From Panagrolaimus kolymaensis (lineage: Eukaryota; Nematoda; Chromadorea; Rhabditida; Panagrolaimidae), in NCBI GenBank assembly GCA_028622995.1, contig JAJQJQ010000014.1, positions 2,604,001-2,668,000 on the forward strand: a stretch of DNA of 64,000 bases. Reading direction: 5' to 3'. Under the pieces are notes generated by a model. It was given only the letters and a program-made list of their open reading frames with translations, was not told the origin of the DNA and did not search any database. Position numbers and translations under genes: made by a program. This document shows positions 1-64,000 of the stretch, one piece after another. Positions within the stretch are counted from its first letter, which is position 1, and the number at the start of each line of letters is the position of its first letter.

Positions 1-3000
1 ATTGGTATGAGTTTTATTTCATATCGACAAGAAAAAGAAACCATAAGTGTGGCGAAAGATTTTAAAGGAGTTATCACTGGAAAAGCCACAGTTATTCGTG
101 AAACAGAAGAAAGTAATATTCCTTGCGAAGATTTGGTTGTTGGTGATATCGTTGTTATAAGGTAAATCTTTTCACACTAGTTTACGAATTTAAACAAAAA
201 ATTAAAACACAATAAATTTTGAAATCTAAAAAATAAAATATCCTAAACACTTTTTTCGGTCTCGACAAGAATTTTTTAGAGTAACTATTCCTGGCCAAAA
301 AAGTTCGAATAAAATTTTTTTTACATAATTTATTGAAGAATAAAGTTACCTTTGAATCTTTGAGGACATAAAATCCATAAAAACCCTAATCTCTCGGTGT
401 CACAATGTGATTTTTTTTGTGCAAGTGTAATTTTAAAAGATTACTGCTAAAGCTTTTTATTCATTTTTTGGGATGGAGAAAAATATATTTTCATGTTTTT
501 TAGTACCGGTCAAAGAATTCCTGCTGATGTTAGGATTTTAAAAGCCAATGGTTTAATGATTGAATCTTCAGTTATTACAGGTATCTATCCTAATTTTCCA
601 CTACCATTATTTTTTCAAATGCAAAGACTTTTTTTTATTTTTGTAGGAGTTAAAAAAGTTGATGAATATCATGATGAACCCGTCGCCCGACATGTGAATG
701 TTTTTGATGCTAAAAATGTTGCTTTTAAAGGTTCATTTTGCGTTGAAGGAGATGGCATAGGTGTGGTTATCAGAACGGGGGTTTATACTGTAAGTCTCAT
801 TTTTCGCTGCTGTTTTTTTTACAGATTTTTATTTTTTACAAGGTTCTTACCACACAAATTTTATGAATCTTGTACCAAAGTTTTATTAAAAAAACGACTT
901 TCTTTATTTTTTCGTTTCGAGACTCCAAGAAATATTTTTTTGGAAGAAAAATCTTAAACATAATTTTTTAGACTTTGGCCCTCATAACTGATTTCCAAAC
1001 AGCTGTGACAACCCAAAAATCCCGTTTGCATCAAGATTTGGATCAATTTGTTAATTGCATTTCATGCGTCGCTGTAGGAATGGCATTTTTCTTTTTTATT
1101 ATTGGTTGCATAATTTCTAAATTTCAAAATATTATGTATTATTTTGTTTATGGTTTTTTAATTATTGTGGTTGCCAATATTCCTCAAGGCTTACCCGCCG
1201 TTGTTATGTCTCAGCTGGCTATTATCTCACAACGAATGGCTAAAAAACATGTGTTTATTAAAAGATTGGATGCCATTGATAAACTTGGTGCAGCCACGGT
1301 GATTTGCACCGATAAAAAAGCGAGTCTCACACAAAATTCTATGAAAGTTGTAAGACTTTGGTATAATCGAAAAGAACACCACAGTAAGTTTTTTTTCTAA
1401 CATCGTCGCCTTCTTTTAAATTTCCAATAAATTTTAGCTTTGAGTGAAACAGAACAACATATTTTTAATAAAAAATTTATTAAAAATGAACTTGAAAGGT
1501 CGTTTATTGATTTACTTTCGGTTATGTCAGTTTGTAATAAAGCTCAATTTGAACATCATACCGAAGGATTGCCACGGGTATCAACTAAAATGGCGCTTGA
1601 ACAGAAATCCAAAATGCAACAAGCAAAGTTGAACAAAAAATTCACTGTTATGTGAGTTTTAGATTTTAAAGTTTTTGATTCCTTTTAAAAAAGTAAAAAG
1701 AAAGACCTTAATTCTATCGAAACAAATTTTTCGCTTTCATTTAAAGACAAAAGCCTTTTTTTTTATCAATTTTTTTTTTCAGTACCCAAAGTGGCTTGCT
1801 AACTATAAAAGAGCCATCCGATAATCCATCAAACCTTGAAGCTGGAAATAGTAATAAAAACCTTTATGTCACCTCAAATTTACACTTTACAAAAAAGAAT
1901 AATAAATTTATTGGAGATCCCATAGAAATTTCGTTACTTAAATATGTTGAAACTGTGACTGCTGTGGATGCATTTAGAGGGAGATATCCAAAATTATTTG
2001 AAATTCCATTTAATTCTGTTCGTCGATGGCAACTTGTAATTGCCAGGTGTCAAGCTCCACCACAAAGCCCCGATGCAGTGGATATTGTGGAAAAAATTAG
2101 AGATAATCAAGTTATAAATGTTGTGATGATGAAAGGTGCACCAGAAGTTATTTTAGCCAAGTGTAGCCATTATTTAATGAATGATGCATTGGTTGAAATT
2201 GATGAAGCTTTTATTGAGCAATGCAAGGTAAACATTTTAAACAAAAAATAGTTTAAAAAATTATTTAATTACTGTAAAAAGAGAACACAAAAATATTAAA
2301 TTAATATTATATATTTTTGGTCTCGACGCGGAAGTATAAAAAGTATTTCTTAATTTTTTATTTATTTGAGCTTATTTTTATGTTTTCGAAAAATCGAAAA
2401 ATACGTGTAAAAAATATTTTTTTAATTTAGCTTAATTTTTTTAACTTTCCCAGCGAAACCAAAAATATAAAAAATATTCAATATCTTTTGTTAAAATGGC
2501 CCACATTGGAATAAAAAGAAGTGAAGGGCGGAGTAGGAACGGAATGCCAAGAGCAAAAAAGAGCAAAGATTTTAATTTTTGTTTTTAAATAAAAAGTTTA
2601 ATTAGCTATAATTCGGCATCAAATTTATCAAATTAAATACTGGTCTACAGTAATATAGATGAGAATCTTAGCTTTCATTTGAAACAAAGATCTCCCCCAA
2701 TAGGTTGAATGGGTGTCATTTTATACGCTAATGAATGCGCTTGACCGTTTCTACTCCGCCATTATTCCGATGTGGGCCGAATTTTTGAAGATTTTATTTG
2801 TATTTTCATTTCAGGACACTTGGGAACATTATGGATGTGAAGGTTGCAGAATCCTAGGATTTGCTCACAAACATTTCACTTCTACTATTCAAGAAAAATT
2901 CACAAACACTTCCACAAATTATCCTCAAGAAAATTTGGTTTTTCTTGGAATGGCAGCCATGGTTGATCCTCCCCGACCCCAAGCAGCGAAAGCCATCCAA

Positions 3001-6000
3001 CAATGTAAAGATGCAGGAATAAAAGTTTATATGATTACAGGGGATCATCCAACTTCAGCTGCAGCCATTGCAGCTCAAATAGGGTTAATAAATGGTTTAG
3101 TAAAAAATAAAGGAAATTTGGAATTTAAATCCACCAATGAACAATCTACAATTGTTTTGGGCGAAGCTTTAAAAGAAATGAGCCCAGAACAATGGACGGA
3201 ATTGTTAAAACATAAATATATAGTTTTTGCTCGAACAACCCCGGATCAAAAATTACAAATTGTTGAAGAGCTTCAAAGACATGGTGAAACTGTGGCCGTT
3301 ACAGGTTAGTTCGGGTTATTTAAAGAGCAAATGTGAGTAAATATTATAGCATGGGAAAACGTAATATGTATTTTTGAAAATTATAAAATTTTTAAAAGCT
3401 TTTACCGAGAAAAAATGCTTTCGTACGAAAACTAAAAAATTTTTCAGAGAAAAAAATAAACAAAAACTTTCATTATTTAACAAAACAAAAAAACAGTGAA
3501 AATAGGCGGATTTGTAAAATATAGGAAATTTAAGTCCTTTGGTTTCAATATTTATTAAGCACAGATCGGCCGATCGGCTGTTTACATTTCGATGGATAGT
3601 TCACAAGTGAAGAAAATGCTTGCTTCGACGCTCTTTTTAACGGAGAGCGATGAAGCAGCAATAAAAAGGATGTTTTGGGAATGCATCGCTGCCGCGATCG
3701 CACACTCCCGACAAAAAGAAGAGAAAAGTTTAACAATATGTTTGGGTTAGTAACAATTTCAAACGATATGAAATGTTTCAAAAGTTTTTCAAATAAAGTT
3801 ACAATTTAAGTTTAGCTTATTTTTGGATTAAGGTTTTTTAACAAACAATCAAAAATTAGAGGAAGCAAAGTTAGTGACACCGGAATTTCACTATCTGTTC
3901 TCATGACAGCGGCGTTGCCGAAATATCAATGGATCAACGGATGGCTCTAAGGAAGCAAAAATATCCACGAATGACCAAGTATTTTTTGATGAAACTTTGC
4001 GGTTCACTATGTCCCATGATTGTTGTTCAGTAATATTAAAAGTATGTTGATGAGCAATAAATGGCATGATGAAAATGATGTCAAAAGAAATCCAAGTTTC
4101 GGTGGCTAGGCATCTCAATCTCTCACGGAATTTAACGTATCCTTTCTAGCAATAGCCCATACATAAATGCCATTTCAAAGGCGAGGTAGTCAACTATCTT
4201 GATTCGTAACAGCGACCATTCAAAATAAACATTGAGATTTCTTTGACCATGAATAATTAACAACAATGTGAGACACATTTTTGGCGTAGACTCACAGATG
4301 TTTGATGTGGTCATTATTGCATAAATTAAGATAAAAATTAAGGAAATCGCAAATACCATGCAGCGATCCCTCCCGGCAAAAAAATAAGCGACGATGAAGT
4401 TAATGGTGAAAATTTTAGGTTTTTGACTTGTGAGGTAAAAAACACCATTAAATAGATGACAGTTTCGATACATACACTGCTTTTTCAGCAATGCAGATGG
4501 CTAGAGCCCCCATGTAAAATATAGGAAATTTAAGTCCTTTGGTTTCAATATTTATTAAGCACAGATCGGCCGATCGGCTGTTTACATTTCGATGGATAGT
4601 TCACAAGTGAAGAAAATGCTTGCTTCGACGCTCTTTTTAACGGAGAGCGATGAAGCAGCAATAAAAAGGATGTTTTGGGAATGCATCGCTGCCGCGATCG
4701 CACAGGATTTTTGATTTAAAAAGTGAAGTTTATGTTGCCAGAAAAAACCAAAAAAAGTTTCTAGAAATTAATTAAAAAAATAAATAAATAACGACTCTTC
4801 TTTAATTTTGTAAAACTTGAAAATTTTTGCAATGAAAATTAGTTTATTCTTTTTATTGGAAAAAAAATGCAAAAAATTCCTTTTTTGTTTTCCAAATATA
4901 TAATAAAAAAAAAAGTTTTTGACTCATGCAGTGAAAATACAATATTCATTTAGCTTGGAAAAGTTAAGAAAAAAAAGTAGAATGAAATCAAAAAATAAAA
5001 CAATTTTCAGGAGGAAATGTCAACGATGTTCCAGCTTTAGCTAAAGCAAACATAGGAATTGCAATGGGTCAAAGTGGAAGTGATATCGCTCAAATGACTG
5101 CAGATATAATTGTCACAGATGATAATTTTGCTTCCATTGTAAAAGGAATCGAAGAAGGCCGGCTTATGTTTGATAATTTACGAATGTCTATTGCTTATAC
5201 TCTCTCGCATTTATGGGCTGAAATAGTTCCAATTATATTAAATTTTACTCTTGGAATGCCTTTGGGATTGGAGCCACTCCAAATTTTAAGTATTGATTTA
5301 GCCACCGAATTACCTCCATCCATCGCTTTGGCATATGAACATCCAGAAAGGAATATAATGAAGGTCCCACCACGACCAGCAAAAGAAAGATTAGTTACGA
5401 AAACTTTGCTACTTTATTCTTATGGATTTGCTGGTTGCGCAATTGCATTGGGCTGCTTGGCTTCATATTTATTTGTTTACAGCTATCATGGAATTGCACC
5501 CAATGAATTAATTTTTACTGCAGGGAAATTTTGGCAGACTAATTCAGAAAATTTCACGGTTGCAAGTGGAAATAGTTTTTCAGCTCAGGACCAAATATAT
5601 ATTCGTGGTCAAGCTGCTGCAGCATGGCAAATTACATTGGTTTTATCTCAGGTAATCAATCAATCCTACAGAAATTAGAAAATTGCATTTCTATTAATTT
5701 AAACAAATTTTTGGAGACAAAAAATGTTTTCGTGGCGAGAGTCATAAATTTTGAAAAAAAATCATAGATATTTCTTTATTTTTTAAACAAAAAGTTATTA
5801 AAAAATAGTTTAAAAATTTTTGTGCCAATTATCTGATTCTTAACACGAAAAATTTCCAAAATTCTTTAATTCATATAAATTTTATGAAAAATATATCCTT
5901 GGTTTGTTTTAGGTCATTCATTTATTTATGTGTAAAACTCGTCGGGCAAGCATTTTCACTCATGGACTCTCAAATTTGATTTCTGTTTTTGCTGTTATTA

Positions 6001-6194
6001 TTGAAGTGCTTTTACTTAATTTGTTTATTTACACTCCAGCAATGCAATATTTTATGGATATTTATCAACCTCCAGCGCATGTATGGATTTTTGCTCCCAT
6101 TGTTGGATTATATTTAATAATATTTAATGAAACAAGAAAATATTTTATTCGTAATTTTCCTCGAAATAAAATTGTACAATTCTTAGAATTTTAA
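1..6194 (+). CDS. P-type ATPase alpha subunit-like (Na,K/H,K-ATPase group), catalytic motifs altered; 5' partial
   Basis: Exons at 1-161, 504-580, 647-789, 972-1383, 1438-1651, 1783-2227, 2815-3304, 5011-5651 and 5913-6194 join in frame to 954 residues ending at TAA; the start lies left of the window. The order of A domain, TM3-4, P/N domains and TM5-10 follows the Na,K-ATPase alpha family. Conserved signatures include KGAPE (near 2135), [14 protein letters not shown] and SIAYTL, as well as an [16 protein letters not shown] stretch in TM6. Key residues differ: TGES in the A domain reads TGVK across the 580/647 junction, DKTGT reads DKKAS (near 1311), TGDGVND reads TGGNVND across the 3304/5011 junction, and PEGL in TM4 reads PQGL. 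The phosphorylatable Asp is kept. The frame is open throughout, so this is probably an expressed pseudo-pump of the nematode catp type rather than a dead gene. A polyA-like AATAAA follows the stop. Identification of the family is firm; loss of pumping is inferred. Confidence 0.9.
2498..2778. mobile_element. Small TIR (MITE-like) element in ATPase intron
   Basis: The ends form an imperfect inverted repeat. The left end has GGCCCACATTGGAATAA then GGCGGAGTAGGAACGG; the right end, read in reverse complement, has GGCCCACATCGGAATAA then GGCGGAGTAGAAACGG. It lies wholly within the intron between the exons ending at 2227 and starting at 2815 and has no transposase coding. The subterminal GGCGGAGTAG motif is shared with the larger TIR element at 20517-23423. 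Confidence 0.6.
3513..3704 (-). repeat. LTR (3' LTR in element orientation)
   Basis: 192-base terminal direct repeat, TG...CA on the plus strand, appearing identical to 4513-4704. It contains the self-complementary GATCGGCCGATC core. Confidence 0.85.
4513..4704 (-). repeat. LTR (5' LTR in element orientation)
   Basis: Second copy of the 192-base terminal repeat. The putative primer-binding site abuts it at 4512, and the target duplication GGATT follows at 4705. Confidence 0.85.
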
Positions 6195-8772
6195 AAATCT
6201 ATTAAATAAACTTTAAACTAAAGATTGATTGCTCGATTTTCTTTCTTTTTTTATGCAAAGTTAAACAGACAAGATTCATCCGTGTGTCAGAAAGTTTCGC
6301 AAAAAAATAACGTTACTTTTAAAGTTTAAAAATTCGATAAAAAAAGAATAACAGTGATTAATTAAAATTTAAAAAATCATACATGGTTTAGTAGAATGAT
6401 ACTATTTATAGCAACGTTTTTACTTGATGTCTATATAAATTTTCTTTTTTTTTGTTTATTGAATAAAAAGAAACATAAACATTTCTCCGCAAAGGCTTGC
6501 CCTCCCAACTGAGGCTTGGTTGAATGCAGAGAAAGGAGAAAAGATAAAAAAGCAATGGAAGGAAAAACAAAAAATATCGATTACACTTAAGAAATTAAAA
6601 ACAAGTTGATCAACAAAAATAAATTAAAACTGGAAAGTTAATAAAAAAAAATTTTCTGCTTTTAAAGGTTGTAAATGATTGTTTTAATGTAAATTCGTAG
6701 AAATCTTTTATTAGAAACTGTTATTTGTTATTATTTAATTAAAAAAACTGTATCTTTGTATGTTTTCCACGTCTTCTTGAATTTTATTTTCCGTGTTACC
6801 AAAAGCATTGAAGTTTGAAAAGTTTGGTGTGAAGGAAATTTGTTTCATATTACTGTTTGTTAAATTGAATCTTGTTAATGGTTAGGTAAGATAAAAGTAT
6901 TATTGAACCAAGAGATAAAGAAAATTTAATGCATTTCTAATGAATTCTAAATTGCTAAAAATAAGAGCGTTTGATAAAAGTTTAATATCATAAACTCGCC
7001 AATCTTCGTGCTTTTTTGTTTATTATTTTGGAGTGATCTTTCCTCCAATTTTTTTTTCTCTCGTTAAGCGGGTACAAAAATTTTTCATTGCCATTATTCT
7101 TTCTTGCTGCTATGTTACCTCGCGGAATCCTCTCATTTTTTTAAAATAAACAAAGCTGGTTTCATTTTCATTTTTTTAATGTTTTTTTTCTTCTTTAAAG
7201 AACGTTGCCATTCATTTGACAAATTATATATCGTCTTTCAGTTTAGTATTATTTTCAACAAAAACCTTTTTATTGCTAGTTTTTTTCTTTCCTATTCACA
7301 ACATAAATAAAAAAATTTCAAAATAAAATGAAAAGAGTCTCAACAAAAAAAAATCTATGACCAAACATCGCATCGAAGAATTTTGTTTATGATGTAATCA
7401 GTTTAAAAAAAAGCTGTCACGCCGCAAAGATAAAAATTTTTAAGACATGTCAAGCCCTTTTTTTCTTTGTTTCTGTTATCAAGTGTACTTTGACGCAATA
7501 AATCACGATTTTTTCGCAACATTTATTGATAATTAATTTTAATCTTTTCCCAAAATAACTTTGAAAAAATTTCGATAATAAAAAAAATCTGTGACCCAAC
7601 ATCACATTCAACATAATTCCTGTTTTATTGGTTCTGCAATATAAAAAAAAGGCTGTCACGCCATTGACTTATCTATCATTTTTAGCATTTGGTACGTCAA
7701 GACTATTTTCTTCTTCTTTTACAAGTGTACTTTGATACAATAAGTCATGATTTTTTCGCAACATTTATTGAATAGTCCTTTTTAATTTTTTACGACTGCT
7801 GATTAAATTGTTTTCCAACTTGTTTTACAGTAATGCAAGTATAATTTTCACAAATTACCTGAAGATTCTATTGTTATTTAGAGCTCTTATGAGGAGGATT
7901 GGTTTGTTTTGCTCCACCTCGTATTTGTGAATTAAAAAACTTGTCGCTTATAAAATAAGCTAGAAAGAAATTGACATCTATCTTCTGGCTTGAACGATTT
8001 GAAAAACGACTAATTTTTTTTCATCCATTTTAATATATTTCTGTCATTTATTTAAAACAACTTTATGATGACTTTGCGCTTAATTTTTTTCTTGCTTTTT
8101 CTAGGAAACAAAAAAAATATGTAAATAGAAATTCAGCCGCTGATTTTTATAACGATTTATCCATTTGTTATTTATTATTTTGCTTGATTCCCAGAAAGCA
8201 TAAAACAATTAAAATGTTTTTTAAATAATATGGAGAGAAAAAAATATTCTCTTTAAGTTATTTATTGATGCATTTGTCAATTAAAATAAAAAGTGACTCA
8301 TACAGCAAGTTCCTTTTGAAGAAAAAAAACATGATGACACTTAAGTTTTTATATTAATGGAAATTAAAAATAAAAGTTTTTTTCATAGTTTAGAAAAAAG
8401 TATAATGGAGCCTAATTAATTTCATTAATTAGACATTTATTTTTTGGGTATTAACAAAAAGTGTAATCTTTTTTTCTTATAAAACGTTCTTTTAATTATG
8501 AAGTTGCTAACTAGAAAATTTTAAAAGAAGGAAATTAGCATTTCACATTCTTTTTTTTTTCATTCGCTCATTTACAGATCTAAGAAAATAAAAGTGAAAA
8601 CATTCAAATTTCTTTAAGAAAAGAGAAAAAATAGGCGATAATTAAGCAAAAAAACAATTTGTTTTCTACTAACAGATTTCTATAGCAAGAAAGTTTTTTT
8701 TAAATAAAATACCAAATGGCAAAAAATAAAATCTATGTATACACATAAAATAAAACGAAAGGTTTCTTTTAA
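6195..8772. other. Intergenic, gene-poor AT-rich stretch
   Basis: No convincing exon is visible on either strand. It begins with the ATPase 3' region (AATAAA near 6207). Its one clear structure is the diverged tandem duplication at 7352-7771, listed separately. The rest is homopolymer-rich sequence with only short random frames. Confidence 0.5.
7352..7771. repeat. Diverged tandem duplication, two units of about 180 bases
   Basis: Units at 7352-7529 and 7587-7771 share the same ordered blocks: an ATCTATGACC / ATCTGTGACC start, a GCTGTCACGCC block, then CAAGTGTACTTTGA followed by TTTTTTCGCAACATTTATTGA. The blocks are better conserved than the sequence between them. No coding potential is evident, and I do not recognise the family. 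Confidence 0.6.
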
Positions 8773-9060
8773 GGCGGAGCTTTTGTGCTGAAAGAATTTA
8801 TTCAAAATAGTAAAAAGAAAAAAGGCTTACTTATTTATGATTCTTCTGGCAAAAATAAGAAATTATTTTATTCATACGTTTTTCGACCAAATTTAAAATT
8901 ATTTATTTGTATTGGATGTGAAAGAAAGCAAGACCAAATTAAAGCTTATGTGTTCAAAAATAAAGACGGCACTGAATATATTGAATTAGGGCATAAACAA
9001 CATGTTTGTAAGCCATATGATAAACCATTGTGGGATGTGATAAGAGTAATTAAAAGATGA
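8773..9060 (+). pseudogene. Inverted fragment of the FLYWCH-like repeat gene
   Basis: The frame is open from just after a stop at 8770 to TGA at 9060 with no ATG. It encodes about 90 residues closely matching the fifth (last) repeat of the minus-strand gene at 9660-12339: the same GLLI start, FICIGCERKQ zinc-knuckle, HVC motif and terminal PLWDVIRVIKR. It lies about 600 bases from that gene on the opposite strand. A TTTTAAG at 8765-8773 could act as a weak splice acceptor, but no upstream exon is visible. I read it as a 5'-truncated inverted duplicate. Confidence 0.7.
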
Positions 9061-9350
9061 ATGAAACAAACTTAATAACACCTATTTTTGTTTGGCTGCT
9101 TTTGTTCTTTTTTTTATATTTTGAAAAATAAAAATTAAACTTTTGTTTTCCTATTTAATGATTTATTTAAACGTACAATCTCACACGAATGTATGATGCA
9201 ATTAAATAAAATAAATTTTAAAAAAATAAAAATGCAAAAGGTTATCTATTATAGCTATAGCCACCATTGTAAGCCAAGTCATTATTAGTTTTAAAAATTT
9301 GCAGTAATCAAAAAAAACTTCTTTTTTTTCAACTATAAATATTTAAAGAA

Positions 9351-9495
9351 CTAAAGGTGGCAATTAGTATCATCGGCATTAACTGAGCACCATGCAGTTG
9401 CTATACGTTGAAGACATCCACCAGTTTTATAACCATTTTGTTTGCAGCACATGCAATAGCATCCGTCTGTTGCTTGGAAATTACCTCGAAATGGA
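9351..9495 (-). CDS. Cysteine-rich exon, 3' end of a small unknown gene or relic
   Basis: The minus strand ends in TAG at 9351-9353 after about 45 residues with seven cysteines in a compact arrangement (CYCMCC, then single Cys in GGC, AWC and TNC). Such a pattern suits a disulphide-rich secreted peptide. No ATG or signal peptide is connected, and an in-frame stop lies a few codons upstream of the first Cys-rich residues, so the 5' boundary is uncertain. I do not recognise the family. It lies between the FLYWCH-like gene and its inverted fragment. Confidence 0.35.
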
Positions 9496-9659
9496 ATGGT
9501 GATCCCGAATTGTTAAATTTTTATAAGCTGTTATAATTATTAGTTTTAAAAAATTTTATATTTCATAATAGCAAAACAAAACAAAAAATTAAATATAAAG
9601 TTTTAATCATAAGAAAAAGAGACGGCATATTCTTAAAAAAAGTAAAAGCATCCTTTCAT

Positions 9660-12339
9660 TCATCTTTTAATTACTCTGATCACATCCCATAAAGGCTTAT
9701 CAAATGGCTGGCAAACATGTTGGGATTGTCCTAATTCAATGTAATCAGTTCCATCTTTATTTTTAAACGCGTTTGCTCTTACTGTTTTCTGCTTTCTTTC
9801 ACATCCAATACAAATAAAATATTTTAGCCTTGGTCGAAAAACGAATGAATAAAATAATTTCTTATTTCCTGAAGAATCATCAAAAATAAGTAAACCTTTT
9901 TTCGTTTCACCTTTTTGAATAAAATCCTTTAATTCAAAGTTTTCGGTTGTCAAGGTAATAGGAGAAAATCGTAAAGGATTGTATTTTTGCGGTTTGCATA
10001 CATGTTCACCATCGTTAAGTTTTACATATTCTTCTCCAGTTTCATTATTTTGTAATAATTTGGCTGTAACAGAAATTTGGTTATTTCTTGTAAGACTTTT
10101 GCATTTTCCACATTTAAAATTATCTTTCAACCGATCATAATAATAAATATAGCAGAAAGTTTTATCATTTGTAGTAAAAATAACCAAATATTTCTTTTCT
10201 TCTCTATTTATATCTTGAACAGTCGATATTTGAAAATTTGGCGCTTCCACGATTGAAGGCTTTAATTTAAGTGAATCATACTTTTTTAGTTCACATACAT
10301 GTTCGAGGTTTTCAGGAATTTCAACATAAGGTTCGACACCATTGATTTCTTCATTATATCCAACTTTAACTTTAACATTCCCATTTCCTTTTTTAAAACA
10401 ATAGTTGCATTTATATATTGTTTTTCTCTTTTTTTCTTGAATTCTGTCAAAAGTATATTTGTTGCAAAAGTTACGATCATTTGAATCAAAAATAATCAAC
10501 CATTTTGTTTTACTTCCATCTGGTTTCAGGTTTTCTTCAAATTTAAAATCAGGCAAATTTACAATTTTTACGTTCGTCGTCAAATTTTCTGGTAAATATT
10601 TTAGTGGTATACATCGATGTTGAGCAACACTTAATTCTGCATATTCATTATTTTTGCCAGAATTAAAAATTCTTGCATGGACATTTCTTCCATGTTTATG
10701 ACGACATTCATTACAATACCAAGCTTTGTTAAAATTAGTCCAAACTAATTCATGACATAAATTTTTATTTTCATCAATAAAAATAACTAATTTTGTAAGA
10801 ATTTTATCACCATTATGTCTTCGTTTAACAAATTGATAACTTTGTGGTTTTATGATTTTTGTGCTTTCATAGTTTTCGGGAGAATAAATTATTGGATCGC
10901 AAAAATGTTCCATATTATTTAATTTTAGGCATTCTTTTCCATCTTCATCGCTACAAATCCTCGCTTTGAGATATTGACATAAATTTGAACATCTCCAACA
11001 ATAATAACTTTTCCACGAATTATTATAAGCATATTCATAACATAAGTTTTTATCACATTTCACGAATATAACAATTTTGATTTTAGTTTTGCCATATGTT
11101 GTTTGTTTAAATATTTCATATTCAGGTTTGTAGAGAATTATTGTTTCATCGTCACTAAATTTTTCAGAAATATGTTCTTGCATTAAACTTTTACGCTTTT
11201 TGCTTGGTAATCTGTAAAAAAGAATTTTAATAAATTTATTCTAGAAGTTAGAAAAAAAATATAGTTTTTACCTTTCATCATCATCCGAACTTTCATGATC
11301 CATTTCCGGGCTAAATTCAATTTCACTCTCAAAATATTTTTCACTTTCGCTTTCAGAAACATAATTATTATCATTTTCTCTAAAACTTTGTATTAAAAAA
11401 TTTTAATTTGTTATTTTTTAATTTTTTAATTTACTTCTCATCTCCTGAATCTTCATCGGAATTGAAATCCTCATCTCTTGTGAAACTTGACTCGATTTTT
11501 ATTTTATTGTCACTTTTTCCATGGTTCTCAAGTTTTCTTTTTCGAAGTCTGAAATAACGGTAATTTTGTTTTCTGATCGTCAAAGGTATATTATATATAT
11601 GTGAACTTACTGATAATCTTTGAATGGGTTTTCTGATGAAGGAAAAAGAATATAATAAACTTTCTTGTGTTTTAAAAAATCGATCAAATCCTCTTTTTCA
11701 CTATCCAAAAATGCTTCCATCAATGCCACCAACAAATTTTTCAAAAATGAAACACCATCATCATCACTTTTAAGAATTGTATCACAAACAGGACCTACCA
11801 ATCTTTTTAAAAATATTTTATTTAAAGTATTCGCACTTTTTGATGCCTAAAGTTTCAGTTTAAAAAAAATTCAAAGGGCAATGTGGAAAATTAACTTACT
11901 GAAGAAGTTTCTGTAATTGCGTGATAAACTTTTTCACAAACATCATTATTTTTAAATATTAAAGCAATATTGTTAATTTTATCAATGGAAAAAGCGCATA
12001 AAATAGTCTGTAAAAAAGTATTGAAACTACAGAAAATAAAATTTTAATTTTTAAAATATACGTTACCTTTTGTGAAATAAATTGGCTATCAAAAGGAATG
12101 GAAAAAAGCGTAAAATCATCTAAAACAAAGCTTTTTAACTAAAATCTTCACTTTTGTTTAAAAACAAACAAACCTTTGTTTATTGGCTCAATTACAAGTT
12201 GTTTGCAGATTTTATTGATTTGAATTTTACATGATCCTCGATGAAGAACAAATTGATTTTCATCAATTGCCAAAAGTTGAATGTGATTATTATTACTGCT
12301 TTGAGAAATAGAAAGCTCATCAGAAAAAAGTCCCGCCAT
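9660..12339 (-). CDS. Multi-repeat C2HC zinc-binding (FLYWCH-like) protein, nuclear
   Basis: Seven exons (12339-12174, 12119-12067, 12007-11900, 11846-11611, 11548-11435, 11385-11272, 11211-9660) join in frame to 780 residues, starting MAGLFSDELS. Residues 1 to about 190 form an unknown N-terminal region, possibly PH-like. Residues about 190-265 are acidic and serine-rich and carry two basic clusters (RKRK and PSKKRKS) that look like nuclear localisation signals. The last exon encodes five degenerate repeats of 75-95 residues, each with an L(V/I)IF strand, a C-x2-C pair and a terminal H-x-C, reminiscent of FLYWCH fingers but with HxC in place of HxH. The last repeat lacks the LC/FC cysteine. 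A DNA- or protein-binding nuclear role is inferred. I do not know an orthologue. Confidence 0.8.
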
Positions 12340-12761
12340 TTTTTTCCTTATTTCAAACCAACTAAAAGCACTTTTTAGAAAACCATGGCAGGAACAAAAA
12401 AAATCTTTAAAGCACAAAACGCTAAAATGCTGACTACTAACTCCAACACTTTTTCTGCCAAGCCATTCAAAGAAAGAATAAAAAAACAACAGGTGTCTTT
12501 TTCCCACTTATTATTTTACATGATTTTTTTTTGTTTGCGCTTAAAAAAGGCACTATTATTGTATTGATTGATTTTCTATGATGAAAAAGGGGGTAAATTT
12601 TTCTTTATTTTTTTGCTTTCAAAAACTCCTAATTATTTCCCTACTGAAACTGAAACAAAGAGTGAATGTTAATAGTATTTATTTATTTAAAAAAATAAAT
12701 AATTAAAAATTTGTTTATTTTGCTGTAATTTTTCCTAATTAATTTGAAAAAAGATTTTCAC

Positions 12762-12833
12762 TGCGTCAGGGGGGAATCGAACCCCCATCTATTGCTTGGA
12801 AGGCAACAATGCTGACCATTACACCACTGACGC
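12762..12833 (-). tRNA. tRNA-Gly(UCC)
   Basis: The minus strand folds as a 72-base cloverleaf. The acceptor stem GCGTCAG pairs with CTGACGC, the A box TGGTGTAATGG is present, and the anticodon stem GTTGC/GCAAT encloses loop CTTCCAA with anticodon TCC. The T arm GGGGGTTCGATTCCCCC gives a perfect B box. There is no intron; the discriminator base is A. On the minus strand a T-run follows within a few bases and could serve as a Pol III terminator. Confidence 0.97.
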
Positions 12834-13310
12834 GGTATTTGTTTCCTCAGAAAATGGGTAGATTTTTTTAAATATTAAAGTCGAGAATAGTAATCTTTTG
12901 GTTAGAAAAAGAATGTAGGTCATCAATTTTTTTCAATGAAAAAAACCGCATTAAAATAATTAAAAAAGGAAAAAGAAATTATTATTTTTTTATAGTTATT
13001 TCCTTTGAGACCAAATAAAAACGGAAATAAAAAAGTTTACTATAACTATTCCCTTTGAGATTTTTTCTGTCGAAAACCTTCCTCTTGAGACCAGAATCAT
13101 ATGCGTAAATGAAAATAAAATACGCAACAATTTTCATAAACACAAAGTTTTTCGCATGATTATTAGAATTAAGAGAAAAAATAAATTTATTAATAAAATT
13201 ACCATAAAAAAATTCAAAACAATCGAACAAAAATAAATTAATTATTTAAAACAAAATTATTAGAAAAATCAATGAATCTAAAGAAAATTAAAAAATCGCC
13301 AAAAGTTATG

Positions 13311-14585
13311 CTATTTAATTCGAGTCATCATTGATCTGGGTGCTGCTGTAGGTGCTGGTCTAGGTGTTACTGTATGAGTGACGGATGGGACAAGGTCTTT
13401 GCTCTAAAAAAATTTATATATATTAATGAATTGCTTTTGCATAATGAAAAAAAAAAGTTGTGAAATGTACCGTACCTTAACAAAATGCTTTCGGAAGACT
13501 CGCCAATATAGGAATACACAAAGTGAAATGTTGATGCATATACATGTCAAATTATAATCACCGATGATGGGTAATAAAAAAACTTTCCACCACTGAAAAA
13601 AAATAAAATTAAATATATTAACGTTATTTATATCAAAAAGCTTCTATGGTGGATGGGGCCAAACGAACATCCTATCAGAATTATAAGTACATATAAGTTC
13701 GCTAACAAAAAAGTTTTTCTGTTGTATAATCGAGTTTTTTTCCTTTTCGTTATTCTTTTTTTTTCTTTAGTTCGAACTTCGAAATCTTTTCTTAAGACAC
13801 TTTTTTCATTTAATTCAAAAATATTTTAGTTGGGCGGTATTCTGCATTTTTATTAAAAAAAAATTTCTTACTTCCAAAACTATATTCGTAATAATTCCTG
13901 GACTAAAAGCAAAAGCCACATTAATAAATGACACAATCATAATAGATCGATTAATTTTTTTAGATATATCTTTTTGCATTGTTTTTCCAAAACGAGTTAA
14001 TAACATTAATGTCAGGGCTGTAACAACAGTTAAACTGCAAAACACATATTTCGTATATGTCATAATTAAGGGATATTTAAGTTGAATGACCAAACAAATA
14101 TAAAAAGCACACGTAGTTGTATCAGTTGGAGATGAAAATGCAAACCAATTTGTTGCCAAAATATATGAAATAATTATTGCAAATATGGTTCCAAATAACG
14201 CACATGCGCAACATTGTCTTTGAGTTTCACGATATTTAATTGGATAAGCAACCAAAAAAACTCGATCCAAACAAAGAAAAAAATCAGCTACCGGAACAAA
14301 ATTAACATAAATCGTTGCAGTTCCAGAAAGATAATACAAAATCATGGGATTATAGTAACTTTGTCCAGGCCTCCACCAAATTAAAACATAAAGACAAAGA
14401 AGAATGAGAAGAATGCTGGAAGTCGTGGTAAACCAAAAATATGCTATTACCACAGCTGTTCGAGAAACTTGGATATCACGTTTGGGTCGACGAAAAAGTA
14501 AAAATGTTGAAGCATAAAGAGTGAAACATAAACATATCAAACTGATAAAATAATGGATAAAGGTGCAAAGATTTGTATCAACCAT
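13311..14585 (-). CDS. Seven-transmembrane (rhodopsin-like/serpentine) receptor
   Basis: Exons 14585-13872, 13592-13476 and 13403-13311 join in phase to 307 residues. The first exon gives six hydrophobic segments with LDRVFLVAYPIKY after TM3, the position of the DRY motif. The second exon carries TM7 (WWKVFLLPIIGDYN). The third is a short Ser/Thr/Pro-rich tail. The N-terminus is very short, as in nematode chemoreceptors, so the protein is probably a plasma-membrane receptor in sensory neurons. I cannot assign a specific sr family or ligand. A TM7-like exon of similar start lies upstream on the same strand near 15254-15307 and might be a relic of a second copy. Confidence 0.8.
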
Positions 14586-17500
14586 TTTGTAGAAAACTGA
14601 AAATCTTATTTTAAAAATTTATGAAATTTTTTTCAAAAAAAATGTTAATGAAAAAAACGCGGGTGAAAAGTAAAGTGTAAAAAATTTTAAGCTTTCGAGT
14701 GATGGAGCGTACTGTAACTAATAAATCTAGAAAATATTTGGAAAGTTTTATTCTAAAAAATTACAATTTTTGTTTTAAAAAAAGGAGAGAGAATGAAATA
14801 ATCTGTTGAGAGCTTAGATAAATAAATAATAAAACAAGGAAGAATAAATAGCAGACTAAGAATTTTTTTCAAATCTCTGAATTTTTTTAAAAATTCCCAA
14901 ATGGATAGGCCTAAACTCCCTAATTGCGTAAATGTGTAAATGACTAAAACGGAAGTTTCATTTATATTTGGCTGAATATAAAATAAAGCTCCTGTTCAAA
15001 CATTTTAGAAGTCTATAACTTAAACGACACTGAACAGTAACTGTAGAAAGTTAACAAATAACAAAAAATGGCAACATTTTTCCTTCTTTTATTTTTATTA
15101 TTTCAGAAGTCAACCTCGTGGACGAACATTACGCCCTCTTTCATTAGGAAAAAAACTCCTTTTTAATTTTTAGTTTTGTTTATATGAAAAAGGGTTGAAA
15201 ATCTCATGATATGTATAAAAAAAAAGTAACAAAATCAAATCCCCAGATGATACTTACAAACTTTAATGGCAACAAATATCCAAGAGGCAGCAAAGATCAG
15301 ACACCACTTTAAAAAAATGGGCATACTTTCATAAATCATTAAATCAGAACAATTTTTTTTCAACAAAAAAGCAAAAATGAAATCAAAAAATGTTTTGATA
15401 GAAAAGAAATTACTAAAACCATTTTTTTAAAATTAAATGATATGACGTTTAAATTAAAGAAAATTTTATTATTGTAAATTTCGGCGTCCATCATACTTTT
15501 ATTATTTATTTTTAACTCATTTTTTGACTATAAAACAAATAACTTTTTTGACCGGCTGATATTCTTTTTTTTATCCTCTTGAGAGAGGAATGTAGTAGGA
15601 AATGGCAAACAAAGAGAAGTGAAATTCATTTTTTAAAAACCGAAAATAAACTTTAACAACGCAACAACAAAAAAAATTGTAACATTTTTATTATTTTACG
15701 AAAGTACTGTATTCAAAAAAATGTTCGAAGGGTTAATAAAAAGCATGGTATTAAAAAAATCATAAAAGTGCGGACAAATAAAAATTTATAAATGCAGGTA
15801 AAAGAGATGTCTCAAAATTTTCTTATTAATTTGGCTCAAAATTTTTTTAAAAATCTGCAAAATGAATAAAACACGGAAAAATAAAATTTGCATAAAAAAA
15901 TTAATTTTTACTTCCTTCTAACTTTTTTTGCCACTGGCTAATAATTGCCTAAATTAAAATTTATGAATAAAAAAACGATGGAGATTTTCCACAAAAATTA
16001 TTCGCAAAGACCCCATACGTCGTGTGAAACGCCCTTTTAATAAATTTCCTTCTTGGTAATTCCGTAAAGAAAACAAAAGAAAATATAATTTAAAACAAAT
16101 TTTATTTTTACAATGTTTTTTATTTACAAATTTATGAGACCTCCGTCGCCAAACATTTATTTTCCCATGTAAAAATTTGTATCTTTTTGTTATTTTTTTT
16201 TACTTTAAAAAATATTGCCTATGAAGGTACATAATCGTGTAAAGTTAGGGAAGGGTCAGAGAATATATTGCAAGAAATGTTTTCGTAATTTCTTAATAAA
16301 GCTTTTTCCAGGAGAAGAAAGTAAATACAAATAAAATGTTTAAATGTCCGAAAACAAATTTGTTTTGCTTTTTCTGTAGCATAAAAGTTTGTTGAATCCA
16401 AGAAGCAAACTTTCTTTTTTTTCTCGGAAGATTAAGGGAAGAACAACTCAAAAAAACAACAAGGAAATGAGCTATCTCATTATTTTAATCAAAAGTAATG
16501 AGTTCAAAGATTTGGGAAAACAAAAAGAGAGGATGCAAAAAAACCAACATCAAAGATCCATTTATCGAAGTTCTTTTTTTAATTTGTATCGTAATCTAAC
16601 AAAGATTCTTCAATTTTTTACCAAACAAACAAAGCCACTCTAAGGAATAAAAAAAGCTATGTTTTTGAAGCAACAAAAATTTTGAAATTTAAATTTTATG
16701 GTTTACATGAGAATCTTCTTTCAAAAAACAGAAAAAGCTAAATCACAAAAATATGGTAGCATGTAAAACTTACATTTTATTAATTTACGAAGCTCCAAGA
16801 ACTAGCATGACTTTTTTGTTTTAAAAATTAAACTTTAAAAAAATCTTCAAGTGATGACATTCATTTCCCGAATATTATCCTTGAAATTTCCCCACTATTT
16901 TTTAAGCTTTTATTACCAAAATGAGTTTGGGATTGACGAAAGAAGTTCGCTTTTATAGGGCAATTAAAAAAAACATGATCCGAAGTAAAACCTAAGACGC
17001 CTTTAAAAAGTAACTTTTGAAATAAAAAACGCCTATCTAAAAGTCCATCATCCTTTTCCATACTGTAATACACTAACACCCTATGATAGGAAAGTTTAAA
17101 AACGCAACAATAAAAAAATAGTAATTACGAAAATAAAAAACATATTTATGGAATTTGAAAAGCCATTGGGAATTAAAAATAAATTTTTAGAATAATATTT
17201 GCTATAACAAAAAAAATAACAAACAGGGAAGATAGAATTGGTTTTTTTTATTTATTAAAAATCCCGATGGATTTAAAAGTTGCGTTTTTTATATTATTTT
17301 AAAAAGGGTTAAAATGTTAAAGTTCAGAAAATATAATATTAAAAAAAGTTGTTTGGGCGTCGTTAGAGATCTGGATTAAAAATTAAATTAATGTCGTGCA
17401 TTTTATAATAAAACACGCAAATCTCAAAATTTCAAAATAATATAATTCTCAAGAGATATTTTACATACTTGAAAGGAACGAACGATAAGGGAAATAAATT

Positions 17501-18107
17501 ATCTATGAAAAATTTAAATAATATTTTTGATCTTTATTTTTAAAAAACAAAACAAAATGCAACAAAAGAATATGTATTTTTTGAACTCAAAGTTTTATTT
17601 TTAACATCGATTTCCTGTGCTTCTTATTTTTGACAAGTAGCTAGCATCCTTTCATGCCATAAATAAAAGCACTATTGTTTCTTAGTAAAAACGGAACATT
17701 TTTTTACAAAATTTTTCATTTATAAAAAAACTCTCTTCTGACTCTTTACAAGTAACCAAGCTTTATACAAAGCCATCTTAAAAAAATATGTACATTAATT
17801 AGAGTCTATTATTTACGCTTCAATACAATGTTGCCATTTTCTTTTTTACAGAAAAGTTTATTTACGATATGGATTTTTTATTTAATAAAAAAACATAAAA
17901 ATAGAAACAAATAATACATAATATGAATGAAGCATGTTTTTTATTAAAAAAATTTGAATATAATATACTTTAATTCCTCTGACGTTTTTTTTGGAATTTT
18001 TTGTGTTTTGAAGTGGTGATTAAGTCTTCTTCATATTTTTGGTTCCCTCAAAAATTGAAAAAAGAAAGAAAATGTTAAATAAAATTCAAAGCTTACTAAA
18101 AAAACAT
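14586..18107. other. Gene-poor stretch with weak exon-like traces
   Basis: No complete gene is supported. Three traces are worth recording. A 32-codon plus frame at 15068 begins with a strong signal-peptide-like stretch (MATFFLLLFLLFQ). A minus-strand segment near 15254-15307 is bounded by AG and GTAAGT and reads WCLIFAASWIFVAIKV. A 72-codon minus frame at 16861-17079 has no recognisable domain. All could be chance in AT-rich DNA. Confidence 0.3.
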
Positions 18108-19345
18108 TTAAAATGAAATTTTTATTTTTGGTGAAAGTTTGTTTCTTAATTCTTTCCAAATTTCTCTCGCTTCATGAGACCACATTTTCTTAACACATAA
18201 TAAATTAAGATTTGGAAAACCTTGGCAAATAAAATTAACCAAATTTTTTCGATATTTTGGCCCATATTCTGCTAATTTCACATTAATTTCCAAATTTTCA
18301 ATGGAAGAAAATGCAGCCCTGTAAAATAAAATTAAACAATTTTGATTTACAGAGAATCAAGGCTATCGACTATCAATTGTTTTATGTTTCGTGTTTACTA
18401 TTTTTTTAAACTTCAAAATATCCGAAAAATAACTTAAGGAAAAACTCAAGCAACAAAAAAAAATTTCATACACTAAATTTTCTAAGAAAATCTTTACTTT
18501 GGAGAAGAAAAAAAAAGATTAAAAAGTAAAAAAATGAAATGAATTGGAAATTTTTTTTACAATCATTTTTTTCTGATTAATCCTTTGCTCAAGACTTAAA
18601 AAATAAATCTTACTTCTTTTTTATTGGATCTGCTATATTATCAACTGGAAAATTAGTTAATTTGAGTTTACGACAAGATTGTGGAGGAATGAACATATCC
18701 TGTACTTTTATAAAAATAAAAATAAAATACCATAAATTTAATGAAGAAGGAAATAACAACTCACAAATAAGCCTTCATAATTATATTTAAATTCAATAAT
18801 TATGAGGGAGGTAGCTTTACGAAAAATTGATTCATAGTTGTATTTTGCATTATATGGAAGAGTAACTTCTTTCAGGGCTAAAAATAATAAAATAAGTTGT
18901 TAGAGAAAATGTTTATTTTGACATTTGGAAATATAAAATTTCGCCAAAAAAAATTTACCTTTAGTAAACAATAGTTTCATTAAACTGATACAGCCAGAAT
19001 TAATTTTCACGTCGATTTTTTTAATTTCAATGACATTTAACAATGGAGCAAAATATGGTCGAATAAAAATTTGACAAGATTTCAAGAAAATGTATGTATA
19101 ATTGGATTTTTAATTTCGATTTCAAATAAACTTACTTTATTAAAACGAAATTCGCAACGATTACGATCAACTACAGCATAAGAAATGCTTTTAAAATGGT
19201 TAGAAACCATTTTCAAAGGCATTCTTCCACAAAGCATAAATTTCATTACATGTTTTACTTCATTTTTCGCCCAATTTTCAAGTCTTTCTATTTGAGGAAG
19301 GTTTTGAAGAATTTCTTTTAAAATATCAAAATTTAATGATGGCAT
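18108..19345 (-). CDS. F-box-like protein with C-terminal F-box-associated region; one apparent frameshift
   Basis: The start at 19345 gives MPSLNFDILKEILQNLPQIERL, matching the beginning of an F-box (substrate receptor of SCF ubiquitin ligases). Later exons at about 19085-18959, 18877-18765, 18699-18614 and 18318-18108 follow in phase and end with GFPNLNLLCVKK... as in nematode F-box-associated domains. Near 19083 the first exon runs into TGA while the reading continues one base away, with no AG acceptor available between. A one-base indel at the TTTTC run explains it: either a real frameshift or an assembly error. About 250 residues if continuous. The C-terminal exons have relatives at 19947-20482 and 23449-23534. 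Confidence 0.65.
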
Positions 19346-19946
19346 TTTCTATTATAAGATTCACGCATGCAATATATGCAAAGAATATTAAAAATATATG
19401 TATTTATAAAGCACAAAAAAAATTTGGTTTATGTGGAATGACTCACATTTTTTTATTATTTGGTTGCCATGAAAAAAATCAATAAAATGTCAAGTAAGTG
19501 CCAAGCAAACTGTATTTGTTTTTCCTTCAAAAATTCGTTAATACATACTTTTCGTTGGGTTGGAATAACAATAAAGAAGTGTAATTTAGCCTTGCAGATA
19601 ATATTCTCAAAACAAAATTTTTTTGTTGACGAAAAGAAATAATAACAAAAAGATGTAAACTAACTATGAATAAATTCATTTGGCATGCACAAAACGAAAA
19701 CGTAGCATAATAACCTTTTTACGCTTTATTATTTTTTGTTATTGGAAGTTAGAGGCCAAAACATAAAAAAATTGATAGTGCTGGAAAGTTTTTAAGCAAA
19801 AGTTTAAATATTGTTTTTTTTTTCAGTCTTTGGCATGCCAGTGACCACAAAAAAACAAAAAATAATTTTTACTTTTAACATTTTTTGAGATTGTTTTGGT
19901 TACTAATATATTCCAAATCACAGAAACAAAAAAAAATACACTATTT

Positions 19947-20482
19947 TCAAACTTTTATGGAACCTAAAAAACAAAATAAAACATAAAATAATTTTCGAAA
20001 GCAAAAAGTAAATGAAATATTGAAATCTTCTGTAATTTTCCATTTTTTTACAATATTTTCATAAAGCTTATCCATGTGAGAATCATGTGGAAGTTCAAGT
20101 TTGTGGGCGACCTAAAATTCTTTTAAAGTAAATATAACAAAATTTAAAATAATATATAAAAAACTTGCATTTCGATAAAAAACGTTTTCGGTGGAATATT
20201 GAAATCTTGCAATAAATTTAATTTCACCTTTTACACTAATATTTTTTAATTTTAGCCGCGGTTGTTGTTGCTCTTTTATTTCTTTACTAATTTGATTAAC
20301 ATCTTCAATTAAATTCAAAGAAAAAAGATATATATTTTCTTCAAATTTAACATCAATAAATTTAAGATTTGGAAAACCTTCAAAAATCAAATAAAAAAAA
20401 TTCATTCTTTCTTTTTCATTAAAGTATCGAGAATTAAATTCTCCAAAAATTTGAAGATTGTTCTGGGAATCAATTTGTAAGA
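19947..20482 (-). pseudogene. C-terminal fragment of an F-box-type paralogue
   Basis: Minus-strand exons from 20482 to about 20160 encode a region with GFPNLKFIDVKFEENIY, paralogous to GFPNLNLLCVKK in the last exon of the gene at 18108-19345. A following exon near 20109-19947 encodes an ending with LYENIVKKWKITEDF. The exact splice joining these two is not clear. No F-box start is attached: upstream DNA is replaced 35 bases away by the TIR element starting at 20517. I treat it as a broken paralogue, though a distant 5' portion could exist. Confidence 0.55.
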
Positions 20483-21413
20483 CTTTTAATTTTTATTTCA
20501 TTTTTTAAACTCACACCACAGCGCAATCATTTTCAATCAAAGACGGAGTAGGAATGGCCATGCTCAATCGCTGCGAGAGCCACAAATGAAGGCAAAGAGA
20601 AAGGGAAAAAGAAAGGAAACCATGAGCTTTTTGGTTTTTTTGGTAGTTTTTTTAGAATTAACAACTAATTAAAATATTTGGAACCCCTTTAAAAAAATTC
20701 TGTACCAGGCATTTTCTAAGTTAGATATATATCTATCTTTTCCCATAAGCAATTTTAAATTTCGTTGAACATATAAAATTTTAGACCTTCAAGACTTTTT
20801 ACAACTTCGACTAAAAAATATCTTTTTTTGCTATCTAACTCATTCAAACCTGGATTAAAAAACACGAATGAGTTTTAAAAAAAATTCTGTTCAAGTCTTT
20901 TTTTAAGTTAGATCCTAATCTACAATTTCGTTCAATCAAATTTAAACTTTATCGACAAAATAACATTTTCAACCTTCAAGACTTTTTGCGACTTTTAATC
21001 CCGCCGCACCCCGAGCGAAGCGAGGGGTGCGGCTGTTTTAGCAATGAGAACGCCCGATCTGCTAACCGAAATTTATGATTTTTTTTATTTCGTGTAATTA
21101 TGTTGATATTAGAGGGCTCTTTAGGGTCAATTTTTCGTCGCATTGACGAATTTTTAAAAAAAATAGAAGGAAGTATAGAAAAAAAGTGCTTAATCACAAC
21201 ATTTTAAAAGTTCACAATGTCCCGCTGAGCGTTGCAGCAAAGTTAACGCATATTCTGGCTATAAAAATCGTTTTCTCCACCCTCAATTACCTCTATGAGT
21301 AAGCTAACTTTAAAAAACATCACATAAAAATAGATGTATGCCGCTATGGAAATTTAAATATTTTGATTTAGAGTAAAAATATCATTGGCTAAAGTTCCTT
21401 GTTATACATTTGC

Positions 21414-21478
21414 TGTGTGGCGTAGGCGTTGAAGGCGGTGATGTTTGGATATTTCTGTCATAGGTTCGAATCCCCACA
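21414..21478 (+). other. tRNA-like segment with Pol III boxes (copy A)
   Basis: The 65-base stretch has an A-box-like TGGCGTAGGCGTT and a perfect B box GGTTCGAATCC. TGTGTGG at the start pairs with CCCCACA at the end at 6 of 7 positions, and a T-run follows. The interior does not fold as a standard cloverleaf. It is best seen as a degenerate tRNA-derived unit within the element; the same segment is in copy B. Confidence 0.4.
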
Positions 21479-22540
21479 ATTTTTTTTTATTAATTGTTTT
21501 AATTGAATTGAGACAATTATATCCAAATAATTTTTTATGATTTTTAATAATGTTTTCATTAGAAAATATGCAAATTTTTAATAAAATATTCACAAATTTT
21601 ACTTTTTTTATGAATATTAAGTTTCTTTATTATGAAATTAAAGCGAAATTATTTTTAACGATTTTCAATGAAATTTTTTTTAACTAAGCTTTTGGATCGT
21701 ATATTTTTTTTTCTAAATTTAATTGGATTAGCATACAAAACTTTTAGGTATTCTAAACGCAAAATTTAATTAAAAGTACGCTGACGTTTAGTTTATGAAA
21801 AGAATAAACATAGGGAACTTTTTTTATTATTTTCGGTGATTTTAATCGAAAAGTAACTTGAATATTTCCTTCTTATTAATTTTTATTGTTCGTTCGTTTT
21901 CGATTACTTTTGGTCGCAGTCCCAGGGCTACTAGGCTTCGCTATTTCCCATACATATTATTATTCTTTTTCTCTCTGTTTTTTTGTATCTTATCTTGAAA
22001 TCTTTTATATTAAAATAGGAAATTCACCTAAAAAATTTGCATAAATTAGAATGAAACTATATTTTGTTTTCCAAGCGCGATGAAATGATTTGGGTAATTT
22101 TCATATACATAAAAAATCAGCAAAACATGGGTTTGCTTGCTGCGCAAATTAAGTGATTTAACTATTGTAAGCTTGCTCGATGACTATAACCTTAACTTTT
22201 TGCGAATTTTTCACAAGCTGGTATAAATTTTTTTTTAATGGTTCAGTTCATTGTTTATTTTGATTCGTGCAAAAAAAAAGTTTTAAAGGCTTACACATGT
22301 TTCAATTTTTAGGATCTCATTATTGAAAATTAAGTGATTAAAATAGACACGAGTGATAAGATTGTTCGGGAAAAGTTTTAATTTTTATAAAAGTCAATAC
22401 AATAACTTTTTGGAAAAGTAATTATTAAAACATAGGCATTAATACGAGTGGCAATTTTGTATTTTTCAATAAAACAAGTAAGATCGCCGACCGGAGGCAG
22501 CGGAGTTTCTAGTAATTATTGTTGCAGACGGCTCAAGAGA

Positions 22541-23157
22541 TTAGTGCACAAGATTACTATGTAAAAAAACAAAAGGCTGTTCAGGAAAAAACTTTTAGAC
22601 GGCTAATGAGATTAAATTTTTTTTATTGATTTCAATAAATTATTTTATATGTTACACTGAAACAAACAGCCGCAGCACCGTCTTCGATTTTTAACAGTAA
22701 AAAAATTTTTGGTCCGACAATTAGTTATATTTAAATTTTTTGCTTAAAATACCTTTTTTCAAACATGCTTTGTTTCAGAAAACAATAGAAAATTGGAAAA
22801 AAAAACTAAAAATTTTATTTTGTAATTGACCTTATAATTATTATTTTTTTCAATTTACACCAAAACATTTTTTACATCAAAAATCTTGCGAATATACGAG
22901 TTGCTTTTACATCTTATCTAATCAAGAATAAAACAAAATTTTTAATTTTTAACATTTTTAAAAAAATTTTTCAATATTAAATAGTTGGTAAAGAAGTTGG
23001 GTAATAACAATCGAAGACGGTGCTGCGGCTGTTTGTTTCAGTGTAACATATAAAATAATTTATTGAAATCAATAAAAAAAATTTAATCTCATTAGCCGTC
23101 TAAAAGTTTTTTCCTGAACAGCCTTTTGTTTTTTTACATAGTAATCTTGTGCACTAA
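22541..23157. repeat. Long inverted repeat, copy A (149-base arms, 319-base spacer)
   Basis: Arms 22541-22689 and 23009-23157 are reverse complements with no difference that I can see, starting TTAGTGCACAAG and ending at CGTCTTCGATT. The spacer 22690-23008 is the same as the spacer in copy B but in the opposite orientation. Confidence 0.85.
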
Positions 23158-23448
23158 TGCATCATAACTTCAGTTACTGATACATTAAAGGAATTATATC
23201 TTTGCTTAAACATATCTGAGAGATACTATCTAAGTATCTGGTAAACTTTTTAAAACAAAAAACTATTGTTTGCACCTTCAATTTAGTAATTATATCGCCG
23301 ACATAAAATATACAATGTTGCTTTCATAAAAAAAGTCATTGCTTTTGGCATTTTGGCGTCGTTTGGCAACTTGCAAAAAAGATCGTTTGATTGCCATTTC
23401 TACTCCGCCATGATTGCGCTGTGACACATGAATACTTTTTTTTTCTAG

Positions 23449-23534
23449 AATTATATCGAACTTCCACTTTCTTGTGAAGACATTAAGCTTTCTAAATTTT
23501 ATTTAAATGATTTGTGTTGTCAAGATTTTCAAAA
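23449..23534 (+). pseudogene. Isolated F-box-family exon on the plus strand
   Basis: Bounded by TTTCTAG and GTATGT, it encodes NYIELPLSCEDIKLSKFYL and ten further residues. It aligns with the fourth exon of the F-box-like gene at 18699-18614 (MFIPPQSCRKLKLTNF...). It faces the opposite way to the paralogous C-terminal exons at 19947-20482 and starts 26 bases after the TIR element. No flanking exons of the family are visible to its right. Confidence 0.45.
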
Positions 23535-24061
23535 GTATGTAAAATTTATATGTGCAAAAAATTTAAAAGTTTAAAAATTCTTTTAGAACTTTTTCTCCTT
23601 ATAGAATATTTGGCGAATAAAAGTAAACCCCTCTCATCAATAACTTTTATTTTATTTTATTACACTTTAAAAAAATTGAAAATGGCGATAAAATCTGTAA
23701 ACAAAAAATCATATGTCTTCTTCTCCAAACTACCCCCTCAAAATATTATTACCTCGAAGGGAAAGGAAGAAAAAAAATAGAAGGAAAGGTTATGGCATTG
23801 GTCATACTACACTGCGTTTATTTTGCAACCCAAAAAAAAAAGAAAGAAGGAAACGAAGAAAAAAATAAAAACTAGTTCCCCGAACAAGGAAAGTTTAAAA
23901 AAATAATAATAAACGAAAGGGTTATAAATTGCATCATCATCCGGGCAACCAAATGAATAAAAGAGTAAAATAATTTTTTTTTTCACTAAGTACCGAAGTA
24001 TGAAAAAAAGCAATGGTTCCGCCTTTATTTGATGTAATTTTGCATTCAAAATTGTGGAGCA

Positions 24062-24234
24062 TATAAGACGCCGATATTTAAAAAGTTTTAGGACAGTGCT
24101 AAATTTCGCACTTTTTTGAAAAAGTGTCTTTTGCCAAAAAAATCAATTGAAAAAAATGGCAAAAGAGACACTTTTTCAAAAAAGTGAGAAATTTAGCACT
24201 GTCCTATAACTTTTTAAATATCGGCGTCTTATAT
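24062..24234. mobile_element. Hairpin MITE (near-palindrome)
   Basis: TATAAGACGCCGATATTTAA at the left is mirrored by its reverse complement at the right end. Complementarity continues through GGACAGTGCTAAATTT and AAAAGTGTCTTTTGCCA to a central A/T loop of about 20 bases, so almost the whole 173 bases can fold on itself. TA flanks suggest a Tc1/mariner-type MITE. No coding. Confidence 0.75.
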
Positions 24235-24415
24235 ATTTCATGAAATACATTTCTATCGTAAAATGCGTGCAAATATACTAAAAATGGTGGAGTTTAAGAA
24301 AAAAGGCGGGGAAATAATTTACGTCATTTATGTCCAGGTTTTGCTCTAAAATTTTTTTTTTGTCAAATTTTCTTTTGTTGTAGTTTTTTTGCGATTCGTC
24401 CAATTTCTTTTTCAA

Positions 24416-26190
24416 ATGGCTGTAGTCACTTTTACTTATGATAGTAAATCAGCGCAATTTCCTTTTCTGGGTCTTACCCCAAGTACTGTCGCAAAAAGAT
24501 TTAACGTTAACTTAGCTGAACTTTACCTCATTGACAGCAAACAAAACCTGATAACTGTGGTTAACGAGAAATTTAATTCTGAACTTACTTCTGAGGAATG
24601 ATACAAAGTTTACGATGATCGAGAAATACCGTAAGCAGATTTACAAAATTCGATAAAAAAATAGTAATTAAATTTTAATTTTTAGACGTGTTGAAACATC
24701 ATTTACAACACCACTAATAAACAAACATGTTTCAAGTTTCAGAAAGTCACTCAAAATACTTGTTTTCGCTGAAAATATTAATAGTGCCATAAAATTGCAA
24801 GGTTTGGCTCTTGTAACAATGAATGCAAAGGATGTCTCACTGGAACAAGGAAATTACAGACATATTAAAAACACCAAATCTTTGCGAGCCGCTGTTCATG
24901 ATTTAACTTCAGCAGTAACGAAAATTTACCTTGAAACAAGTGAGACTGCTGATGAAATTCACACTGGACTAAATAATATTATGAAAGGCGTTCCTGATAT
25001 TTTAAAAGAAGTTGATAATGTAATTAGGCTTCGTTTAATAAAAGTAATTACATTTTTCTTTTTTAGCCAAATTCGAAATCTAACGAAATAATTCAAGATT
25101 TAGAAAATTGGATGACACTAACACTTGAAGAATGTCAAGATCAATCAGAAAAAGGAGCTAAGAAAACAGAGGATTTGTTAGAGCATATTTATGAATTGGA
25201 AAGTGCTCTAATAGCATCAGTTGGAGCTGAAGAAACAAAAATAAGTAATAGTGAATTAAATAAAGAAAAATTAGAATATTTGAAAAAACAACGACAAGAA
25301 TTTGAACAAGCTAAATTAGATGCAAAATTTAAAATTGATAAAGCATGGGAAACTAAAAAGGTTAGTATTATTTAATGATTTCGATTGCTAGGGATTGGAA
25401 AGGATGACAGAGATATTTTAATAAGAGATGTGTGACAAAATATTTTTAAGGTTTGGAAACGTTTAAGATTACAAGTTATGGAAACCAAAGAATAATAAAA
25501 TCCCCTTCGCGAAGCAATCTTATAACTTATAACAACAATATTGCAGGTTGATGAAATTGCAGAAGATTACTACGATACAGCGCGCAAAAATAACAATAAA
25601 AAAATGTGCGAAATCTCTGAACTTGAATTCATAATCGAACAAACATATAAAAATGGAACAAAAAAAGAAGATGTTTTGCAAGTCCTTCGAGAATGCATTT
25701 TGGAAATGAAAGATGTAAAAGAAAATTGGATAAATGCGTCATTTTCAATTTCTCAAATGAACAATTTACTTCTAGTTGAAAAAGAAGCTGTGCGTTGGAA
25801 AAATTCAACAGAATCTATAAAAACTGAATTAAATAAACGTTGTTTTATTGAAAATATGTTAGAATTTTCGAGAATTGGATATAAAGTCGATTATTGGATG
25901 AATGTTCAGGATCAAATAATCTGAAATCATTTACTTCCTTTAGCTTCATCAGCTATTAATGTTTTTGGTGGTGGCAAAGTTAGTTTTAAAAATTTGGAAA
26001 AGGGAATTAATTTTTTTGTAGGTATTGAATTTTAAAACTGATGGACTTGGAATAATTGAACAAGCAAATGTTTTGGCAAAAAAAGAACAGTTAATAAAAG
26101 TAGAAGAATATGAATCTGATTTACGCGAATGTCTGTCAGTTAAATGCGTGGCAGCATTCTTTCATTCTGATGCTCCTTTTTATAAGATGT
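24416..26190 (+). pseudogene. Coiled-coil paralogue 1, with in-frame stops
   Basis: Exons 24416-24630, 24686-25019, 25067-25360, 25547-25978 and 26022-26190 join in phase. The reading is interrupted by TGA at 24599 and 25921 and ends at a third TGA at 26188. Alignment with the downstream paralogue at 26366-28926 shows homology on both sides of the first two stops (QII-stop-NHLLPLASS against EIIKSHVIPLVSG), so the stops are internal to the ancestral protein. It has an N-terminal domain of about 70 residues, then long charged helices typical of coiled coils. I recognise no named family. Normal splice sites around the stops suggest recent inactivation, or unusual readthrough. Confidence 0.65.
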
Positions 26191-26365
26191 GAAAGAGTTG
26201 GTTGGAAAAAAATATGTGACATTGTTAAAGCGGGTGTCTGGGGATTAAATAAACTTAACTAATTTTACAATTTAAAATTTTTTTAAGCCCTTGCAATGCT
26301 GGCTTTCATTATCTCTTCTATTATTTTTTTGTAAATTCCTTTAATTCATTTATTTAGCAGAAATT

Positions 26366-28926
26366 ATGGAGGACGTTTCCTCTATCATATACAATGGAAA
26401 ATTAATGGAAATCAATGTTAAAACATTTACACCTGACCAGCTTAGTTGTTTTCTAAAAAATTCAAATATTGAACATAAAATGCTTCAAGACTACGAAAAC
26501 AAAAATTTGCATGTTATAAAAAATGATAAATTTACACCTGAATTGAAACCACAAAGAACGTATGCCATTATCGAAGATGATAATTCTAAGTTAGATAAAT
26601 ATGATTCCTATGATAAAATATGTAAGAATAAATCAAATTATAGTCAACAGCCACTAAATTCATCAAATGAATTTGAAAGATCAGAAAGTGATCCGCTTCC
26701 TCCTGCAAATGATCCACAATCAACTGAGAAATTTTTTTACGGTAAACAAAAGAATTCTGGAGAATACAGTTATATTCAACAACTCCAAAAAAATTTGGAA
26801 TTACTACACCAACCAATATCTCATCCAAAAACGCCTAGAAAGGATGAAACTTACCAAAGTCAAGTAAATAGCAAAGGAAAACTCCACTCTTTTAAAAGTA
26901 CTCTTTCTTTAGGCATTAACCCTTCACGACAATACAGTCTATCTGAAATCGGGGAAAATCTTTTTTGAAAATATCACAAATGGTTGTGTTGCTATTGAAA
27001 AAATTGTTTTGTTAAGTGCAAGTGCGTATGATGTTAAACTTTCTGAACGTTGTTCACTTCGTGTTACCATTCATAACGCAGTTCGAGTCCTTGGTAAATC
27101 ATACAATGAAGCTACAAATATAGTTGAACAAGTAAAATTTCGATATAGTGAAATTCCAACCCACATTCGTCGCGGTCTTGAAGCTTTTTCTGCTGTAAGT
27201 TTTGTTGAATGGATTTAACAAAAATAAAAAGAATGAATTTGTTTAGCAAGAAAATACCCATCAATATATGCAAACTTTACAAAATTCAGTCAATTCCTGT
27301 ATTAAAATTACGGAAGAAAAGATAAATTTATTTGAATTTCCACGATTGGAATTCATTAAACTTGAGCAAAGTACTAAAGATGCTCAGAATGAAGAAAAGA
27401 ATAAAAATGAATCGGAACGTAAAATTCAATCAGATAGACAAGCAGAAATGAATAAAATAGAAAACAATATTATTCGAAATAAAGACGAAATTAAATCGTT
27501 GGATTATGCAATTCAAGTAAGATTTTTTATATTAAAACGAATTTAAAAATTAAACTATATTTATTTTAGAAAATTGATAAGAATATTGAAGCAATTGCTG
27601 AAAAAAAGAAAGAGAAAAAATCGGGATGGTTTGGTAGCAATAAAGCAGAAGACCAAAACGATGAACTTTGGAAAAAAGATTTATTGAAACAGCTATCAGA
27701 TGCGCGAAGACAAATTCATGAACTTCAAACAGAAATTGATGTTTTAGAAATTAGGAAAATCGATGTCAAACATAAAATAAAAAATGCCCAAATTGAACCT
27801 TCGACAAATTGGGAAAAAGTTGTTGATTCAGTGGGCAAAGTTATATCTGAAATTGAAAAAATTGAACAAACATGGAAATCGCTTGTTACTTTTATAAAAA
27901 GTGTTGAATCGGAAGTGAGTGAGTTGAAATCTATTGCATCAGAAGGAAATGTCGATAATTCCCGTATAATAAATGCAGCTCTACGAGTTAGCCTCAATTC
28001 ATGGGTTATTTGTCAATGTTGCGGAATTTATGAGGAAATTATCAAATCTCATGTTATCCCACTTGTTTCAGGAGTTTCTAGCAATTTTGGTATTCGTATT
28101 GAACAAGCTAAAGACAAACTATCAAGTGAAAAAACAAAAGCTCAAGAAATCAAAAATGAAGTAGAAAAATTGGCTTATGAAAAACTCGAGGAAGCTGTTA
28201 AAAATTTACCTAAAGTTTCAATTGAAACTGAAAAAGTTCTTCCGGAAAAAGGACTAATTGATGAAATAAATGAACTTGAAGAACGTTCAGATTTTTTATT
28301 AAGAAAGATACAAACTGTTGAGAGAGAATGCAAAGAAACCAAAATCGAAATGATTGAAGTTTGTTTAAAAATTTCCTAAAAGAGAAAATAAAACTTTTAG
28401 ACCATTAAAAGGTTAGATGAAGCGAAAAATATAGCAGATGAAGCTATTCAAGAAAGAGAACGTCGTAGAGCAACATATTTTGTGTTCATAGTAAAATTGA
28501 TAATTTCCACGTTATTTGGGGTAATTAAAAATTTGTCTGAAAATTGATATTCAAAAAGAGTATTTCCAGGAAATGTCCCTAAAGTATCTATTAAGTTTTA
28601 TTAATAACAAAATGGCTGAAATTGAAATGCTTGAAAGAGAAACGACACTTTTAGAAAAAAACTACAACAGTCGGAAAGGTTTGATAAACTAAATTTAAGG
28701 AAAATTGATAAAATCAAGTTTTTTATAAGATAAAAATCAATTAGAATTGGATAAATTTGATTTGACATGTAGACAAAGAAACACAGAAATCCAATTAAAA
28801 ATAACAAAAGAAAAGTTTGAAAAAGCAAAAAAATTGCGTAAAAATACAATTGAAGTGGAAATGAAGATTATAAAATGGACAATAATGTTACAAAGATCAA
28901 ATACTTTTGTCAAACCTCATATTTGA
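26366..28926 (+). CDS. Coiled-coil protein of unknown function, paralogue 2 (one apparent frameshift)
   Basis: Exons 26366-27194, 27247-27516, 27570-28358, 28401-28520, 28570-28678 and 28730-28926 join in phase except for one break. Near 26965 a run of six T ends the frame at TGA, while removing one T continues directly into ENITNGCVAIEKIV. The start MEDVSSIIYNGKL opens a domain shared with the upstream paralogue; a low-complexity Ser/Asn/Pro region follows. The rest is long heptad-like helices with KKKEKKSGWFGSN in the middle and a hydrophobic segment (ATYFVFIVKLIISTLFG) near 28470-28520. Roughly 770 residues. The architecture suggests an oligomerising, possibly membrane-associated protein; the function is unknown. 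Confidence 0.65.
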
Positions 28927-29280
28927 AAACTTCATATCGGTTTCATGATTAATGGCAAGCTTATAACTCTTTGAACCAATGAGTGATGAAAATTTGTCAT
29001 TTATTGATTTTACAATAAATCCATTGTATACATGATCTTTTCGTTTTTTGTATAAAAAATAAATAATCGGTGTTAGAAAATTTTTTCCTAGTAAATTCTT
29101 ATCTTATTTAAATTAAAAATGCATTGGTCATATTGATAAAAAAGGAGCATTTATCAATTTTAAGTCAAGTATATACTTGGTCTTTACATTTTTCTATAAA
29201 AGAAAAATTAGTTATTTTAAAAAAATTATTTTCTTATAACAACTTACCTTTTTCATTTCAAAAATACAGTTGCCAAGATA

Positions 29281-29449
29281 TTAAAAAAAGAAAAGAAGAT
29301 CAAAGTTTTTGATGATGTAAAATGATTCATTTTAAAAATAATTTCACGATAAAAAATAAAATAATTTGTCATCAATACACACAATTTCACATTTGCGCGC
29401 GTGCTTTTAAATGTTTTTTTTTTCAATTGGGTGGAAGACTAACCTTTCT

Positions 29450-29513
<64 letters not shown>

Positions 29514-29580
29514 TTTCTATCACGTAATTTTAAAGAGTAACAAAAAAAGCAACAAACAAAAATGATAAGAAAAAAACAAC
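29281..29580 (-). repeat. Dispersed gene-upstream repeat, copy 1
   Basis: The reverse complement of this segment matches 44890-45142 almost throughout and matches 48830-49080 more weakly. Shared blocks include ATCGTGAAATTATTTTTAAA, TGTGTATTGATGACAAA and GGTTAGTCTTC-ACCCAATTGA. Copy 1 is longer because of a CTTT expansion. It lies just upstream of the MFS gene start at 29687. Confidence 0.7.
29450..29513. repeat. (CTTT)n microsatellite
   Basis: About fifteen tandem CTTT units inside dispersed repeat copy 1. The equivalent place in the copy at 44890-45142 has only a few units (as AAAG). Confidence 0.95.
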
Positions 29581-29686
29581 AAAATAAAATAATAGAACAA
29601 AAAGTGAAAATGCATAAGCGTCTTTGATTTTCATTCATATTTGTTTGTTAATTTTTTATTTTTTAAGCAAAAAAATATTTAAAAAA

Positions 29687-31513
29687 ATGGAAACAATAAA
29701 ACTTCCATTTACATCAATAATATTAAAAAAATCTTTACTTATCGCATATATTCTTTCCACCATTCACAATGTAGCATTTTTTACTCATATAATGGGTTTA
29801 CCATATATTTCTAAAAGGAATGAAATAAGTGATGCTATGTTTGGATATTCACAAACTCTTTTTGGCGTTCTTCAAATTATTGGTGGACCTATTTTTGGGT
29901 ATATTATGACACGAATTGGGATTAAAAAGGGTTTATATATTTGTTATTTTTCGACTGCTTTAATGGTGACAACTTTAATTTTGTTTAATGTGAGTTATTT
30001 TTCTTTAAAAAAAAACAGTTGAGAGCTCCGCAAAATAAAAAATATTATCGGTTTGTAATCTTCAACTTTCTGAATCTTTTTATTTGTTTTTTTTTTTTTT
30101 TGAAGAAAAAATGATAAAATTTAAGTTTGGGAAATAACTAACCTTAAAACCAGCAAAACTTAAATGGGATTAACAAATTACAAATTTTAAAAATCTGTTT
30201 TATATTTTTTCTTTTTTTTTTGAATGTTTATGGTTTATTTATAAGCAGAATTTTTGGTTTACTTATTCATGGAATGCAAGGTCATCAAGCTATGATAGCT
30301 GCAGTCACAGAACCAGGAAAAGAAAGAACTACAGCATTTGGAAGAGCTGGAGTATGTTTCGGGATTAGTTTTGTTATTGCTCCAATAATAATCAAAATTG
30401 CTGGAATATTTTTTAATGAATTAGCTAGTTTATATTCTGGCATATTTTTGTCATGTATTGGGATGTATGTGGCTCAAAAATATATTAAATATGAATATTT
30501 AAAACCTGCTAAAAATGAAAAAAAGGGAGAAAATGAAAAGAAAAATGAATCAAGAATGAGTTTGGAAAAAATGATAAAAATGGCTAAAGAACCCAATGTA
30601 TTGACAGTATTTTTACAAAAAAATATCGTTGTGGCATCCATGCATATTCCATTTGCTGTTTGGCAAGTAAGCATTTATCTAAATTTCCACAGAAAATCCA
30701 AAGGAAAAAAGTTTTTTTTTGCAACTTGCAAATATAGTTGACTTTAAAAAATAGCTATATTTCTCAAAATTCGAAATGGAATTTTTTAGTAATTATTTTT
30801 TTAAAGTTTTGGATATTTCGGAAACTCCATTTAAAAAAATATTTTAGCTTTATTTGATTGAAAAATTTAATGTCACCGAAAGTCAAAACTCTTCCATTCA
30901 AATTGCTTTTGGTATGTTTTATATAGGAATAAATGGTTTTGGAATTTCATATCTTCGAAATCGATTTGTAGAAGAAAAATTAATTCATTTTGGAGCTTTA
31001 TCTTTGGTAAAATTTCACTTTTTTTTTATGCAAATTTTTGTAGAAACTAATTTTTATTTTTTAGCTGCTAGTCCATACTCAATTTAGTTATTTTGTTTAT
31101 TTCAATCAATTATATTTAATTTTACCTTTTATGACATTGGGTTTAACGTTAGTTAATATTGTAAGTGATAGCATTTTAACTTCCAGTGTCCAACAAGATG
31201 AACAGGTTAGTAGCGTTTTTTCTCCTGGTTTTTACTAACCACAAAAATATTTTTTCTACAATAAATAGACGTTAAAACTTTTTTTCAGGCAATTATTCTT
31301 GGAATTTGTAATGCATTTATATCAATTTTCCGTACACTTGCTCCCTCGATTGGCGGATTGATTCTTGATAAATATGGATTTTCTATGATTGGATACATTG
31401 GAGTTTTGGGTGCACTCTTATCTCTTACAATTGGATTTTTATTTCCAATTACAAATATAAATAAAAATGACGAAACTACTGATACTCATGAAAAAGTTAA
31501 AAAAGAATTATAA
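29687..31513 (+). CDS. Major facilitator superfamily transporter
   Basis: Exons 29687-29989, about 30226-30666, 30848-31006, 31065-31205 and 31289-31513 encode about 422 residues with roughly twelve hydrophobic segments. The TM2-3 loop reads GGPIFGYIMTRIGIKKG, the MFS motif A, and the C-terminal half has GGLILDKYGFSMIG at the equivalent place. A charged KNEKKGENEKKN loop joins the halves. It probably moves a small organic molecule or drug across a membrane, with the SLC22A18-like branch the nearest resemblance I can suggest. The second exon lacks a canonical in-phase AG acceptor: coding-quality TM3 (VYGLFISRIFGLL) begins right after a T-run at 30210-30221. Confidence 0.8.
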
Positions 31514-31952
31514 ATTATTATTGTTAAAACTAAATACAGAAAAATAAATTTTTTTATGTATATATATTTTGTATATCGAAATAACCAGAGAAAAGAAAGA
31601 AATTTATCATTAAAAATATCATTAAAAAAACTAGTTATCGAAGAAGGTTTCTGATGTACTGTTTATAAGTCACATTGGCCATGTTCAAAATTACCTTACT
31701 TGTTATTGATTTTGTGTCATATGAATTTGAAGCTGTCAACCTATCGTAGAGAAAAATGAAGGAGGAAGCGAATCTCCTGGAATCCTCAATTCAATTGACT
31801 TAAAATCTTATGATCAAAATAAGGAACTACAATCTCATGTTCCGTTCAACCTGCTAATCAAAAATCAAAAGCTTTTATAGTTTATTGTTCAAATAGCATT
31901 GTAAGATTAGTTACACAAAATTCATAAACATTTTTAAGTTTGAAAACGATTA
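31514..31952. other. Convergent intergenic gap
   Basis: This lies between two convergent genes, the MFS transporter and the amidase. I see no exon, repeat or structured element beyond AT-rich sequence that would hold both polyadenylation sites. Confidence 0.5.
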
Positions 31953-33639
31953 TTATTTTGGTGCCTGCCATCCACCAAAAGCTTCTTCCAAGTCATTTGC
32001 AGCAGCAATTAAAATTCGATCATTATCTGGAGCAGCAATTAATTGTACAGAAAGTGGTATACCATTTTTGTTAAGACCCAATGGACAAACAATAGCAGGT
32101 AATCGAAGGGCATTCCAAATTCCTGTATATATTGTATTGCATCTGGTAAAAATAGGATGATTATGAAAAGGAGCTTCCAAAGGCCATGAAGGAAAAATAA
32201 GAATGCCATCATCTTTTAGCAACTCAATAATTTCCCGTCGAAGTTTATCTCGAACACTTTCAAGCTAAAAATTACATATTTTGGTTAGAAAAGCTGAAAA
32301 ACATAGTTTTTTAAAATTTACAAATTGCCTTTTCTCTTGATCGAGCTCTGGGCTTCGATCAAGTATGAGCATAATTAAAGATGGAATGGTATAATCAGAT
32401 TTTATAAAATTCTTTAACAACACTAATGTCTTCATTTGCTTCCTTTAATAAATGGGCATAAGGGATTTCTTTTATTTCACTAAAGCTTGCAACAAAAATA
32501 CTAATTGCATGATGAAGTCGTTGAAAATTTATATGATAAACTGATTTATCATATTTGTTTTCAAAAAATTTTATAACATATTGTATAGCTGTCCTGTTTT
32601 CATTTGAAAGAGGTTCAATCATAAAGGAATTTAAACCATCCATGTAAAAAAATCGTACTTTTTTCATTGAAACATGAACTGATATATTCAAGCGGTTGGC
32701 AACTTCCTCACCAACTATAACTCGAAAAACAAGTGATAAATCTTTAGCATAGCGACATAACGGCCCTACTGATACCATTCTTTTTGCATATCCTTTTGAA
32801 AAATATGGATGATGACCGTTGAGAGAAGAAGTATCTTCAGAAGGTTTTAACCCAAATATTCCATTAAAAATTGAAGGAATTCGTATGGAACCAGCAAAAT
32901 CGGACCCAATACCAAAAATTGAACCTGCCGCTCCTATTAATGCTCCTTCCCCTCCACTCGATCCACCAGCAATTCGACGAATATCATATGGATTTAAAGT
33001 TCGTCCATAAATTCTATTATTTGTTTCAACCCAATATCCTGCTTCAGGCACATTTGTAATTGCAAGAAGAATGGCCCCTGCTTCTTTAAACCTTTTAACG
33101 ACATCTGAATCATGATCAGCAATTGTGTTTTTACGAGCGACAATTCCAGCAGTATGATGAAATCCTTTTACGGCAAATGTATCTTTAATTGTAAATGGAA
33201 CACCCAAAAGTGGTTTAGTTTTTGATAACTAAAGTTAATCAAAGAAAATTTCCAAAATTTAACGATTAACTAAAGCATCTAAACTTACTTCAAGATAGTC
33301 ATTTGAAGTTTTATCCAATTCTTGAAGATAAGCATCCACTTTTACAGCTTCTTCATGAGCTTTTTTAAAATTATTTTCAACTACAGCATTGATTATTGGA
33401 TTCACATTTTTTATCCGATTGATGTAAGCTGTTATAAGTTGAACAGAAGTATATTTTCCTTTTCTAATCATATCAGCGGCATCTGTTGCAGAAAGTAAAA
33501 GAATATCATCGTTCGGTAAAGAAACGCGTATGAGAGGTTGAAAAAAGTTGTAACACTTGAATATTAAATTTACCAACCAAAAATAAAACAATGAAATTGT
33601 TTTAACAAAAGGAAAAATAGTTTTTAACTTTACTGCCAT
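31953..33639 (-). CDS. Fatty-acid-amide-hydrolase-like amidase (amidase signature family); one apparent frameshift
   Basis: Exons 33639-33289, 33228-32322 and 32264-31953. The N-terminus has a hydrophobic anchor (TISLFYFWLVNLIF), as in membrane-bound FAAH enzymes. The Ser-cisSer-Lys catalytic set is intact: Lys in GVPFTIKDTF, the cis-Ser in AGGSSGGEGALI and the nucleophile Ser in GIGSDFAGSIRIPS. The ending (NGIPLSVQLIAAPDNDRIL) is typical of the family. Such enzymes hydrolyse fatty acid amides, for example N-acylethanolamines. In the second exon the frame meets TGA near 32392 just where the family continues with KSDYTIPSLIMLIL; one extra T in a TTTT run explains it. About 520 residues otherwise. 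Functional unless the frameshift is real. Confidence 0.88.
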
Positions 33640-34905
33640 CCCCTAAAATCTTCATAATTTTACGATTTTAAAATATTTAAACGTTGTGTTTTAACGCAAT
33701 AATGAAAAGCTTAGATTAAAATGGGCATAAAGAGAAATGTTTTAAACTTTGTAGATTGGTTTTGCTTTATCAAAATAAATTTTAATTAAATCTTTTCCAA
33801 AATATTTACAAAATTGCCAAAAACCTTTTTATATAAATTTAGATAGGAAAAAACTAAGACTCAAATAATTATAAAAAAATTGAAATGTGGCAACCGAGCG
33901 TGCACAGCTCTTTGTCACATTGCCTTTTGATAGAAACTCTTCGAACACACTTTTTAGAAAATAATTATTTTTAAATTATATTTATCACGTTCTATGGTAT
34001 TATAAAAAATAAAATTATTAAAAATATGCTCAATTTCATCGTTCAAATAAAAACATAGTCAAACTAAATTTTTACGCAAAAATAAAAAAAACATAACTTT
34101 TTTTATTTTTAAAAACTTTTATTTTTTATCATTTAATCAACTTTTTTTTTCTCTATTTATCATCAGAAATTTTTCAGTAAACACCCATTAAATATGTTTT
34201 TCAATATTTATTGTTGTAAAAATTACTTTTTTTTACTTGACAAAAAACTTTTTTGTCGTGTAATTTAACGTTATCATTCTTCTTTTTTTTTAACTTTGCA
34301 AAGGAAAAAAAAAGCAAGTTTCCGACCTAGTCATTCTCAGCAAGCGTTTGTTTGTTTTAATAGATAGCATCTTTTACATGAATTTAAAAGAAGAAATGAT
34401 GTTTTTATGATTTTTTTCATATCTTACAATACTTTGTTTATTTTTCTATTTGTCTTATAATTCCTTACAAGACAGAAAATAAAGTTCAATTGAAGGTGGA
34501 GCAAGTAAACTTTCAAAATAAAATTTTGAAACTTTATTACTTGATAAAAAATGAATAATTCGTAAGAAATAAAAATATTTTGCGTAGGTTTTAATCAAAT
34601 CATTGTAGTAAAAAAAAGTATATAACCTGGAATGATTGAATAAATACTTATCGTTAAAAAATTTCGTAAAAAAGTGAAGAAACTTTTTGAGACTTTTGTA
34701 TCTTATTTGAAGAACCTTTCACGAAGCAACCAGCTTTTCCATATTTATGTAGTAGTTTTCTTAAAAGTTTTTTCTATGAAAAGTTTTTGCTTTTGCTCCA
34801 CTTTCACCGCGACAATTATTAATTTATGTTTTTGGCTTTGTCACTTTTTGTCATTTTGTGTAGAAAATTATGCAAATTTTAAAATCAATTCATTTTTTTT
34901 AGAAA
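33640..34905. other. Divergent promoter region between amidase and tri-domain enzyme
   Basis: About 1.27 kb separate the divergently transcribed amidase and tri-domain gene. It contains the UGT signal-peptide relic described at 33994-34039. Further blocks (for example TATTTATTGTTGT...AATTAACGTT-like sequence near 34200-34275) resemble DNA near 46600-46690 beside the UGT gene. No other exon is seen. Confidence 0.5.
33994..34039 (-). pseudogene. Relic of a UGT first exon (signal peptide)
   Basis: The minus strand from 34039 reads MKLSIFLIILFFIIP then stop. The first exon of the UGT at 48739 reads MKLSIFLIVLFFNIINAG, and most codons are identical at the base level. No further UGT exons follow, so this is a stranded fragment. 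Confidence 0.55.
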
Positions 34906-37900
34906 ATGAGTTTAAAAAGCTATCCTGTTCCTGAATTGGATTCTACTTTATCCGAAGTGAAAAAAATTTTTCATCTCATGTTTTCTGAATCTGATTATTC
35001 CAAGTTTCAAACAGCTTTGGATGATGCTCGTGATATAATGAAAAAAAATCATTTGGTCTTTCAAAATTCTGTAAAAGAAAAACATAATTGGGCTACAGAA
35101 AATTTTAATCAACATCTTTTATCCATTCGTGAGCCTATTCCATATTCAACTGCTGTTTCATGTTTTCTTCAACCTTCAAAGAATCTTCTAAATCAAGAGG
35201 ATCAAGCTGCAGCTTTACTTCATGCGGTAGCTAATTTATTTGCAAACCCATCCTTACTTCAAAATCCTGGACTTGAAACAACGCAACAAAAAAATATGTT
35301 TGCAACTTGTCGAATTCCAGGCGAAACTCATGATGAACTTGTAAATCATACAGAAAGTTGTCATGCTGTTGTTATTCATAAAGGTCATGCATATATTGTA
35401 GATATTATTGACAAAGTTGGAAATCCAATGGATATAAATGTCATTAGAAATTCCATTTTAAGAATTTTGAAAACTTCTTTGGAAACCAATCATACAATAT
35501 GTCATTTAACTGCTTTAAACCGAACTGAATGGGCTAAACTTTACCAACAAATGCTTAATGATCCCTCTGTTGAATCGGATTTAAAAAAGTTTCAAAGTGG
35601 AATCATCACTTTATCCCTCGAAAATGCTTCCTGTGATCTTAGTGACCCCATTCAAGCCTTAAAAATTTTACAAAATGGAAAAATGCGAAACTTTGATCAA
35701 ACCACGAATCTTGTTGTCTACTCCAATGCTGTTACTGGACTTATTTGTGAGCATTCCGCTGTCGATGGAATGATTATATCAGAATTAGCGGAAGGGTTAA
35801 AACAACTTACAAAGATGTCCAACAAAATTTTTAAGAAACAAAATACATTGGATATCTCTTCTGTCGCGCCATTGGAATTCAATTTAAAAAAGAGTGTAAC
35901 CATTCCAGCTGAAAAACTCACCCAAATAGCTGCTACTTATTTTGATTTTGATTTATTTCCTGACATTGTTGATTTACTAAATGAATCACGAATTTATGAT
36001 TCTTGGATTGTTTTTGCTTTACAATTTGCATTAAAGCTAACTTTTAATGATGAGTCTTTATTGACTGTAAATTTTTAGCTTAATTTTTTTATTTTATTAT
36101 TAAATTTTCTTTTTTAGGTTTTTCCTACTCATGTCAGACACTTTATGGATGGTCGTTGTGATCCAACTTATATTGTTAGTAAAGAAGCAAACAATTTGAT
36201 GGATTTTTTAAAATCTATAAACAATGAAACTTTGATGAGTGACAACAATCAAGCCATGAAAGGTTTACAATTGTTTTGTGCAGCTTTAGAAACTCTCAAA
36301 AACGAAGTAAAAAAAACAAAAATGGGATCAGCTATTGGAACTCATATTGGCATCATTCGTCAAATGCTTCCTTTTGAACATCAAGAACTTAAAACTATGC
36401 TTGAAACTTTTGCCACTCCCTCAGTTATTATTACTGGAAGCTCTGATTTGCTAAAAGCCATTGAGTTTGGAACCGGAAATATTTATGCTTCTAATCAATT
36501 ATGCGTTAATTATATTGGTAAGTAACACATAAAGAAGAGTCCATTTTTAAATTTAAATCCTACTTTTTCTTGTTGCTAAAACCCTTATAATTTTAAATCA
36601 AAAATATAGCTTTTTATTATTGAAAAGGCTTTTAAATCATTTAATAGGTTAATAAAAAGCTTTAAAAGTGATATTTATTTCAAAGTTAATCGAAAATTGA
36701 ATTTAAAATTTTTTCCTAAAAATAACTTTCAAAAAATTTCCTGGATAAAATTTGAAATTTTTCTGTTTACAACCCAAATCAAAAACCCATAATGTCTTAG
36801 TTATTTTGTTTTTTAGGTGGCAAAGATAAAATAAGAATATCCCTTAAAGCTAGTGGCTTATTTAGCGAAAAACTACCAAAACTCCAACAAAACTTTAAAA
36901 AAGCTTTGCAAACCTTGCTTATCTTTGCTGTTCAACTTGGCATCATAAAGCAAATGGATGCTACGGAAGTGGTGCTAAATGCTTTTTCAACCTCTCAAAA
37001 AACTGGTACCAATCAAAACTTTGCTCTTGCCATTCATGGTGGAGCAGGTGAAATGATTGAAATGATGTCAGAAATGAAAAGTGTTGTAAACTTTGCGCTT
37101 CGAATTGCTGTAATGATTGGTGTTGATTCTTTAAAAAAATCCGAAAGCGCAGTCATTGCTGTGGAAGCCGTGGTCAAAGCTCTTGAAAATTGTTTCATTT
37201 TTAATGCTGGCAAAGGAGCAGTTTATAATGCTCAAGGTCAACATGAGCTTGAAGCAACGATAATGGATGGAAAAACGGGAAAGGCTGGAGCTGTAGCTTG
37301 TATTCGCAACCTTAAAAATCCTGTATCTGCAGCAGCAAAAATCATGAAAGATTGCAAGCATGTATTTTTAAATGGAAAAGCTGCAGAACAATTTTGTAAA
37401 GACTTGGAAAAAGTTGATCAAAGCTATTATGACACAAATCTTCGGAAACAACAGTTTGAAGCGGTGTTTAATGGAATCAATAATACCGTTGCAAACCATC
37501 CACAAACCGTTGGAGCAGTGGCTATTGATCAACATGGTCGTTTAGCAACTGCTACATCCACGGGAGGAATGGTAAATAAAATGGAAGAAAGAATTGGTGA
37601 TACTGCAGTGATTGGTGCCGCCACATGGGCCGATGAAAAAGTTGCTATAAGTTGCACTGGTAAGCGAAATCAATAAAAATAAATCTTTTTTTATAACTAA
37701 ACTTAGGCGACGGCGAAGTATTTTTACAAAAAGCTGTAGCATCTAAAATTGCTTTCAAATTGAATGATGATCTTTCAAAAACTTGCTCGGATATTCTCAA
37801 ACATGATTTAAAGGATGTTTTAGCTGGAATTGTGGCTATTGATAAAAATGCAAACATTGTTGGCATTACAAACGCTCATATGTTTTTTGCAAGTTATAAG

Positions 37901-39194
37901 GATGGAAAAATCACGACTAAAATTGCTAGTTCCGAAAACGATCTCAATTGCAAAGAATCAAATGGATATGTTTCTTTAAAAAAAATCACTCCACCCAAAT
38001 CATGGATTGATCCTATACTTCATTCTAAAATTGCTATCACAAATCAATGGTATACTGGGGTTTTTAAACTTCAAGATACTTTATTTCATTCAACCATAGA
38101 TTATTTTCGAAAACAATGTGGTTATAGTTATGTTATGACTCCATTATCAACTAGCACCATTTCATCTCCCATGGGATTGGGATCAGATTCCTTACCGGTT
38201 TCAGTGAATTTATTTGGAGAAAACATATATCTTGCGGATTCAATGCAATTTACACTTGAATATTTTTTGAGGTAAACTCTCTTTGAACTTGATATGGCTT
38301 TTTAGCAATAACAGAAAAATTAATTTTTTAGAGTTCAAGATGGCATTCCTGGCACATATTATGTTTCACCAAGCTTTCGTGGCGAAGACCCAGATTCCAC
38401 TCATTTGAATCAATTTTATCATGTGGAATGTGAAATTCTTGGAGATATGAAAAAAGCGATGAAAATTGCTGAAGGTTTTATTCTTAATGTAACGAAAACA
38501 ATTCTTAAAAAACAAAAAGAAGTTATTTTGGCTTCCGCTGGAAGTATAAATCATGTTACACAAGTAAGAACTTTTTTTTAAGAAAAAAATCTTTAAAAAT
38601 CCAAAACTTTTAGTTATTATCCCTTTTTGAAAAACATAATGGTCAATTACCACGGATTACTTTAGATGATGCAATAGCCATAATGCCCTCATCTGATTGT
38701 TATGCTTTGGTGGAAGAAGGAAAACCAGAACTTGGATTGACTCTTAAAAGAAAAGGTGAAAGATTTTTAATTCAAAAATTTGGTGGAGCTGTTTGGCTCA
38801 CTGAAATGGATCATCTTTCCACTCCTTTTTATCAAGCATATGTGAATGGAACAGATTTAAAAAAAGCTAAAGTAGGCTAAAAGAAATTTTTAGAAAATTA
38901 ATAAATATATATATATAATATTTTTAGGCTGCTGATTTGCTCATTGGTTTAGGTGAAACTTTAGGCTTGGGTGAAAGACACGAAAGTGCTCAAGAAGTTT
39001 GTGATGCTTTAGCCCATCATCAAGTGGATCAAAAAGAATATCAATGGTATGTGGATATGCGAAAAGTAAAGCCTTTGAAAACATCCGGTTGGGGTATTGG
39101 AACGGAAAGATATTTATGTTGGTTGTTACAACATGACGACATTCGAGATATTGCAATCTTACCTCGATTGAAAGGACTCAAATATTTACCTTAA
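34906..39194 (+). CDS. Tri-domain enzyme: choline/carnitine acyltransferase - Ntn asparaginase - AsnRS-like asparagine synthetase
   Basis: Seven exons (34906-36066, 36118-36517, 36817-37659, 37707-38271, 38332-38563, 38614-38871, 38928-39194) join in perfect phase to 1241 residues. Residues 1 to about 580 are a choline/carnitine acyltransferase with the catalytic CEHSAVDG (His about 283) and the THVRHFMDGRCD and YIGGKDKIRISLK regions. Residues about 586-870 are an isoaspartyl peptidase/asparaginase (N-terminal nucleophile): IHGGAGE, TVGAVAIDQHG (Thr about 751), STGGM, RIGDT and SCTGDGE. Residues about 915-1241 are a class II aaRS core like AsnRS without an anticodon-binding domain, with motif 2 FRGEDPDSTHLNQFYHVE and motif 3 GWGIGTERYL then IRDIAILPR. 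This matches the stand-alone AsnRS-like asparagine synthetase type. Single exons span both domain junctions, so this is one protein. No signal peptide. The overall reaction is unknown. Confidence 0.92.
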
Positions 39195-40039
39195 ATATTG
39201 TATTTTTTTTATTTGCATATATTTTACATGTAATTTTTATATTTAAGAATAAAATCTCATAAATTTAAATAATAATCTATATTTTTTGCACGCAAAATTA
39301 AATTTTTTGATTTTTTACTTTTTTTCATTTTGGAACTCTTTTTTTTAATGCTATTTTTTTTTGCGAGCTTGGGTTTTGGTCGTAAATGATGTTCTCCTTT
39401 TTTGATCATATATTTTTAAACATGAAAAAATAAAAAAATATTGAAAATGCTCTAAGTTTTTACAATTTAAAAATTATTTTTCCGTTTTTGTTAACCAAAA
39501 AATTCTTATTATTTTTGTTTTTTATGGCGCATCGATGGTGAATAAAGAAGACGCTAGTTACATGCTAACTACTCGCCATTGAAACAATCAATTACGCTTA
39601 AAAGAATTTTTTTTTATTTGCTTTAGGTGGTAAATAGAATGTAACATTGTAAGTTACTCGCGATTAGCATGCACAAAACAAACTTAAAGTTTTTTTTCTC
39701 TTTTCTTGACCAAAGTATACTCAAGGCTTTGTAAATATTTGCAAATTTTCACAATTTTTTTTAGAACAAATTTTCTTTCAAGGTTTTTTTTCAATTTTTG
39801 CTGTTTAGTTTTACATCACTGTGATTTATTACTTAAAAAACTCAAGTTAAGTTAAATTTTTAATATAATTAAAAAGGATGATGCTTTTGCTGGAAGATCC
39901 GTTAGAAATATGAAATGGCATATCTTAAAGGTGGCATGATAGCCGCAACAACATCTTTTATTGATTTGTTGCTGAAATCATTACATACAAAATCAATCAT
40001 TGTTGAACTTTATTAATAAAATAATTTAAATTTAATAAG
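39195..40039. other. Convergent intergenic region
   Basis: Between the convergent tri-domain and SERAC1-like genes. A loose inverted pair of GCTAGTTACATGCTAACTACTCGC-like and TTACTCGCGATTAGCATGC-like sequence at about 39549-39673 may be a decayed TIR element. No exon is supported. Confidence 0.4.
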
Positions 40040-43000
40040 CTAATTTCGTTTTATTTTAAATAAAGCATCTCTAACGAAATTTACGACAATTGAATAGTTT
40101 GGAGAATTATGATTAATAGGCTTACAAATATTATGATGATTTGCATCAATGTGATATAAGGCACCACGACCAAATGCAGCGGATTCAGGAGTGACAAAAG
40201 TTCGAAGCTTTCCAAGAAATGGAGTGCCTTTATTTTCAATAACGGATACAATGAGTGGAATCGAATCAACGACATTTAAAAAGTCGTTATGTAGCTAAAT
40301 TTTATTTTTATTTTATATAAATTTAAATTCTACAAAAAACAAACTTTTTGGTTTATATCACTTTCTTCTCGAAGCAATTTTACATCTTCAGTAGGTCGAA
40401 AAAGATTATAAGAATATGCAGTTGCAAGAGAACTTCCTTTATGGGGTGTTGCAAAAAATAAAATTCCAACAGTTTTTTCTCGCAGATTATCATTTTCAAC
40501 TAGCATATTTTTGATTAATAACCCACCCAATGAATGACAAATGAAAATCACCGGGCGAGCACCAATACCAGCATACTTGAAACTTTGTTGAAATTTACGA
40601 GATCTATCCGTGATTGTTTCCATTACTTGACCAAATTGCAATAATTTTGATGAGTAATCAAGTGCCAATATTCGAACGGGAGAATTTATATCCTTATGAA
40701 GCCAATCCTAGATTTGTAAATGTAAGAAATTAAAAAAAATTAATCGAAGATCTCACTCTAGGCCAAAAATGCGTTGTCTTCACATCTTTTTGATCTATTT
40801 GACGCCATGTCCATAATCCACTTCCTATAAAAGTTAATTAGCAAAAAAATAGGCTAAATGATTCAATTTTTGAAAAAAGTTTTGCGGCCAAGGAGTTTTC
40901 GCAGAGTTGCATAAAAATCATAAATTAAAAAAAAATAAATTGCATCTGATGATGCCCAAAAGCGTAAGCATAAATTTGTCATCAAAAAAACGCGCGATAA
41001 AAACATTATTTTCTCGATGTATACCTCTAAGTCCATGGACGAACACTACATCAAGAACAGGTGAAATGCCGGGTGGAGGTCGATGCAACTCAAAAATTGA
41101 TGGCGAAAGCTTATGAGATTCATAACTATATGAATATAAAAGATTGACAAAAATCTTATGAGCAAGTATTTCTTCTTCTTGATAACAAGGCTTTTTTAGA
41201 AGCTGAGCTAGTAAATGATACCATTCTAAAAATAAAATACACTAAAAAATAAAAGCAAAAAAATATTTACCAGAATCAAAAATAGAATCAGCACAATTTT
41301 TGCCATTTTTAGCAATATTTGCCACAACGTTGAGAACTATATTTGAAAGCTCTTTTTGAGTTTCACGATATTCTTGAAAAATATTAAATAAAGCTAGTAA
41401 TAATCCTTGTTTAACTAATTCTTGACAATTAACAAATTCAGTCCGATACAATAATACTTTCATGAGTGTAGTAAGTTTTTGAATTTTTGATGGTTTTTGT
41501 TTTAAATCGTCGGGAGCAGCCTCTTCACCTAAAAAATCAACTTAATTGTTTATCCCGCCGCACCCCGAGCGAAGCGAGGGGTGCGGCTGTTTTAGCAATG
41601 AGAACGCCCGATCTGCTAACCGAAATTTATGATTTTTTTTATTTCGTGTAATTATGTTGATATTAGAGGGCTCTCTAGGGTCAATTTTTCGTCGCATTGA
41701 CGAATTTTTAAAAAAAATAGAAGGAAGTATAGAAAAAAAGTGCTTAATCACAACATTTTAAAAGTTCACAATGTCCCGCTGAGCGTTGCAGCAAAGTTAA
41801 CGCATATTCTGGCTATAAAAATCGTTTTCTCCACCCTCAATTACCTCTATGAGTAAGCTAACTTTAAAAAACATCACATAAAAATAGATGTATGCCGCTA
41901 TGGAAATTTAAATATTTTGATTTAGAGTAAAAATATCATTGGCTAAAGTTCCTTGTTATACATTTGCTGTGTGGCGTAGGCGTTGAAGGCGGTGATGTTA
42001 GGATATTTCTGTCATAGGTTCGAATCCCCACAACTTTTTTTAATAAATTGTTTTAATTGAATTGAGACAATTATATCCAAATAATTTTTTATGATTTTTA
42101 ATAATGTTTTCATTAGAAAATATGCAAATTTTTAATAAAATATTCACAAATTTTACTTTTTTTATGAATATTAAGTTTCTTTATTATGAAATTAAAGCGA
42201 AATTATTTTTAACGATTTTCAATGAAATTTTTTTTAACTAAGCTTTTGGATCGTATATTTTTTTTTCTAAATTTAATTGGATTAGCATACAAAACTTTTA
42301 GGTATTCTAAACGCAAAATTTAATTAAAAGTACGCTGACGTTTAGTTTATGAAAAGAATAAACATAGGGAACTTTTTTTATTATTTTCGGTGATTTTAAT
42401 CGAAAAGTAACTTGAATATTTCCTTCTTATTAATTTTTATTGTTCGTTCGTTTTCGATTACTTTTGGTCGCAGTCCCAGGGCTACTAGGCTTCGCTATTT
42501 CCCATACATATTATTATTCTTTTTCTCTCTGTTTTTTTGTATCTTATCTTGAAATCTTTTATATTAAAATAGGAAATTCACCTAAAAAATTTGCATAAAT
42601 TAGAATGAAACTATATTTTGTTTTCCAAGCGCGATGAAATGATTTGGGTAATTTTCATATACATAAAAAATCAGCAAAACATGGGTTTGCTTGCTGCGCA
42701 AATTAAGTGATTTAACTATTGTAAGCTTGCTCGATGACTATAACCTTAACTTTTTGCGAATTTTTCACAAGCTGGTATAAATTTTTTTTAATGGTTCAGT
42801 TCATTGTTTATTTTGATTCGTGCAAAAAAAAAGTAACCGTTATAACTTTTTTTGTTAAAGTGCAATAAGTAGAAAAGGCAAAATCATCGGAAAAGTTAAT
42901 TAGCTTCTGATCAATTCAAGAACCCAATAAAATTAGACCGAAAAACTTTTTTTCTTTAGATTTTTGCCAAAAAAGAGTTTTAAAGGCTTACACATGTTTC

Positions 43001-44559
43001 AATTTTTAGGATCTCATTATTGAAAATTAAGTGATTAAAATAGACACGAGTGATAAGATTGTTCGGGAAAAGTTTTAATTTTTATAAAAGTCAATACAAT
43101 AACTTTTTGGAAAAGTAATTATTAAAACATAGGCATTAATACGAGTGGCAATTTTGTATTTTTCAATAAAACAAGTAAGATCGCCGACCGGAGGCAGCGG
43201 AGTTTCTAGTAATTATTGTTGCAGACGGCTCAAGAGATTAGTGCACAAGATTACTATGTAAAAAAACAAAAGGCTGTTCAGGAAAAAACTTTTAGACGGT
43301 TGAAGAGATTAAATTTTAATTGATTTGGCTTTTAGACGGCTAATGAGATTAAATTTTTTTTATTGATTTCAATAAATTATTTTATATGTTACACTGAAAC
43401 AAACAGCCGCAGCACCGTCTTCGATTGTTATTACCCAACTTCTTTACCAACTATTTAATATTGAAAAATTTTTTTAAAAATGTTAAAAATTAAAAATTTT
43501 GTTTTATTCTTGATTAGATAAGATGTAAAAGCAACTCGTATATTCGCAAGATTTTTGATGTAAAAAATGTTTTGGTGTAAATTGAAAAAAATAATAATTA
43601 TAAGGTCAATTACAAAATAAAATTTTTAGTTTTTTTTTCCAATTTTCTATTGTTTTCTGAAACAAAGCATGTTTGAAAAAAGGTATTTTAAGCAAAAAAT
43701 TTAAATATAACTAATTGTCGGACCAAAAATTTTTTTACTGTTAAAAATCGAAGACGGTGCTGCGGCTGTTTGTTTCAGTGTAACATATAAAATAATTTAT
43801 TGAAATCAATAAAAAAAATTTAATCTCATTAGCCGTCTAAAAGCCAAATCAATTAAAATTTAATCTCTTCAACCGTCTAAAAGTTTTTTCCTGAACAGCC
43901 TTTTGTTTTTTTACATAGTAATCTTGTGCACTAATAAATATAATTGTTAATTGAAACTAATTAGCTACATCCTAAATCGCCTTCACTACAGAGAGTTATT
44001 GAATAAAAAATTAAAGCTTTGAACCAAATGTTGTCAAGTTTTAGCTAAAATTCTAATTTATAGATAGTTATTTATTTTTTAATAAAAAAACATACTTTGT
44101 GCAAAAGCTCCTCAAAATGTTCATCGTCAGCTTTTTTTTCAAAGGTCGATATTCTATGTAAGTCAGTTAAAGGACTTTTATGAAGTGCTAAAATACACCA
44201 AATACTTGCATCCACATCATCTTCGCTTTCAAGAGGCTTTAGTTCACCTGAAATATTATATTTAACTAATTAAAGTTAGGCTAAAGTTAGTGACTAAACA
44301 ACCAGCATAATAAAAATTTTCTAGCTGCTTCAAAAGTAAATAATTAGCTTGACTGCCATCTTTAACAGGTTTAAAAACATCTTTCAGATGCTTTGTCCAA
44401 TAATTTGTAGTTACTGTATTATTAACATTATCATTTCGAGAAAACACACAAAAAAATCTAAGCCATGGTATGGAAAAGGTTAAAAAAAAGTTTAAAAAAA
44501 AAATACCCCACTGCAGTTCCTCCTAAAACAAAAAAGCGACGAAGTAACATTTGATTCAT
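40040..44559 (-). CDS. SERAC1: SERAC1-like serine hydrolase
   Basis: Exons 44559-44507, 44457-44303, 44247-44096, 41528-41271, 41225-41025, 40824-40757, 40707-40345 and 40294-40040 give about 500 residues. An N-terminal hydrophobic stretch ([12 protein letters not shown]) may be a membrane or mitochondrial anchor. The middle resembles an armadillo-like helical region. The C-terminal alpha/beta-hydrolase has [32 protein letters not shown] (nucleophile Ser), [12 protein letters not shown] and an NHHNICKP His region, all characteristic of SERAC1, a protein of mitochondria-ER contact sites and mitochondrial lipid handling. The large intron 44095-41529 contains Helitron-like copy B. Phases agree everywhere except across this intron, where one base is missing, so a micro-exon or assembly indel is likely. 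Confidence 0.85.
41968..42032 (+). other. tRNA-like segment with Pol III boxes (copy B)
   Basis: Same 65-base unit as in copy A, with one or two substitutions. B box GGTTCGAATCC is intact and a T-run follows at 42035. Confidence 0.4.
43238..43934. repeat. Long inverted repeat, copy B (189-base arms, 319-base spacer)
   Basis: Arms 43238-43426 and 43746-43934 are reverse complements of each other. Each has a 40-base segment (around GACGGTTGAAGAGATTAAAT) that neither arm of copy A has. The spacer 43427-43745 is inverted relative to copy A. Confidence 0.85.
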
Positions 44560-44889
44560 ATTATACGCATTAACAGCTTTAAATAACTAATAAAGAAACA
44601 ATCTCAATAAAAATAAAAATTTTGATGATATCGAAATATTAGATGCACGCCTTTAAAAAATAAATATGGATGTAGATGTGAATGAACCTGAAGAAGTGGA
44701 TTATAGTTAGAGCTTGTTATATTATCCATATACCGCGGCATTGTTCAATAAAAGGTTATTGCATCTGTTATGCAAGTAAAAATGAATTTTTTACTTTACA
44801 AGATAATATTTTTTAAATTAAAAGGTTTTATTATTAGAACAATTTTTTCAAGCATTACTTTGAGAATGAGAAATTAATTCTACTTCCGT

Positions 44890-45142
44890 TGTTTTTTTCT
44901 TATCATTTTTGTTTGTTGCTTTTTTTGTTACTCTTTAAAATTACACGATAGAAAAAGAAAGAAAGAAAGAAGAAAGGTTAGTCTTCAACCCAATTGAAGA
45001 AAAAAACATTTAAAAGCACGCGCGCAAATGTGAAATTGTGTGTATTGATGACAAATTTTTTTATTTTTTATCGTGAAATTATTTTTAAAATGAATCATTT
45101 TACATCATCAAAAACTTTGATCTTCTTTTCTTTTTTTAATTT
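44890..45142 (+). repeat. Dispersed gene-upstream repeat, copy 2
   Basis: Reverse-complement match to 29281-29580 and partial match to 48830-49080. It fills most of the interval between the divergent SERAC1-like gene (start 44559) and the HIT gene (start 45155). Confidence 0.7.
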
Positions 45143-45154
45143 TATTTTTAAGTT

Positions 45155-46310
45155 ATGTCTTGCGCAAAACGCTTGCTTTATTCTTCATCCAAATTTGTGG
45201 TGGAATTAGATCCATATCCGTTTAGCCCTGGCACAGTTTATGTTAATGTAAAAAAGGGTGATGGATCCACCAAAGCTATTACAGTGTTGGATCTTTCAGT
45301 GGAGAAGTTTGTAGATTTATTACTTTTAGCTCAAAAAGTTTCACATAAATTATGTGAAAAGTTAAAAGTTCAACGGTGAGTTAGTTTTATTAATAATTTT
45401 ATATTAATTATAAATAAATAAATAAAACTTGATATTTTAGTTGTGCAATGGTAGCTTCCCCAAATTGTAATAACACACCTCCAGGTGTTCGAATTATTCC
45501 TTTACATGGATTAAAAGCTGAATGGAATGCAATGCTTTCGGGTGAACCAGAATATTATGAAACTTTTCAAGGTTTTATTTTATAAATTTATTGTGTAGCA
45601 AAAAAGAATATATATAGATTTTAAGGATATATTTCATCCAACAATGGTCCAAAAATAGCTGAAACAAAATTGGATGATTTAAGAAAACAAATTCGTGACC
45701 AACTTCATGAAACAGATGACAAAGAAGAATCTGATATATTTTATGGAGATCATTTAAAAGATAAAATAAGTTTAATTTATTAAAAAATATAAATGACTTT
45801 TGAAGGAAAAAGAATTTTTTAGAATTTATTTGTTAAAATTATTCGAAAAGAAATTCCTCAATGGCGCGTTTGGGAAGATAAAAATCATATAGCCTTTTTA
45901 ACTCCATATCCAAATACTCCTGGTTTTACTGTTGTTATTCCACGAAAACATCTTTCAAGTGATATTTTTAGGTAAATTTCATCTCTTTTTGAAGCTTATT
46001 AAAAAAAATTTAACTTTTTAGTTTAAAAAAAGATGATTACATTGCTTTGTTAAAAGCAAGCCATTATGTTTCTCAACTTCTTTGTAAAGGAATTCCAAAT
46101 GCTTGTGCATGTGGAATAATTTTTGAAGGGTTTGAAATTGATTATGCCCATGCTAAATTGATTCCAATCATTGGAGATTTCAATATCAAATCTAACGATA
46201 CCAACTTTTGTGAAGAATATAAAGGTTTTGTTAATTCCAAGGATGGAAAAAAGTTGAGTGAAGTTGAAATGGAAGAAATGACAACAAAATTGGATTTTAA
46301 TGATTTATAA
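45155..46310 (+). CDS. Double HIT-domain protein (FHIT/GalT superfamily)
   Basis: Exons 45155-45375, 45441-45571, 45626-about 45768, 45823-45971 and 46022-46310, about 310 residues. Two HIT-like halves are visible. The first is KFVVELDPYPFSPGTVYVNV followed by ANPGVRIIPLHG-type sequence (SPNCNNTPPGVRIIPLHGL). The second is LFVKIIRKEIPQWRVWEDKNHIAFLTPYPN, then GFTVVIPRKH and GFEIDYAHAKLIPI. The histidine triad is degenerate: the second half has only one His (YAHAKLIP) and the first none in that position, so hydrolase activity is doubtful. The exon 3/4 junction has a one-base phase conflict near 45769, with a GT donor one base too far. It starts 13 bases after dispersed repeat copy 2. Confidence 0.7.
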
Positions 46311-46746
46311 AAATTCCAATTTTTTAATTAATATTTTGTTTACTAAAAAATTCTTTGATTGATGAACTTATTTTAATAAAGTTATTATTAATTTTTTTTC
46401 TTTATATTAGTTCATAAAAATTTGATTGTCCACAATCATTGTTTAGACAAACCTGTAAAATAAAGCAAGAGAGAAGCGTTATGGATTTTAAACATCAATG
46501 ATAATGATTTTTAAAACATTTGTTAGTATATTTTTTATCATGTAATCAAACTAATTTTGAATTTATTATTATTAATTTTTTTGCAATGAAAACAACCATT
46601 ATAACTTTTTTAAATGTTTATTGTTGTTATTGAAATTACTTGATTTTGATTTGACAAAACACTTAGTTATTTTCTAATTAAACGTTTTATTTTCAATATA
46701 ATAATACTTTATGCATTTATAAAAAGTTCAAACAATAGCTTTATGG

Positions 46747-48739
46747 TTATTGTAACTTTGGTTTGTCCCGAAGTGCTTTGTTACAACAGAACCAATAAAA
46801 AATTCGATAAAATATCCAAAAGATTAACGATAAAATAAGTAAAATCGCAAAACCTAATGGTACAAAAATATCTAAATTATAATATTCAATAAAAGAAACA
46901 TCAGGAAAAATGAAATTAAAATCATGTTTGATTGTGTAATCGGTCCATCGAAGGAGAAGTTCGGTTGAATTAAAAGGTCTTTCAAGGATTAGAGAACGAA
47001 AATTTTTAATAGATTTTAAATAGCTGAAATAAACAATAAAATTTAATTGAGAATATTTTTTGGCAGCACTTTTTACCTTTCATTTTCCAAAGTTTTATTT
47101 AATTTTAGTGTAAGCATTTCAGCGGAAAACATGGATTTTGGTAAAAAAGTTCCAATATTTTTAAATTCAACCAGCCTTGAATTTCTTAAATGATCAGCAA
47201 ATAATGGAATACATATCATAGGAGTCATTGTTAAAATAGCTTCTTGCAAACCATTAAAGCCACAATGGGAAATAAAAGCTACCGTTTTATTGTTGGCTAA
47301 TAAACTGGTTTGTGGAATCCATTTTTTTGTTAAAACATTTTTAGGTAATGTTATACTTGTTGAATCATCAAATTGCCATACAAAATTAATATTTTCATTT
47401 ACTTTGAAAAAATTTACAAATTCTTTTTTCCATTGTAATGGAAAATCTTTAGAATTTGCTATAGTACCAAAAGAAACAACAACAATGGGTTTTAGGGATT
47501 CTTCCACAAAAGTTTTAAATTCATCTTGAAGAGGCTTGGATGTATCCATTCCAATACTTCCAATGTTTATAACTGCAGGCGAAATAAAACGAGGATATTC
47601 CAAAACTTCAAAATCATTTACAAAAATAAGTTTAGATTTTCGAATTAAACTTTGAATGGATGGGAAATTGGGTCCAAATTGGTTTTGAATAAGTTGATTG
47701 TAACTTTGAAAATAAAACTTTGAAGCTATAAATGTAAATGCCGCAGATAATGTAGCGTCTTTCCTTTCAACAAAAGTTAATTGATTTGTTGTATTGGAAA
47801 ATAAAGCTAAAAAAAAAAGATTGGGTTTTATCGAACTTTTTTTCTCAAATATTAATTTACCTGGTACAGAACTTGGAGGGCTTGGAATGCCAAAGCATCG
47901 AAAAACTTGTTCAACAACTGGTGAACTCATAGTATACATCCATTTAAGAACTTTGGCATGATGCATTACAGCAAAAGGGCATATATCATATGAATGTAAT
48001 TTAAACACAACATCAAATTTTTCTTTTTCTATATCTTTCAAAAACTTTTCATCATTTAATAAAACTGTAAAATTAAATATTTAAAAAAATATAAAGATAT
48101 TAAATTCAGTTTTTTACCCTTGCATCCACCCAAAAATAATTCATTAAATTGTTTACTCATTTCCCAAAGCAATTTCCAACTTGATTTTCCATAAATTAGT
48201 TGATTTTCAAGATCAGCAAATTTATCAAATTCAATAGAAGAATTAAAAATTTGAAAATAAATTTCACGAACTTCAGGAATTGGGTTTTTAAAGGCTCGAG
48301 TTTTGGGATTGAATTCGGATCGAATCATTACAATTTCATGATGCTTTGAAAGAACTTCAGCAAGTCGATATCCAAATACCAACTAAAAAAAGTAAGTAAA
48401 ATTACTAATGGCTTTTAAAAAAAATATAATAAGCTTTTTAAATAGTTATTTGGCAAAAAAAAAAAATTAAGCTCAAACTACAAAATTTTAATTTTAAAAA
48501 TTTAATTATTTTCCAATGTAATTTTTATTTGTAAATTCATTTAACTGTATTAAAAAATGTTAAAGATTAAAAATAAATTAATTTTCGTGAACTCTTTATT
48601 ATTTATTGACTATGATCAAAATTTATTTTGTTATAAAGCAACTTACTTGACTATTATGGAATGCTGAAACAAATATCCCAATTTTTCCAGCATTTATAAT
48701 ATTAAAAAATAAAACTATTAAAAATATACTTAATTTCAT
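46747..48739 (-). CDS. UDP-glycosyltransferase (UGT1/2-like)
   Basis: Exons 48739-48647, 48382-48118, 48064-47861, 47806-47077 and 47023-46747 join in phase to 522 residues, the normal family length. It opens with a signal peptide (MKLSIFLIVLFFNIINAG). The donor-sugar signature is clear: WIPQTSLLANNKTVAFISHCGFNGLQEA, then PLFADHLRNS (DQ in most members is DH here). A C-terminal membrane anchor (FVPLGFAILLILSLIFWIFY) with a basic cytosolic tail follows. It probably conjugates lipophilic small molecules in the ER lumen. One intron of 54 bases (47807-47860) is in frame and could be mistaken for coding; it is bounded by GTAAAT and TTTTAG. Confidence 0.93.
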
Positions 48740-48829
48740 TGTCCAACCAAACAAAAAATATTCAAAAAGTTTTTTATGTTTGTTTTTTTAGTATTTATCG
48801 TGCAACGGTTATTTTTTGTTCATGTTTTT

Positions 48830-49080
48830 GTTTTTTCTCATAACTCGAAAAAATTACGCGATAGAAACAAAAAAGAAAGAAGATAGGATAGTCTTTCATT
48901 CCAATTGACGATAACAAAGTTTTTTTTAAATAAAAAACTTTAAAAGCACGCTTGTTTGTAGAATTGAGTGTATTGATGATAAATATTTACTTAAAAAATT
49001 TTTTTTTATTTTTTATCGTGAAATAATTTTTAAAATGAAATCATTTGATCAAGAAAGACTTTATTTTTTCTTATTCTTAT
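48830..49080 (+). repeat. Dispersed gene-upstream repeat, copy 3 (diverged)
   Basis: Shares TTACGCGATAGAAA, TAGTCTTTCATTCCAATTGA, TAAAAGCACGC, GAGTGTATTGATGA and TTTTATCGTGAAAT blocks in the same order as copy 2. It lies just upstream of the minus-strand UGT. Confidence 0.6.
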
Positions 49081-49692
49081 CAGCGAAGTAAAAGTCTACA
49101 AATATTTTTTCTTTTCATGTGACAGGTAATTAAAGCATACATATATGCTTTTTAAAAAAGGGATAATGTAAAAAAATTTATTCTGTAAAAATAGAAAAAC
49201 TCTTTTTATTATGCAATTAAACTCTTTGTAAATACATATTTTTTAAATATTTTTTAAAACAGCTTTGAAAACGTCATTTTTGGGTTTACAAACTTTTTAT
49301 GTAATGATTCTTCATTTGTTTTTAGAACAAAGGTTCAATATATATCAATCTGCAACAATCAAAAAAAGAATGGAATCAATGAAAACAAAATAACAGATAC
49401 TTAAGGTGGTTTTGGAAAGGAATAAAAAAGTTTATTTATTTCAATGTAAAAGAAAGAAAAAGTTCAAGGTTTAATAGACGTCAAGTAAAAAATGTAACCT
49501 GTTTTATTATTGGGAAGGAAAAACAATTTGTTGAAGATAAAATCTAAAAAAGTCAATATTTTCTTTCAAGTTTAAAAACACCTTTTGTGTTTATTTGTGA
49601 AACCAATTTATTTTTATTCAAGTTTATTAAAAAACCTTTCCAAACGTGTGCTTTTTTTGTTGTTGAATTTATTTTAAATTCTTATTTTTTGA
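49081..49692. other. Intergenic region upstream of K2P gene
   Basis: No exon is recognised; AT-rich, with the K2P promoter presumably here. Confidence 0.4.
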
Positions 49693-51217
49693 ATGAAAGA
49701 TTTTTTTGTGTCTACGAATACTCAAACATGGCCAAAATCCCAAACGCCACCAAAAATTATTCACGATACTCAAAATATAGTGCTTGTTGCTTCAATGGTT
49801 GCAGCGATGAAGCAAGCGACTCAAAAAAATGACTACGAAAAAGTTTTTGAATTAGTTGAAACTTTTCAAAATGCTTTGACTTTGCCGCCACCCAATAATG
49901 AAACCCAGCAGCGTCCTTCATTGGCAAGGTTGAGTACAATTTCAGAAGAACCACATTTTGATTCTATGATTTTATCAGAAGCAACTTCGTCGCCAACTAT
50001 TAGAACCAAAACTTCGATAAGTTATATTCAAACGAAAAATGAAAGTGGAAATGTTATCAGTTCACCAGTAATAGTTCAAGAAGAAGTTGAAAGTGAAGAA
50101 GATGAACCGGTAAGTAAATAAAAGCTATATTTACAAGAGACATATTTAGCAAGCTATCAAGGTTTTTTATAAAATATAGGGCTGTTTGATTGATAGCTTT
50201 TTGATATAAAAATAGGATCCCTTAAGTTTTAGCCCTGCATAAAAGCTTTGAGATATAGATCTTCTTTTTTAAGGTTAGAAAAACTCATACATCGAGAGAA
50301 AAAGATTTTGTTTTATCCAAGATTCATCTATTTTGTAGAAAAGCGATGTGTTTAGAAGAAAGAAAAAAATAAATGAAAGAGATTTTTATAAAACTCAATC
50401 AATTTTTTGACAAAAGTATCCAAGCACTTGCTCCAAAAGAATTATGGTTTTTTATCTTAAAAAAAGCGGGCGCTTTCGTTTGAATGCTCTAATTTTAATA
50501 AATAAGCACAAAAAATTGAACTTTTTTGGTTTTTACCCTTTTTTTCAGCTCTGGATCAACATAGTTCCACACATTTGTCTCACATTTCTCTGCATACTTT
50601 ACATGTCACTTGGAGCGTTGATGTTTAAATATCTCGATCCTCATATTGAGAAACATCCTTATCACACCTGTTTACTACTGAGCTTCCAAATATGTTTCAC
50701 AATAGATTGGGGAAATTTGCCTGAAGAAGCAGAATTAACTAAACTTTTATGCATTCCTTTTGCAACTCTTGGAATTCCATTGACTTTTGCAACCCTTTCA
50801 AATTATGGAAGATTTTTGGCACATGGTTACTGTATTTATGGATTTTTTTCAAATACCAAACCTAAAATAAATCTCGAACAACAGCGAAAACAAATTCCTA
50901 TTCGAAGTGCATTCAATTTATTGGTGATTCATCAATTTATTGGCATAGTGCTTTTTAATACTGTTTACGGGAAATTAGGAGCTGTAAAAGCTTGGTATTT
51001 TATTTGGTCAACTATCACAATGATAAGTTTAGGAGAAATTCCTTTCCACCCAACAAATTTATGGCAAACGATAGTTATCATGCTATATTTCGCTGTGGGA
51101 AATATTATCATCCAAGCCATATTGATTTCAATTTGCTACCAAATTCAATCCATTTTCTTGATATATTTAAAGTTTTATTTATTTAAATTTCATGTGGTTT
51201 TAAAATCGAAGCTTTAA
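49693..51217 (+). CDS. TWK/K2P-type potassium-channel-like protein with non-canonical pores
   Basis: Two exons (49693-50109 and 50549-51217) join in phase to about 361 residues. The first encodes a Ser/Thr-rich cytosolic N-terminus of 139 residues. The second has TM1 (HICLTFLCILYMSLGALMF), a pore-1 region, TM2 with the TWK signature FATLGIPLTFATLSNYGRFLA, then TM3, pore-2 and TM4. The pore filters are unusual: pore 1 reads FTIDWGN where TIGYGN is expected, and pore 2 reads TMISLGE where TIGFGD is expected. Topology and the GIPLT hallmark assign the family; whether it conducts K+ is doubtful. The second intron position and 3' end are simple readthrough to TAA, which is the least certain part. 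Confidence 0.75.
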
Positions 51218-51715
51218 AACCATGTTTTTGTTCGAATAAATTTTTTTTTAAAATCATGATGCTTGAAAATTTTATTTATAACTTTATTGCTAATTCAATT
51301 TTTTATTTGTGCAACATTTTGCAGGAAAAAAATATAAAAAATTCTTTATAAGGTTTTATAAAAATAAATAAACAACAAAAAATTTGATTTAAATTTAAGG
51401 CTACATAGATGGCGTTTTTGTTTTTAATGTATGTATTTTCAAAAAAAGCAAACAAATAAAGAAAGAAAAATAAATAAAATTAAAATTATTTTGCAAATGG
51501 AAAAAACAAAATAAAATAAATTTAATTATTTTATTTACAAATATTAACTCATTTTTTAAATCAAATATGAGTGAAAAAAAATTCTCCTCTTTCAGCATTG
51601 AAATTTTCAAAACAACAAAAAAAAACAAATACTTTAAATAAATTTTTCTATAAACCGGTCATTTTTTGTTGTTACATAAAAAAGTGCGCCACCAATTTTT
51701 GCACCCAACAAAAAA
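51218..51715. other. Intergenic region before chemoreceptor array
   Basis: AT-rich 3' region of the K2P gene and presumed promoter of chemoreceptor copy A1. Nothing else is recognised. Confidence 0.4.
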
Positions 51716-54700
51716 ATGTCAGAAATATTAATACCATCTTCAACCGAATCATCTTTAAGTACAACTATTGCATCCATATTATTGACGACGACAAGTACTG
51801 TGACCATGATTAAAAATGCTCCCGCTGCATTGGAAATCATTAATCCCCTAGCAATTTATTTATTTTATTTATTTTATTTATTTTATTTATTATCTTTTAT
51901 CTGTCTCGAAGGACGAAAGATTCTAACAAACGACACCACGAATCATACAAAGCAATGACATTGAGACGTTGGAAATTTTTTTCTTGAGTATGTTTCATAA
52001 TGTCATCAATCCAGCGAGTTGGAGGACGTCCAAGAGGTCTCTTGCCAGCAGGTTTCCATTCAGTCAGTAAACGATTCCATCGATTGTCAGGAAGCAGCAG
52101 GAGTTTACGAAGATAATTCCATTTTCTTTTTCTTGCTTGATGAACGAAATCATTGAGACCAGTTCTTTCACGAAGCCATTCACGAGGATGTTGATCGATT
52201 AATTTCACGTTTAGCATTCTTCTTTCCATTCTTCGTTGAGCTACAGCAAGACGATCTTCTTCAGATTTGGTCAAAGCCCAGGTTTCACATCCATACAATA
52301 TGGCAGGAAGCACACATTGATGAAGATATTTTCTTTTCAAGTTCATTGGGACTCTTCTTGACATCAGCAAATTCTTCGCTTTGTAGAAAGAGCTCCATCC
52401 GGCAGATATTCTTCGAGAGATTTCTTTGTTGAATCGTTTTGGTTTTGAAGGCCAATAGATCAGTTGACCGAGATATATAAATTCATTTACCAATTCAACT
52501 TGTAGATCATCAAGAAGTAAAGTTCCATCAGGAGTATTCGCATTAGTCATCCACTTTGTTTTATCGACGTTGATTTCGAGTCCAACAGTAGCAGAAGTTC
52601 CAGCGACTTGGTTGAGCAAACATTGGAGACCTTCCAATGAATGAGAGCATAGCATGATGTCATCAGCAAAAGTGAGATATCCTAGTTTTTTTCCATTGAT
52701 GTTGATTCCAGCATTCCAGTTGACAAGATCAAGAGCAGTTTGAAGGGTAAGAGCAAAGAGGATAGGCGAGAGCGTATCTCCTTGTCTTACACCTTTTTGG
52801 ACATTGATGTTGATAGATGAAGAGCCAATATTTATACTTGATGTACCACCAGCATAGATCATTTTGATGATTTCAATTGTACCAGGATCAATACCAAATT
52901 TTTGAAGAGCATTCCATAGAGCAGAAAGTTCAATGGAGTCAAATGCTTTTTTGAAGTCAATAAAAACAACAAAAAGAGGCAAATTGAACTCACGACACTT
53001 TTCAAATAGTTGATTTGCGGTATGTATATGATCAATAGTTGAGTAACATCTTCGGAATCCAGCTTGTTGAGGAGGAAGAGCACCAGAAGTTTCAGCAGCA
53101 TCCATTACACGTTGAGTAAGTACTCGAGTCATCAGCTTATACAAGACAGGAAGTAGTGAAATAGGACGATAGTTTTCAATATTGTTTCTATTTCCTTTCT
53201 TGGGAAGCAAGATGGTTTTCGAATGAAGTAGTTCAGGAGGCAGATTGTTTCCGAGTAGTAATCCATTTAGAGCATCAGCAAGTCTTATAGCAAAACTTGA
53301 AATTGTTGTTTTGACAGCTTTTGATGGAATATTGTCGGCGCCAGGAGCAGTGTTAGCCTTCATTCGACGAGCAGCAGAGATAAGTTCATCAGGAGTAATT
53401 TCCGCAATTGAAACTTCTGGATCACGAACATGAACATAGTTCCCATCTCGAGATACATAGAGTTTTTCATAGAATTGAACGATGACATCCATGAGTTCAG
53501 CAACAGTTTCAGTGACAGTACCATCCGATCGAGTCAGTTGGACCATTTGATTCCGTCTTTGGATCATTTCAGAGCGACCACGTTTCAGTCGGTTGTCTTG
53601 GATAGCCCGTTCCATCACGTTTATATAATGACTAATGAGATCATTTTTAACGGATTTACGGACCAGTTTACAAAGTTCAGAATATTCTACAAGAGCATGA
53701 CGAGCATCAGTCAAACCATGTTTCATTTCACGACGTTGTTCCATAAGATCAAGAGTTGTTTGTGAGAGTCTAGAAAATAAAACAGGTTGATAAGAGCTTA
53801 CTTTTGAACTTGTTATGAGAGCAGATTTGATTTGTTCTAGTTCAACTTTAGGATTTGTAGCAGTTGGAAGTGTTTTCAGTTGTTCATTCATAGAGAAGAT
53901 GAGCAGCGATTTATCATAATCAGGAGTGACAAAGTTACATGGTTGAGAACGAGCATATTTCTTTATTGGAATGTTTATCATAGCACGAACCATACGATGA
54001 TCACTACCAGAGAATCTATTAAGCACTGTTACATCTTGAACGATTGATTTCTTTTTAGTGAGAATGTAGTCGATTTCTTTTGTTGTTTTTCCATTTGGTG
54101 AATGCCAGGTCCATCTTCGGTTTCGTCCTTTTTTGAAGTATGTGTTCATAAGGTACAGCTCATTTGATTCACAGAAGTTGTATAAGAGTTGACCATGTTC
54201 ATTTCGAGAGTCAAAAGAGAACTTACCGATATAGTTTTCACCAGCTTCACCAAGACCAGTCGACGCATTAAAATCACCAAGAATCAATTAATAAGTTACA
54301 CGACCAGAAAGAGCATCTTCAAGTTGAGAAAGGAACATTTCATATTCTTCTTCGCCACGTCCACTTTGAGGAGCATAGACTTGGGTAACCCGGAATGTCT
54401 TACCTCCACGAAGTTTGAAAAGGATTTGGATCAGTCGATCAAAAATGTATTTAACACCAATTATTTTCTTGTTAAGTTCAGGACAAATCAAAAGAGCAAC
54501 ACCAGAATAGCCAAAAACAGACTTACCACTATTGTACATGAAGTATCCAGATGAGAGTTGTTCACATGTTTGACCAATTTTCCATGTTTCAGCAAGACCA
54601 AGAATATCAAATTTCTTCAATTTTGAAAGTTCATTTTGAAACGATTGGAATCATTAAACATAATTCGAATAATTGGAGAAATATTATTTAGCATTGGAAT

Positions 54701-55502
54701 TTTTTTCAATCTCACTTTTGTTATTGCATTTATCGCAACATTTATGAAATCAAAAAGTGAAGTTCGAGTACCATTTTTTATTTTAGTTGTTGCTACAACC
54801 ATTGTAATAGTTTATGCGTATATTATAAGATTTTTACAGTTTTTTCCTAAAATTTATCCTCAATGGTTTGGAATTGTTTATGAAATGACGAATGTCTTAA
54901 CTATGAAATTTCATGGAATTGTAATTTTAGCTATGGCTTTAAATCGATTTACTGCCCTTGTTTTACCATTAAAACATCATAAGGTAAATTTACATTTAAA
55001 TAATTTTGTTGGTAGTTTTTATACTCAAAGAAATTTTTAGATTTGGAGATGGGGAAACTTTAATAAACTTTTTGTTTTTCTTTGTTTTTGGCCTTTGGTT
55101 CCTAATTTACCCCTCGCACATTTATTTTATTGTTATTGGAGAACAGATCGAGATGATGGATACTGTAGAGCCAATTTTATAGGAACTCATAGATATGTTG
55201 AAATGGTTAACATAATTACTCCATTAATAGCATTTGTTTTGAATTTAATTGCTTTCAAACAAATTCGCGCTAAAAATTTGTCTTATTCTCAATGTTAAAA
55301 ACATGAAATAGTTTTAAAAATTTTCTCCAGTCTCTAAAGGAATTTTGACTTTCTAAAAAGTCGTTTTTATGTAAGCCTTTAATATAAAAACAATTTCAGC
55401 ACAATTATTCGGAAATGTTACTTTGAGTTCTATGGCATCAATATTTTGCTTCAAAAAATCAAAACAAATAATTCTATTGCGTTATCCTCGACAGTATTAT
55501 AA
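51716..55502 (+). pseudogene. Chemoreceptor family A, copy A1, split by an RTE insertion
   Basis: Exon 1 starts at 51716 (MSEILIPSSTESSL, like MSDFLSTVSSL in copy A2) and runs to the RTE insertion. Coding resumes at 54658 with IIRIIGEILFSIGIFFNL and continues to 54983 (NRFTALVLPLKHHK). Exon 2 begins at 55041 but stops at 55298, lacking the part that encodes the later TM segments in A2. The homologue of the last exon is present at 55400-55502 (STIIRKCYFEFYGIN). The exon that carries TM6-7 in A2 is gone. The gene therefore has an insertion, a deletion and an early stop, and is a clear pseudogene of an otherwise 7TM serpentine receptor. Confidence 0.85.
51844..54643 (-). mobile_element. RTE-clade non-LTR retrotransposon, 5' truncated
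   Basis: On the minus strand a single frame runs from the truncated 5' end (54643) through an AP endonuclease (LGLAETW, ILGDFNA, SDHR) and a reverse transcriptase (NYRPISLLPVLYK, FIDFKKAFDSI, GVRQGDTLSPILF and FADDIML). The C-terminal region has LYGCETWAL and GRPPTRWIDDI, typical of RTE elements. One in-frame TAA at 54288-54290 separates two open stretches (54620-54291 and 54287-51897). The 3' end is a short (ATAAA)n-type tail at about 51850-51893. It is flanked by a near-duplicate of ATTGGAAATCATTAA (51829-51843 and 54644-54657). The stop and 5' truncation make it inactive; the rest of the RT frame is open, so it is young. Confidence 0.93.
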
Positions 55503-56227
55503 AACATTTTGCTACAACTTTCTATATTTAAGTGTTTGAGGTTTTGATACCCTAAATATCACAAAATCAAAAAAAAATTACAGTATAAAATTTTTAGCCA
55601 CCTACACTTTTTAATTAATACAGTAAATAAATTAAATTGTGTCATTAATATTTTGTTGAATATTGATACCCAATTTTTTTCCAAGCCATTTGCAAATTAC
55701 TTAAAAATTATTATATTACTTATTTATTTTTTAGTGGAATTTTTTCGCTCCCTCTCTTTTTTATTATCCAAAAATAAAATCTCAAAACAAGAAAACAAAC
55801 TAAATACATACATGGAAATAAATGACTTTAAGAAATTATTTGGTCGTAAATTTAATATGGTACCTTTAAAAAAGAAAGAAAAGTGTATGTTATTAAGTTA
55901 GATCATGAGTTTACTTTGGTTAATTTCATAAAAAATAACGACACTTAAATTATAAACATATTATTAATATTAATTTTGCAAGATGAAAGAAAAAACAAGC
56001 TAAAAAAATAAGTAAATAAATTTTAAAAATTTGGTTAAGTCTGTCTTGTCTCTATTATTAAATTTTCCAAGATAAATGTTATTATTTATTGGGTGGATAA
56101 GGGCAGTATAAATAATCTTACCTTTTTTAGTAATTTATTTTAAATTTTGCGAAAATAAAATTTATTTTCTCCTGAAAATACAGTCTTTTTTTTAGCTGCA
56201 AGGAATCTTCAAAAACTTACGCTTAAA

Positions 56228-57589
56228 ATGTCTGACTTCTTATCTACAGTATCCTCTCTAACAATGGCGCCTATAGCTTTATTGGAGTCCACCACAACAT
56301 TCTCTTTTACCACCACACCTGTAAGCCCTTTAGAATTTTCTACAACATTACCTCTGAGGACTACAACGAAAATAGCTTCATTGTCTATCAAAAACCCTCC
56401 TGCAATTTATGAAGTAGTTCGAATAACGATGGAAATATTTTATGGAATTTCAATATTTTTTAAAATTACTTTTATTATTGCTTTTTTGGCTGCATTTTTT
56501 AAACCTAAAAGTGAAGTTCGAGTTCCATTTTTTATTTTAAATGTTGTTACATCCATTGTTAGAGTGTATCCATATTTTATTAGATTTATATATTTTTATA
56601 TTAAACCTTTACCTGATTGGTTTTCAACTGTATATGAATTATCAAATAATTTAAGTATGCAATTTCATGGAATTGTTATTTTAGCTTTAGCTCTTAATCG
56701 AGCTTCAGCTCTTGTTTTACCATTAAAGCATAATAAGGTAAATTTAAAATTTACATAATTTTGTTGGTAGTTTTTATACTCAAAGAAATTTTTAGATTTG
56801 GAGATGGCGTAATTTTAATGTATTTTTTGTTTTCCTCTGTTTTTGGCCTTTAGTTCCCAATTTAGCTATAGCACATTTATTTTATTGTTATTGGAAAATT
56901 GATCGAGATGATGGATACTGTAGAGCCAATTTTATTGGCACCCAAAAATACGTTCAATGTTTGAACTTAATTATACCGTTTATCGCTTTTATATTTAATA
57001 TGATGGCCGCGTATCAAATTTATAAAAAAAACAAGTCTCATAGTCCTCAATCATCGAAACAAAGGACCGAAATGAAATTATTGTATCAATCCATTTATTC
57101 AACCATTACTTTTACAATATGGGTATTTTTAACTCTTTTTACAAATCAATTGACTCCAATGTTAGTAATATTTTTTTAAGTTTGTTATTAAGTTTGTTGG
57201 CAAGAAAACAATTTCAGAATTCGAGCCATGTCAAATTTCGATGATCAACAATCTTTATTAATCGTTCGAAGTTTCTTTAATCAATCTATCACTTTATTTT
57301 CAATACTTTATTTTGAAGGCGGCTTAATTTTATTAATTAAATTTAGGTATGTTTTTGATATATCATAAAAATTGAGGAAACATCTTTGAAGAAGAAGGGA
57401 TTTTAATTTTCACGAAGTGGATGAACAATTTTTTTCCTTACATTTTTTTTGTATACTTTCTTATGATCAAATTTTTTTAGCACTATAATTCGAAAAATGT
57501 ACTTCAATTTTTATGGCATCAACAAAATAATCCAAAAATTAAACACCAATAATTCTTCAGTTACTGCATCTTCGACAGTCATCATATAA
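56228..57589 (+). CDS. Serpentine chemoreceptor family A, copy A2 (intact)
   Basis: Exons 56228-56737, 56806-57160, 57218-57346 and 57481-57589 join in phase to about 366 residues ending at TAA. An extracellular Ser/Thr-rich N-terminus of about 60 residues precedes seven hydrophobic segments. NRASALVLPLKHNKIWRW at the TM3 end resembles the Srg-superfamily (srv/sru-type) chemoreceptors of nematodes, where this replaces DRY. The second extracellular loop has two Cys (CYWKIDRDDGYC). The fourth exon encodes STIIRKMYFNFYG and a Ser/Thr tail. It is the only complete member of the three A copies here and lies upstream of an intact family-B gene in the same orientation. Confidence 0.85.
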
Positions 57590-58120
57590 AACAATATATG
57601 CAATAATAATTATGTTATTTCTATAGAAAAAACATGTTTTTGAGTGTTGTTAATTTTTTTTTCGATAAAAAAACTAATAAAAAATTATTTACATTTCTCA
57701 TACTCATACAAACTTTTTGGTAATTTTAACACATGATACCTTGAAATTTAGCTTTTAAAAATAAAGAAAATTAGATATTCTGTTATTTATTTTTGAAGCA
57801 TTCAAATGAAAATAATTTTATGGGCATTTATGTAATGCACTCGAGGAAAAATTAACTTTCGAGAAATGAAAATTACATTAAATTTAAATGTGTCCCATAA
57901 ATCCCATAAAAATCACGCTGGTTGTAAACAAATTAAAGTATATATTTTATAGAAATTTATTCCAAACTACACACTTTTGTGGTGGGCTACTAACAAAATT
58001 ATCTGAGCCTCAATAAAAAAGGAGAAAAATAATTTTCTTAAATTCATTTTTGTTAAAAAACTTTATATCTCAACATTTGATAACTTGTTCTTTTTTTTTT
58101 ATTTAATAGAAACAAAAAAA
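57590..58120. other. Intergenic region with conserved block upstream of B1
   Basis: The 3' region of A2 followed by the conserved block at 57814-58013. No exon is seen. Confidence 0.5.
57814..58013 (+). promoter_or_regulatory. Conserved upstream block of family-B genes, copy 1
   Basis: This block recurs almost unchanged at 61631-61829. It contains TGTCCCATAAATCCCATAAA, AATCACGCTGGTTGTAAAC and CTACACACTTTTGTGGTG, and ends GAGCCTCAA. It lies about 110 bases before the B1 start. High identity in non-coding DNA suggests a shared promoter or enhancer, or simply recent duplication. Confidence 0.5.
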
Positions 58121-59431
58121 ATGATGGGAAGAGCAAATAAAAAAATCATTTGTCATATGCCTGGTCTCAAGTTTAATCGATATACGGATATTGATGAAAC
58201 TCGATGCGCTTTTGGAAATATAGCTATGTTTTTAAACAACATTCATTTTGGCCATATTTGTGCTGGATTATTAATTCTAATAATTTTGATATCAATTTTT
58301 GGAAAAATTAAAGAAAATTATAAATGGTTTATTTTGAATCAAGCGTTTTGGGATTTAATTATGACCTATGATTTTATTTTTAATAATTATATGGATGTTA
58401 ATTACTTGACCAACCCTAGGGTTCAACTAAGAGGTATATATGAATGGTTTCCACAAGAATATACTACTTTACTTTTTACTATTATGGAGACCCAACCATA
58501 TTCATCCTTGCTTTTGCTGTGTTTAACTCGATTTTTATGTTTATATTTTATGAATTTTTATGAAAAGCTTACACGAAAACGAAGAATTATATATTTTATT
58601 CTAATTTTTAACTTTATTATTCTCATTGTACATATTGATTTTTTATTTTCATCTTTATGGCAGGAAAGAAAATTCTATATGGATAATCTATGTTGGGAAC
58701 AGGCTAAAACTCAAAAACAACAAAATCAATGTTTTACTCAAAATTATATGGAAAAAAAGTTCTACCTTAAAGATTTTATATATAACCTTTTGAATATTTT
58801 GAGAATTATTTTTACAACCATTGTTTTACTAAAACCTTTAATATTTTTGTTATTTTCTATTCTCGCGACATCAATGATAATTTTTAAAATTGCAAAACAA
58901 GCTAAATTTCAAATACAACATAATCGAAGAGATTTTTTAAATTCTCTTCGAGTTTCTTTGGTTATGCTTTTACAAACTATTTTATATATCTTTATTTTTG
59001 CCACAGAATTAGTTAATTTTTTTCCTAAACTACAATTAATAAATATAATAGTTTCATACGCAAATATGGATGATTATGATTATGGTCCCATTGGTAGTGA
59101 TGGAGAATATGTTGATATGGAAAACAATTTTGTTTGCAACGAAGGATATATTTTATGTTTTAATATTATTTTACCTAATTGGATATATAGTTTTACAAAT
59201 TTTGGATTGGATGATTTTAAAATTATTCAAGCCATTGTTCAAATAAGAATTTTTCTTGAATGTATTATAGTTATATCTCTTATGACGGGATATCGAGAAG
59301 CTATAATTAAATTTTTCAAATTTGGCTTTAAATCGGCTTATAATCCATTGGAAAAATATGCCAAATCTAGATCAAGTAGAAGCGGGATTTCAACAACCAC
59401 TGAAGTTACGATTATTTCAAGGAACTATTAA
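58121..59431 (+). CDS. Intronless multi-TM receptor family B, copy B1
   Basis: A single open frame of 436 residues from ATG 58121 (the next codon is also ATG). It has seven strongly hydrophobic segments, for example CAGLLILIILISIFGKI, FILIFNFIILIVHIDFLF and ECIIVISLMTGY. RFLCLYFMNFYEKL follows TM3 and a long acidic loop with YDYGPIGSDGEYVDMEN precedes the last TMs. The C-terminal tail is basic and Ser/Thr-rich, ending EVTIISRNY. It looks like a serpentine receptor, but I cannot place it in a named sr family. The lack of introns sets it apart from family A; a retrocopy origin is possible. Confidence 0.8.
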   Translation: MMGRANKKIICHMPGLKFNRYTDIDETRCAFGNIAMFLNNIHFGHICAGLLILIILISIFGKIKENYKWFILNQAFWDLIMTYDFIFNNYMDVNYLTNPRVQLRGIYEWFPQEYTTLLFTIMETQPYSSLLLLCLTRFLCLYFMNFYEKLTRKRRIIYFILIFNFIILIVHIDFLFSSLWQERKFYMDNLCWEQAKTQKQQNQCFTQNYMEKKFYLKDFIYNLLNILRIIFTTIVLLKPLIFLLFSILATSMIIFKIAKQAKFQIQHNRRDFLNSLRVSLVMLLQTILYIFIFATELVNFFPKLQLINIIVSYANMDDYDYGPIGSDGEYVDMENNFVCNEGYILCFNIILPNWIYSFTNFGLDDFKIIQAIVQIRIFLECIIVISLMTGYREAIIKFFKFGFKSAYNPLEKYAKSRSSRSGISTTTEVTIISRNY

Positions 59432-60439
59432 CCGATTCAATGGCGCGTGATGAGGAAAGACTCCATCATGCTTGGCTGTATTGTTCTTAGCGCGAAAGCT
59501 TTCTGTCGTGCTCAGCTGATTTCTTGTAATGATTGCAAGGTTTTTATTAACTTGTTAGTTTGTATCTATTATTTAGCAAGTGGCTATCGTTAAATAAATA
59601 TTGTTAATATCTGTCATCTTATTCCTCTTCATAATTAATAAAAATTGTATTTATATCTGTGTTAATTTGGATGTGTACGATGAACTTTTGCTTTTTTAAT
59701 AATTTTTTGCAAGCTTTGTCCATCAAGAGATAACATTAAAATATAAATTATAATAAAAAAACTGAAATTACAGTATAAATTATTTTTTTGCCACCTACTC
59801 TTTTTGACTAATAAATAAAAATTTAATTTCGCCATTAACATTTTGTATATGGCGGTTCTAAAACAATTTGTGCTAAGCATTTTGCTAATTTGATAAAAAA
59901 TAAATTTATTATTCAGTTTCTGAGTTTTTATTTTCGCCCCTCTCTTTTTTATGAATAAAATAAAATTAAAAAAAATAATAAAACAGACTACATACAAAAA
60001 TAAATAAAAAATTTAATATACTTTAAGCAATTATTTGATCATAAATTTACAATGGTTGCTTTGAAAAAATATAAAGAAAAGTATATGTTATTGAATCAGA
60101 TCATGAGTTTACTTTGGTTTATTTCATAAAAAAAAAGCCCATAAATTACAAATTATTAACATAAAAAACTGTGAAAGAAAAAATAAGATAATCATTTTTC
60201 CAAATATATTTATTTAATAATTTACAGTTTTACTCTTTTATTAAATTTAAAAGGATAAATACAACAATAATTAATTTATTGAGAAAGGAAAATTGCAATA
60301 TATATACAGCTTCCTTTTTTGTATTTTTCTTGAAAATTTGCCAAAATCTATCTTTTTTTTTGCTAAGGTTTTTAAAAATTATTATATTTTCGAAGCTGCC
60401 AAAAATTAACCAAAGATTAATTTACGCCTAAAAATAAAG
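59432..60439. other. Inter-unit region of the A/B tandem array
   Basis: The 3' region of B1, then DNA homologous to that before A2: a CCACCTAC(A/T)CTTTTT block near 59790 corresponds to one near 55600, and GCTGCC...TTACGCCTAAAA near 60394-60434 corresponds to the A2 leader near 56196-56227. No exon 1 of family A is present. Confidence 0.55.
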
Positions 60440-61202
60440 ATGGCGTAATTTTAATGTATTTTTGGTTTTATTATGCCTTTGGCCTTTAGTTCCCAATTTA
60501 GCTATAGCACATTTATTTTATTGTTATTGGAAAGTTGATCGAGATGATCGATTTTGTAGAGAAAACTTTATTGGCACCCAAAAATATGTTCAATCTGCGA
60601 ATTTAGTCACACCGTTTATTGCTTTTATTTTTAATATGATGGCCGCATTTCAAATTTATAAAAAAACCCAGTCTCATACTCAATCCGCAAAAGAAAGAAC
60701 GGAATTAAAATTGTTATATCAGTCAATATTTTCAACAATAACTTTTTTTGTATGGGTATTTTTAACCCTTTTCACAAATCAACTGACTCCGATGTAAGTA
60801 ATTAATATTAAATTTTTTCTTTATTCTTTTAAAATAAATAAACAAAATCGATTTCAGAATTCGTGCAACTCCCGATTTTGATACTCAGCAAGCTTTATTA
60901 ATCGTTCGTAGTTTTTTCGGTCAATCTATTACTTTCTTTTCAATACTTTATTTTGAAGGCGGTTTAATTTTATTGATTAAATTTAGGTATGTTTGACATT
61001 TGGGTTTTATGAAATTTATAGAGGATGCTTAAAGATTTCTTGGAACTATACTTTTTCTTAAAATTAATCAGTTAACATTTTTTTTATATGTTTCAGCACC
61101 GTAATTCGAAAAATGTATTTCAAATTTTATGGCATCAGTAAATTAATTTATAAAATTAATGGAAATGAATCCAGTTCTTCAACTTTAACTACCATTTTAT
61201 AA
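60440..61202 (+). pseudogene. Chemoreceptor family A, copy A3, exon 1 deleted
   Basis: Exons homologous to A2 exons 2-4 are at 60440-60793, 60858-60986 and 61097-61202, open and in phase, encoding CYWKVDRDDRFC, TNQLTPM and STVIRKMYFKFYG. Sequence equivalent to the A2 leader abuts the middle of the first codons of exon 2, so exon 1 and intron 1 have been removed precisely enough to join leader to exon 2. The N-terminal half with TM1-3 is missing, so a functional 7TM receptor is impossible. Confidence 0.8.
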
Positions 61203-61630
61203 TACAAAACTAAAAATATACAAAAAATTTAATTTTGTGATTAATAAATTTTTTTTTAAATATTTTCAAATCATACAAGTCAAAAAAAAGGCACATCAGA
61301 CTCAGAGTTAGTTTTATTAAACAAAAAAAAAACAAAGAAAGAAAAATCACCCTATTTTTTCCCAGTAATGGCTTCACTTTTATTTTCTACCGTATGAAGC
61401 GCAATGATAATTAAGTTATTGAGCGAAAATAACATTTTGATTGTAACTCATTAAATTTTTTTATTGATAAAAACAAACAAATAAAAAATTATTTAGATTT
61501 CTCAAACACATACATACACGGTTTTTGTAAGTTTAACACATGAAAACTGTGTGAATTTTTGCTTTTTAGAATGAAGGAAAATTAGATATTCTTTTCTTTT
61601 TTCTTTTTTTTTTGTCGCAAATCATACCAT

Positions 61631-61829
61631 AATTTTATGGGCATCCATGTAATGCATTCGAGGAAAAACAACTTTGGAGAAATGAAAATTACATTTAATT
61701 TAAGTGTGTCCCATAAATCCCATAAAAATCACGCTGGTTGTAAACAAATTAAAGTATATATTTTATAGAAATTTATTCCAAACTACACACTTTTGTGGTG
61801 GGCTACTAACAAAATTATCTGAGCCTCAA
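61631..61829 (+). promoter_or_regulatory. Conserved upstream block of family-B genes, copy 2
   Basis: Nearly the same as 57814-58013, but separated from the B2 start by about 485 bases. A more diverged version (CCAAACTATATATCTTTTGAG...AGGCTAACTA) sits closer to B2 at 62160-62225, so the region upstream of B2 appears to hold two generations of the block. Confidence 0.5.
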
Positions 61830-62314
61830 CAAAAAAAAGGAGAAAAACAAAAAACTTTTTTTTACTAAATTAAATTTATTTTTTTCTCAACTTTTATACT
61901 TTAGTTTTTTCGATCAGTAAAAAAATGTAATTAGATTTGTGTCAATCATATTTATCGTCTTTGTACCACGTAAAACTTTTTTTTTGTTTATTAAAAAATA
62001 CAATAAAAAAATTTAATACGAATATTTTTCTTTTGACAAATGGCGAATAATTTTATTTGTATAAATAATGAGTTACTTCGATGCCTTAAGTAATGGGAGA
62101 ATCAAATAACATAAAAGTCGTTAAAAATATAATAAAATTTTTATCTAATTAAATATTTTCCAAACTATATATCTTTTGAGATGGGGGCAAGGCTAACTAT
62201 ATTTATATCTAAAAAAAAATGGAGATAAATAAAAAAAGATTTGTTTTATTAGAATACTGTTTTTCTAAACTTTAATATTTTCTTTGCTGCTTTTTATTTT
62301 TTGGAAAAATAAAA

Positions 62315-63616
62315 ATGCCAAGTAATAAAAAAATTATTTGTCATATTCCTGGTATCAAATTTCAACGATATGACGATATTGATGAAATTCGATGCACTTT
62401 TGGTAATATTGCCATGTGGCTTAATAATATCCATTTTGGCCATATTTGTGCTGGATTATTAATTTTAATCTTTTTAATTTCAATTTTTGGTAAAATTAAA
62501 GAAAATTATAAATGGTTTATTCTTAATCAAGCTTTATGGGATTTAGTTATGACATATGATTTTATTTTTAACAATTATATGGATATTGGTTTTTTAACCG
62601 ATCCATGGGTTCATTCAAGAGGTTTATACGAAATTTTACCTACAGAATATGAAATGTTAATAACTGATATAATGAATACTCAACCATATTCATCTTTGCT
62701 TTTGCTTTGTTTAACTCGATTTTTATGTTTATATTTTATGAATTTTTATGAAAAGCTTACTCGAAAGCGAAGAATTATTTATTTTATTCTAATTTTTAAC
62801 TTTATTATTCTCATTGTACATATTGATTTTTTATTTTCATCTTTATGGCAGGAAAGAAAATTTTATTTAGAAGATTTATGTTGGAAACAAGCAAAAAATC
62901 AAAAACAAGAAATGCACTGTTTTACTCAAAATTATATGGAAAAAAAGGTTTACTCCAAAGATTTTTTACATAACCTTTGGAATAATTTAAGCAATATTTT
63001 TGCAACTATTGTTTTACTAAAACCTTTAATATTTTTGTTATTTTCAATTCTCGCAACATCACTGATAATTTTTAAAATTGCAAAACAAGCCAAATTTCAA
63101 ATAAAACACAATAAACGAGATTTTTTAAATTCTTTTCGGGTCACTTTGGTTATGCTTCTCCAAACTATTTTATATTTCTTTATTTTTGCTATAGAATTGG
63201 TTAATTTTTTCCCCAAACTTTATATAATAAATATAATTATTTCATATGCAGATATGGATTATGAATATGTTCCCATTGGTAGTGATGGAGACTATGTTGA
63301 TATGGAAAACAATTATGTTTGCCATGAAGAATCTATTTTCTGTTTTAATTTTGCTTTACCAAAATGGATAAATAGTTTTAGTAATTATGGTTTGGATGAT
63401 TTTAAAATTTTACAAGCCATAGTGCAATTAAGAATTTTTCTTGAATGTATTATAGTTATATCTCTTATGACGGGATATCGAGAAGCTATAATTAAATTTT
63501 TCAAATTTGGCGTTAAATCGGCTTATAATCCATTGGAAAAATATGTCAAATCTAAATCAAGTCGAAGCGGGATTTCAACAACCACTGAAGTTACAATCAT
63601 TTCAAAAAATTATTAA
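62315..63616 (+). CDS. Intronless multi-TM receptor family B, copy B2
   Basis: A single open frame of 433 residues, starting MPSNKKIICHIPGIKF and ending EVTIISKNY. It is closely similar to B1 throughout and identical in long runs such as RFLCLYFMNFYEKLTRKRR. Differences cluster in the extracellular-looking loops (LTDPWVHSRGLYEILPTEY against LTNPRVQLRGIYEWFPQEY) and the acidic loop, as expected if ligand contact is diversifying. It sits downstream of the defective A3 as B1 sits downstream of A2. Confidence 0.8.
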   Translation: MPSNKKIICHIPGIKFQRYDDIDEIRCTFGNIAMWLNNIHFGHICAGLLILIFLISIFGKIKENYKWFILNQALWDLVMTYDFIFNNYMDIGFLTDPWVHSRGLYEILPTEYEMLITDIMNTQPYSSLLLLCLTRFLCLYFMNFYEKLTRKRRIIYFILIFNFIILIVHIDFLFSSLWQERKFYLEDLCWKQAKNQKQEMHCFTQNYMEKKVYSKDFLHNLWNNLSNIFATIVLLKPLIFLLFSILATSLIIFKIAKQAKFQIKHNKRDFLNSFRVTLVMLLQTILYFFIFAIELVNFFPKLYIINIIISYADMDYEYVPIGSDGDYVDMENNYVCHEESIFCFNFALPKWINSFSNYGLDDFKILQAIVQLRIFLECIIVISLMTGYREAIIKFFKFGVKSAYNPLEKYVKSKSSRSGISTTTEVTIISKNY

Positions 63617-64000
63617 TAAATTGAATGGCGACTTACTGGAGAAGGATATAATGCATATTGGCAATTTTTTACTGGGGTGGCTCAAATACTTTGTAGTTAT
63701 TTCAAACTCCGTAGCTGAATCATTTTTTTTTTGCATTGAACTATGCATTTCACTACTTTTTCCATTTAAATATTTATAGCCATGCAATTTAAAAATAAAT
63801 ATTATTTTTCAATCTTGTAATAAAAAAGATACACTATAAAAATGGCTAATTTTCTTTAAAGATATAAAACAGCTTTTTTTTTAAATTGACAAAGAAAAAA
63901 AAGAAAATAAAGAAATAATAAGCAAATTATTCATTTCCGAACAACAACTAAAATAGGAATCACCAATTCGGCGCTTTTGGTGTACCCAAAAAGATAGGCG
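63617..64000. other. 3' flank of B2 to window end
   Basis: AT-rich sequence with AATAAA-like motifs after B2. No further exon is recognised before the window ends. Confidence 0.4.

Follow-up and report, generated by a model that had tools for sequence, protein, structure and literature searches.

A predicted acyltransferase–asparaginase–AsnRS-like protein of Panagrolaimus kolymaensis and a nearby tandem-HIT gene: a proposed split form of an animal multi-enzyme protein family

Introduction

The fish relative of the protein described here is si:ch211-256m1.8 (saiyan), of about 1575 aa, which is an iridophore marker; an iridophore phenotype is reported for it at second hand. Our literature search found no paper on the chemistry of the saiyan/si:ch211-256m1.8 enzyme. 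Another described system to which this locus can be compared is MccH, the HIT phosphoramidase of microcin C-like clusters. Proteins of the MccH clade are reported to cleave aspartamide-adenylate, and in MccH the activity is abolished by changing either the Lys that stands for the third triad His or the central His (PMC7157772).

Here, we describe two genes of P. kolymaensis in a 64,000-nucleotide stretch of DNA, which as a whole is referred to below as the window. The first of them, the fused gene, belongs to a protein family that is known from databases but is, as far as our searches show, biochemically uncharacterised, and the two together would be a split form of it.

Results

The fused gene and its three domains

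The joined open reading frame of the fused gene (34906-39194, + strand) has seven exons and encodes 1241 residues. The first-pass annotation of this DNA had described it in this way, and when we rejoined the exons we found GT-AG introns and no internal stop. The exons are as follows:

Exon 1, 34906..36066, + strand: acyltransferase; start codon at 34906-34908, His283 codon at 35752-35754
Exon 2, 36118..36517, + strand: acyltransferase, including the GRCDPTY stretch
Exon 3, 36817..37659, + strand: acyltransferase end plus most of the asparaginase, with the codon for Thr751 at 37506-37508
Exon 4, 37707..38271, + strand: end of the asparaginase and start of the AsnRS-like core
Exon 5, 38332..38563, + strand: AsnRS-like core with motif 2; Arg1006 codon at 38378-38380; alternative donor at 38554
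Exon 6, 38614..38871, + strand: AsnRS-like core
Exon 7, 38928..39194, + strand: AsnRS-like core with motif 3; Arg1214 codon at 39108-39110; stop codon

The use of the alternative donor at 38554 would give a 1238-residue product, and the reading frame is likewise open. All three domains of the 1241-residue protein exceeded the curated Pfam cut-offs: Carn_acyltransf at residues 7-533 (E 1.5e-54; 186 bits vs. a cut-off of 22.3), Asparaginase_2 at residues 590-870 (E 1.1e-70; 238.7 bits vs. a cut-off of 27), and tRNA-synt_2 at residues 912-1234 (E 6.3e-33). The earlier statement that exons 36817-37659 and 37707-38271 span the domain junctions agrees with the exon model and with these limits.

The active sites, too, appeared to be intact, as had been claimed. 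The acyltransferase contains CEHSAVDG with His283, the asparaginase contains TVGAVA with Thr751, and the AsnRS-like core contains both class II motif 2 (SFRGED...HLNQF, Arg1006) and motif 3 (GWGIGTER, Arg1214), all of which we take to be active-site motifs. Thr751 aligns with the first residue of the beta chains in solved Asparaginase_2 structures, and among the 220 listed rows of fused homologues motif 2 is kept in 203 and motif 3 in 216. The presumed acceptor-binding stretch of the acyltransferase reads GRCDPTY, as opposed to GRTDTIR in the aligned carnitine acetyltransferase, and GRCDPTY occurs in 131 of the 151 homologue rows whose His motif is readable.

No tRNA anticodon-binding domain was matched by Pfam in the fused protein up to E 0.1, and the stretch that precedes the AsnRS-like core is asparaginase, in place of an N-terminal anticodon-binding domain. 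The best NCBIfam models for the fused protein were asparagine synthetase A and beta-aspartyl-peptidase. The AsnRS-like core stayed below every listed asparagine synthetase and AsnRS cut-off, with 217.9 bits vs. 322 for the asparagine synthetase A-like model NF005053, and a further score of the fused protein was 176.2 bits vs. a cut-off of 567. On the missing tRNA-binding domain and the sub-cut-off scores we reject a true AsnRS.

Homologues with the same domain order

The search for homologues of the fused protein gave 236 matches, and 119 of the best 120, mostly from fish, contained all three domains. Among the matches listed, the same order was also found in a scorpion, in the brachiopod Lingula, and in the rotifer Rotaria, whose protein P0100 is 44% identical over 95% of the query. 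Because homologues such as P0100 show this order, the prediction that the three domains of 34906-39194 form one gene product is supported. The first-pass annotation had known of no described protein with this order, but as far as databases are concerned this fails, and a unique architecture is ruled out. A further protein search revealed, among the best 120 of 221 matches, a fungal form in which the asparaginase and the AsnRS-like core are joined without the acyltransferase. One ostracod record (P0302) is fish-like and may represent contamination.

A tandem-HIT gene downstream of the fused gene

Between the asparaginase and the AsnRS-like core, at the place that corresponds to the junction within exon 4 here, the proteins of fish, scorpion, and Lingula contain a tandem HIT module, and blastp matched this module in 214 of the 220 listed fused rows. 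No HIT was found between residues 870 and 912 of the nematode fused protein, or by blastp in the three-domain P0100 of Rotaria. The distance between landmarks across this junction is 90 residues in the nematode, 78 in Rotaria, and 373 in the scorpion, the scorpion junction being 283 residues longer than the nematode one. A separate gene for a tandem-HIT protein of 309 aa, at 45155-46310 (+ strand), starts 5961 bases downstream of the fused gene:

Exon 1, 45155..45375, + strand
Exon 2, 45441..45571, + strand
Exon 3, 45626..45765, + strand; followed by a presumed AT-AG intron (ATAAGT)
Exon 4, 45823..45971, + strand
Exon 5, 46022..46310, + strand: MccH-like motif ExxxxxYAHAK; His257 codon starting at 46149; stop codon

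The whole protein is 61% identical over 100% to P0121 of Panagrolaimus sp. ES5. With this gene found, we reject the reading of a worm without a HIT partner, and the chance that it would fall within 6 kb is about 4.5e-5, assuming a single-copy gene. To keep the frame seen in aligned relatives, a non-canonical AT-AG intron is required after exon 3; using a GT-AG pair instead (45769 to 45851) would yield 301 aa and lose NLFVKIIRKE. As a non-canonical donor is needed, the gene might be mis-assembled or decayed. The predicted structure of the stand-alone HIT protein has a pLDDT of 91.9; that of the Rotaria three-domain protein has a mean pLDDT of 71.9, and its AsnRS-like part is poor.

The search with the HIT protein gave 144 matches, and the best 120 include separate HIT proteins of both Rotaria (P0125) and Panagrolaimus sp. 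ES5 (P0121). In the HIT tree, the stand-alone HITs of nematode type, namely the window gene, P0121, and P0122, form a clade (100/99) within the clade that holds the animal rows, and support is weak at the fork bearing on the nematode and rotifer splits. Fish stand-alone rows nest among fish fused rows, and a single origin for all stand-alone HIT genes is unsupported.

The second HIT has Lys at the position of the third triad His (YAHAK) and Glu six residues before the triad. The corresponding pattern, E-x5-[YHLW]-x-H-x-K, occurs in 205 of the 220 fused rows and in 120 of the 121 stand-alone ones. The position equivalent to His39 is occupied by Phe here and is never His in the readable rows (207 fused and 111 stand-alone), while the first triad His position is occupied by Tyr here; 20 of the 220 fused rows have His there.

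Bacterial relatives of the AsnRS-like core

At 52 bacterial loci we found AsnRS-like enzymes that are 32-59% identical to the nematode AsnRS-like core. A gene for an S66 peptidase is present in 43 of the 52, in 29 of them within 3 kb, with about 0.3 expected; none was found in the examined flank of the other 9. A profile of 14 of these neighbours matched MccF-like proteins at 1e-115, MccF at 1e-90, and murein enzymes at 1e-50 and 1e-41. Some of the S66 matches are weak or lie 5-7 kb off, and the S66 neighbours adjoin stand-alone bacterial AsnRS-like enzymes, not the fused form. Methyltransferases, YcaO/TfuA, ThiF, and others are further neighbours.

The remaining enzymes are rare at the 52 loci: asparaginase is near the AsnRS-like gene only in L017 and is fused to it in L001, acyltransferase is present in L001 only, and a lysine-type HIT is near the AsnRS-like gene in L005 only, the HIT near that of L050 being of the ordinary HxHxH kind. 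A four-domain frame is carried by a Parabeggiatoa contig. Eukaryotic contamination as its source is made less likely by 333 bases of its flank, for which 89 matches were spread across numerous contigs of the same genome. In the AsnRS-like tree, the 24 bacterial rows analysed group in a clade of their own, separate from the eukaryotic rows, and because of this separation the function may have changed between bacterial and eukaryotic enzymes.

Discussion

Judging by their sequences, the parts of this unit resemble enzymes that act on nucleotide-linked aspartate, and we infer a dedicated aspartyl-adenylate/amide pathway in which HIT, as a fourth enzyme, would act in trans. That a dedicated pathway is more likely than ordinary asparagine metabolism had already been proposed in the first-pass annotation, and this part of its reading holds, because of the absence of a tRNA-binding domain, the sub-cut-off scores, the GRCDPTY stretch, and the S66 genes near bacterial relatives; the new architecture does not, and the fourth enzyme at 45155-46310 had been missed. 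In the scorpion, Lingula, and fish proteins found, the order is acyltransferase, hydrolase of the asparaginase/isoaspartyl-peptidase type, tandem HIT, and AsnRS-like ligase, while the nematode HIT part would be supplied by the separate gene that lies 6 kb downstream. The AsnRS-like core would use ATP to activate aspartate or a closely related derivative, which it would join to a small amine, not to tRNA. The second HIT, with its MccH-like His and Lys, would remove AMP from an aspartyl-nucleotide intermediate or a dead-end product, the Thr hydrolase would trim or recycle the aspartyl amide, and the acyltransferase would cap an acceptor other than carnitine or choline. The whole unit would serve one dedicated small-molecule pathway, important in fish iridophores. 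We put at about even chances this reading taken whole, namely that the fused gene is the nematode orthologue of the animal multi-enzyme protein known in fish as saiyan, with HIT in trans and one such pathway.

Other explanations account for parts of these data. If the unit destroyed aspartyl- or isoaspartyl-nucleotide toxins of the microcin C-like kind, the AsnRS-like core would bind them, HIT would cleave the P-N bond, the Thr hydrolase would cleave the aspartyl amide, and the acyltransferase would acylate the product. The MccH marks of HIT and the MccF-like peptidases near the bacterial relatives speak for such detoxification, as does the use of both P-N cleavage and aspartate acetylation in microcin C immunity. 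However, it would not need an ATP-using ligase, yet motifs 2 and 3 are kept in 203 and 216 of 220 rows, and it fits poorly with a role in fish iridophores; we regard it as unlikely. We likewise find it improbable that the protein is an asparagine-dependent amidotransferase, in which ammonia freed from asparagine by the asparaginase is used by the AsnRS-like domain to amidate another carboxylic acid. Although the two domains are joined in animals and, without the acyltransferase, in fungi, and the active-site motifs of both are kept, asparaginase accompanies the bacterial enzyme only in L017 and L001 of 52 loci, and HIT is left unexplained.

A plain asparagine synthetase and asparaginase that tune the level of asparagine, with an unrelated acyltransferase, would match the best NCBIfam models, but with scores of 217.9 against 322 and 176.2 against 567 bits; such a pair would be futile and would leave the conserved HIT module unexplained, and we consider it quite improbable. 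That separate genes were merged by an artefact of assembly or gene modelling is hardly credible: exon 5 does have two open donors, and the gene model is a predicted one, but the same fusion recurs in several animal groups and exons 3 and 4 each cross a domain junction.

Returning to the dedicated pathway, a bolder form of it, which we offer as a speculation with a rather small chance of being right, is that animals as well as fungi produce a metabolite, either an aspartyl-nucleotide or an aspartamide, akin in chemistry to a microcin C-type antibiotic payload. The multi-enzyme assembly line would use a ligase with bacterial relatives in MccF-bearing clusters, this nematode and a rotifer would have split off HIT to act in trans, and fish would use the assembly line in iridophores. 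The nematode split reveals which fourth enzyme is part of the unit; the bacterial neighbours point to aspartyl-nucleotides and aspartamides as first candidate substrates.

Comparison with known systems

The fused protein shares the class II core and motifs 2 and 3 with AsnRS and asparagine synthetase A, its best solved relative being AsnRS 1x54, but differs from AsnRS in having no detectable tRNA-binding domain and in scoring under the AsnRS cut-offs. In contrast to the fused form, the bacterial AsnRS-like enzymes are unfused, except that of L001. The nematode HIT resembles MccH in the Lys that replaces the third His, in the Glu located six residues ahead of the triad, and in the loss of the His39 equivalent (PMC7157772); unlike MccH, it is a tandem and, like most rows, has Tyr for the first triad His.

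In Panagrolaimus sp. ES5, P0121 is the counterpart of the P. kolymaensis HIT protein, with the 61% identity given above, whereas P0108 stops short of both the junction and the AsnRS-like region, perhaps through a cut in the gene model, and is therefore uninformative as to whether the ES5 fused form lacks HIT. The same split into a three-domain protein and a separate double-HIT protein is seen in Rotaria sp. Silwood2 (P0100 and P0125), where the two are probably on one contig, because both entries give a longest contig of 17659 bases. With saiyan, the nematode protein shares the acyltransferase, asparaginase, and AsnRS-like core in identical order within one protein, the best local alignments showing 34-39% identity across some 70% of the query for most of the fish rows, and 55-65% across some 30% for others. 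In fish the HIT module is inside this protein, whereas in P. kolymaensis it has a gene of its own.

Structure of the fused gene and distribution of its architecture

The seven exons proposed in the first-pass annotation (34906-39194, plus strand) are present, and their spliced product is a 1241-residue protein with no internal stop, in which three Pfam domains were found above cut-off:

Residues 7-533, Carn_acyltransf
Residues 590-870, Asparaginase_2
Residues 912-1234, tRNA-synt_2 (the AsnRS-like core)

The active-site residues His283, Thr751, Arg1006 (motif 2) and Arg1214 (motif 3) were all found. Directly upstream of the ATG lies a T-rich stretch with AG at its end, which would suit a trans-splice acceptor. 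The panagrolaimid nematode Panagrolaimus sp. ES5 has a 53% match to the fused protein, and we regard the gene structure and its orthology as hardly in doubt.

The domain order itself, thought to be new, is not new. A whole-protein search returned 236 homologues, and 119 of the best 120 contain all three domains; the sole exception is Panagrolaimus P0108, a 912-residue record that stops before the AsnRS-like part. Judged by name, these best 120 homologues are mostly from teleosts, but a scorpion, Lingula and Rotaria are also represented. A further search, restricted by length but with many shorter fish records still among the matches listed, added fungal proteins that combine the asparaginase with the AsnRS-like core, and often with HIT, and lack the acyltransferase. 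In excerpts of PMC12918100, the fish gene si:ch211-256m1.8, named saiyan in clownfish work, is expressed in white skin and not in orange skin, and is described as having had no previously known function; in excerpts of PMC12919797, it serves as an iridophore marker and, with Salis et al. given as the source, is linked to an iridophore phenotype.

The acyltransferase retains its catalytic His motif. At the stretch where the aligned carnitine acetyltransferase has GRTDTIR, it has GRCDPTY, as do 131 of the 151 family rows in which the His motif can be read. By the acceptor rule for this stretch, the enzyme probably acts on something other than carnitine or choline.

The HIT module in a gene of its own

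The fish, scorpion and Lingula proteins carry about 300 extra residues between the asparaginase and the AsnRS-like core, the second half of which contains a Pfam HIT match. With the window HIT protein as blastp query, the module was detected in 214 of the 220 fused rows listed; the six without it are P0100 (Rotaria), P0108, which ends before that place, P0109, P0315, P0335 and P0336. The distance between landmarks at this junction is 90 residues in the window protein, 78 in Rotaria and 373 in the scorpion. In the window, a tandem-HIT protein is encoded on the same strand as the fused gene, starting 5961 bases past its end, with a PGAP1-like gene between them:

12762-12833, minus, tRNA-Gly (TCC), the sole window Rfam match at gathering threshold
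32398-33228, minus, amidase piece (PF01425), neighbour gene
40333-40707, minus, PGAP1-like alpha/beta hydrolase piece
45155-46310, plus, HIT gene
47076-48080, minus, UDP-glucuronosyltransferase piece, neighbour gene
51900-54287, minus, retroelement frame of 796 residues with reverse transcriptase and an endonuclease part

The HIT-gene intron at 45766-45822 is non-canonical, with an ATAAGT donor and an AG acceptor; the GT-AG alternative loses residues conserved among relatives.

Among the matches listed, the closest to the window HIT protein is Panagrolaimus P0121 (61% identity, whole length); Rotaria P0125 is 45% identical over 93%. Both P0125 and the Rotaria fused protein P0100 are recorded with 17659 bases as the longest contig; their genes therefore probably lie on one contig. 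In the structure predicted for P0121 (pLDDT 91.9), the full length matches GalT-type tandem HIT enzymes and one half matches HINT.

In a tree of 41 HIT modules, the window protein, P0121 and a further stand-alone HIT protein, P0122, form a clade (support 100/99) nested within the clade containing the animal rows, and the stand-alone rows from fish are nested in those of the fused fish proteins. A separate group consists of Rotaria, Hydra and one further row, the fork uniting the groups being weakly supported. Within it, the Hydra stand-alone record P0130 groups with Rotaria and the further protein at 100/100, reflecting either transfer or contamination. Most simply, the fused protein would have lost the module one or more times while a copy was retained in trans, and it is very likely that the HIT protein is the partner in trans of the fused protein.

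Bacterial AsnRS-like relatives

AsnRS-like relatives were collected at 52 bacterial loci. Outside L001 the frames have 328-430 residues, which leaves no room for a complete AsnRS including the anticodon domain, and the one such frame scanned (L003) contains tRNA-synt_2 alone. A Peptidase_S66-like gene was found by blastp in 43 of the 52 loci, including L001, and within 3 kb in 29, with some matches weak and a few frames beginning too early and overlapping the AsnRS-like gene. Given 23 matches in ten of these genomes (about 70.7 Mb), 0.26 would be expected in the 809 kb of loci versus the 43 loci observed, a ratio that is not a probability, the loci being mutually related. The excess is large and extends across several phyla. 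A profile of 14 S66 proteins matched MccF-like solved structures best (1e-115) and named MccF at 1e-90, and murein carboxypeptidases less well (1e-50 and 1e-41); MccF, so named in the PDB, is a microcin C immunity enzyme.

Methyltransferase-like genes occur in 42 of the 52 loci (same blastp, a count without background control), and YcaO, TfuA, ThiF, AMP-binding and ATP-grasp genes are among the neighbours. Five scanned loci have an additional class II synthetase-like gene (one below cut-off), L017 (Legionella MAG) has an asparaginase 3.5 kb from the AsnRS-like gene, and a lysine-type HIT is present in one locus, L005, the HIT of L050 being of the HxHxH kind. These AsnRS-like/S66 loci look like natural-product clusters, candidates for an unknown product.

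One branch (100/100) of the AsnRS-like tree splits 24 bacterial rows from 17 others, namely fungi, animals, three further proteins and L001, which clusters with the eukaryotic rows. L001, from a Candidatus Parabeggiatoa MAG, is a single 1500-residue open frame (1-4500) with all four parts, ending at the contig edge. Its G+C is 53.6% versus 40.7% in the flank. Its acyltransferase is the only such match in that genome, and none was found in 14 control genomes. The flank has 89 matches spread over many contigs of the same genome, so the whole four-enzyme unit was probably acquired by horizontal transfer. If true, such a transfer would point to joint action of the four enzymes.

Possible pathways and likeness to MccH

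A dedicated aspartyl-adenylate/amide pathway has about an even chance of being what the four enzymes form. Detoxification of aspartyl- or isoaspartyl-nucleotide toxins by the set is unlikely. Channelling of ammonia from the asparaginase to the AsnRS-like domain seems equally improbable.

As excerpted from PMC7157772, MccH is a HIT hydrolase that splits the P-N bond of aspartamide-adenylate, has Lys for the third triad His and Glu six residues ahead of the triad, has lost the N-terminal His39, and is inactivated by Lys to His or by central His to Asn. The toxic payload of microcin C is termed an isoaspartyl-nucleotide in the abstract of PMC9239234. The second HIT of the family contains the motif E-x5-[YHLW]-x-H-x-K in 205 of 220 rows for the fused protein and in 120 of 121 for the stand-alone one, and His is absent from the His39 position in all readable rows (207 fused, 111 stand-alone), where Leu or Phe prevails. 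Bacterial HITs with the same Glu and Lys were found in Pseudoalteromonas and Salmonella records (39% and 36% identical). The second HIT resembles MccH in its Lys, in the Glu before the triad and in the loss of the His39 equivalent, but differs from it in that the first triad His is Tyr in most rows.
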